From positions 1-33,623 of the forward strand of contig CALKES010000032.1 of assembly GCA_938084715.1 (NCBI GenBank): a stretch of DNA of 33,623 nt, in the 5' to 3' direction. Below are positions 1 to 33,623 of the stretch, in pieces. Numbering within the stretch: the first letter of the stretch is position 1; every line of letters begins with the position of its first letter. The notes under the pieces are model-generated. The model had not been told where the DNA came from and ran no database searches. It saw only the letters and a list, made by a program, of their open reading frames with translations. The position numbers were made by a program, and so were the translations under genes. This stretch comes from Candidatus Bipolaricaulota bacterium. Its GTDB lineage: Bacteria > Bipolaricaulota > Bipolaricaulia > Bipolaricaulales > Bipolaricaulaceae.

Positions 1-390
1 CTCCGCTACCGCGCGCTTGAAGTCCGGAATGCCCACCACGCCGGGGATGAAGGTGACCGTCGCCTTCTCGGTGGCGAGGTTGACCGAGGCGGAGACGACG
101 CCGGGGAGCGAGTGCAGGGCCTCCTCCACATGGGCGACGCAAGAGCTGCAGGTCATCCCGCCGATGGGGAGGACCATCGTCTCGGTGGGGACCTCGTAGC
201 CTGCGTCCTGGACGGCTCGGACGAGGGATGCCCAATCGAGGGGGGCCTCGGCCTCCACCGTCGCCCGCTCGGCTGCCAGGTTCACCGCGGCCCGCTTCAC
301 CCCCGGAACCCGGGACAGCGCCGCCTCCACCCGGGCGGCGCAGGAGGCACAGCTCATCCCCCGGACCGGCAACGCCCTCCGCTCGGCCAT
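1..390 (-). CDS. copA: Copper-translocating P1B-type ATPase, N-terminal part (partial)
   Basis: The minus strand is open from an ATG at 390 to the window edge (130 codons, no stop), so the gene continues beyond position 1. Two heavy-metal-associated domains follow each other: the first carries GMSCASC near residues 11-17, the second GMTCSSC near residues 79-85. Each is followed by the usual VEAAL/VEEAL helix and a PGV...A.VNLA strand. Tandem HMA domains with CxxC at the N-terminus are typical of Cu(+)-exporting CopA-type ATPases of the inner membrane. The ATPase core is outside the window, so a stand-alone metallochaperone cannot be fully excluded. It is divergent from the gene at 480; the 89 bp between them should hold both promoters. 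Confidence 0.85.
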   Translation of the reverse strand, partial: MAERRALPVRGMSCASCAARVEAALSRVPGVKRAAVNLAAERATVEAEAPLDWASLVRAVQDAGYEVPTETMVLPIGGMTCSSCVAHVEEALHSLPGVVSASVNLATEKATVTFIPGVVGIPDFKRAVAE

Positions 391-479
391 CGCCCGAAGA
401 CTACCGGTTCCGCGAGCTCCCGGCCACGTCCCCTCGCCCGGAACCGCCCAGGAGGCCACAATTGGCCCAAGGAGGAGCG

Positions 480-1502
480 ATGCAGCTAGGAAAGGTCCCG
501 CGGATCCACCTGGGCGAGTACCCCACCCCCCTCGCGGAGCTCTCGAACCTCGGCCGGAAGCTCGGGGGGCCACGGCTCTTCGTGAAGCGCGAAGACCTCG
601 TGGGGATCGCCCTGGGGGGGAACAAGGTCCGGAAGCTCGAGTACGCCCTCGCCGAGGCCCTTGCTCAAGGGTCCACCACGATCGTCACAAGCGGCGCCGT
701 CCAGAGCAACCACGTGCGCCTCACGATCGCCTGCGCGAGCCGCCTGGGCCTCAAGACCTACGTGGTCTTACGGGGGGAGCGACCGAGCGTCCCCACAGGG
801 AACCTCCTCCTCGACCACATCCTCGGGGCGGCGGAAGTCCACTGGGTGGACCCCAAGGGCTTCGCCACCCGGGAGGAGCTTGCCCGGGCCACGGAGGCCA
901 GGGCCGAGGAGCTTGGGGAGGACCTCCGGCGGCGGGGGGAGCGGCCCTACGTGATCCCCAACGGCTGCAAGCCCCTCCACTCGGCCCTTGCCTACGCCGG
1001 CTGTGTGCTGGAGCTTTTGGAGCAGATGCGGGTCCTGGACCTCGCGCCGGACGCGATCGTCACCGCCTGCGGGACCGCCGGGACCCAGACCGGCCTCGTC
1101 CTGGGCTCCCTCCTCTTCGCCCAGGGCGGGATCCGCGTGGTGGGGGTGAGCGTCTCCGCCAAGGCCGAAGCCCTGCGGGAGAGGATTCGGCAGAACCTCC
1201 AGGAGGCCCTGCGCTTTCTCGGGCTTGCGCTTCCCGTGCCCGAGGGGGCGATCGAGGTCCACGACGGCTACGTGGGGCCGGGGTACGCAGTCCCGACGCC
1301 GGGGATGCGGGCGGCGGTGGAGCTCCTCGCCCGCACCGAGGGGATCCTCCTCGATCCGGTGTACACGGGGAAGGCAATGGCCGGGCTCCTCGATCTCCTG
1401 GAGAAGGGGGTGTTGGGGGGCGCGGAGGCCGTGGTGTTCCTCCACACCGGCGGGGTGCCCGCCCTGTTCGCCGACACCCAATTCCCCGCGTTCCTCACCT
1501 AA
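480..1502 (+). CDS. PLP-dependent D-cysteine desulfhydrase / ACC deaminase family protein
   Basis: A 340-residue protein of the fold-type II PLP family that includes D-cysteine desulfhydrase (D-cysteine to pyruvate, H2S and ammonia) and 1-aminocyclopropane-1-carboxylate deaminase. The PLP lysine lies in GGNKVRKLEY (about residue 44), followed by SGAVQSNHVR and a glycine-rich phosphate loop, CGTAGTQTG. Near the C-terminus the sequence reads DPVYTGKAMAGL. From family knowledge, true ACC deaminases have a glutamate here (YEGKS) while D-cysteine desulfhydrases have YTGKA, so I favour the desulfhydrase. The frame stays open upstream, but the ATG at 480 has a strong AAGGAGGA site just before it and begins where homologues begin. 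It is cytoplasmic and apparently monocistronic. Confidence 0.85.
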   Translation: MQLGKVPRIHLGEYPTPLAELSNLGRKLGGPRLFVKREDLVGIALGGNKVRKLEYALAEALAQGSTTIVTSGAVQSNHVRLTIACASRLGLKTYVVLRGERPSVPTGNLLLDHILGAAEVHWVDPKGFATREELARATEARAEELGEDLRRRGERPYVIPNGCKPLHSALAYAGCVLELLEQMRVLDLAPDAIVTACGTAGTQTGLVLGSLLFAQGGIRVVGVSVSAKAEALRERIRQNLQEALRFLGLALPVPEGAIEVHDGYVGPGYAVPTPGMRAAVELLARTEGILLDPVYTGKAMAGLLDLLEKGVLGGAEAVVFLHTGGVPALFADTQFPAFLT

Positions 1503-1514
1503 GTGGGTAGGCCC

Positions 1515-1542
1515 TTGACTCCCCGCCTCCGCGGTGTATCCT
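1515..1542 (+). promoter_or_regulatory. Sigma-70-type promoter of the marR-ABC operon
   Basis: TTGACT at 1515-1520, a 16-bp spacer, and TATCCT at 1537-1542. The palindrome at 1545-1565 begins directly behind the -10 box, so a bound regulator would cover the transcription start. Confidence 0.6.
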
Positions 1543-1544
1543 TC

Positions 1545-1565
1545 GCCTCCTAACGATTAGGAGGC
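1545..1565. promoter_or_regulatory. Perfect 21-bp palindrome, candidate MarR operator
   Basis: GCCTCCTAA, a CGA spacer, and TTAGGAGGC form 9-bp perfect arms. The right arm contains the AGGAGG ribosome-binding site of the GTG start at 1571, and the left arm abuts the -10 box. MarR-family dimers typically bind dyads of this size in their own promoter, so autoregulation is the natural reading. The RNA could also fold into a hairpin that hides the ribosome-binding site. Confidence 0.55.
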
Positions 1566-1570
1566 AAACG

Positions 1571-2005
1571 GTGCACAACGAAGGCGAGGAGCTCGGCCAC
1601 CTCCTCCTCCAGGTGACGAAGCTCCTCCGGGACCGGGTCCACGTCCGGATGGAGGGGATCGGCCTCAGCCGTGGCCAGGGCCTCGTCCTCTTCCACCTCG
1701 GTCGCGAGGAGGGCCTGTCCCAGGGGGAGCTCGCCCGCCAGACCCTCGTCCGCCCGGCCACCCTGACCGAGGTCCTCCAGCGGATGGAGGCCGCCGGCCT
1801 CGTGGAGCGGCGGGCCGACCCCGCCGATGCCCGGGTGTCCCGGGTGTTCCTGACCGAAGCGGGGGCCCAGGCCCGGGCCCGGGCCGAGGAGATCTGGAAC
1901 GAGCTGGAAGACAAAATCGGGCAGATCCTCCCCCCCGCCGAACGGGCCGAGCTCCGGAAGCTTCTCGCTAAGCTCCGCCACGGACTTGCCCCGGAGGAGC
2001 CGTGA
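1571..2005 (+). CDS. MarR-family transcriptional regulator
   Basis: A 144-residue winged-helix regulator starting at GTG 1571, with TAGGAGG seven bases upstream. Residues about 48-70 (EGLSQGELARQTLVRPATLTEVL) form the helix-turn-helix, followed by the wing signature (GLVERRADPADARVSRVFLT) with the conserved D-x-R pattern of MarR proteins. Its stop overlaps the GTG start of the following ABC exporter subunit (GTGA), so it is the first gene of a three-gene operon. MarR proteins next to multidrug exporters usually repress the exporter until a ligand binds. That role is inferred here from context and from the palindrome in the promoter. Confidence 0.9.
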   Translation: MHNEGEELGHLLLQVTKLLRDRVHVRMEGIGLSRGQGLVLFHLGREEGLSQGELARQTLVRPATLTEVLQRMEAAGLVERRADPADARVSRVFLTEAGAQARARAEEIWNELEDKIGQILPPAERAELRKLLAKLRHGLAPEEP

Positions 2006-3753
2006 GGTCCCTCCTCCGGATGTACCGGTTCGTCAGGCCCTACCGGTGGGCGGCCCTTGGGGCCCTCGCCCTCCTCCTCGGGATGGTGGGCGCGGACCTC
2101 CTCATCCCCCGCCTCACCCAGCGGATCATCGACGTCGGCATCGCCCGGGGGGACCTGCGGACGGTGGGGCTCACCGCCGCCGCGATGATCGGCCTCGCCG
2201 TCCTCAGCACCCTGTTTGCGATCGCCAACACCGTCCTCTCCGTCCGGGTGGGCCAAAGCTTCGCCCACGACGTCCGCAACGCCCTCATGGGGAAAGTTCA
2301 GACGTTCTCGTTTGCCGACCTCGATAAGTTCCGCACGGGCCAGCTCATCGTCCGGTCCACGAGCGACGTGGGGATGGTGGAGATGGTCGTGGCGATGTCC
2401 CTGCGGATCCTCACCCGGGCCCCGGTGTGGATGGTGGGGAGCGTGGTCCTCCTCGTCCTCACCAGCCCCCGGCTGGCGTGGATCCTGGTGGGGTTCATCC
2501 CGGTGATTGCGGTCATCATGGCCATCTTCCTCTCCCGGGGGCGGTCGATGTTCACGGCTGTCCAGGGGCAGCTGGACCGGCTGAACACCGTGCTCCAGGA
2601 GAACCTGGCCGGGGTGCGGGTGGTGAAGGCGTTTGTGCGGGAAGAGCACGAGGCCAGGCGGTTCGATCGGGAGAACGAGGCCCTGATGCGGCGCCAGATT
2701 GGGGTGATGACGTTCTTCGCCGTGCTTGCCCCGACGATGACCCTCCTCGTGAACCTCGGGGTGGTGGGGGTGATCGGGCTTGGGGGGTGGGCCGCGATCG
2801 GGGGCGAGCTCACCGTGGGCCAGGTGGTGGCGTCCGTGAACTACCTCACCTACGCCCTGTTCCCGATGATGCTCATCGCCGGGATGATGGGCCCTCTCTC
2901 CGCGGCCGAGGCCTCCGCCTCCCGGATCCTCGAGGTCCTGGACGCGGAGCCGTCGGTGCGGGAGAGGCCGGGGGCCAAGGCGTGGAAGCCCTCCTCCTCC
3001 CGGGGAGCGAGGGTCGCGTTTGAGGACGTGTGGTTCTCCTACAACGGGGAACCCGTCCTCCGGGGGGTGAGCTTTGTCGCCGAGCCGGGGGAGACGGTGG
3101 CCATCCTCGGGGCCACGGGATCCGGAAAGTCAACCCTCCTCCACCTCATCCCCCGGTTCTACGACGTGACCGCGGGAAGGGTGGCCGTGGACGGGGTCGA
3201 CGTCCGGGACTACACCCTCGCCTCCCTCCGCCAGGGAATCGGGATCGCCCTCCAGGAGCCCGTCCTGTTCACAGGGACGGTCCGCGACAACATCCGCTAC
3301 GGCCGGCCCGAGGCGGGGGACGAGGAGGTGGTCGCCGCGGCCCAAGCCGCCCAGGCCCACGAGTTCATCCTCGAGCTCCCCCGGGGCTACGCCACGGTCG
3401 TCGGGGAGCGGGGGGTGAACCTATCGGGGGGCCAGCGACAGCGGATCGCCATCGCCCGGGCCCTCCTCGTCCGGCCCCGGCTCCTCCTCCTCGACGACAG
3501 CACCAGCTCGCTGGACATCGAAACCGAGGTCAAGCTGCAGGACGCCCTGGACCGGCTCCTGGCCCGGGACATGCCCGCGACCCGGTTCGTGGTCGCCCAG
3601 CGGGTGAGTACGGTGATGCTGGCGGACAAGATCGTGGTCCTGGACGAAGGGCGGGTGGCCGCCCTGGGGACCCACGACGAGCTCATGGAGCGGAGCCCAA
3701 TCTACCAGGAGATCTACGCGTCCCAGCTTGGGGGTGAGGCCCGTGTCCCGTGA
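2002..3753 (+). CDS. Heterodimeric ABC exporter, subunit with degenerate ATP site
   Basis: A 583-residue half-transporter: six-helix exporter domain (about 1-310), then the nucleotide-binding domain. Walker A is GATGSGKST (about 370-378) and the signature is LSGGQ (474-478). Walker B ends LLLLDD, so the catalytic glutamate is replaced by Asp 499, and the switch histidine is replaced by Gln 533 (VVAQRVST). These two substitutions are the known mark of the degenerate-site subunit in heterodimeric exporters of the TM287/288 and BmrCD type. The partner is the next gene. The GTG start overlaps the marR stop by 4 bp. Likely substrates are drugs or lipids expelled across the inner membrane; the sequence does not tell which. 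Confidence 0.9.
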   Translation: MRSLLRMYRFVRPYRWAALGALALLLGMVGADLLIPRLTQRIIDVGIARGDLRTVGLTAAAMIGLAVLSTLFAIANTVLSVRVGQSFAHDVRNALMGKVQTFSFADLDKFRTGQLIVRSTSDVGMVEMVVAMSLRILTRAPVWMVGSVVLLVLTSPRLAWILVGFIPVIAVIMAIFLSRGRSMFTAVQGQLDRLNTVLQENLAGVRVVKAFVREEHEARRFDRENEALMRRQIGVMTFFAVLAPTMTLLVNLGVVGVIGLGGWAAIGGELTVGQVVASVNYLTYALFPMMLIAGMMGPLSAAEASASRILEVLDAEPSVRERPGAKAWKPSSSRGARVAFEDVWFSYNGEPVLRGVSFVAEPGETVAILGATGSGKSTLLHLIPRFYDVTAGRVAVDGVDVRDYTLASLRQGIGIALQEPVLFTGTVRDNIRYGRPEAGDEEVVAAAQAAQAHEFILELPRGYATVVGERGVNLSGGQRQRIAIARALLVRPRLLLLDDSTSSLDIETEVKLQDALDRLLARDMPATRFVVAQRVSTVMLADKIVVLDEGRVAALGTHDELMERSPIYQEIYASQLGGEARVP

Positions 3754-5623
3754 CGAACCCCCTCGGACGGGCCCTGGACCGCGGCCGTTCGCGCCGGGGA
3801 TGCCCGGTCCCGGGGGCCGGGGGATGATCGGAACCCGGATCGAGAAGGCCCGGGACGTGCCGGGAACCCTGCGCCGGCTCCTCCGCTACCTCCGCCCCTA
3901 CCGGGCCCACTTCGCCGCCGTGTTCGTCCTCGCCCTCCTCGCCACGGCCCTGTCCCTCCTCGGCCCGTTCCTCATGGGCCGGGCGATCGACGGGGCGATC
4001 CGCGGCCGCGACGCGGGACTCCTCTTCCGGATCGTCCTCCTCATGGCCGGGACCTACCTCCTCGCGTGGGGGGCCCGCTACGGGGAGAACGTGATCCTGG
4101 CCCGGGCCTCCCAGCGGGCCATGCGCACCCTGAGGGGGGATCTGTTCGGCCACCTCCAGACCCTCCCCCTGCGGTTCTTCGACGCCCGCCCCCATGGCGA
4201 GCTCATGAGCCGGCTCACCAACGACCTGGAGGCCATCAACCGGGTGCTGTCCCAAAACGTGCTCCAGCTCTTCTCGGGGGCGCTGACGGTGGTGGGGATT
4301 CTGGTGATGATGTTTTCCCTCAACCCCCTCCTCGCCCTGGGGGCCCTGGTGGCCTTCCCCCTGATGCTCGGCCTCGTGGGGTGGGTGGGAAAGCACACCC
4401 GCCAGGGCTTCCGGGAGTACCAGAAGAAGCTCGGGGAGCTCAACGGGCAACTGGAGGAGACGTACAGCGGGCAGCGGGTCGTGCTGGCCTTTGGCCGGGG
4501 GGAGGAGGTCCTCCGGTCGTTTGCCCAGGCCAACGCCGCGGTCCGCGACGCCGGGATCCGCGCCCAAACCTACGCCCTCCTCGTCCCGCCGATGATGGGG
4601 ATCCTCTCCAACGCCAACATCGCGATCCTGGCCGGGCTGGGGGGGTGGCTGACGATCCTCGGCCGGGCCAGCGTGGGGACCATCGCCGCGTTCGTAAGCT
4701 ACTCCCGGCAGTTCGCCGAGCCCCTGCGGATGCTCGGGGACCTGTACAACCAAATCCAGTCCGCCCTTGCCGGCGCGGAGCGGATCTTCGAGGCCCTCGA
4801 CACCCCCCCGGAACCCCCCGACCCCCCGGGGGCCGTGGTCCCGGCCGCCGTCCAGGGCCACGTCGTGTTCCGCGACGTCAGCTTCAGCTACGTCCCCGGG
4901 ACCCCCGTCTTGACCAACGTCTCCCTCGAGGCCCGCCCGGGGGAGACGATCGCCCTCGTCGGGCCCACCGGGGCCGGGAAGACCACGATCGCCAGCCTCC
5001 TCGCCCGGTTCTACGACCCGGACGAGGGCGAGATCCTCGTCGATGGGATCGACATCCGAAACCTCACCCGCCAGGACCTGCGCCGCCAGATCGGGATCGT
5101 GCTCCAGCAGACGTTCTTGTTTGCGGACACGGTCATGGAGAACATCCGCTACGGTCGCCTGGGGGCCACCGACGACGAGGTCGTCCAGGCCGCGGTGCTG
5201 GCCCACGCCGACCCGTTCATCCGCAAGCTCCCCGACGGGTACGGAACCGTCCTCACCGAGCGGGGGGCGAACCTAAGCGAGGGCCAGCGGCAGCTTCTGG
5301 CCATCGCCCGGGCGATCCTCGCTGACCCCCGGATCCTCATCCTCGACGAGGCCACCAGCAGCGTGGACACCCGGACCGAAGTGGCGATCCAGGCCGGGCT
5401 GCGGGCGGTGATGCGGGGGCGGACGAGCTTTGTCATTGCCCACCGCCTGTCCACGATCCGCAACGCGGACCAGGTGGTGGTGATCGAGGGGGGGCGAATT
5501 GTGGAGCGGGGGACCCACGACGAGCTCCTGGCTCGGCGGGGGGTCTACTGGCGCCTCCACACAAGCCAGTTCCGGCGCGTGCCGGCCGTCGCCGGGGGAG
5601 GGGGGCCCGGCGCCCCGGGCTAA
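3743..5623 (+). CDS. Heterodimeric ABC exporter, catalytic subunit
   Basis: The second half-transporter, 626 residues from the GTG at 3743, which is preceded by GGGGGTGAGG. TTG 3728 and GTG 3734 in the same frame lack such a site. A Pro/Gly-rich N-terminal stretch of about 40 residues precedes the six-helix domain. The ATPase has Walker A GPTGAGKTT (about 407-415), Walker B ILILDE with the catalytic glutamate intact, and the switch histidine in IAHRLST. Its signature reads LSEGQ rather than LSGGQ. In heterodimeric exporters the odd signature pairs with the degenerate site of the partner, so the two subunits match. It overlaps the preceding gene by 11 bp. Confidence 0.9.
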   Translation: MSRDEPPRTGPGPRPFAPGMPGPGGRGMIGTRIEKARDVPGTLRRLLRYLRPYRAHFAAVFVLALLATALSLLGPFLMGRAIDGAIRGRDAGLLFRIVLLMAGTYLLAWGARYGENVILARASQRAMRTLRGDLFGHLQTLPLRFFDARPHGELMSRLTNDLEAINRVLSQNVLQLFSGALTVVGILVMMFSLNPLLALGALVAFPLMLGLVGWVGKHTRQGFREYQKKLGELNGQLEETYSGQRVVLAFGRGEEVLRSFAQANAAVRDAGIRAQTYALLVPPMMGILSNANIAILAGLGGWLTILGRASVGTIAAFVSYSRQFAEPLRMLGDLYNQIQSALAGAERIFEALDTPPEPPDPPGAVVPAAVQGHVVFRDVSFSYVPGTPVLTNVSLEARPGETIALVGPTGAGKTTIASLLARFYDPDEGEILVDGIDIRNLTRQDLRRQIGIVLQQTFLFADTVMENIRYGRLGATDDEVVQAAVLAHADPFIRKLPDGYGTVLTERGANLSEGQRQLLAIARAILADPRILILDEATSSVDTRTEVAIQAGLRAVMRGRTSFVIAHRLSTIRNADQVVVIEGGRIVERGTHDELLARRGVYWRLHTSQFRRVPAVAGGGGPGAPG

Positions 5624-5641
5624 GGGAAACCTTGCCCAGGC

Positions 5642-5647
5642 TACACT
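5642..5647 (+). promoter_or_regulatory. -10 box predicting a leaderless mRNA
   Basis: TACACT ends exactly 6 nt before the GTG at 5654, which has no Shine-Dalgarno sequence. Transcription would begin at or next to the start codon. No convincing -35 hexamer is visible. Confidence 0.4.
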
Positions 5648-5653
5648 CCTCCC

Positions 5654-5914
5654 GTGGTCCGGTTCATCGGGGAGGAGGTCGAAGTGCGGCGGGAGGGCCC
5701 CCTGGGCCCGCCCCTGGCCTTCACCTGGCGCGGGGAAGAGCACCGGGTGGCCGAGGTGGTCGAGGGTCGGCGGGAGCTCGACTTTAGGGCCGCCTGGTGG
5801 CGGAGGCGGCACCGGGACCGGTACCGGGTGAGGACGGCCGACGGACGGACGTTCGACCTCTACTTCCACCGCGGCCCTGGCCGTCGGTACTGGGTCCTGT
5901 GGCGGGAGCTGTAG
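5654..5914 (+). CDS. DUF6504 family small protein
   Basis: An 86-residue protein beginning MVRFIGEEVEV. A FTWRGEEHRVAEVVE segment follows, and it ends with YRVRTADGRTFDLYFHR and YWVLWREL. This is the pattern I associate with the small DUF6504 family, often encoded near DNA polymerase or helicase genes in other bacteria; no biochemical role is established. It is rich in Arg and aromatic residues with no signal peptide, so probably cytoplasmic. The GTG start has a -10-like box directly upstream and no ribosome-binding site. The next gene begins five bases after its stop. Confidence 0.65.
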   Translation: MVRFIGEEVEVRREGPLGPPLAFTWRGEEHRVAEVVEGRRELDFRAAWWRRRHRDRYRVRTADGRTFDLYFHRGPGRRYWVLWREL

Positions 5915-5919
5915 GGGAG

Positions 5920-6822
5920 ATGGCCCCGAACCCCAGGCAGAAGTGGATCGCCGAGCTCAAGGACGCCTACGCCCGCCGGGACCTCGCCGCACTGGGCACC
6001 GCCTACCGACGGGGGTGGGGGGAGCCCGGCCTGGGCCGATGGCTTCAATTGTTTGATCGGATCTACCCCGTGGGGGCGCTCCTCGAGCTCTGCGCGGAGC
6101 TCGACCGCCGAATCGGGGAACATGGCCTCCAGGCGGCCTCCCGGTGGCTCCTGGACACCTGGGCCCCCGGCTGGCGGGGCGTCCTCCCCCCCTCGACGGC
6201 CGACGTGATCTCCCGGGAGCCTGTCCTCCTCTATGGAAACCACCCGTCGATGCTCACTCCGTTTCTCGTCGCCGCCCACGTCCCCCGCCCCGACCTCCGG
6301 ATCGTGTCGGCCAGCTTCGTCTCCCACCTCCTCCCCCACTACGCCCCCTACGCCCTGCCCGTGGAGCTCCCCTACCGGGGGACCTGGCGCCCGCTCCGCC
6401 GCGGGGGGCTCCCCCGGGCCGTCGTGGCGGCAGCCCTCGGTCGGATCCACCCGGGCCCAACCCGGGACGAGGCCCGGGCCGGGAACCGGGAGGCCCTCGC
6501 CCGCGCCTCCGAACACCTCAGGGCGGGGGGCGCGGTCCTCATCGCCCCCGGCGGGGGAGGACGGGAGGGCCGGTGGCACACGGGGATCGCCCACATCCTC
6601 CTCGCCTGCACCCGGGAGGACCGAACCCAGCTTGTCCCGTTCCGGGAACGGAACACCAGCAACCGGATCTTGCGGGGGGCCCTCCGCCGGGGGAGGCCCC
6701 TCGCCGCCCGCCACCCCCCGGAGATCGCGTTCTCCCCCCCCCTCCGGTCCCTTCCCCTCCCGGCGGATCCCCAGGAGCTCACCCGGCTCCTCGAGGCCGA
6801 CTGGCGGAGGCGGTGGGGCTAG
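5920..6822 (+). CDS. PlsC-like acyltransferase family protein (degenerate motif)
   Basis: A 300-residue protein starting at ATG 5920, with TAGGGGAG just upstream (the frame is open further up, but that would overlap the DUF6504 gene). The middle contains LLYGNHPSMLTPFLVAAH (about residues 104-121), resembling the NHxxxxD block of glycerophosphate acyltransferases, and LIAPGGGGREGRW, which resembles the EGxRS block. The acidic residue of HX4D is a threonine here and the second block is altered, so catalysis by the standard mechanism is doubtful. A role in lipid acylation is an inference from these two blocks and their spacing. Its stop codon shares a CTAG with the convergent glutaredoxin gene. 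Confidence 0.5.
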   Translation: MAPNPRQKWIAELKDAYARRDLAALGTAYRRGWGEPGLGRWLQLFDRIYPVGALLELCAELDRRIGEHGLQAASRWLLDTWAPGWRGVLPPSTADVISREPVLLYGNHPSMLTPFLVAAHVPRPDLRIVSASFVSHLLPHYAPYALPVELPYRGTWRPLRRGGLPRAVVAAALGRIHPGPTRDEARAGNREALARASEHLRAGGAVLIAPGGGGREGRWHTGIAHILLACTREDRTQLVPFRERNTSNRILRGALRRGRPLAARHPPEIAFSPPLRSLPLPADPQELTRLLEADWRRRWG

Positions 6823-7070
6823 CCCGAACCCAGGAGGGCGTCGAGGCGGGCGCGGTCGAACCCGATCACGAACTCCCCGTCGATCTCGATCACCGGAACG
6901 CCCTGCTGGCCCGTCTTCCGAACCATCTCCATCGCCGCCTGGTAGTCGGAGGACACGTCCACGTCCCGGTACGGGATCCCCTTGCTCTCCAAATAGCGCT
7001 TGGCCACCTGGCACCACGGGCAGGTGGGGGTGCTGTAGACGATCACTTCCCGCTCGACTTTCCCTTCCAT
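6819..7070 (-). CDS. Glutaredoxin-like (NrdH/Grx) redox protein
   Basis: An 83-residue thioredoxin-fold protein. The active site CPWC sits in VIVYSTPTCPWCQVAKRYLE near residue 20. The cis-proline motif is GVPVIEID, followed by the GFDRARLDALL helix typical of glutaredoxin-family proteins that reduce disulfides or ribonucleotide reductase. The ATG at 7070 lies 28 bp inside the end of the upstream arsR gene, with GGAGGGAA as ribosome-binding site, so the two are co-transcribed and probably translationally coupled. The pairing suggests redox- or metal-responsive expression. The stop is TAG, overlapping the convergent gene at 6822. Confidence 0.85.
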   Translation of the reverse strand: MEGKVEREVIVYSTPTCPWCQVAKRYLESKGIPYRDVDVSSDYQAAMEMVRKTGQQGVPVIEIDGEFVIGFDRARLDALLGSG

Positions 7071-7360
7071 TGTGTTCCCTCCTCGGTGAGTGTTCTGCGG
7101 ACCGCCGGGGGGAGAAGCCCCCGGGCAAACGGGGTCAGAGCCAGGCAGTGGCGGCGCCCATCCCGGCGCCGGACCACGAGCCCCGCCTCCTCCAGAACCC
7201 GCAGGTGGTAGGAGAAGGCCGAGCCCGTCATCCCCAAGGCCTGGGCAATCTCCCCACAGTGAGGGTTCCGCTGGGCGAGGAGGTAGCCCACGATGCGCAG
7301 CCGCTCCGGACTCCCCAGCGCGGAATACGCCTGCGCCAGATGCTCCATCCCCTGGTCCAC
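7043..7360 (-). CDS. ArsR-family winged-helix regulator
   Basis: A compact regulator of about 105 residues. The core is SALGSPERLRIVGYLL, then the recognition helix region (CGEIAQALGMTGSAFSYHLRVLEEAGLV) and the wing (RRRDGRRHCLAL). This order is characteristic of ArsR/SmtB proteins. Only two cysteines remain in it (HCGEI and RRHCL), so a classic ELCVCDL metal site is absent and thiol or redox sensing is possible. I place the start at GTG 7360, seven bases after a good -10 box; ATG 7348 is the alternative. A longer reading from TTG 7396 is unlikely because that TTG is the -35 hexamer. It precedes glutaredoxin and diverges from osmC. Confidence 0.8.
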   Translation of the reverse strand: MDQGMEHLAQAYSALGSPERLRIVGYLLAQRNPHCGEIAQALGMTGSAFSYHLRVLEEAGLVVRRRDGRRHCLALTPFARGLLPPAVRRTLTEEGTQWKGKSSGK

Positions 7361-7367
7361 AACGGGC

Positions 7368-7396
7368 AGTGTACCTTCCGCTCCGGGACATTTCAA
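7368..7396 (-). promoter_or_regulatory. Promoter of arsR-glutaredoxin operon
   Basis: On the minus strand TTGAAA (7396-7391), a 17-bp spacer and TACACT (7373-7368) form a near-consensus sigma-70 promoter. The GTG at 7360 follows the -10 box by seven bases, which predicts a leaderless or nearly leaderless transcript. Confidence 0.65.
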
Positions 7397-7408
7397 CCCT
7401 CATTGAAA
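7391..7408. promoter_or_regulatory. Candidate ArsR operator between divergent promoters
   Basis: TTTCAA, six bases, then TTGAAA form an 18-bp dyad. Its left arm is the -35 box of the minus-strand arsR promoter, and its right edge is 3 bp from the -35 box of the plus-strand osmC promoter. An additional GTTGAA at 7410-7415 mirrors TTTCAAC. ArsR-family operators are commonly dyads of this size, so one bound dimer could silence both directions. Confidence 0.45.
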
Positions 7409-7410
7409 AG

Positions 7411-7439
7411 TTGAACTGAGAAAGGTCCTAAGGTACCCT
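7411..7439 (+). promoter_or_regulatory. Promoter of the osmC-like gene
   Basis: TTGAAC (7411-7416), a 17-bp spacer and TACCCT (7434-7439). The ATG at 7446 lies six bases behind the -10 box, so the mRNA is predicted to be leaderless. Confidence 0.6.
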
Positions 7440-7445
7440 CAGCCC

Positions 7446-7847
7446 ATGGACGTCAAGGTGAACTGGGACGGGGGAATGCGGTTCGTGGGCGTGGGGCCGT
7501 CGGGGCACGGGATGGCCATGGACGCTGCCCCCGAGGTGGGGGGTGGAAACACGGCCCCCCGGCCGACGGAGCTCCTCCTCGCCGCCCTTGGGGGGTGCAC
7601 GGGGATGGACGTGGTCTCGATCCTCGAGAAGATGCGCACCCCCCCGCAGACCCTGGAAATCGAGATCTCCGGGGAGCGGTCCCCCGAGCACCCCAAGGCG
7701 TTCCGGAGGATCCGGATCCTGTTCCGGGCCGAAGGGGTGCCCGAGGAGAACCTCCGCAAGGCCGTCCAGCTTTCCCGGGAGCGGTACTGTTCCGTCGCCC
7801 ACTCCCTCTCGGCCGAGATCACGACGGAGGTCGAGGCGAGGCCCTGA
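7446..7847 (+). CDS. OsmC/Ohr family peroxide-resistance protein
   Basis: A 133-residue protein with the OsmC layout: an N-terminal beta sheet (VKVNWDGGMRFVGVG), then PTELLLAALGGCTGMDVVSILEK with the first redox cysteine (about residue 56), and YCSVAHSL with the second (about residue 113). OsmC-type enzymes reduce organic hydroperoxides through this cysteine pair in the cytoplasm. The gene faces away from the arsR-glutaredoxin operon across about 85 bp with a shared dyad. Joint control of thiol and peroxide functions is plausible. Its last 29 bp overlap the convergent acetyl-CoA synthetase gene. Confidence 0.88.
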   Translation: MDVKVNWDGGMRFVGVGPSGHGMAMDAAPEVGGGNTAPRPTELLLAALGGCTGMDVVSILEKMRTPPQTLEIEISGERSPEHPKAFRRIRILFRAEGVPEENLRKAVQLSRERYCSVAHSLSAEITTEVEARP

Positions 7848-9885
7848 GGCGGGCCCGGAAGTCGGCGGCCACGACCCCGTCGGGGTAGCAGAGGATTGGG
7901 TTCACGTCGAGCTCCTCGATCTCGGGGACGTCGGCGGCCAGCCGGCTCACCCCCTGGACGGCCCGGGCGAGGGCCGGGAGGTCCACGGGGGGGCGGCCGC
8001 GGGCCCCGGCTAGGAGAGGGAACCCCCGGATCGAGCGGACGAGCTCCTCGGCCTCGCTCGAGGAGACGGGGGCCAGGGCAAACGCCACGTCCCCCAGAAC
8101 CTCGACGAACACCCCCCCCAGCCCCACCATGACGAGGGGCCCAAACGTGGGGTCCCGCACCGCCCCCAGGGCCACCTCCACCCCCGGGGGAAGGAGCTCC
8201 TGAACGTACACCCCTTGCGCCCCGGGAAACGCCCGGAGGAGCTCGCAAGCGGCCGCGGGGACCTCCCTCGACGGCACGCCGATCCGGACCCCCCCCGCGT
8301 CGGACTTGTGGACGAGCCCGGAGGCCACCACCTTGAGCACAACCCTCTCCCCAAGGGAGCGGGCGAGCTCCCCGGCCTCCTCGGGAGTGGAGGCCATCCC
8401 ACCCCGAGGGACCGGGACCCCATAGAGGGCGAGGAGGGGGAGGGCCTCCACCTCCAGCTTCTCCCGGCCGCGGAGGAACGGCTCCAGCGCGGAGCGGGGG
8501 ACGGGGGACGGGACTTGGGTCTCCGACAACCGCTCCCGGAGCTCCCGGTACCGGGCGAGGGCGGCCAGGGCCCGGACCGCCCGCGCCGGCTCGAAGTAGG
8601 CGGGGATCCCCGCCTCCCCGAGGATCCCCTCCGCCTCCTCCCCCAGCTCCCCGGCCATGAACGAGGCGGCGAGGGGGGTCCCTTTACCCCGGGCCTCGGC
8701 CAAGATCCGGGCCAGCTCGGCAAAGGTGAGGATCGGATGCGGGGCGGTGAGGACCAGGGCCATGTCCACCCCGGGGTCGGCGAGGACCCGGTCCACGGCG
8801 ACCCGGAACGTGCCGGCGGTGGCGTCGGCGAGGAGGTCCACGGGGTTGCGGAGGCTCGCCGCCGGCGAGACGTGGGGGGCGAGGGCCTCCACCGTGGCTG
8901 GGGAGAGGGGGGGGACCTCGAGGCCCGCCTCGGCCGCAGCGTCGGCGGCGAGGATCCCCGGTCCCCCGGCGTTCGTCACGATCCCCAGCCGCCGCCCCCG
9001 GGGGAGGGGCGCCTGGACCAGGGCCTGGGCGACCTCGAAGAGCTCCTCCACCGTCCCCACCCGGAGGACCCCCGCCTTGCGGAACGCGGCGTCGTAGGCC
9101 CGGTCGGAGCCAGCGAGGGCCCCGGTGTGGGACGAGGCCGCCCGGGCCCCAGCCTCGCTCCGGCCCGCCTTGAGGACGACCACGGGCTTCTTCCGCGTCA
9201 CCTCCATCGCGGCCCGCACGAACTCCCGCCCGTCCTCCACCCCCTCGAGGTAGAGGGCCACGGCCCCCGTCTCCGGGTCCTCGTCCAGGGCGGGGAGAAA
9301 GTCCACCTCGTCCAGGACCGCCTTGTTCCCAAGCGAGACAAAGGCCGAGAAGCCCACCCCTTTCGTCCACGCCCAGCCGAGGACCGCGCTCCCCAGGGCC
9401 CCGGATTGGGATAGGAAGCCAATCTTCCCCGGTCGGGCCCCCCGGGGGGCGAACGTGGCGTTGAGCCCCACCCGCGGAAGGACGACCCCGAACGCGTTTG
9501 GGCCCAAGACGTTGAGGTCGTACTCCTGGGCGATGCGGACGAGCTCCCGTTCCCGCTCGACCCCTTCCTCCCCCACCTCCTTGAACCCCGCGGTGAGGAC
9601 GGCGGCGTTCCGGATCCCCTTGCGACCGCAGGCCCGGAGGGCCTCGAGCGCCGCCGCCGGGGGGACGAGGATCAGGGCGAGGTCCACCGGATGGGGGAGG
9701 TCGTCCACCGTCGGGACGCAGGGTCGCCCGAGGAGCTCCCGGTAGCCGGGGTTCACCCCGTACACGGGTCCAGGAAAGGAGACCACGTTGGCGAAGAGCA
9801 CGCCCCCGATCTTCTGGGGGGAGGCCGACGCCCCCACGACGGCAACCGACCGCGGATGGAGAAACGCCGAAAGATCCCGGGCCAT
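7819..9885 (-). CDS. Acetyl-CoA synthetase (ADP-forming), fused alpha-beta subunits
   Basis: A 688-residue enzyme converting acetyl-CoA, ADP and phosphate to acetate, CoA and ATP, the energy-conserving step of many anaerobic fermenters. In order: a CoA-binding Rossmann domain (SVAVVGASASPQKIGGV), a succinyl-CoA-ligase-like region with LSQSGALG, the phosphohistidine loop SSHTGALAGSD, and a C-terminal ATP-grasp domain with VVLKVVASGLVHKSDAGGV, whose histidine is the second phosphorylation site. Alpha and beta parts are fused, as in many bacteria. ATG 9885 fits the usual MARDL...LHPRSVAVVG start; an upstream extension would run through the promoter. Substrate choice among acyl-CoAs cannot be read from the sequence. 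Confidence 0.9.
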   Translation of the reverse strand: MARDLSAFLHPRSVAVVGASASPQKIGGVLFANVVSFPGPVYGVNPGYRELLGRPCVPTVDDLPHPVDLALILVPPAAALEALRACGRKGIRNAAVLTAGFKEVGEEGVERERELVRIAQEYDLNVLGPNAFGVVLPRVGLNATFAPRGARPGKIGFLSQSGALGSAVLGWAWTKGVGFSAFVSLGNKAVLDEVDFLPALDEDPETGAVALYLEGVEDGREFVRAAMEVTRKKPVVVLKAGRSEAGARAASSHTGALAGSDRAYDAAFRKAGVLRVGTVEELFEVAQALVQAPLPRGRRLGIVTNAGGPGILAADAAAEAGLEVPPLSPATVEALAPHVSPAASLRNPVDLLADATAGTFRVAVDRVLADPGVDMALVLTAPHPILTFAELARILAEARGKGTPLAASFMAGELGEEAEGILGEAGIPAYFEPARAVRALAALARYRELRERLSETQVPSPVPRSALEPFLRGREKLEVEALPLLALYGVPVPRGGMASTPEEAGELARSLGERVVLKVVASGLVHKSDAGGVRIGVPSREVPAAACELLRAFPGAQGVYVQELLPPGVEVALGAVRDPTFGPLVMVGLGGVFVEVLGDVAFALAPVSSSEAEELVRSIRGFPLLAGARGRPPVDLPALARAVQGVSRLAADVPEIEELDVNPILCYPDGVVAADFRARLRASPRPPS

Positions 9886-9894
9886 GGCTGCGGG

Positions 9895-9924
9895 ATGGTA
9901 GCGGTCTCCGCAGGACCTCCACAA
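9895..9924 (-). promoter_or_regulatory. Promoter of the acetyl-CoA synthetase gene
   Basis: On the minus strand TTGTGG (9924-9919), an 18-bp spacer and TACCAT (9900-9895), nine bases before the ATG. Only a two- or three-base leader is expected and no ribosome-binding site is visible. Confidence 0.4.
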
Positions 9925-10016
9925 CCCCTGCGCGGAACCTTGACGGCGGGGGTAGATCCTTGGGCGGTGGGAGAAGACGCAAGAGCCCTACCACCCTCAT
10001 CCTCCCCCTGACTTGG

Positions 10017-10044
10017 GAGGGGGCGAGGCCCCCCTCGCCCCCTC
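10017..10044. repeat. 12-bp perfect hairpin upstream of the response regulator
   Basis: GAGGGGGCGAGG, a CCCC loop, then CCTCGCCCCCTC, 24 bp before the ATG at 10068. There is no T-run, so it is not a simple terminator. It could be an attenuating leader structure or a dispersed palindromic repeat. Confidence 0.5.
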
Positions 10045-10067
10045 TCCCTCCTTCAGGTAGGCTAGCG

Positions 10068-10763
10068 ATGGACATGAAGACGATCCTCATCGTGGAAGAC
10101 GAGCGGGAGATCGCGCGGATGGTGCAGACCTACCTCATCCGCGAGGGATACCGGGTCGAGGTCGCCTTCTCCGGGGAAGACGGATGGTCAACCTTCCGCT
10201 CCCTCCACCCTGACCTCGTCCTTCTCGACCTCATGCTCCCCGGGATGCACGGCCTGGAGGTGGCCCGGCGGATCCGGCAGGAGGGGGGGACCCCGATCAT
10301 CATGCTCACCGCCCGGAGCGAGGAGGCGGACCGGGTGGCCGGCCTCGAGATGGGGGCCGACGACTACATCGTGAAGCCGTTCAGCCTCCGGGAGCTCGCC
10401 GCCCGGGTGCGGGCGGTGCTGCGGCGGACCGAGGGCGGGACAGCCCCTGAGGTGATCCGAACCGGGGACCTCACCGTCGACCTCGCCTCCCGGGAGGCCC
10501 GACTCCGGGGAACCCTCCTCGAGCTCACCCCCACCGAGTTCGACCTCCTGGCGTTCCTCGCCCGGCACCCGGGGCGCGTGTTCACCCGCCGCGAGCTTCT
10601 CGAGGCCCTGCAGGAGCGGACCTACGCCACCCTGCCCCGGACGGTGGACTCCCACGTGAAGAACCTCCGGCACAAGATCGAGCCCGACCCGGAGAACCCG
10701 ACCTACATCCTGACCGTCCACGGGGTGGGGTACAAGTTCCGACCGGCCGCCGAAGGGGGGTAG
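10068..10763 (+). CDS. OmpR/PhoB-type response regulator
   Basis: A 231-residue regulator. The receiver domain (about 4-115) has the acidic pair in VEDE, the phospho-acceptor Asp 54 (VLLDLMLPG), Thr 81 and Lys 103 (YIVKPF). The C-terminal winged helix (about 130-228) has the LTPTEFDLLAFLARHPGRV and RTVDSHVKNLRHKI signatures. ATG 10068 is chosen because homologues start at MxxxILIVEDE; ATG 10074 is an alternative. The 182-bp gap to the divergent acetyl-CoA synthetase gene holds a strong hairpin. It is followed directly by its sensor kinase gene. Confidence 0.92.
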   Translation: MDMKTILIVEDEREIARMVQTYLIREGYRVEVAFSGEDGWSTFRSLHPDLVLLDLMLPGMHGLEVARRIRQEGGTPIIMLTARSEEADRVAGLEMGADDYIVKPFSLRELAARVRAVLRRTEGGTAPEVIRTGDLTVDLASREARLRGTLLELTPTEFDLLAFLARHPGRVFTRRELLEALQERTYATLPRTVDSHVKNLRHKIEPDPENPTYILTVHGVGYKFRPAAEGG

Positions 10764-10765
10764 AA

Positions 10766-12148
10766 CTGTCCTTTCGCTGGAAGCTCCTCAGCGCGTTCAC
10801 GGTGGTGGCCCTCCTCGCCGTGGGCGGGACCTACTTCCTCACGACAAGGGGGGTGCGGGACCGGTTCGACGCGTTCCGCGCGGAAAACCTGCACCTGGCC
10901 GGTCAGGAGTTCGCCGCGGCCCTCGCCCAGATCTGGGAGTCCACCGGGAGCTGGGACCACCTGGCGTCCCTGTTCGCCACGACCGCGGTGATCGTCCGGG
11001 AGCGCACCGTGATCTACCAGCGGCCGACGTTCGGCCAGTTCACCGTGATCGACCCCGAGTACCGGGTCGTGGGATGCGCCGACGAAGGGATGGTGGGCCA
11101 ATGCCTCGCGGAGAACCCTCAGTACCGGGAAATCGTCGACCGGTACGGGATACCCATCCTGGTGGACGGGAAGAGGGTGGGCACGGTGGTCCCCCTGGAC
11201 ATCGCGGCCTTCACCCCCCTTGAGCGGGACTTCCTCGGCTCGATCCAGCGAGCGGCGCTCGTGGCAGGGGGGATCGCCCTGCTCGCCGCGGCGCTGCTGG
11301 CCCTCGTCCTGGTGGCCCAGCTCTCCCGGCCCCTGGCCCGCCTCATCCACGCCACGAGCCGAATCGCAGCCGGGGACCTCTCCCACCGGGTGGCGGTCCG
11401 GACCCGGGACGAGATCGGCCGCCTCGCCCGGGCGTTCAACGCCATGGCCGCGGCCCTGGAGAGCTCGGAGAAGGCCCGGAAAACCCTCCTCGCCGACGTG
11501 GCCCACGAGCTCCGCACCCCCCTGGCCGTGGTCCGGGGAAACCTCGAGGGGATGATCGACGGCGTGTTCCCCCTGACCCCGGAGGGCCTGGTCCCCGTCT
11601 ACGACCAAACCCTCCACCTTGCGGACCTGGTGGAGGACCTGCGGACCCTGACCCTCGCCGAGTCCGGGCACCTCCCCCTCATCCCGGAGCCCACGGACCT
11701 CGGGGAACTGGCCCACGCGGTGGTCGAGGGCCTCCGGCCCACGGCGGCCGAGGACGGGGTGACGATCGAGGTCCGGGCCGAGCCGGGGCTCCGGGCCTCG
11801 GTCGACCCCCGGCGGATCCGCCAGGTCCTGGGGAACCTCCTCGACAACGCCCTCCGCTACTCTCCCCCCGGGGGGACGATCACCGTGACCGCCTCCCGGG
11901 TCGGATCCGAGGCCCACATTTCGGTCCGGGACCAGGGACCCGGGGTCTCCCCCGAGGACCTCCCCCACATCTTCGAGCGGTTCTACCAAGGGGACAGGTC
12001 CCGCTCCGGGGAGGGGACGGGCCTGGGGCTCGCCATTGCCCGGGAGCTCGTCCACGCCCATGGCGGTCGGATCTGGGTCGAGAACGACCGCGGGGCGGTG
12101 TTCACGTTCTCCTTGCCCTTCCTTGAGGATTCTCCCCCTCCCGCTTAA
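10766..12148 (+). CDS. Sensor histidine kinase (probable CTG start)
   Basis: A membrane sensor kinase of about 460 residues: TM1 (about 5-25), an extracytoplasmic sensor of some 130 residues, TM2 (about 160-185), HAMP, HisKA with phospho-acceptor His 247 (DVAHELRTPL), and HATPase with NLLDNALRYSPPGG, DQGPGVSPEDL and GTGLGLAIARELV. No ATG, GTG or TTG lies between the regulator stop at 10763 and GTG 10802, and starting at 10802 would cut away half of TM1. CTG 10766 would give L/M-SFRWKLLSAF, a typical kinase N-terminus, and has AAGGGGGG five bases upstream. It forms one operon with the response regulator. Confidence 0.88.
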   Translation: MSFRWKLLSAFTVVALLAVGGTYFLTTRGVRDRFDAFRAENLHLAGQEFAAALAQIWESTGSWDHLASLFATTAVIVRERTVIYQRPTFGQFTVIDPEYRVVGCADEGMVGQCLAENPQYREIVDRYGIPILVDGKRVGTVVPLDIAAFTPLERDFLGSIQRAALVAGGIALLAAALLALVLVAQLSRPLARLIHATSRIAAGDLSHRVAVRTRDEIGRLARAFNAMAAALESSEKARKTLLADVAHELRTPLAVVRGNLEGMIDGVFPLTPEGLVPVYDQTLHLADLVEDLRTLTLAESGHLPLIPEPTDLGELAHAVVEGLRPTAAEDGVTIEVRAEPGLRASVDPRRIRQVLGNLLDNALRYSPPGGTITVTASRVGSEAHISVRDQGPGVSPEDLPHIFERFYQGDRSRSGEGTGLGLAIARELVHAHGGRIWVENDRGAVFTFSLPFLEDSPPPA

Positions 12149-12151
12149 GAT
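12123..12151 (+). promoter_or_regulatory. Promoter inside the kinase gene end, for the RNase H-like gene
   Basis: TTGAGG (12123-12128), a 17-bp spacer and TAAGAT (12146-12151), nine bases before the ATG at 12161. No ribosome-binding site is visible. Confidence 0.4.
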
Positions 12152-12160
12152 CGGGCCGCA

Positions 12161-12643
12161 ATGGATGAAGGTTCGTCTTACCACAGTCCCACCCTCGGGC
12201 GGCTCGCCTTTCCCGAGGTGATCGACGAAATCCTGGCGATGATGGCCGCCGCCCCGGAGGACGAATACCAGCTCGTGGTCGGGACCGATTCCCAAAGCTA
12301 CTCCGACGAGGTGGAGTACGTGTCGGCGATCGTCGTCCACCGGGTGGGGAAGGGGGGACGCTACTTCTGGCGGCGGGTCCGGGATGAACGTCCAGTGACC
12401 CTGCGGGAGCGGATCTACCGCGAGGCGTGGCTCTCCTACGAGACGGCCGAGGAGCTCATCGGGGCCCTCAAGGAGCGTGGAGCGGGAGGGTTCCAGCTGG
12501 AGATCCACGTCGACGTGGGCCGGAACGGCCGGACGCGGGACCTCGTCGAGGAAGTGGTGGGGATGATCCTCGGGGTGGGGTACGCGGTCCGGACGAAGCC
12601 CGAGGCCTACGCGGCCACGGTCGTCGCCGACAAGTACACCTAG
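12161..12643 (+). CDS. RNase H-like fold protein, YkuK/DUF458 family
   Basis: A 160-residue protein of the DUF458 family (B. subtilis YkuK relatives), predicted to adopt an RNase H-like fold. Visible features are LVVGTDSQSYSDEVEYVSAIVVHR, where GTDSQ holds the first acidic residue, LEIHVDVGRNGRTRDLV with a second acidic position, and YAVRTKPEAYAATVVADKYT at the end, all typical of the family. It is cytoplasmic; the biochemical role is unproven. The gene begins 12 bp after the kinase stop but seems to have its own promoter. It ends with TAG 70 bp before murE. Confidence 0.85.
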   Translation: MDEGSSYHSPTLGRLAFPEVIDEILAMMAAAPEDEYQLVVGTDSQSYSDEVEYVSAIVVHRVGKGGRYFWRRVRDERPVTLRERIYREAWLSYETAEELIGALKERGAGGFQLEIHVDVGRNGRTRDLVEEVVGMILGVGYAVRTKPEAYAATVVADKYT

Positions 12644-12700
12644 GGGCACAGGGCCCGTCCCCAGTTCGCCTCTGTCCCCTGGCCCTTCCAGGGGTGGGGC

Positions 12701-12706
12701 TACGAT
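12701..12706 (+). promoter_or_regulatory. -10 box predicting a leaderless murE mRNA
   Basis: TACGAT, then exactly six C residues, then the ATG at 12713. No Shine-Dalgarno sequence and no clear -35 hexamer. Confidence 0.35.
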
Positions 12707-12712
12707 CCCCCC

Positions 12713-14149
12713 ATGCCCAAGCTGGGATCCGTGCTGCCCCTCCCCTTCGTCCCCTCGGGTGCATGGGACGTCCCCGTGGGGGGCCTGGCGTGGGACTCCC
12801 GGAGGGTCCGCCCCGGGGATCTCTTCTTCGCCCTCCCGGGGACGAAGGCGGACGGGCACCGCTTTATCCCCGACGCCCTCGCCCGGGGGGCCGCCGCCGT
12901 GGTGGGGGAGAAGATCCTCCCCCCGCTCCCGGTCCCCTACGCCCGGGTCCCCGACGCCCGGGCCGTCCTCGCCTGGGCCGCCGCGGCGTTCTACGACCAC
13001 CCCACCCGGCGGATCCCCACGATCGGGGTCACGGGGACGAACGGGAAGACCACGGTCGTCCACCTCCTCGGGCAGCTCATCCCCGGCTGTGAGACCCTGA
13101 CCACGGTCCGGGTCGAGCAGGAGGGGCTCTCCTGCGTCACGACCCCCGAGGCCCCGGACCTCCAGCGGATCGCCGCCGAGGCCCTCGCCGCCGGAAAACG
13201 GGCGTTCGCCTTCGAGGCTTCCTCCATTGGCCTCGCCCAGCGGCGGGTGCTGGGGGTCCACCTCCGGGCGGCGGTGTTCACCGGCCTTGGCCGGGACCAC
13301 CTCGACTTCCACGGGAGCTTCGCCGCCTACCTCGGGGCCAAGCTCCGGCTCTTCCGGATGCTCCCCCCGGAGGGGGTGGGGATCGTGAACGTCGAGGACC
13401 GCCACGCGGCCCAGTTCCTCGCCGCCTGCCCCGGGGAGGTGGTCCGGTACGGGATCGAGCGGGGGGACGTGCGGGCCCGGGGCCTCCGCCTCACCCCCAC
13501 GGGGTCGTCGTTCGTCCTCGAGACCCCGGGCGGGGCGGAGGAGGTCCGTCTCCCCTTCCCGGGGCGGTTCAACGTGGCCAACGCCCTCGCCGCGGCGGCG
13601 ACCGCCTGGAGGCTTGGGGAACCGCTCTCCGCGATCGCCGCACGGCTTTCGGAGGCGTCCCTCCCCGAGGGGCGGCTCGTCCGGTTCCGGCTAAGCACCG
13701 GGGCGACCGCGGTGGTGGACTACGCCCACAACCCCGAGGCCCTGGCCGAGGTCCTGGCCGCGCTTCGGCCCGCGGCCCGGCGGCTCCTCGTCGTGTTCGG
13801 GGCAAGCGGGGAGGCGGACCGGGGCAAGCGGCCCCTCATGGGGATGGTCGTGGGGAGCCTCGCCGACCTCGCGGTGATCACCGCCGACAACCCGAAAGGG
13901 GAGGATCCCAAGGCCATCGCCGACGCCGTGGCCCGGGGGGTGCGGGCGATGGGGGGCGAGTACCGGATCGAGCTCGACCGGGCGCGGGCCGTGCGGTGGG
14001 CCCTCGAGGCGGCCGGGCGGGGGGATGTGGTCCTCCTGGCCGGCAAGGGCCACGAGCGCTACCAGCTCACCGCCCAGGGCCCTGTCCCCCTCTCCGACCT
14101 CGAACTCGTCCTCACTTCAGGGGAGCCCGCCCAGAACCTCCTCCAGTAG
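12713..14149 (+). CDS. murE: UDP-N-acetylmuramoyl-tripeptide synthetase (MurE)
   Basis: A 478-residue Mur ligase that adds the third residue of the peptidoglycan stem peptide to UDP-MurNAc-L-Ala-D-Glu. The N-terminal domain has the MurE-specific GLAWDSRRVRPGDLFFALPG. The central domain has the ATP loop GVTGTNGKTT (about 104-113) and GRDHLDFHGS. The C-terminal domain begins near VVDYAHNPEAL and has AGKGHE. The amino-acid-selectivity loop reads ADNPKGEDP; diaminopimelate enzymes normally have DNPR and lysine enzymes other residues, so the added amino acid is uncertain. It is not in a mur cluster. The 3' end overlaps coaE by 33 bp, convergently. Confidence 0.92.
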   Translation: MPKLGSVLPLPFVPSGAWDVPVGGLAWDSRRVRPGDLFFALPGTKADGHRFIPDALARGAAAVVGEKILPPLPVPYARVPDARAVLAWAAAAFYDHPTRRIPTIGVTGTNGKTTVVHLLGQLIPGCETLTTVRVEQEGLSCVTTPEAPDLQRIAAEALAAGKRAFAFEASSIGLAQRRVLGVHLRAAVFTGLGRDHLDFHGSFAAYLGAKLRLFRMLPPEGVGIVNVEDRHAAQFLAACPGEVVRYGIERGDVRARGLRLTPTGSSFVLETPGGAEEVRLPFPGRFNVANALAAAATAWRLGEPLSAIAARLSEASLPEGRLVRFRLSTGATAVVDYAHNPEALAEVLAALRPAARRLLVVFGASGEADRGKRPLMGMVVGSLADLAVITADNPKGEDPKAIADAVARGVRAMGGEYRIELDRARAVRWALEAAGRGDVVLLAGKGHERYQLTAQGPVPLSDLELVLTSGEPAQNLLQ

Positions 14150-14725
14150 GCCCCAAACCCGCGCGGCCACCTCCGCGGGGGAGCCCGTCCCGTCCACAAC
14201 CCGCACCTTCGGGTCCAGGGGAGGGCGGAGGTCCCGCTGGAGGGCGACCCGCCGCTCCACCGCCTCGGGGTCAAGCCCCGAACGGAGAAGCCTCCGCCGC
14301 CGATCCGCCTCCGGGACCTCGAGCCACAGGACGAGGTCAAAGGGGGAACGGTCCACGTGGGGGGAGGCGAGGAGAAGGGCCCCCTCGACGAGGAGGAGCC
14401 CCGTCCCCGCCCTCCGGTGCTCCTCAATGGAACGGCGGATCCCATCCATCACGAGGGGGTGGACGATCGCCTCGAGGTCCGCCTTCCCCTCCGGGGAGGC
14501 GAGGGCCAGGTCTGCCAGCCGCCCCCGGTCCACCGTCCCGTCCGGGGCGAGGATCCCCTCCCCGAACCGGGCGACAAGGCGTCGGTAGGCGGGCCCCCCG
14601 GGGGCGTAGGCCCCCCAGGCCAAGGCGTCGCAGTCGAGGTGGGCCACCCCCGGCCGGCGGGCGAGGAGCCAGGCCAGGGACGACTTCCCCGACCCCGACG
14701 GCCCCGCAATCCCGATCACCCGCAT
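14117..14725 (-). CDS. coaE: Dephospho-CoA kinase
   Basis: A 202-residue P-loop kinase for the last step of coenzyme A synthesis. It starts MRVIGIAGPSGSGKSSLAWLLA (Walker A about 8-15), followed by LDCDALAWGAY, the FGEGILAPDGTVDRGRLADLA segment that identifies CoaE, and a lid region (EADRRRRLLRSGLDPEAVERRV). Length and motif order match the family. The ATG at 14725 is the first in-frame start and directly precedes the P-loop strand, as in homologues. CoA supply links it only loosely to the acetyl-CoA synthetase nearby. Confidence 0.9.
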   Translation of the reverse strand: MRVIGIAGPSGSGKSSLAWLLARRPGVAHLDCDALAWGAYAPGGPAYRRLVARFGEGILAPDGTVDRGRLADLALASPEGKADLEAIVHPLVMDGIRRSIEEHRRAGTGLLLVEGALLLASPHVDRSPFDLVLWLEVPEADRRRRLLRSGLDPEAVERRVALQRDLRPPLDPKVRVVDGTGSPAEVAARVWGLLEEVLGGLP

Positions 14726-14782
14726 CGCCCCGATCCTAGCCCGTCGGGGAAGTCCCCGCCCGACCCGCCGTTTCCAAACCCG

Positions 14783-14788
14783 TACAAT
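14783..14788 (+). promoter_or_regulatory. -10 box upstream of the beta-helix/SecD-like gene
   Basis: TACAAT, 21 bases before the GTG at 14810. GGAGGTGA lies between them, so this gene has an ordinary leader. No good -35 is visible. Confidence 0.35.
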
Positions 14789-14809
14789 GGCCTCGCCGGA
14801 GGTGAGACG

Positions 14810-16342
14810 GTGAACTGCAAGGCGGGAGGGCTCTTAAGACTCATCCTGGTTCTCGGCGCTTTGGGCGCGGTGGGGGCTGTCACAAAGGCGTGCAGGGTGA
14901 CCGTCCCCCCTGGGCGGTCGATCCAAGCGGCCATCGATGCCGCTCCCCCAGGGGCGGTGATCTGCCTGGAGGAAGGGACCTGGTTCGAAAACCTTGTGGT
15001 GACCCAACCCATCGTGCTGAGCGGAAGGTCGGGGAAGAGCGAGATCGCCGGAGGGAGAGGGGACCTCCCCGTGGTGAGGATCGCGCTCCCTGAGGGGGAG
15101 GACGGGGAGGTCGTCCTGTGGGGACTCAAAGTCACCGGGGGAATCAGCGCGGGCCCCGGGATCTACGTCGGAGAACATGCCGGCGTCACCCTCGACAACG
15201 TGACGGTGGAGGGGTGCGAGCTTCAGGGGCTCTGGGTCGGGGCCCATGCCCAGGTCACGGTCCGGAGCTCCGCGATCCGGGATAACTCCGGGGGAGGGAT
15301 CCGGGCCGAGGGGTTCGCCTGGCTCACGGTGGTCGATTCGGTGGTCTCCCACAACGGCGGGGACGGAATTGCCATCGCCGAGCGGGCCCAAGCTTCCCTG
15401 TCCGGGTCCCGGGTGGAGGGGAACCGGGGCTACGGGGTGCTCCTCCTTGGAGAAGGGTGCGGGGGAGAAGGTGGCCCCTTCGCAGGCCGGGTCACGGGAA
15501 GGAAGAACCTGATCCCCTGGCCGGGCCTCCCGGATGGGAACAGCCGGGGCTCGGTCTGCCCCGACGCCTTGGGGTTCCTCCTCACCGAGGCCGGGGGCGC
15601 GCTCGACCGCCGGCCGGAGCCCGGCCCCACCCTCCTCACAGGCGTCCGGTTCGTCCTCGAGCCCGTGGGCCTGGAGGGCCTACCCCCCCTCTCCCGCCAG
15701 AGGCGGCTCGAGGAGCTCATCGCAGTGCTCCAGGAGCGGCTCCAGGGCTTCCGCTTCTCCCAGGCCGAGGTCCGGCCCCGGGAGGGGAATCGGATCGAGG
15801 TCCTTGTCCCCGGGGTAGCAGACCCCGCTCGGCTCCGGTCCCTCCTCTCCCAGCGGAGCATCCTCACGTTCCACAAGGTGCTCGCCGCCTCCTGCTGCCC
15901 CGGTGACCTCCCCACCCCGGGGCCCGGGGAACTCCTCCTGCCCAACCGGGAGAGGATGGAGTGGTTCCTCGTCGAGGGGGAGCCCCTCCTCACCGGCGAG
16001 GCAATCGAGCAGGCCACCGCCCGGACGTCGGGGGACCCCCGCGCGCCAGGTTACTTCATTCCGCTGCGGTTCACACCCCAGGGCGCGGCCCAGTTCGCTG
16101 CGGCTCTGCAGAAGCTCTCCCCCAACGACCGGCTGGCGATCGTGGTGGACGGAGTCGTGCAGAGCGCCCCGGTGGTCACCTCGTCGATCCTGGAGGCAGC
16201 GCGGCGGGGCGGCCCCGCCGTGCGGGACAGCACCACGATCACCGGCCGCTTCACGCTGGAGGAGGCCCAGGCCCTGGCCGCCGCCCTTGGCGCCGGAGCC
16301 CTTCCCGTGGAGGTCCGGATCGTGGAGGAGGGCCTCTACTGA
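14810..16342 (+). CDS. Secreted parallel beta-helix protein fused to a SecD-like periplasmic domain
   Basis: A 510-residue protein starting at GTG 14810, with GGAGGTGA upstream. An N-terminal hydrophobic stretch (about 8-25) is a signal peptide or anchor. Residues about 30-215 are a right-handed parallel beta-helix: SIQAAIDAAPPGAVICLEEGTW is the classic entry, followed by repeated 20-25 residue coils. Residues about 275-510 match the SecD P1 region: VRFVLEP, an ERL...F...EVRPREGNRIEVLVPGV coil, LTGEAIEQA, FTPQGAAQFA, LAIVVDGVVQSAPVV, and ITGRFTLEEAQALAAAL...ALPV. In SecD this is followed by six membrane helices; here the protein ends instead. Function is unknown; it probably lies in the periplasm or on the surface. 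Confidence 0.75.
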   Translation: MNCKAGGLLRLILVLGALGAVGAVTKACRVTVPPGRSIQAAIDAAPPGAVICLEEGTWFENLVVTQPIVLSGRSGKSEIAGGRGDLPVVRIALPEGEDGEVVLWGLKVTGGISAGPGIYVGEHAGVTLDNVTVEGCELQGLWVGAHAQVTVRSSAIRDNSGGGIRAEGFAWLTVVDSVVSHNGGDGIAIAERAQASLSGSRVEGNRGYGVLLLGEGCGGEGGPFAGRVTGRKNLIPWPGLPDGNSRGSVCPDALGFLLTEAGGALDRRPEPGPTLLTGVRFVLEPVGLEGLPPLSRQRRLEELIAVLQERLQGFRFSQAEVRPREGNRIEVLVPGVADPARLRSLLSQRSILTFHKVLAASCCPGDLPTPGPGELLLPNRERMEWFLVEGEPLLTGEAIEQATARTSGDPRAPGYFIPLRFTPQGAAQFAAALQKLSPNDRLAIVVDGVVQSAPVVTSSILEAARRGGPAVRDSTTITGRFTLEEAQALAAALGAGALPVEVRIVEEGLY

Positions 16343-16367
16343 CCCCGGAGGGGCACCCCAAGGCCTT

Positions 16368-16379
16368 CTAAGGCCTTAG
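16368..16379. promoter_or_regulatory. Dyad CTAAGGCCTTAG next to the blaI promoter
   Basis: A perfect 12-bp palindrome directly upstream of the -35 hexamer. It shares CTAA-N4-TTAG with a second dyad at 16419-16430, 51 bp away (about five helical turns). Candidate binding site for the BlaI-type repressor. Confidence 0.4.
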
Positions 16380-16408
16380 TTGATTCCCCTCCCCCGCCGC
16401 TGTACACT
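16380..16408 (+). promoter_or_regulatory. Promoter of the blaI-M56/WD40 operon
   Basis: TTGATT (16380-16385), a 17-bp spacer and TACACT (16403-16408), followed by a 30-base leader with AGGAGG before the ATG at 16439. Confidence 0.65.
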
Positions 16409-16418
16409 GTGGTGGAAA

Positions 16419-16430
16419 CTAAAACTTTAG
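16419..16430. promoter_or_regulatory. Dyad CTAAAACTTTAG in the blaI leader
   Basis: CTAAA, AC, TTTAG: five-base arms just downstream of the predicted transcription start and adjacent to the AGGAGG site. A second candidate repressor site, matching the CTAA-N4-TTAG form of the dyad at 16368. Confidence 0.4.
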
Positions 16431-16438
16431 GAGGAACC

Positions 16439-16789
16439 ATGGCGGCCAAGAAGAGGCCCGTCCTCACCGATGCCGAACTGGAGATCATGAACGTCCTGTG
16501 GGATCAGGGGGCGTCCCGGGTCCGGGCGATCGTCGACGCCCTCCCCCGCCGCAAGGCCTACACCACCGTCCTCACCCTGCTTGGGATCCTGGAGAAGAAG
16601 GGGTATGTTCGGCACACCGTGGACGGACCGGCCCACGTCTGGCACCCCACGGTGAGCCGGGAGGAAGTGCGCCGGGCCGCCCTCCGCCGGCTCGTCGACA
16701 AGCTGTTTGAGGGCTCGGCCGAGCTCCTCGTGGCCCACCTCCTGAAGGACGAGGAGCTCGGGGGGAAACGCCGAAGGAGGAAGGGATGA
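16439..16789 (+). CDS. BlaI/MecI-family repressor
   Basis: A 116-residue winged-helix protein. LTDAELEIMNVLWDQGASRVRAIVDALP and RKAYTTVLTLLGILEKKGYVRHT are the hallmark BlaI/MecI segments: a dimer-forming DNA-binding domain, with a C-terminal helix that is cleaved upon induction in characterised systems. AGGAGG lies just before the ATG. The stop overlaps the start of the M56 peptidase gene (ATGA), the standard order for a repressor and its membrane metalloprotease antirepressor. No beta-lactamase is nearby, so the regulated function is more likely envelope stress or an unknown target. Confidence 0.92.
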   Translation: MAAKKRPVLTDAELEIMNVLWDQGASRVRAIVDALPRRKAYTTVLTLLGILEKKGYVRHTVDGPAHVWHPTVSREEVRRAALRRLVDKLFEGSAELLVAHLLKDEELGGKRRRRKG

Positions 16790-19749
16790 ACTCCCTCGTC
16801 CTCCATGGGACCGTCCTGGCTGTCCACGTCGTCCTCGTGGGGGCGGCCGTCCTCGTCCTCGGGCTCGGGGTCCGGCCCCTCGCCCGTCGGCTCCACCCCC
16901 GGGCCCAGGCCCTCCTCTGGTCCGCCCTGTTCCTCGCCGCCCTGGCGGGCCCCTTCGCGGCCCGGGTGGCCGGGGTGGACACCCCAACCCCTGTTGCTCC
17001 GACCCGCTCGGCGACGACAGCCCCTGAGACCCCGGCCCCCTCGCCGGGGGCGGCGGCCTCCCCCACCTCCCCGGTGGCCTCCCCTGCCGAGGCCCCTGAG
17101 CCCCGGGGGGGGGCCGAGGCCACGGAGCGAGCCGCTCCGGTCCCCGCCTCCCGGGCCCGGCTCCCCTCGGGCGCCTGGGCCTCGGCGGTCGTCGGGCTGT
17201 GGATGTTCGGCGCAGCGGTCCACCTTGGGCGGGTGGGGATCGGGATCTGGAGGGTGCGGAGGCTCAAGGCGGGGGGGACGCCCCTCTCCCTCCCCGGGGT
17301 GGAGGCGGCGTGGGCGGCCGCCGGCCCTGGCCGGCGCGCGCCCGTCCTCGTCTCCCCGCGGGTCCGGGTCCCCACCGCCGTGGGCTGGCTCCGGCCGGCG
17401 GTCCTCGTCCCCCCGTTCGTGGCCGAGGGCGTCTCCTCCCCCGACCTCGCCCGCCTCCTCCTCCACGAGATCGCCCACCTCCGCCTCGGCCACGACTGGG
17501 CCAAGCTCGGCCAGGAGCTTCTCTCTTCCCTGGTTTTCTTCAGCCCGGCCTTGCCCCTCCTCGCCCGGGAGCTTGCGCGGGCCCGGGAGGGGATCTGCGA
17601 CCTGTGGGCCGTGGAACGGACGGGATCGGCCCGGGTCTACGCCCGGGTCCTCCTGCGGTTTGGGCGCCTGGCCGCCCGTTTGGGACCAGTCCAGGCGGCG
17701 CAGCTTGAGCTCCCAAGTTCCTACCTTCGAAGGAGGATCGCGATGCTGCGAAGCGAACTAGTAGGTCGGCCGTATCGTCGGGCGCGGGCCCTCCTCGGGG
17801 GAGCGCTGGCAGGGGTGGGGATCGTCGCGGCGGTCGCCGCCCTCCCCCCCCTCCTCGTCTTCTCCGAGCAAGGGGTGGCCTGGACTTCCCCGGGGCCGTG
17901 GCGCCAGGTCGCCGGGTGTCCCGCGGAGCCCTTCACCTACGCCTCCCTCTCCGGACACGGGGGCATCCCGGTCGGGCTCGCGTTCAGCCCCCGGGGGGAC
18001 CTCCTCGCCACCGCCGAGCAAGGGACGAACGTGGTCCGCCTGTGGGACGTGAGGACCCTCCGGGAGGTGCGGACCCTGTTCCGCCCGGTCCCAACGCAGG
18101 CGACCATCGTGAACCTCCAGGTGCCCCTCGCCTTCTCCCCCGACGGGCGGCTCCTCGCCGCCGCCGGGGCAGACCCCAGTCCCTACCCGACCCAGGTCCG
18201 AAACAAGGTCTACATCTGGGACGTGGACCGGGGTGAGGTGGTGGCGGAGTTCTACACCGGTGAGCTCGCCCTCGACGCCGCGTTCAGCCCCGACGGAATC
18301 CAGCTCGTGGTGGCCCGGGAGGGGGAGCTCACCGTGTGGTCGCTTCAGGACGGAAGCGAGGTCCTGAAGGTCCGCGATGGGCGGTCGTGGGAGCGGGCGG
18401 CGTGGAGTCCGGACGGGCGCCTCCTCGCCCTCGGGGCGCGCTCCCGGTTCGATCCCACGGTACGGGACGTCACGCTGTGGGACGCGCGGACAGGGGAGCG
18501 GGTCGCGGCCTGGGGTGCGGCCGGGCCGGAGGTGGCCTTCTCCCCAAGAGGGGATTACCTCGCGTTCCCCACCCGGGACGGGGAGGTGTGGCTCGTCACC
18601 CTCGCCACGGGAGACGTGGTCCTCCGTCTCCCCGCCCACCCCGACGGCCCCGTGGCGTTCGCCCCGGACGGGACCCTCATCGCCCGGGCTCCGGACGGCT
18701 CCCTCCGGGCGTGGCGGGTCCCCGGGGGTGAGCCGGTGTGGACGCTTCCAGGAGCGGGGTGGCCCCGCTTTGCCGTCCACCCCGCGGGGAGGATCGTCGC
18801 CGTGGCCACGGGGTACGACCTCACCGTCCGCCTGTGGGACGTGGGGCGGGGCGAGCCCGTGGGCACCCTCCCTGGCCACCGGGCCACGGGGCTCCTTGCC
18901 GCCTCGCCGAGGAGCGGGCGGGTGGCCGTTCGGGCCGGGGCGGAGGTCACCCTGGGGGAGCCACCCTTCGAGGGGCCCGTCCGGACCCTCTCCCACCCGG
19001 GGCACGTGAGCGCCCTGGCGTGGGACCCCACCGGGAACCTCCTCGCCGCCGGCGTCCGGGGGGAAGTCCACCTCTGGGACCTGAGGACGGGTGAGCGGAG
19101 GGTCCTCCCCAGCCGAGGGGGTGAGATCCTCAGCCTGGCCTTCTCCCCCAACGGCCGAACCCTCGCCGCGGGGGGAGGGGATCAGGCGGTGATCCTGTGG
19201 GACCTCGAACGGGGGGAGGTCCGGACGGCCCTTCCCCAGCCCGGGGGGCGGGTGACCTCCCTCGCCTTCAGCCCCGACGGCCGAACCGTGGCGGTAGCCT
19301 TGGGGTTCACCGATTACCTCCCACTCACCCTGTGGGACGCCGCCACTGGGGAGAAGCGGGGGGAGTACCCCAACCACGGGGTGTGGGCGGCGTTCCGACC
19401 CGACGGAAGCCTCCTCACCTTCCGTACGGACCCCCTTCGCCCCTCCATGGACCTCGTCGTCCTCGACCCCACGAGCGGGGAGGGAAGAATCGTGGTGGAG
19501 AACTGGTACTGGTACCCCCTGGACCTCGACCCCACGGGCCGGTACCTCGCCGCCGGGGGGCGGATCGATGACCCCTACCTCCGGATCCTGGACCTCGAGG
19601 CAGGGGAGTGGGGGGCCGCGGTCCCGACGGGGGTCGTAGGGAGCATAGCGTTCGGCGCCCACGGACTCCTCTTTGTCTCCGGTACCGGGACGTTCCCCTC
19701 CCTCGGGGCCCTCGCCGCCTTCCACCTCGGGGGGATCCTGAAGCCGTAG
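16786..19749 (+). CDS. BlaR1-type M56 membrane metallopeptidase fused to WD40 propeller
   Basis: A 987-residue protein. Predicted membrane helices lie at about 8-28, 41-62 and 130-155, with a Pro/Ala/Thr-rich loop (65-125) between the second and third. The M56 zinc site HEIAH (227-231) is in [15 protein letters not shown], with a likely third ligand in REGICDLW (about 268). A fourth helix (about 336-358) leads to an extracytoplasmic C-terminal part. Instead of a penicillin-binding sensor this part (about 385-975) consists of WD40-type blades with recurring [17 protein letters not shown] and [10 protein letters not shown] motifs. By analogy with BlaR1 the propeller would sense a signal and the protease would inactivate the upstream repressor. 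Ligand unknown. Confidence 0.8.
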
Positions 19750-19769
19750 CCTTCAAGAGGAACTCCGGA

Positions 19770-19803
19770 CCCCCGGCCCACCGCGGACCGGGGGCTCTTT
19801 TCT
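19770..19803 (+). terminator. Rho-independent terminator after the M56-WD40 gene
   Basis: CCCCCGG, an 11-base loop, CCGGGGG, then CTCTTTTCT; it begins 21 bases after the stop codon. This is the clearest intrinsic terminator in the window. Confidence 0.75.
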
Positions 19804-19880
19804 CCTGGGGGAACAGGCCCTCGGGGGATCGTGGAGGCCCCGGTCCTCCGCGGGGCGGTCTGGTAAGCTTTCCGTGGGCT

Positions 19881-20204
19881 ATGGCCGATCGGAAGCTCGC
19901 CGTGGAGCGGGGGGAGCTCTTTGGGGTCCTCGGCCCGAACGGCGCGGGGAAGACGCCGCTCGCCAAGATCCTCGCCACCCTCCTCTCCCCCACCTCGGGA
20001 ACCGCCCGCGTTCTGGGGATCGACGTCGTCGAGAACCCTCGGGAGGTCCGCCTCTCGACGGGGATGCGGCAGAAGATGAACTCCGCCTGGGGGTTCCTCA
20101 CGGATCCGGAGGTCCTGTTCCTCGACGTGGGGACGGCCCGGGCCCTGCGGTTCTTCGAGGACCTCGCCCGGCGGGAGGGCGCCTCACGCTGCGGGGGCCA
20201 GTGA
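19881..20204 (+). pseudogene. Decayed ABC transporter ATPase
   Basis: An open frame of 107 codons that looks like an ATPase of some 300 residues with internal deletions. It keeps the start ([20 protein letters not shown]), though the Walker A is followed by Pro where Thr is usual. Then come [31 protein letters not shown] and, without the usual Q-loop region, [24 protein letters not shown]. The EPT-x-GLD stretch after Walker B and the whole switch region are missing, and the frame continues with [19 protein letters not shown]. It cannot form a working ATP site. Alternative: a short derived protein with a new role, which I consider unlikely. Confidence 0.65.
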
Positions 20205-20641
20205 GGGAGAGCGTGGACGCCCGCGCCGTCAAGTCCCGCCTGGGGGAGGCGGGGCGGAGCTTCGCCGTGGGAGCGTGGCTTGGCTGGCAGATCGCGTCGA
20301 ACTGGACGGACCCGTTCCTGTTCGCGGTCTACTCCGTGGTCAAGCCCGTGGCCGGGGCCCTCTACCTCCTCTCGGGGGTCGTCTTCCCCCTGGGCGTTCT
20401 CCCGGCTCCCCTCCAAGCCCTCGGAAAGGCGCTCCCCACGACGTACTGGCTCGAGGCGCTGCGCCGGGCCCTCCTCGGGGACGGGGGGAGCGCGGCCCTG
20501 GGCGACGTCCCCACGGGGACGCTCGTCCTGGTCCTCGCCCTGTCCGCGACAGTCCTGGCGCTCGCCGCGGTCCTCGTCTTCCGCCTGGCGGAGGGGATCG
20601 CCCACCGGCGGGGGCTCCTCGACATGCAGACCACGCACTGA
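20201..20641 (+). pseudogene. Decayed ABC-2 type permease
   Basis: A 146-codon frame starting at GTG 20201 that overlaps the ATPase remnant's stop (GTGA). It begins like drug/polysaccharide ABC-2 permeases (GAWLGWQIASNWTDPFLFAVYSVVKP) and jumps directly to the C-terminal half: LSGVVFPLGVLPAPLQALGKALPTTYWLEALRRALLG, then a last membrane helix. The middle helices are absent. Both genes of the pair therefore show in-frame internal loss, consistent with a dying transporter operon. It lies seven bases upstream of the GNAT gene. Confidence 0.6.
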
Positions 20642-20647
20642 AGGGCC

Positions 20648-21499
20648 ATGGCGATCACCGTTCGCCCCGCGACGCCTGAGGATCGGGAGAGGATCCTCGC
20701 CATCTCAGCCCAGATCTGGGAGGGGGAGGACTACATCCCGCTCGTCCTCGACGCCTGGCTCGCCGAGGGGGGCCTCGCCGTGGCCGAGCTCGATGGAACC
20801 GTGGCCGGGTTTGCGAAGATGACGCTCCTCGCCCCAGGCGAGGTGTGGCTCGAGGGGCTGCGGGTGGACCCCGCCCACCGGGGGAAAGGGGCGGCCAAGG
20901 CGATCGCCCAGCACCAGCTCCAGACCGCCCTCAGGCTCCGACCCCGCTCCGTTCGCTTTGCCACCGCCGAGGTGAACGCCGAAAGCCTCCACATCGCCCG
21001 GAGCCAGGGGTTCCAGGAGATCGCTCGGTTCACGTACGTCGAGGGCCCGGTGCGGGACGAGCCCTCGACCCCGGGCGTCCACCCCGTCCGCGAGGTCGAG
21101 CGAGCGGCGGCGTTCCTCCGGCGCTCGCCCGCGTACCGCGCGGCCCGCGGGCTCCTCGGGTGGGGGTGGCGGTTCCCTGAGCTCACCCCGGAACGGCTCG
21201 CCGCCCTCGTCGCCGAAGGGGCGGCCTTCGGCGTCGGGGACCCGCTCCAGGGGATCCTCCTCCTCGTCCCCGACCCCTACGCGCCGGAGGCGTTCGCCTC
21301 CGTGGCGTTCCTCGACGGGACGGAAGAGGCGGAGGACGCCCTCCTCCGGTTCGCCCACGCCTGGGCCCGGGAGAAGGGGGGGCACTACCTTGCGGCGATG
21401 GTTCCACGGGAGGAGCACCTGCCCGGGTTCGAGCGGAACGGACTCGTCCCCCTGCCCTCCTTCCGGTACGTCCTCGTCCTCGCCTACCCCCTCGGCTAG
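20648..21499 (+). CDS. GNAT-family N-acetyltransferase
   Basis: A 283-residue protein. Its N-terminal GNAT domain (about 1-140) has ITVRPATPEDRERILAI, LAVAELDGTVAGFAKM and the acetyl-CoA-binding motif VDPAHRGKGAAKAIAQ, then NAESLHIARSQGFQEIARF. Residues about 150-283 form a second, more diverged region ending LPGFERNGLVPLPSFRYVLVLAYPL that may be another acetyltransferase-like lobe. The acceptor substrate is unknown. It starts at ATG 20648, preceded by GAAGG, and stops at a CTAG shared with the convergent lipoprotein gene. Confidence 0.82.
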   Translation: MAITVRPATPEDRERILAISAQIWEGEDYIPLVLDAWLAEGGLAVAELDGTVAGFAKMTLLAPGEVWLEGLRVDPAHRGKGAAKAIAQHQLQTALRLRPRSVRFATAEVNAESLHIARSQGFQEIARFTYVEGPVRDEPSTPGVHPVREVERAAAFLRRSPAYRAARGLLGWGWRFPELTPERLAALVAEGAAFGVGDPLQGILLLVPDPYAPEAFASVAFLDGTEEAEDALLRFAHAWAREKGGHYLAAMVPREEHLPGFERNGLVPLPSFRYVLVLAYPLG

Positions 21500-22197
21500 G
21501 GTTCCCCGTCGGAAGCGGGGGGGAGACAGGGGGCCCGGCAGCCTGGGGCCGCCCCCGAGAGAACGCTGCACTTCGTCTCCCCCGGGACCTCCCGGCACGC
21601 CCGGACCCGGTACCAGTACCGCAACCCCGCGCTCGCCGTTTCGTCCTCAAACGCAGTTCCCGTCACGTACTCCGCTCCGGGGACGATGGGAAACCCGGCG
21701 TCGGGGCTCCGGTCGCGGTGGACCTGGTAGTAGGTCGCCCCGGGAACGGGGTCCCAGGTGACGACGATCCGGTCCCCGTGCGTTGTGCTGGCCTGGACGT
21801 TCGTCGGCGCGGGGGGACGGCCCGCGTAGCCGGGAACGGGACCGGCCTCGGGCCCGCACCCGGCGGAGTTGCACGCCCGCACCTTGTACCAGTAGAGGAC
21901 CCCCTGGTTCGCCAACCCGACCGGGTCCACGTAGGACGGGGTTGAGACCTCCCCGGGGAACTGCTCGTAGGGCCCGCCCTGGGCGGAAGCCCGGAACACC
22001 CGGTACCCCGTCGCCCGCTCCACCGGGCTCCAGGTGAGCTGGATGGCGTCCTCCAAGCTCGCAAACGACGCCGAAAGCCCCCCCGGGGCCGCGCCCGGGG
22101 GGACGGTCGGAAGGGTGTTCAGGAGATCACACCCGGAAAGCAGGGCCCCCAGGACCAGGAGCCCCCCCACCTGCGCCAGTCGCATCCTCCTCGCCAT
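21496..22197 (-). CDS. Lipoprotein with two fibronectin type III domains
   Basis: A 233-residue protein starting at ATG 22197, with AGGAGGGGAG upstream. A signal peptide (GGLLVLGALLSGC) ends in the lipobox LLSGC. Two FnIII-like repeats follow: residues about 45-125 (LTWSPVERATGYRVFRAS...YWYKVRACNSAGCGPEAGPV) and about 130-215 (VTWDPVPGATYYQVHRD...YWYRVRAC). FnIII modules usually mediate adhesion or carbohydrate binding on the cell surface. The C-terminus is rich in Cys, Pro and Ser. No enzymatic motif is seen. Confidence 0.82.
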   Translation of the reverse strand: MARRMRLAQVGGLLVLGALLSGCDLLNTLPTVPPGAAPGGLSASFASLEDAIQLTWSPVERATGYRVFRASAQGGPYEQFPGEVSTPSYVDPVGLANQGVLYWYKVRACNSAGCGPEAGPVPGYAGRPPAPTNVQASTTHGDRIVVTWDPVPGATYYQVHRDRSPDAGFPIVPGAEYVTGTAFEDETASAGLRYWYRVRACREVPGETKCSVLSGAAPGCRAPCLPPASDGEP

Positions 22198-22222
22198 CGG
22201 TTCTCCCCTCCTCGTGGCGATC

Positions 22223-23293
22223 TTAGGACGCCCCGGCGGAGGGGACAAACGGGGGAAGCGCGGGGTCGAGCCCCCCAAGCTCGGCCAGGAGCTCCTCGCC
22301 GCCCGCGCCGAGGGCCCCCAGGATCGCCTCCTCCAGGGCCAGGAGCCCCGGGAGGGCCCGGGCCATCTTCTCCCCTTCCGCGGAGTACCGGCAGGAGAGA
22401 CAGGTGACCCGGGCCTCGAGGCCCACCACCTCGTCCTCCTCGACGACCTTGTCCGCGTAGTGGACGACCTTCTCCTCCCACGTCTCCGGCTGCGCCCCGA
22501 GGACGTGCCGCTCGGCGATCCGGGCGAGAGCGGGCCAGCCGCGGGAGCGGAGGATCCGCCCCGCCCCCACCCCGTGGTCGGCCGGCTTCTCGGACGTGAG
22601 CTTGTCCAGGTCGTGGAGGAGCGCGCCCCGGTGGACGAGGAGGGGATCGACGGGAACCCCCCGCTCCCGCAGCCGAAGGGCGAGGTGGTGCGCGACCCCC
22701 GCGACGGCCAGGGAGTGCCGGACGACGTTCTCGGGGACGCCGTGCGCCCGAAGGAGGGCCAGGGTCTCAACAAGGTCAGGAAGGAACGGTCCTTCCAGCA
22801 CCCGTGGGAGCTCCGGGAGGGTCCGGACCTCCGCGTCGTGGACGGGGTGGGAGAGCGGGGGCCGCCCGCCCCTTGGGTTAAACCAGACGGCCCGGAGGCC
22901 GGCCCCCTTGGCCCCCACGATGTCCGTCCCGTAACGGTCCCCAACCATCGCCGCCTCCGAGGCCGAGCACCCGATGCGTTCCAGGACAGCATGAAAGAAC
23001 GCGGGGTCGGGCTTGGTCGTCCCGAGGTCGCGCGCCGTGACGACGGCAGAGACGTACCGGTCGAGCCCGACCCGGGCCAGGGCCTTGCGGACGAGGATCT
23101 CGTCGGACGCCCCGGCGTTCGTGGCCACGGCGAGGGCGAACCGGCCGTGGAGGGCTTCCAAGGCTTCCCTCGCCCCGGGGATCGCCTCGACCCGGGGCCA
23201 GTCCGCCATCGGGCCGGGGTACTCCGGGAACTCCCGCATCAGGGTCCCCCCCCAGTCGAACAGGACCGCCCGCACCCGACAACCCCCAACCAT
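22223..23293 (-). CDS. HAD-like hydrolase fused to an HD domain
   Basis: A 356-residue fusion. The HAD part (about 1-190) has motif I AVLFDWGGTLM, motif II in AVATNAG, the lysine in TTKPDPAFF and motif IV MVGDRYGTDIVGAKGAG. In motif I the second aspartate of DxD is glycine, so the acid/base residue for phosphatase action is missing or supplied elsewhere. The HD part (about 200-340) has HSLAVAGVAHHLALRL and GALLHDLDK, metal ligands of HD phosphohydrolases. ATG 23293 lies six bases behind TATCAT, which supports this start and a leaderless mRNA. Divergent from the gene at 23349. Confidence 0.8.
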   Translation of the reverse strand: MVGGCRVRAVLFDWGGTLMREFPEYPGPMADWPRVEAIPGAREALEALHGRFALAVATNAGASDEILVRKALARVGLDRYVSAVVTARDLGTTKPDPAFFHAVLERIGCSASEAAMVGDRYGTDIVGAKGAGLRAVWFNPRGGRPPLSHPVHDAEVRTLPELPRVLEGPFLPDLVETLALLRAHGVPENVVRHSLAVAGVAHHLALRLRERGVPVDPLLVHRGALLHDLDKLTSEKPADHGVGAGRILRSRGWPALARIAERHVLGAQPETWEEKVVHYADKVVEEDEVVGLEARVTCLSCRYSAEGEKMARALPGLLALEEAILGALGAGGEELLAELGGLDPALPPFVPSAGAS

Positions 23294-23299
23294 GTTGGG

Positions 23300-23305
23300 A
23301 TGATA
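23300..23305 (-). promoter_or_regulatory. -10 box of the HAD-HD gene
   Basis: Minus-strand TATCAT, six bases (CCCAAC) before the ATG at 23293. Forms a back-to-back pair with the plus-strand -10 box at 23336. Confidence 0.45.
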
Positions 23306-23335
23306 CCCGCGCCACGAGCTCTGAGATCCGCCCGG

Positions 23336-23341
23336 TACAAT
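23336..23341 (+). promoter_or_regulatory. -10 box of the C39-like gene
   Basis: TACAAT, seven bases before the ATG at 23349. An in-frame ATG at 23340 overlaps this box and is therefore rejected as the start. Confidence 0.45.
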
Positions 23342-23348
23342 GGGAGCC

Positions 23349-24242
23349 ATGCGGACTTGGACTTCTGTCGCGCTGTGCGCGCTCCTCGGCCTGGCCGGGC
23401 TCGGGCAGGGGTGTGTTCTGACGATCGTTGGGGACGGGGTGGAGGGCCGGTACCTCCCCGGAGTCCCGTACGTGTCCCAGCCGCCGCCGAACCCGTTAGG
23501 GTTCCCGTCCGTGGACCACTGGAGCGGCCCCCTGGCCGCGGCGGGCGCGATCGCCTACCTTGCCACCACCGTCGGGGGCTGGCCCCGGGGGGTGACCGGG
23601 AACCTCACCCCCGGCGAGCTCAGCGCCTACCTCGGGTACTTCACCGCGACAAACGGCCTGGGCAGCCCCGACCGGGCGAACGCGGCACTCGGCCTCCCCG
23701 GCACGATCGTGGACGACCTCGTGGCCGGGATCCGCGAGTACGCGCGCTGGGACCCAGTCCATCGGTTCCGGACTCCACCCCCGCCCATGCTCAACAAGGC
23801 GGGGTTCGACGCCGAGGTCGTGTTGATCGAGGGGCAGGGTCTTGTCCCCGCCCGGTACCAGGAGGCCCTCAACCGGGGCAGCCCGCCGCTCGTGGTCTTC
23901 CGCTACTGGAACCCAGTGGACAGTGGCCGCGCGATGTGGGTCACCGGTTCGGGGTATCGGGTTTATGTTCGGTTCTACACCTGGGGCCCGGAGATCCGGT
24001 CCAGCACCCAGAGCTCCCTCTCCGGCCCCGGGGTCCCCCGGGAGGCGTGGGATCCCGACCGCGGGGTTGGCCACGTGGTCGTGGGTGAGGGGTATCTGAT
24101 CGGCGATCCCGACGGGCCCGGCCCCCTACCGAACACCCTGTGGCTCCTCGTCCGCGACACGTGGGCCGCCACCGCAGAGCACGGGGCGATCCCCTGGGGA
24201 CAGGTGTCCGCCCTGGTGCTCCTCGGGCCGCCGCGGAATTGA
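23349..24242 (+). CDS. Secreted protein with C39-like papain fold, catalytic Cys replaced
   Basis: A 297-residue protein with a signal sequence (about residues 6-21) ending GLGQGC, possibly lipidated though the lipobox is imperfect. After it comes GVPYVSQPP...SVDHWSGPLAAAGAIAYLAT. The order PYVSQ followed by a [CS]GPxAAxxxxxYL helix recalls bacterial C39-type papain-fold proteins, where the residue before GP is the catalytic cysteine; here it is serine. GHVVVGEGYL (about residue 240) and the LLVRDTW that follows could be the His and Asn/Asp strands. It may be a non-proteolytic binding protein. The assignment is from motif order only. Confidence 0.45.
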   Translation: MRTWTSVALCALLGLAGLGQGCVLTIVGDGVEGRYLPGVPYVSQPPPNPLGFPSVDHWSGPLAAAGAIAYLATTVGGWPRGVTGNLTPGELSAYLGYFTATNGLGSPDRANAALGLPGTIVDDLVAGIREYARWDPVHRFRTPPPPMLNKAGFDAEVVLIEGQGLVPARYQEALNRGSPPLVVFRYWNPVDSGRAMWVTGSGYRVYVRFYTWGPEIRSSTQSSLSGPGVPREAWDPDRGVGHVVVGEGYLIGDPDGPGPLPNTLWLLVRDTWAATAEHGAIPWGQVSALVLLGPPRN

Positions 24243-24259
24243 CCCCTGGGAGGTCGTCC

Positions 24260-25288
24260 GTGAGGAAGAGGGCGGGGCGACAGATGCTGCGGTGGCCCGG
24301 GTGGATCTCCCCCCAGCGGCGGGAGCACAGCCACCTCCACCGCCCGGTGATGGAGATCGTCCGCCGGGACGCCCCCCTCCTCCGGGCGAACGCCACCGTG
24401 GGGGAAGCCTTGGAGCACATCCGCGCCCACGGGCTGGGGGATCCCCCGTTCTACTTCTACGCCGTGGACGACCAAAACGCGTTGGTGGGGGTCATCCCCA
24501 CCCGTCGCCTCCTGGTGGCCCCCCCTGACCACCCCCTGGCCGACCTCGCCGTCCGCCCGGTGTGGACGGTCCCCAAGGGGGCCAGCGCCCTCCAGGCCTA
24601 CGAACTCATGCTCCGCCAGAAACTCCTGGCCCTCCCCGTGGTGGACGAGCGGGGGCACGTGGTGGGCATGGTCGACGTCACCACCCTCCTCGACGAATCG
24701 GTGGATCTTGGGGACAAGGACGCGGTGTTCGAGACGGTGGGCCTCCACGTGGCCCAGGCGCGGCTTGCCTCGCCAGCGAAGGCCCTGCGGGTCCGGTTCC
24801 CGTGGCTCGTGGCCACCCTGGCGAGCGGGGTCCTGTGCGCGCTCCTGATCCGCCTGTTCCAGGTCACGCTCGAGAAGAGCCTGATCCTGGCGTTTTTCCT
24901 CACCCTGGCCTTGGGATTGGGGGAGAGCGTGAGCATGCAGTCCGCGGCGGTGACGATCCTCGCCCTACGGGCGAAGCGACCGTCGTTTCGGTGGTACGCG
25001 ACGGCCCTACGGCGCGAAGCGGGCGCCGCACTTCTCCTCGGCGCCGTGTGCGGGTTCATCGTCGCGGCGGTGGTGTGGGGGTGGCTCGGGGAACGCGTGG
25101 CCGCGGTGGCGATCGGGTTGAGCCTGGTCCTCAGCATCACCGCGGCATGCACCTTTGGGCTCACCATCCCGACCCTCCTCCACGCCCTCCACCTCGACCC
25201 GAAGATCGCCGCGGGGCCCCTGGTCTTGGCTATCAGCGACATCTGGACGGTCCTCTTCTACTTCGGTATCGCCACATGGCTCCTGTAA
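24260..25288 (+). CDS. mgtE: MgtE-type magnesium transporter without the N-terminal domain
   Basis: A 342-residue inner-membrane protein. Two CBS modules (about 28-140) include FYFYAVDDQNALVGVIPTRRLL and LALPVVDERGHVVGMVDVTTLLD. A five-helix transport domain follows (about 180-342) with LALGLGESVSMQSAAVTIL, where MgtE channels have the conserved GN.G.Q.A stretch, and a final LAISDIWTVLFYFGIATWLL in which Asp lies at the cation-site position. The MgtE N-domain of about 130 residues is absent. The GTG at 24260 has GGGAGGT upstream and is preferred over ATG 24284. The gene follows the C39-like gene by 17 bp and may share its transcript. Confidence 0.8.
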   Translation: MRKRAGRQMLRWPGWISPQRREHSHLHRPVMEIVRRDAPLLRANATVGEALEHIRAHGLGDPPFYFYAVDDQNALVGVIPTRRLLVAPPDHPLADLAVRPVWTVPKGASALQAYELMLRQKLLALPVVDERGHVVGMVDVTTLLDESVDLGDKDAVFETVGLHVAQARLASPAKALRVRFPWLVATLASGVLCALLIRLFQVTLEKSLILAFFLTLALGLGESVSMQSAAVTILALRAKRPSFRWYATALRREAGAALLLGAVCGFIVAAVVWGWLGERVAAVAIGLSLVLSITAACTFGLTIPTLLHALHLDPKIAAGPLVLAISDIWTVLFYFGIATWLL

Positions 25289-25305
25289 CTGGAGCTCTTC
25301 CTCTT

Positions 25306-26316
25306 CTACAGGGCAGCGCGGATCTGATGTGCCAGCTCCCGACGGACGGGCTCGGGGGCGAACGACGCATCCACGCTGGAGAGGAGGATCGTCCGGACCT
25401 CGTCGGGGCCGAGGCCGAACGCCTCCACAACCCGCCACAGCTCGTCGGTAGACGACGTTCGGGACATAAGCCGGTTGTCGGTGTTCACGGTCACGGGGAT
25501 CCCGAGGTCGAGGTAGCGCTTCAACGGGTGGTCGGAGAGGGTTCGCAGGATCCCCGAGATCTGGAGGTTGCTCGTCGGGCAGATCTCAAGCGGGATCCTC
25601 AGCTCCCGAACCCGCCGCTCGGTCGCCGGGTCCTGGAAGAGGTACACCCCGTGCCCGATCCGCTCCGCCCCGAGGTCGAGGGCCTCCGCGATGTGCTCCG
25701 GGCAGCACCCCTCCCCGGCGTGGAGGGTGAGGTGGACGCCCCCGTCCCGGGCAATTCGAATGGCTTCGGCGTGGATCGAGAGCGGGAACCCCCGCTCGGG
25801 GCCGGCGAGGTCGAAGCCCACGACCCCCCGATCCCGGAGGCGGACGGCGAGCCGGGCCACGGCCGCCGAGCGCTCCGGGGGCTCCTGCCGCATCCCGCAC
25901 AGGATGACCCCGGTCCGGATCGGGTACTCCTTCTCGGCCCGCTTCGCCCCAGCCAGGACCGCCTCGACGACCTCGTTGGGGGTGAGGCCCCGGGCGAGGT
26001 GGAGGAGGGGGGCGAACCGGATCTCGAGGTAGACCACGTTCTCCGCCGCGGCATCCGCGCCCAGCTCGTAGGCCGCCCGCTCCAGGGCCTCCGCCCGCTG
26101 GAGGAGGGCCACCGTGATCCGAAACGCTTGCAAAAACTCTTCGAGCGAACAGGGAACGTGGGGAAGGACGGCCTCCTCCACCGGACCGGAGATCGGCGGC
26201 CGCTCCCCCGGGGGGAGGGCGTCCCACAGCTCCCGGACCGTCCCGGGGCGGAGGGAGCCGTCGAGGTGGCAGTGGAGGTCGAACTTGGGGAGCCGCTCGA
26301 TCGTCGCCCGGTCCAC
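25306..26316 (-). CDS. add: Adenosine deaminase
   Basis: A 336-residue TIM-barrel metal hydrolase deaminating adenosine to inosine for purine salvage. Zinc ligands and catalytic residues appear in order: FDLHCHLDGSLRP (about 12-24), LTLHAGEG with the metal-binding His and nearby Glu, ERIGHGVYL, PLEICPTSNLQI, and PVTVNTDNRLMSRTS, where the catalytic aspartate is normally NTDDP. The change of the second Asp to Asn is tolerated in several bacterial Add-like enzymes, though related deaminases (adenine, aminofutalosine) cannot be fully excluded. The GTG start at 26316 has AAGGAGG five bases upstream. Confidence 0.85.
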   Translation of the reverse strand: MDRATIERLPKFDLHCHLDGSLRPGTVRELWDALPPGERPPISGPVEEAVLPHVPCSLEEFLQAFRITVALLQRAEALERAAYELGADAAAENVVYLEIRFAPLLHLARGLTPNEVVEAVLAGAKRAEKEYPIRTGVILCGMRQEPPERSAAVARLAVRLRDRGVVGFDLAGPERGFPLSIHAEAIRIARDGGVHLTLHAGEGCCPEHIAEALDLGAERIGHGVYLFQDPATERRVRELRIPLEICPTSNLQISGILRTLSDHPLKRYLDLGIPVTVNTDNRLMSRTSSTDELWRVVEAFGLGPDEVRTILLSSVDASFAPEPVRRELAHQIRAAL

Positions 26317-26357
26317 GTCCCCTCCTTACCCCAAGGGCACCCGGGGCGCAAGCCCCC

Positions 26358-26363
26358 TATACT
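26358..26363 (+). promoter_or_regulatory. -10 box predicting a leaderless flavoprotein mRNA
   Basis: TATACT, GGGGCC, then the GTG at 26370: the same six-base spacing as in several other genes of the window. Confidence 0.45.
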
Positions 26364-26369
26364 GGGGCC

Positions 26370-27743
26370 GTGACCTGGGACGTGATCGTCGCGGGCGGGG
26401 GCCCGGCGGGACTCATGGCCGCCATCGCCGCGGCCGAGGCCGGGGCCCGGGTCGCCCTCCTGGAGCGGGGTCCCACCCTGGGCGGAAAGCTCCCCGCGAG
26501 CGGGGGTGGCCAGGGGAACGTGACCCACAGCGGGGAGGTCGCGGACCTCCTGCCCCACTACGGCGGCGGGGAAAAGCCCGGGGAGGCGAGGCGGTTCCTC
26601 CGGCCCGCCCTCTACGCCTTCTCCAACCGGGACCTCATGGCCTGGCTCGAGGAACGGGGCGTGTCCACGGTCGAGGACCCCGACGGCCGGGTCTTCCCCC
26701 GGTCCCGGAAGGCTGAGGACGTCCTCGAGCTCCTCCTCGCCGAGGCCCGGACCCGGAGGGTTGGCCTCCGCGTGGGGGTCCGGGTCGGCTCGGTGTGGGT
26801 CGTGGGGGGCGGCCTCTCGGCCTTCGCCGAGGGGGCGCGGACCCCCCTCGCCCGGGGGAGGGCCCTCGTCCTCGCCACCGGGGGCCCCTCCTACGGGGGA
26901 ACCGGGGACGGGTACAGGATCGCCGCCTCCCTCGGGCACCGGGTCGTCCCCCCCCGCCCCGCCCTCGTCCCCCTCCGGATCGAGCGGAGGGCGTTCGCCC
27001 CGTTTTCCCTTTGCGCCGGGGTCGCCCTCCGGGGGGCCCGGGTGACGTTCCTCCGCGGGGGAACCCGGATCGCGGAGCGGGAGGGGGACGTCCTGTTCAC
27101 CCACCGCGGCCTCTCCGGGCCGGCGGTCCTCGACCTCTCCCGCCACGCCCTCCCCGGGGACGTCGTCCGCATCCCCCTCCTCCCGGGGTGCGGAACCCCC
27201 CGCGAGGCGGAGGAGAAGATCCTTGCGGAGATCGCCTCCCACGGGCGGCGGGCGGCCGCGAACCTCCTCCGGGGCCTGGGGGTCCCGGGGTGCCTCGCCC
27301 GGGCCCTCCTCCTCGCCGCCGGGCTCGACCCGGAGACGAGGGGAGCCCAGATCCCCCGGGACGAGCGGCGGAGGCTCGCCGAGGGCCTCGCCCTAGGAAT
27401 GGGGTTCCCCGTCCGCGCCCTCGGGGGCTGGGACGAGGCGATGGCCGTCGCGGGGGGCGTGGCCCTGGGCGAGGTGGACCCAAGGACGCTCGAGAGCCGG
27501 ATCGTCCCCGGGCTCTTCTTCGCTGGGGAGATCCTCGACGTGGACGGGGACACAGGGGGCTACAACCTCCAGGCCGCCTTCTCCACCGGCTTCCTCGCCG
27601 GGAGGAGCGCCGCCCGGCGGGCCCGGGGGCGCTCAGGCCAGAAGGTACCGCCGGACGAGGGCCGCCGCCCGGCCCGAGAACCGGATCCGCACCCCTGGAA
27701 GCGACCGCAGGGCAAACTCCGGCGCCCCCCGCGCCCGGGGTAA
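26370..27743 (+). CDS. NAD(P)/FAD-dependent oxidoreductase, HI0933/BaiN family
   Basis: A 457-residue flavoprotein. It starts with the FAD-binding Rossmann motif VIVAGGGPAGLMAAIAAA (about 5-22), has GGKLPASGGGQGNVTHS typical of HI0933-type proteins, LVLATGGPSYGGTGDGYRIA, FTHRGLSGPAVLDLSRH, AMAVAGGVALGEVDPRTLES and the closing GLFFAGEILDVDGDTGGYNLQAAFSTGFLAGRSA. Family members reduce unsaturated substrates or have unknown roles. After GRSAARRARG the frame runs some 35 residues of low-complexity Arg/Pro sequence over the remnant of a convergent gene, an extension not expected for the family. Confidence 0.85.
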   Translation: MTWDVIVAGGGPAGLMAAIAAAEAGARVALLERGPTLGGKLPASGGGQGNVTHSGEVADLLPHYGGGEKPGEARRFLRPALYAFSNRDLMAWLEERGVSTVEDPDGRVFPRSRKAEDVLELLLAEARTRRVGLRVGVRVGSVWVVGGGLSAFAEGARTPLARGRALVLATGGPSYGGTGDGYRIAASLGHRVVPPRPALVPLRIERRAFAPFSLCAGVALRGARVTFLRGGTRIAEREGDVLFTHRGLSGPAVLDLSRHALPGDVVRIPLLPGCGTPREAEEKILAEIASHGRRAAANLLRGLGVPGCLARALLLAAGLDPETRGAQIPRDERRRLAEGLALGMGFPVRALGGWDEAMAVAGGVALGEVDPRTLESRIVPGLFFAGEILDVDGDTGGYNLQAAFSTGFLAGRSAARRARGRSGQKVPPDEGRRPAREPDPHPWKRPQGKLRRPPRPG

Positions 27744-27836
27744 GGCCTCGACCTCGCCCCACGGGATGAAGAGGGGCGGGTGGACCGGGCGGAAGGGGAG
27801 GATCGGGGAGGTCGAGGGCCCTGCGCTCACGGCGCC
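27633..27836 (-). pseudogene. C-terminal remnant of a membrane/PH-like hypothetical protein
   Basis: Reading the minus strand toward the stop at 27633 gives about 65 residues with LPFRPVHPPLFIPWGEVEAL, then RSLPGVRIRFSGRAAALVRRYLLA. The HPPLFIPWxE block followed by a short sheet and an end helix is a recurring C-terminus of small hypothetical bacterial proteins. The N-terminal two thirds are missing: upstream sequence is low-complexity and has no credible start. It overlaps the odd 3' extension of the flavoprotein by 111 bp, so a rearrangement may have affected both genes. The upstream boundary is approximate. Confidence 0.4.
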
Positions 27837-27976
27837 ACGGCCGGGGGAGCGGCCGACGCGCGGCCTCCACAGCCCCTCCACAACCTTGGCCGAGGTTCCC
27901 CCCGGCCTGGGGAAAGGATCGCCCCCAAAGCCGGCCCGGACGGGCCGGCGATCCTAGAGTGCGCAGGAGTGAGACG

Positions 27977-28630
27977 ATGAAGCTTCGAACCCCTTTCGCG
28001 TTGGGTTGGATCGGCGTCGCGGCCGGGTTCACCGCCCTGGGGTGCGACTTCGTGTTCAGCTACAGGTCGATCACGGCCCCCTTGGGGACCTCCGGGGAGG
28101 TGGGGATCCGCGTCCAAAAAACCCATGCCAACTGCACGCTCCCCAACCCCTACGACTACGGGCTCTCCACCGCCGGGGTCCAGATTCTGGGGGAGACCCC
28201 GTGGAAGGAGGTCGGGCCGGGCGTGATCGAGAAGTGGGTCCTCCTCTCGCTGGCCGAGGTCGGGGACGGGTACCTCAAGGTTTTCAAAACCTGCACCAAG
28301 GAGGGGTACGAGGAGGGGGTTCTCCCGATCAAGGTGACGGCCCCCACCTCCGACGGAGCCTGGGCCCAGGCGAAGGCAGGCACGTACCCCGTCTCCCCGC
28401 CAGAGGGGTACACCGTGGCCGCCCTCTCCGGGACGGGGACGGTGAAGGACGGGGTCCTGTCCGTAGGAGGGATGAGCATCCCGCTCCCGACGGTTCCCCC
28501 CACCCTCGCCGGCGGGTCCGTCCCCCTCCAGGTCTACTACGTGATCCGGGATGGGAGGCCGTTCCCGCTCCTCCTCGTGGGGGACGGGCTCTTCTGGCGG
28601 TACGACCCGCTCCTGGCGGCCCAGGGGTAG
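27977..28630 (+). CDS. Predicted lipoprotein, unknown function
   Basis: A 217-residue protein starting at ATG 27977, with AGGAGTGAG upstream. A signal peptide (LGWIGVAAGFTALGC) ends in a plausible lipidation cysteine. The mature part is beta-rich and contains two further cysteines (ANCTLPNP and FKTCTKEGY) that could form a disulfide. No known domain is recognised. It is followed after 4 bp by the iron-sulfur membrane protein gene, so the two are one operon and the lipoprotein may be the periplasmic partner of an electron-transfer unit. Confidence 0.75.
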   Translation: MKLRTPFALGWIGVAAGFTALGCDFVFSYRSITAPLGTSGEVGIRVQKTHANCTLPNPYDYGLSTAGVQILGETPWKEVGPGVIEKWVLLSLAEVGDGYLKVFKTCTKEGYEEGVLPIKVTAPTSDGAWAQAKAGTYPVSPPEGYTVAALSGTGTVKDGVLSVGGMSIPLPTVPPTLAGGSVPLQVYYVIRDGRPFPLLLVGDGLFWRYDPLLAAQG

Positions 28631-28634
28631 CCGC

Positions 28635-29576
28635 GTGCGGCGGGGGCTTCTGCTGGCTGTTGCCCTCCTCCTTGGGGGTTGGGCCCTGGCCCAGTCGTTC
28701 GGAGGAGGGTTCGAGGGGGAGGCCCAGTTCGGGCCTCCCCCCGAGCCCCGGGAGTACGGCTCGCCCCAGGCCCAGGCCAGGGGGGCGTTTTTCATCCACC
28801 GCCAGGAGCTGAAGCTCGGGCTCCTCCTCGGGTTCATGGTCGGGGCGGGGGTCCTCGCCTTCCTCGGCCGGCCGTGGATCCGCAAGGCGCACCTTGTCCT
28901 GGCGGTGGCGGTCCTCGGGTTCGGGATGGGCGGGTTCCTCTGCCCCACCGCGGCCGTCCAGAACGCCTTCCTCAAGGCGGGGACGGGGTACCTGCTGCTG
29001 TTCCTCGTCCCGGTGGTGGGGGCGCTCCTCCTGGGGCGGATCTTCTGCGGCTACGTCTGCCCGTTCGGGGCCCTCCAGGAGCTCCTCCACGTCCGGAAGT
29101 GGGCGGTCAAGCTCCCCGACCGGGCGTGGAAGGCCCTGAACTGGGTTCGGTACCTCGTCCTCGTCTACCTCGTGGCCCGCGTGCTCGCCCAGGGCACGGT
29201 CGCCTTCGACGGCTTCTCCCCGTTCAAGCCCCTCTTCACCTGGGGAGGGACCGCCGGGGCGATCGCGTTCACCGCCGCCTTCGCCCTCCTCTCGGTTGTC
29301 CTGTTCCGCCCGTTCTGCCGGAGCCTCTGTCCCTACGGGGCGCTCCTCTCTATCGTCTCCCGATGGAGCCTGTTCCGGGTTCGGGCGGACGAGGGGTGCC
29401 GGAGCTGCGGCCTGTGCACGAGGGTCTGCCCGGCGGGGGCGATGGAGGGGGGGAAGGTGGACGCGACCGAGTGCCTCCTCTGCGGGGCCTGCGCCGGCCG
29501 CTGCGGGCCGGGGGCGTTGCGCCTGGCCCCGGCGTGGGCCAAGAGGGCTTGTAAAGAGAACCGAACGGAGGGCTAG
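28635..29576 (+). CDS. NapH/NosR/CcoG-like polyferredoxin membrane protein
   Basis: A 313-residue inner-membrane protein with a GTG start at 28635 and AGGGGT upstream. A signal-like segment (about 3-20, ending ALAQS) is followed by several membrane helices. CGYVCPFGALQE and CRSLCPYGAL are the paired CxxxCP motifs of this family. Two C-terminal 4Fe-4S clusters follow: CRSCGLCTRVCP and CLLCGACAGRCG. NapH and NosR relatives pass electrons from quinol across the membrane; CcoG-type proteins have other roles. No nap, nos or cco genes are nearby, so the acceptor is unknown. Co-transcribed with the upstream lipoprotein. Confidence 0.82.
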   Translation: MRRGLLLAVALLLGGWALAQSFGGGFEGEAQFGPPPEPREYGSPQAQARGAFFIHRQELKLGLLLGFMVGAGVLAFLGRPWIRKAHLVLAVAVLGFGMGGFLCPTAAVQNAFLKAGTGYLLLFLVPVVGALLLGRIFCGYVCPFGALQELLHVRKWAVKLPDRAWKALNWVRYLVLVYLVARVLAQGTVAFDGFSPFKPLFTWGGTAGAIAFTAAFALLSVVLFRPFCRSLCPYGALLSIVSRWSLFRVRADEGCRSCGLCTRVCPAGAMEGGKVDATECLLCGACAGRCGPGALRLAPAWAKRACKENRTEG

Positions 29577-29820
29577 CAGCCGTCAGGGCTCGGCGGGGAA
29601 GCCCTCTCCCTCCCCTCGGGGAGCACCAACGACGTGGGGCTGCCTTGCCCGGCCACCCGGGCGGGACTGCGCACCGCTCGCCCCTGGCAGGGGAGGTCGT
29701 ACGCACCGGGCGAAACCTGGGATGGACACGGAACTCCCTCGCTCAACGGTCCGGCCGGCGGAGCCCCATCCCGTGGTCCACCTGAGGGGTGCAAGGGACA
29801 GGACGCGCCCTCGGGAACGC
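29577..29820. other. Intergenic stretch without recognised gene
   Basis: GC-rich sequence with many short complementary stretches on both strands. I found no credible coding frame, and no motif of RNase P, SRP RNA, tmRNA or tRNA. It separates the iron-sulfur gene from the decayed hic pair and may contain debris of a mobile element. Confidence 0.3.
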
Positions 29821-30066
29821 CTAACGGCCGAACAACCTCCGGAGGAGCTCCCCCCGGTCTTCTCCCAGGTGCTCTGCGACCTCCTTGAGGACGCGGTTCA
29901 AGGTCCCCACCCGCCAGGGCCTGTGCCGAGGAAGGGTCACGTGATGTTCTCCCCCAAGCGCGGTGGTCAGCCGCAGGGGACTGCCCGTCTAGCGCGTCAC
30001 GCGATACCCGAGGCGGGCCAAGGCCTGGGCGAGGTCCTCCCCGCCCAGGTCGCGCGGAAGCTTCAT
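29821..30066 (-). pseudogene. hicA: Decayed HicA-type toxin (amber codon)
   Basis: From ATG 30066 to TAG 29821 the frame encodes a full-length HicA-like protein of 81 codons (MKLPRDLGGEDLAQALARLG, then GYRVTR), but codon 26 (29991-29989) is TAG where a glutamine is expected. After it the frame continues TGSPLRLTTALGGEHHVTLP and then RHRPWRVGTLNRVLKEVAEH. The family's catalytic GSH motif reads GSP (codon 30), so the active-site histidine is lost as well. The start overlaps the end of the upstream hicB remnant by 4 bp (ATGA), as in an intact operon. Two independent lesions argue for a dead toxin. Confidence 0.75.
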
Positions 30067-30269
30067 ACGGGGATGAGTTCGTCCTTGACCAGGTGGAGCC
30101 GGATGAGGCGGGGCCGCGTCTCCCCTTCAAAGTGGCAGCGCACGGCGTCGCGCACGCGGGCCTTGAGCTCCTCCATGGTCTCCGCCTCGGTGAAGATCGC
30201 CTGCCCCAGGGCGTGAGCCTCCTACCCGCCCTCAGGCGATTCCCCGACGACGAACACGATCTCGCTCAT
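30063..30269 (-). pseudogene. hicB: Decayed HicB-like antitoxin (amber codon)
   Basis: ATG 30269 to TGA 30063, 68 codons. It reads MSEIVFVVGESPEGG, then TAG at codon 16 (30224-30222), then EAHALGQAIFTEAETMEELK and a segment ending RCHFEGETRPRLIRLHLVKDELIPV. Apart from the amber codon the frame is intact and matches small HicB-like antitoxins that precede MKLPRDL-type HicA toxins. The tyrosine normally found at the amber position fits a single-base change. TAG ends many healthy genes in this window, so readthrough as a sense codon is not expected. Confidence 0.7.
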
Positions 30270-30360
30270 GGCCGGTTCGATCGGACCCCCGAGCAAGTCC
30301 TGGGGGCTCCCCGTCCGCCCTCGTTGCGCTCGGTCCCTGGGGGGAAAGCGTCCCCCGGCC

Positions 30361-30406
30361 CCCCTCTCCTCTGCCTCTCCCCTGGCGGGGGAAAGGAAGG
30401 AGGGGG
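30361..30406. repeat. GC-rich imperfect palindrome
   Basis: CCCCTCTCCTCTGCCTCTCC opposed to GGGGGAAAGGAAGGAGGGGG around a CTGGC centre. The reverse complement of the element at 31110-31150 is similar, and a looser relative lies at 10017-10044. The rest of 30270-30513 holds no recognisable gene. Confidence 0.4.
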
Positions 30407-30513
30407 CGGTTTGCGGCCTCGCTCTGTCAAGGGCCCGGAGAGATCGAGGAGAACGCTTGTCGCACCACGGGAGAAGCCCCCTCGGTGGGACACGGAAGTG
30501 ACGTCCCCCTCTT

Positions 30514-30759
30514 CTAAAGAAGTTTCAGCCGGCGAAGATCGTCCTCGGTCCAGCCAAGGTCATCCAGAAGCGCCTTCAGGGTCTTGGGGGGAAAGGTGTC
30601 TCCCGGACGCCGATAGGGCACCACGACCCGCCGGCCATCTTCCGGGTGGACGTACACGCGGTGGCTTCCCCTCTGGCGATCAAGAGAAAAACCGTCGCGT
30701 TCGAGCGCGGTGCAGAGTTCGCGGACGGTGAGCTTTCGAAGCTCGGGCGGGACCCTCAT
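30514..30759 (-). CDS. hicA: HicA mRNA interferase toxin
   Basis: An 81-residue double-stranded-RNA-binding-fold protein. LTVRELCTALERDGFSLDRQ leads to RGSHRVYVHP, holding the conserved Gly-Ser-His with catalytic His 33. It continues with GRRVVVPYRRPGDTFPPKTLKALLDDLGW, typical of the YcfA/HicA family. HicA cleaves mRNA independently of ribosomes until HicB binds it. The ATG at 30759 overlaps the hicB stop by 4 bp (ATGA), so translation is coupled in the order antitoxin-toxin. Unlike the neighbouring pair it is free of stop codons and keeps its histidine. Confidence 0.88.
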   Translation of the reverse strand: MRVPPELRKLTVRELCTALERDGFSLDRQRGSHRVYVHPEDGRRVVVPYRRPGDTFPPKTLKALLDDLGWTEDDLRRLKLL

Positions 30760-30992
30760 ACGCTCACGGTGAGCGTCTCTTCCTCCCTGAGCGCGGGGGT
30801 GGCGTGGGCCTCCACGGGAATGGGCTCGCCGTGGGAGAGCATGGACTCCAGGTACGCCGCCGCGGCCTCTTGGATGTTGGCCAGGGCCTCCTCCCGGGTT
30901 GCCCCCCAAGTGTGGCAGCCTCGAAGGCCAGGGCAGTAGGCGTGGAATCCGCCCTCATCTTCCTCGAGGACCACGCGCACCCGGAACGTCAT
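30756..30992 (-). CDS. hicB: HicB antitoxin
   Basis: A 78-residue protein. MTFRVRVVLEEDEGGFHAYC, then PGLRGCHTWGATREEALANI, then QEAAAAYLESM is the HicB partial RNase H-like domain that caps the toxin. The usual C-terminal DNA-binding domain is very short or absent, as in many small HicB proteins. The ATG at 30992 has GGAGGTGG just upstream and a possible minus-strand -10 box (TATACT, 31016-31011). A longer frame exists upstream but lacks family sequence. Confidence 0.88.
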   Translation of the reverse strand: MTFRVRVVLEEDEGGFHAYCPGLRGCHTWGATREEALANIQEAAAAYLESMLSHGEPIPVEAHATPALREEETLTVSV

Positions 30993-31109
30993 CGCCACCT
31001 CCACCAATTGAGTATACCGCTCCGCCACCTCCGTGCTCCCCCCCACGAACGCCGCGCAGCAAACACCGGCGCTTCCCGAGGGAGGAGGCAAAGGCCCTGG
31101 TGATCTCCT

Positions 31110-31150
31110 CTTCCCGACCCTTTCCCACAGCGGGGAGAGGGGGCAGGAAG
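31110..31150. repeat. GC-rich imperfect palindrome
   Basis: CTTCC...CCCT.TCCC, an ACAG centre and CGGG.A.AGGG...GGAAG. It resembles the reverse complement of the element at 30361-30406, suggesting a small dispersed palindromic repeat around the toxin and DGR genes. Confidence 0.4.
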
Positions 31151-31191
31151 GGGCTCTTCCACAAAGGGATTGGCTTCTGTGGGGTCGCGGC

Positions 31192-31230
31192 CCCCCTCAC
31201 CCCCAACATACAAGGGATGGGGTGAGGGGG
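31192..31230. repeat. 12-bp hairpin between hicB and the DGR template
   Basis: CCCCCTCACCCC, a 15-base loop, GGGGTGAGGGGG. No T-run follows on either strand. A second small C6/G6 inverted repeat lies at 31235-31255. The remaining sequence between 30993 and 31480 shows no convincing gene. Confidence 0.45.
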
Positions 31231-31480
31231 CTAACCCCCCAAACCCCCAGGGGGGAGGTGGGGCGCAGTGCCTACCGGCGCGCCCCATCTCCCCCGACCT
31301 CATGGCGCTATCCTCGCGAGGAAAAAGGCCAACCGGAAGCGTGCGCCGCCGGGACCTTCGCCAGCTCATCCGAGCCAGCTACCAGCCCCAGCGGCGCCCC
31401 TTCCTCTTCGTCCCGTCTTGGCGGGATCGGGATTCTGTCCGGGTCAGCGGGCGGGCCTCCACCACGCCCGGTGAGCTCAA

Positions 31481-31606
31481 GGGGAGCACGGCCCGGAAGC
31501 CCAGGTTGTTGTTCTCGTTGCTGGGCCCGTTGTTGTTGCGATTGGCGACGCGGCAGTTGTAGGCGTTGTCCTTCCAGCTGCCGCCGCGGATCGCCCGGTT
31601 CGTGCC
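31481..31606 (-). ncRNA. DGR template repeat (TR)
   Basis: 126 nt, 51 nt downstream of the reverse transcriptase stop on the same strand. It aligns without gaps to the variable repeat at 33218-33343. Read in the target's frame it encodes 42 residues without stops, 11 of them asparagine (ten AAC and one AAT codon), the typical adenine-loaded design of DGR templates. The RNA made from here would be copied by the reverse transcriptase with errors at adenines. The 25 nt at its 3' end (31505-31481) contain no sense-strand adenine and are identical in both repeats, which fits the homing-initiation segment. Confidence 0.92.
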
Positions 31607-31657
31607 GCTGGACAGAACCCCATCTCCCTCACTTGCCCTTCCTGGCCTCAGGAACGC

Positions 31658-32662
31658 TCACGGGACCACGCTTACCCGCCCGACGACCGCCCGCCGGAAC
31701 CCAGCGGTGTCCGCGAACCTCACGTAGGCCAGGAGCGGCTCCACGTGGCGCTGTAGCTCCTCCTCAGACCAGTCCCCCCTCTCCCAGCGCCCCTCGTAGC
31801 CCGCGAGCCTCCGGGCGAACCGCCGCCGTGCCCGGGAGCCGAGCCTCACCTGGCCTGGAAAGACCCGGTACCCCAGGAACGGGAGACCGCGCGTGCTCCG
31901 GTTCAGCTGCACGTCCGCCTTGAGGGTCAGCCTGAGCCGGGAGCGGAGGTACGCCTCAATGGCCACCTGGTGGCCCCGCAGCGTCGCCCTGTCCTCCCCC
32001 CACAGGACGAAGTCGTCCATGTAGCGGACGTAGCCGCGCACCCGGAGGGTCTCCTTGACCCAGTGATCCAGGGGCCCGAGGTAGAGGTTCGCGCAGTGCT
32101 GGGAGATGAGGTTCCCAATCGGGAGCCCCTTCCCGGGCGTCGTCTCGTAGGTGCCGACAAACGTGCGGAACAGCCGGAGGAGCCGCCGGTCCTTGAACCT
32201 CGTCCCGAGGAGCCCGAGGAGCACCTCGTGGTCCACCGAGTCGAAGTAGCGCGCGACGTCGAGCTTGAGGTACCAGGGGAACCGTCGAGCGAAGGCCTGC
32301 GCCCGCCGGATGGCGGCATGAAGGCCCTTCCCCTTCCGGCAGGCGTAGGAATCGGGAATCGCGTAGCGCTCGAGAACAGGTTCGCACACGTTCATGACCG
32401 CGTGGTGGAGGACCCGCTCCGGGAACGGGGCGGCGCAGATGACCCGCTCCTTGGGATCGCGGATCGTGAAGAACCGGTAGGCTCCCACCGATACCGCCTC
32501 CCGGAGCAAGTCCTCCCGGAGCCGGGCCAGGTTCTCGTCTAGGTGGGACGCGTACTGCCGCACCTCGGCCCGATCCCGCTTCCCACGGCTGGCCTTCCAG
32601 AACGCAAGCCGGAGGTTTTCTGGGTCGGCGATCCGCTCGTAGAGGTTCCCGACCCGCCTCAT
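31658..32662 (-). CDS. DGR reverse transcriptase
   Basis: A 334-residue RNA-dependent DNA polymerase of the group II-intron-like/DGR clade. Catalytic aspartates lie in LKLDVARYFDSVDH (about Asp 135) and YMDD (214-217). Motif 4 reads GLPIGNLISQHCANLYL (179-195), with the IGN-x-x-SQ form that marks DGR enzymes instead of the QG of other reverse transcriptases. RGLPFLGYRVF is the expected motif 6/7. No maturase or endonuclease domain follows, as usual for DGRs. The ATG overlaps the HRDC gene stop by 4 bp. It would copy the template RNA mutagenically at adenines. Confidence 0.95.
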   Translation of the reverse strand: MRRVGNLYERIADPENLRLAFWKASRGKRDRAEVRQYASHLDENLARLREDLLREAVSVGAYRFFTIRDPKERVICAAPFPERVLHHAVMNVCEPVLERYAIPDSYACRKGKGLHAAIRRAQAFARRFPWYLKLDVARYFDSVDHEVLLGLLGTRFKDRRLLRLFRTFVGTYETTPGKGLPIGNLISQHCANLYLGPLDHWVKETLRVRGYVRYMDDFVLWGEDRATLRGHQVAIEAYLRSRLRLTLKADVQLNRSTRGLPFLGYRVFPGQVRLGSRARRRFARRLAGYEGRWERGDWSEEELQRHVEPLLAYVRFADTAGFRRAVVGRVSVVP

Positions 32663-33165
32663 CGGGCCTCCTCCCGTTCCGGTGCGTCGGGATCGGGCGA
32701 CCGGGGGTCGGTCGAGGGCTCGGCCCCGCGGACCAGGCCGAGGACGGCCTCGCCGTACTTCTCAAGCCGGGCCTGGCCGACACCTGCGATCGAGCCGAGC
32801 TCGGCCTTCGTCCCGGGCCGCAGCCGGGCCACCGCCGCGAGCTGCTCGTTCGTGAAGATCGTGTACAGGGGGACCCCCTCCTCCTCCGCGGCCGCCTTAC
32901 GCCACTGGCGCAAGCGGACGAACACCGCGAAGTCCTCCGGGGCGAGGAGCTGCTTGTAGTCGGGCCGGGCTCCGCCGGACTTGCCGGGACCTTCCGCGGG
33001 GGGGCCCTCCAAGAACTCCACGACGAGCGCCCAGTACGAGCCGGGGCCCGCTGGGACGAACTCCCGCCCGACGGCGAGCACGCGGTGGGAGCGGAGGAAC
33101 CGGTTCAGCTCTTCCTCAGCAGCCCGGTCGCCCGTCGCCCGAACGGAGAAGAAGCGAAGTTGCAC
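32659..33165 (-). CDS. HRDC-domain DGR accessory protein
   Basis: A 168-residue protein with a GTG start at 33165 and GAGGGG upstream. Residues 1-55 form a beta-rich domain (MQLRFFSVRATG...YWALVVEFLEG). Residues about 79-146 are an HRDC domain (FAVFVRLRQWRKAAAEEEGV, then PLYTIFTNEQLAAVARLRPG) with a GIAGVGQ-like turn (SIAGVGQARLEKYG). HRDC domains bind nucleic acids in RecQ and RNase D. In some DGRs an HRDC protein occupies the place of Avd, the usual accessory factor that binds the reverse transcriptase; no Avd-like gene is present here. It lies between target and reverse transcriptase, 40 bp after the former. Confidence 0.85.
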   Translation of the reverse strand: MQLRFFSVRATGDRAAEEELNRFLRSHRVLAVGREFVPAGPGSYWALVVEFLEGPPAEGPGKSGGARPDYKQLLAPEDFAVFVRLRQWRKAAAEEEGVPLYTIFTNEQLAAVARLRPGTKAELGSIAGVGQARLEKYGEAVLGLVRGAEPSTDPRSPDPDAPEREEAR

Positions 33166-33205
33166 CCCTCACCCCCTCCTCCGGCGCCGCGTCGCCAGAC
33201 CCCGC

Positions 33206-33623
33206 TCACGGACCTACGGGGAGCACGGCCCGGAAGCCCAGGGAGTTGTCCTCGCTGCTGGGCCAGGCGTAGTTGCGAAAGGCGACGCGGCAGTTGTAGC
33301 CGTAGACCTTCCAGCTGCCGCCGCGGAACGCCCGGCCCGTGCCCGACGCCGGGCCCCGGGGGTCGGTCCCCGGGGACGAGGCGTAGTAGTCCCTGCTCCT
33401 CCAGTCCCAGCACCACTCCCCCACGTTCCCCGCCATGTCGTAGAGGCCGTACCCGTTCGGGGCGAAGCTCCCCACCGGGCTCGTGTAGGGCTCGCTTCCG
33501 GTCTTGTACGTGGGGTGGTAGCCCCGGGTCGGGCCCGTGTCGTAGCGGTAGCTCGAAGAGCTCCAGTAGTTCGCCCGGCTGTGCCCGATCGTGTCGGTGT
33601 CGCACCACGGGAACCGGTGCCCC
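33206..33623 (-). CDS. DGR variable target protein, formylglycine-generating-enzyme/C-lectin fold (partial)
   Basis: The 3' part of a gene whose start lies outside the window. The visible 138 residues begin HRFPWCDTDTIGHSRANYW and contain TRGYHPTYKTGSEPYTSPVG, FAPNGYGLYDMAGNVGEWCW and DPRGPASG, then FRGGSWK and end LGFRAVLPVGP. This is the FGE-sulfatase (SUMF1) family, whose C-type-lectin fold is the commonest scaffold of DGR targets. The last 45 codons include the variable repeat, which stops four codons before the TGA. DGR target proteins typically display the variable residues in a ligand-binding pocket. An enzymatic formylglycine role is unlikely. Confidence 0.92.
   Translation of the reverse strand, partial: GHRFPWCDTDTIGHSRANYWSSSSYRYDTGPTRGYHPTYKTGSEPYTSPVGSFAPNGYGLYDMAGNVGEWCWDWRSRDYYASSPGTDPRGPASGTGRAFRGGSWKVYGYNCRVAFRNYAWPSSEDNSLGFRAVLPVGP
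33218..33343 (-). repeat. DGR variable repeat (VR)
   Basis: 126 nt, exactly 42 codons in frame, at the 3' end of the target gene. Against the template it shows 16 substitutions and no gaps. Fourteen fall on template adenines (of 31), two on the other 95 bases. They change 12 of 42 residues, for example Asn to Gly, Phe, Tyr, Ala, Ser and Asp. The adenine-free 3' end (33242-33218) is unchanged. Confidence 0.93.

Follow-up and report, generated by a model that had tools for sequence, protein, structure and literature searches.

A probable BlaI/BlaR1-type antirepressor pair with a predicted tandem WD40 propeller in place of the penicillin-binding domain in a Candidatus Bipolaricaulota bacterium

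The analyzed stretch of DNA (hereafter the window; 33,623 nucleotides) originates from a Candidatus Bipolaricaulota genome (G000; 1.38 Mb, 38 contigs, 96% complete). Its plus strand contains an intact open reading frame (16786-19749) for a 987-aa protein, in which an M56 membrane metalloprotease is joined to approximately 600 residues of WD40 repeats. The Pfam family Peptidase_M56 covers residues 16-321 (69.1 bits; cut-off 31), and WD40 (PF00400) matches roughly residues 388-987 (133.5 bits; cut-off 27); these matches, placed within a single ORF, confirm the preliminary description of a BlaR1-type M56 protease with a HEIAH motif (residues 227-231) followed by about 600 residues of WD40-like blades. 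Directly upstream of this receptor gene, on the same strand, is a blaI-like gene (16439-16789) encoding a 116-aa repressor of the BlaI/MecI/CopY family. The repressor comprises a winged helix and a dimerisation part and scores 98.6 bits with PF03965 (cut-off 22.6); phmmer aligned nearly all of it with structures of MecI/BlaI (E 3e-8 to 1e-7). The ATG at 16439 is a likelier start of blaI than the GTG at 16409, because it is preceded by AGGAGG. The TGA stop codon of blaI overlaps the ATG of the receptor gene (ATGA), in agreement with the translational coupling described previously. These are the sole M56 gene and the sole BlaI gene found in the G000 genome, and a search of that genome for the class A beta-lactamase family (PF13354) gave no match.

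The same gene pair was identified in G028, a genome representing another genus of the same family, whose contig C33 carries blaI and an M56-WD40 gene in the same order. The G028 protein (987 residues) shows 42% identity to the receptor over residues 5-986 (982 residues); because it is a full-length orthologue accompanied by its own blaI, the fusion is real and not an assembly chimera. In the window, the stop codon of the receptor gene is followed immediately by a possible, weak terminator (19767-19800, plus strand; z only -1.5), composed of a GC-rich hairpin and TCTTTT, and beyond it by an apparently decayed ABC-2 transporter (19874-20638), represented by a truncated, frame-shifted ATPase gene and a permease fragment. 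At the equivalent place behind the receptor gene of G028 there is a strong 13-pair terminator, with a gene on the opposite strand beyond. Given the terminator and the opposite-strand gene of G028, and the hairpin followed by the decayed transporter in the window, the operon appears to be limited to blaI and the receptor gene. The gene neighbors of the pair are not conserved between the two genomes, with the exception of a PLP-dependent enzyme gene, which adjoins the receptor gene in G028 and lies 15 kb upstream in the window.

Two other elements of the window were distinguished. Directly upstream of blaI (approximately 14800-16342) is a gene for a predicted secreted protein combining a right-handed beta-helix (NosD-like) with a SecD P1 head domain. 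A diversity-generating retroelement occupies positions 31481-33343 of the minus strand and consists of (i) a reverse transcriptase gene (PF00078; 31658-32662), (ii) a gene for an HRDC accessory protein (32659-33165), (iii) a template repeat (31481-31606) and (iv) a variable repeat (33218-33343), all on that strand. The two repeats share 87% identity over 126 bp, with 14 of the 16 mismatches at template A positions, and the variable repeat ends a protein whose sequence resembles the formylglycine-generating-enzyme/C-type-lectin fold.

The M56-WD40 and blaI pair is present in only 2 of 40 genomes of the family (G000 and G028). Across 100 genomes of the phylum, M56 and BlaI are each represented by five convincing genes, which form five adjacent pairs (one each in G000, G028 and G043, and two in G068), in each of which blaI is located directly upstream. 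The M56 proteins of G043 and G068 have the same catalytic residues as the window receptor; they differ from it in their C-terminal parts (roughly 200-400 residues), which have no Pfam match and no WD40 repeats. Since all five pairs are adjacent and only the G000 and G028 receptors contain WD40 repeats, M56 and BlaI go as a unit, of which the sensor is the variable part. Outside the phylum, the search of a genome-contig collection for the fusion matched only exported WD40 proteins lacking an M56 part. No plasmid was found to carry the M56 part of the window protein fused to WD40, and the search of viral contigs for relatives returned nothing. A plasmid of the planctomycete Aquisphaera (L141, 3464-6481) encodes, immediately behind blaI, a 1005-aa M56 protein whose long C-terminal part matches neither WD40 nor any other Pfam family. 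No report linking M56 or BlaR1 with WD40 was found in the open-access literature searched, which is not proof of absence.

The predicted cytoplasmic metalloprotease (residues 153-340; 17242-17805, plus strand) contains the motifs H227-E228-x-x-H231 and E268-x-x-x-D272, as well as Y285 and R317. These zinc-site and active-site residues are invariant in an alignment of four M56 proteins (A1), the profile of which matches the BlaR1 cryo-EM chains 8exp/8exs (E 4e-16 to 6e-16) with the zinc-site residues in register; the four-sequence profile was needed for this, since phmmer with the window M56 part alone gave no BlaR1 match in the PDB. The BlaR1 active site is composed of HExxH, E242xxxD, Tyr261 and Arg294 (PMC9834060), where R317 is equated with Arg294 through its position in a conserved RR motif that lies beyond the stretch aligned by the HMM. 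Because the active-site residues of BlaR1 are kept, the protease is expected to be active. Direct cleavage of BlaI by BlaR1 has been demonstrated (PMC9834060). The residue aligned with the near-invariant scissile P1' Phe of BlaI in BlaR1/MecR1 systems is Leu in the repressors of both the window and G028. If the window BlaI is cleaved, the cut would be expected near H/L in LLVAHLLKDEEL, a position that is approximate because of the Leu in place of Phe.

The C-terminal part of the receptor (residues 388-987; 17947-19746, plus strand) contains approximately 14 WD40 blades, as read from its sequence and in line with Pfam, modelling and its relatives. In the PDB, its sequence is matched best by the highly repetitive propeller protein 2ymu. 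Residues 369-987, modelled by AlphaFold with 12 sequences, gave a pLDDT of 72 and a pTM of 0.52, so that the placement of the propellers relative to one another is uncertain. Foldseek with this model again gave 2ymu as the top match (E 1.5e-29; a full-length tandem-propeller match), together with 5i2t and 1nr0. According to the model, the C-terminal part is made up of two tandem seven-bladed WD40 propellers. The structures 2ymu, 1nr0 (AIP1) and 5i2t (Pwp2) likewise have about 14 WD40 repeats arranged in two propellers; in contrast to the receptor, they include no membrane protease, and the eukaryotic ones are intracellular.

A closely comparable protein is encoded in G010 (contig C53; L032, 7499-9532): a free-standing, exported tandem WD40 propeller of 677 aa with its own signal peptide. 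It can be aligned end to end with the receptor propeller (597 positions, 37.5% identity), including the last residues, and is colinear with it from the first to the last blade; at E <= 1e-40 the G010 propeller had no match in any other of the 40 relatives searched. This colinearity suggests that the receptor was assembled by joining an exported binding protein to the membrane protease at its fourth transmembrane segment (TM4). Outside the phylum, several exported WD40 proteins visibly end in a cytochrome c-like part. The G010 protein and these alphaproteobacterial WD40-cytochrome c proteins resemble the receptor in having a homologous propeller outside the cytoplasm, and differ from it in being free-standing, with a signal peptide and with neither a protease nor a blaI gene.

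Hydropathy and positive-inside charge predict four transmembrane segments with an N-out/C-out topology, as in BlaR1. TM1 (residues 10-28) and TM2 (43-61), encoded at 16813-16968, are separated by a positively charged, presumably cytoplasmic loop (4 K/R, 0 D/E). They are followed by an Ala/Pro/Thr-rich loop (approximately residues 62-133; 16969-17184), predicted to lie outside at the position of BlaR1 EL1, by the weak TM3 (residues 134-152; 17185-17241) and, after the protease segment (153-340; 29 K/R, 12 D/E), by TM4 (residues 341-359; 17806-17862). A neutral to acidic composition characterizes loop 65-133 and the propeller. A full-length single-sequence AlphaFold model of the receptor (pLDDT 47) was too poor to use. 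The low hydropathy of TM3 in the window protein (1.52) might point to a different arrangement, in which, for example, this segment does not span the membrane and the propeller serves as an intracellular scaffold; we consider this very improbable, as the value is 2.1 in the G028 orthologue, and the charge pattern, the homology to BlaR1 and the signal peptides of related propellers all point outward. In the propeller alignment, the signal peptide of the G010 protein sits where TM4 of the receptor is, and among the related propellers of the phylum that were inspected, most begin with signal or lipoprotein peptides. On the basis of hydropathy, positive-inside charge, BlaR1 homology, and the signal-peptide-bearing G010 propeller and its relatives, the receptor propeller is thus very probably located outside the membrane, as had been proposed; the cytoplasmic placement that would have contradicted that proposal was not seen.

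The blaI promoter was read from the sequence as TTGATT (16380-16385) and TACACT (16403-16408), separated by a 17-nt spacer (16380-16408, plus strand). A consensus promoter scan did not pick it up; the orthologous promoter of G028 (TTGACA-17-TATACT) has the same spacing and a score of 11/12. Two palindromes of the form CTAA-N4-TTAG accompany this promoter: O1, CTAAGGCCTTAG (16368-16379, plus strand), which abuts the -35 box, and O2, CTAAAACTTTAG (16419-16430, plus strand), which begins ten bases past the -10 box and extends into the blaI ribosome-binding site. The corresponding sites of G028 are CTAACGAATTAG and CTAATTCTTTAG, and their geometry is that of the window: the 51-bp spacing from start to start, O1 abutting the -35 box, the 17-nt spacer and the placement of O2 are the same in both genomes. 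In a search for exact CTAA-N4-TTAG sites, suggested earlier as a means of defining the regulon, each of the two whole genomes proved to contain two copies, in both cases at the blaI promoter, which they flank as paired palindromes, with no exact copy elsewhere. Because two unlinked chance matches per promoter in two genomes are not credible, O1 and O2 are very likely BlaI operators, and the blaI-receptor operon is very likely autoregulated. The paired sites at the shared promoter make the regulatory link between the receptor and BlaI, as previously supposed, a strong one; the lack of such a link, which would have contradicted the earlier proposal, was not seen. The targets of the system, previously regarded as open, can be narrowed: no further target was found, the sole exact sites being those at the pair's own promoter. 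The examined locus around the M56-BlaI pair of G043 contained no exact CTAA-N4-TTAG.

Six sites with one mismatch to the operator were detected in G000, two of them in the window (at 1499, near marR, and at 23488). The other four comprise CTAACGCGTTAA on contig C31, two sites at gene ends and one without a clear promoter; CTAACGCGTTAA is present identically in G028 and is read, from its sequence, as part of 16S rRNA. Apart from the marR site, none is a convincing promoter site, and the one-mismatch sites were rejected as BlaI targets. When pairs of sites with up to three mismatches were searched for in G000, one further place was found (1499-1561). Here a palindrome, CCTCCTAACGATTAGGAGG, precedes marR (1571-2005) and the pair of ABC exporter genes behind it. 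BlaI might have further targets with degenerate operators; the foremost candidate would be this marR-ABC-ABC export operon (1571-5623), with the propeller controlling an exporter: CTAAGTGGGTAG and CTAACGATTAG lie around a TTGACT/TATCCT promoter with the same 51-bp spacing. We regard this as quite unlikely. CTAACGATTAG, which adjoins the start of marR, is a palindrome with a spacer of 3 bases and belongs to a longer one; relative to the -35 and -10 boxes, the two sites are also placed differently from those at blaI. Moreover, a similar palindrome, very like the BlaI operator save for its spacer length, recurs in front of marR in same-genus relatives; the genomes whose marR orthologues have it include G001, G002, G003, G010 and G011, all of which lack BlaI. 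A second BlaI target was therefore rejected as the best reading of the pair at 1499-1561, whose palindrome is best taken as the operator of MarR itself, with cross-regulation by BlaI a slight possibility.

The system resembles the BlaR1/MecR1 and BlaI/MecI pairs of Staphylococcus aureus and Bacillus licheniformis (PMC9834060), with which it shares the M56 gluzincin motifs HExxH...ExxxD and the matching Tyr and Arg, the adjacent BlaI and, very likely, the self-controlled promoter, as well as, by prediction, the four transmembrane segments in N-out/C-out orientation and the C-terminal sensor outside. The sensor is different: instead of a penicillin-binding domain, the receptor has a WD40 double propeller, and no transpeptidase or beta-lactamase Pfam match was present among the 25 of 32 families listed for it. 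With the NCBIfam model blaR1_generic the receptor scores 32.8 bits, against a cut-off of 400. The operators of BlaI/MecI are of the TACA-N-TGTA type, as opposed to CTAA-N4-TTAG here. BlaR1/MecR1 systems control a beta-lactamase or a resistant penicillin-binding protein, whereas no such target was found here by the search for PF13354 and for exact operators. As the defining penicillin-binding sensor is absent, the receptor is not BlaR1 proper, though it would work like BlaR1.

A very small BlaI regulon has a precedent in Clostridium thermocellum, where the regulons of BlaI_1845 and BlaI_0696 are of this kind, one being confined to its own operon (PMC8457756). These repressors, like the one described here, regulate themselves and have two ordered inverted-repeat sites at the controlled promoter. 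They differ in their motif (GTCTAT/GACTAT, compared with CTAA-N4-TTAG), and the BlaI_1845 operon includes two further genes, one possibly concerned with peptidoglycan (PMC8457756), whereas the operon in the window apparently consists of blaI and the receptor gene only.

We consider it likely that the two genes encode an antirepressor pair of the BlaI/BlaR1 type, in which a tandem seven-bladed WD40 propeller, drawn from an exported propeller family, stands in for the penicillin-binding domain. By analogy with BlaR1, we infer the ligand, the cleavage of BlaI and the output as follows. BlaI dimers bound to O1 and to O2 would shut the promoter lying between them. A ligand outside the membrane, which to judge from the binding partners of WD40 propellers is probably a protein or a polymer of the cell envelope, would engage the propeller and shift TM4. 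The cytoplasmic M56 site would then cut BlaI within the C-terminal region responsible for dimerisation, which would release the bicistronic operon from repression. The primary output would be more repressor and more receptor, since the sole exact operators in the genome are at the operon's own promoter, and, barring further targets with degenerate sites, the receptor would itself be the likeliest effector, through its propeller or its protease. The circuit may even be closed, with BlaI controlling only itself and the receptor, and with the response consisting of more propeller-protease at the surface, the receptor itself being the effector; this we put forward tentatively, as a possibility with clearly less than even odds. 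The location of the exact operators would also suit another function, that of a surface binding or scaffold protein with a regulated membrane anchor, whose M56 part tunes only its own amount and whose propeller does not signal. The closest free-standing relative, the soluble exported propeller of G010, and the changed P1' residue of BlaI speak for such a function, which nevertheless seems unlikely to us, as the retention of all zinc-site residues and of the pairing with blaI in two genera would be unnecessary for a mere anchor.

As an antirepressor pair, the system probably senses something other than penicillin, because the WD40 propeller replaces the penicillin-binding domain and the operator occurs only at the pair's own promoter. 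BlaR1-type receptors are known almost wholly as sensors of beta-lactams, and in general M56 proteins also occur with C-terminal domains of other kinds. The protease and repressor parts are members of established families; what is new here is the tandem seven-bladed propeller as sensor, combined with an apparently closed regulon. With an exact operator pair and so small a genome, the question of the regulon can be put to a direct test, and the pair would represent a familiar cytoplasmic protease and repressor coupled to an unrelated sensor in the form of a double WD40 propeller.

Follow-up and report, generated by a model that had tools for sequence, protein, structure and literature searches.

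A probable chromosomal diversity-generating retroelement of the HRDC-accessory type in Candidatus Bipolaricaulota

Is the group of genes at one end of a Candidatus Bipolaricaulota contig a diversity-generating retroelement (DGR), and has it been rewriting its target gene? In the DGR of BPP-1, reverse transcription of the RNA of a template repeat (TR) introduces errors at adenines, and the resulting cDNA takes the place of a variable repeat (VR). The stretch of DNA analyzed here (33,623 nucleotides; hereafter the window) is the entire contig G000:C32 of a genome of 1.38 Mb that is 96% complete. Judging from the sequence, we consider the locus very likely to be a chromosomal DGR of the HRDC-accessory type with mutagenic homing into the VR. 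This kind of DGR is already well known, and the Bipolaricaulota element is an additional member; our literature search, which was incomplete, found no DGR paper for Candidatus Bipolaricaulota.

Parts of the element

Read 5' to 3' on the minus strand, the locus consists of the 3' end of a target gene (33623-33206), a gene for an HRDC protein (33165-32659), a reverse transcriptase (RT) gene (32662-31658), and the TR (31606-31481). An earlier note, made from the letters of the DNA, had placed the VR, the accessory gene, the RT, and the TR on a single strand, and its positions for all four agree with ours.

The RT (31658-32662, minus strand; 334 amino acids) contains RYMDDF and LPIGNLISQ, and both motifs listed in the earlier note (YMDD and IGNLISQ) are present in this open reading frame (ORF). 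The latter stretch also includes the SQ motif, which serves as a criterion for DGR RTs (PMC3521204). The protein matched the DGR phage family phrog_1423 (E = 2.5e-104), and its best match among solved RTs was 8ub7 (E = 1.2e-43), compared with 2.8e-17 for the best group II RT. The PDB name of 8ub7 is just "Reverse transcriptase," and we take it to be the DGR RT of Bordetella phage BPP-1. In the RT tree, 97 DGR RTs were separated from two outgroup RTs, and the window RT was placed among the DGR RTs. The structure match, the phage family, and the tree all assign this RT to the DGR lineage.

The accessory gene (32659-33165, minus strand) overlaps the RT gene by 4 bp, as the earlier note had seen in the same two ORFs, and such an HRDC gene adjoining or overlapping the RT is what defines the HRDC-accessory type. 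The encoded protein of 168 amino acids has an N-terminal beta-alpha-beta-beta domain and a C-terminal HRDC domain (PF00570, E = 1.4e-20). In its AlphaFold2 model (pLDDT 85.5), the HRDC domain overlays the HRDC domain of Escherichia coli RecQ (1wud) with an rmsd of 0.7. A Foldseek search with this model returned solved matches to the HRDC part only and none to the N-terminal domain. This N-terminal domain (residues 1-55 of the protein; window 32662-33165, minus strand) is conserved among DGR HRDC proteins. An HRDC gene is located upstream of the RT in 67 of 80 relatives.

The TR (31481-31606, minus strand) and the VR (33218-33343, minus strand) are the sole strong direct repeat in the region; both have 126 nt, and they are 87% identical and 1.7 kb apart. 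The TR is rich in AAC codons and is located ~50 bp 3' of the RT stop codon. The VR is located at the 3' end of the target, and the last 25 nt of the VR are free of variation. Among the 16 mismatches in the 126 positions, 14 are at template adenines, of which the TR has 31 (hypergeometric P = 1.7e-8), and the VR has T at seven, G at five, and C at two of these sites. Near-repeats with mismatches at TR adenines are characteristic of DGRs. A search across the genome for other TR/VR pairs or a second DGR found two repeat copies and one RT only. A TR downstream of the RT corresponds to group 2 of Schillinger et al. 2012 (PMC3521204). TR/VR pairs were detectable in 61 of the 80 related loci, and 46 of these 61 have the order VR-HRDC-RT-TR.

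The target part in the window (33206-33623, minus strand) is the C-terminal part of an FGE/C-lectin domain and continues on contig C4 of the same genome. Its 138 in-frame codons (33206-33622) match positions 144-254 of the FGE-sulfatase profile PF03781 (E = 1.7e-22), and the start of C4 encodes the other half of the domain (profile positions 11-146). The first 141 bases of C4 are identical to the last 141 of the window, as is typical of k-mer overlaps within a single assembly graph. The joined target ORF encodes a right-handed beta-helix (PF13229) and the FGE-sulfatase domain. Structure matches of the target comprise FGE enzymes and the variable protein 1 of Treponema denticola (2y3c); together with PF03781, these indicate a C-lectin fold for the target whose 3' end carries the VR. 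The description in the earlier note of a complete DGR with an FGE/C-lectin target is thus borne out for the element and its target type, supported by the RT, the TR/VR pair, and PF03781, but not for completeness, because the contig end splits the target.

Two toxin-antitoxin loci had also been reported next to the element. One is an intact HicA/HicB pair (30514-30992, minus strand), composed of a HicA toxin (30514-30759; PF07927, E = 5.3e-17) and a HicB antitoxin (30756-30992; PF15919, E = 1.6e-9), neither of which is part of the DGR. The second, a HicA-like/HicB-like pair (29824-30066 and 30069-30269, minus strand) recognized by visual inspection of the translation, is broken: the reading frames of the two genes are interrupted by stops at codons 26 and 16, respectively.

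Variation between two strains

A second Candidatus Bipolaricaulota contig (CAKZSO010000066.1, or G001:C66; 4150 bp), hereafter L014, spans the whole element. Its TR is 100% identical to that of the window, the RT differs at one codon, and the HRDC gene differs by one substitution. The two VRs (positions 2171-2296 in L014) differ at 19 of 126 positions, 15 of which are template adenines (P = 6e-8), and each of the 15 VR codons that changed encodes a different amino acid. Compared with the TR, the L014 VR has 20 differences, 18 of them at adenines (P = 1e-11). The remaining 1.85 kb downstream of the VR (intergenic region, HRDC gene, RT gene, TR, and beyond) contains three substitutions and one 56-bp indel between the strains. 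Since the VR differs at template adenines while the TR is identical and the RT nearly so, these sequences indicate that the element diversified its target recently. A VR identical in all strains, which the earlier note had named as evidence against its proposal, is not what this pair shows; the VR differs between strains and the TR is constant. The differences between TR and VR outside adenines are four in all, namely, C44G and G79T in the window and C45G and T52G in L014.

By the mechanism outlined above, we infer that the TR would be transcribed and that the RT, aided by the HRDC protein, would copy the transcript into cDNA, placing random bases opposite its adenines. Homing would then put this cDNA in place of the VR, at the target's 3' end, such that the putative ligand-binding face of the C-lectin (FGE-fold) domain is rewritten and the TR stays constant.

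The genome bin G001, to which L014 was assigned, has its own orthologues of the flanking genes. These are mostly 71-82% identical (92-96% in one stretch) and are found on other contigs, where no DGR adjoins them. Consequently, L014 probably comes from a sister strain within the window's species and was placed in the wrong bin, such that the two contigs may represent strains of a single species. Transfer between species is the less likely explanation of L014, mis-binning being simpler given these orthologues. Two natural variants of the element exist in either case.

Could these patterns have arisen without a DGR? The RT has weak matches to the group II RT/maturase profile TIGR04416 (103.9 bits) and to a retron RT profile (34.5 bits), as might be found if its origin were a group II intron or retron and the TR and VR resembled each other by chance. 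However, these scores are far below the curated cut-offs of 300 and 235, respectively, the nearest solved structure is a DGR RT, and the Rfam search of the window gave no match, so no intron RNA was found. The RT also groups with DGR RTs in the tree; a placement in group II introns or retrons, which the earlier note had listed as a reason to abandon its view, did not result. Together with the adenine-restricted TR/VR differences and the VR differences between strains, which by themselves already refute such an origin, these results led us to reject it as exceedingly improbable. An old duplication of the target 3' end, with no mutagenic homing, would also produce two 126-nt copies 1.7 kb apart. 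It is refuted by the mismatches at template adenines in both strains and by an identical TR accompanied by different VRs, and we give it practically no weight. A viral or plasmid origin of the element was rejected as well: relatives in phage and plasmid records have <60% identity and those on viral contigs have ≤49%, whereas cellular loci outside the phylum reach 69%.

Hairpin and target

In BPP-1, a hairpin downstream of the VR is required for efficient homing (PMC3240598); we treated this hairpin as a usual DGR feature and not as a condition for membership. In L014, 56 bp directly 3' of the VR, bordered by CGCGG direct repeats, fold into a strong hairpin. The corresponding region of the window (33175-33205, minus strand) lacks these 56 bp, with a junction at ~33192 between the CGCGG repeats, and the folding z-score downstream of the VR is -3.9 in L014 and +0.46 in the window. 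The hairpin or cruciform typical of DGRs is thus missing 3' of the VR in the window, but it is present in L014 and many relatives. Given the need for it in BPP-1, homing of the window copy may be less efficient than that of the L014 copy, provided that the loss is not an artefact of assembly or amplification.

Most relatives have a GC-rich hairpin of some form 3' of the VR. Their mean folding z-score is -2.64 downstream of the VR, compared with -1.37 downstream of the TR and -0.34 inside RT genes. Similarly, the motif CGGAG occurs downstream of the VR in 41 of 56 loci, downstream of the TR in 13, and inside RT genes in 6, and GCGGAGC was found in 33 of 57 loci with 2.1 expected from shuffles. 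A strict test for GRNA/GGA-loop hairpins was positive for 11 of 66 VRs and 15 of 397 control windows (P = 3e-4), a less clear signal than that from folding energy or the CGGAG motif. A further locus (L211 on contig G040:C27) has two FGE genes (2070-3620 and 8264-9106), each followed by nearly the same, L014-like hairpin (3697-3734 and 9145-9195), with the pairing of the outer stem kept despite sequence change. No DGR RT match was found in this genome, even though targets and hairpin are present.

For the target, the same ORF was found in L014 (953-2308; 451 amino acids, TTG start). Just upstream and in a different frame, L014 encodes a predicted secreted trypsin-like domain (220-858; PF13365), and this domain is followed by a stretch in a third frame. 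The frame break between the trypsin-like and beta-helix/FGE parts is common to the window strain and L014. The G040 gene at 2070-3620 has trypsin-like and FGE domains in a single ORF, which suggests that the fusion frame may have been lost in the window's lineage. Outside the VR, 12 codon differences between the target ORFs of the two strains are non-synonymous and 4 are synonymous, which is the neutral ratio; together with the out-of-frame target, this would fit a decaying target. In the comparison of L014 1517-2093 with the window and C4, the conserved GNVWEW motif is GNVGEW in the window and GTVWEW in L014. The view of the earlier note that all parts are intact does not hold, given that the target ORF and the secreted domain encoded upstream are in different frames and the hairpin is missing from the assembled window.

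Relatives and known systems

In the RT tree, the window RT clusters with those of Opitutia and Kiritimatiellia (≤69% identity), followed by Thermodesulfobacteriota. Among 59 related genomes, a close RT was found in two only, namely, G001 (identical) and G006 (52%, partial). This limited distribution points to a gain of the DGR in the window's lineage from another phylum. The DGR is located between two blocks conserved in the genus (in the window up to ~29515 and on C4 from ~1943), which are far apart in another genome (G009). The G006 locus, from the same genus (L196 on G006:C54; 353-461, 605-1096, 1093-1506, and 1532-1640), is a decayed DGR. Its HRDC gene is intact, the RT has 137 amino acids and lacks the N-terminal ~143 residues, the TR and target genes are kept, and 19 of 26 VR mismatches are at TR adenines. 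In G055 (L198 on G055:C13), a truncated TR (~4138-4211) comes 59 bp after a target VR (~4016-4079), and no RT or HRDC match was found within 8 kb around them. The G040 targets with no RT match are a further case of decay. These patterns suggest that the Bipolaricaulota lineage acquired DGRs from distant phyla and later lost them stepwise.

Has the window's own element entered such decay? It may have been active recently and now be decaying, with the hairpin lost, the target frameshifted and neutral, and the VR frozen. The 56-bp deletion relative to L014, the broken frame, the neutral ratio outside the VR, and the decay of DGRs elsewhere in the genus and class all agree with this. However, the RT, the HRDC gene, and the TR are nearly unchanged between the strains (one codon, one substitution, and none, respectively), the hairpin loss could be an artefact of assembly or amplification, and the 16 codons that differ outside the VR are too small a sample to test selection firmly. 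We regard decay in the window's strain as possible, if somewhat doubtful. Bolder, and in our judgment unlikely, is the proposal that a long, often branched CGGAG(C) hairpin marks the homing site of HRDC-type DGRs and is recognized by the HRDC protein, a relative of a RecQ DNA-binding domain, instead of Avd. On this view, hairpin loss, as in the window, would leave the target stranded and set off the kind of decay observed in several Bipolaricaulota genomes.

As a DGR with mutagenic homing into the VR, the reading that we favor, the locus adds an element with natural evidence of recent activity for this candidate phylum. The hairpin family and the repeated decay are its interesting parts. The strain pair with and without the hairpin provides a natural test of the need for it outside phages, and the hairpin family common to DGRs of the HRDC type suggests, for an accessory protein that is poorly understood, a role that can be tested.

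Compared with known systems, the locus resembles the HRDC-type cellular DGR of Treponema denticola (PMC4891356) in its DGR RT, the HRDC gene overlapping the RT gene, and a C-lectin/FGE-like target with a 3' VR. In T. denticola, the accessory gene is between the TR and the RT, with the TR upstream of the RT, whereas the window TR is downstream; the window also differs in its Bipolaricaulota host and in the beta-helix of its target. With the TR ~50 bp downstream of the RT, the locus is an instance of the group 2 architecture (PMC3521204) with no essential difference. It shares with the BPP-1 DGR (PMC3240598; RT 8ub7) a homologous RT, adenine-specific TR/VR differences, and a variable C-lectin at the target C-terminus, but it has an HRDC protein in place of Avd and the TR after the RT, and the hairpin 3' of the VR is missing in the window and present, in longer form, in L014. 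The DGR targets of multicellular bacteria (PMC10907252) likewise combine an FGE-type C-lectin VR domain with an adjacent trypsin-like peptidase domain; unlike in those targets, no STAND NTPase or adapter domain was seen here, and the peptidase in the window's lineage is predicted to be secreted and is out of frame with the target.
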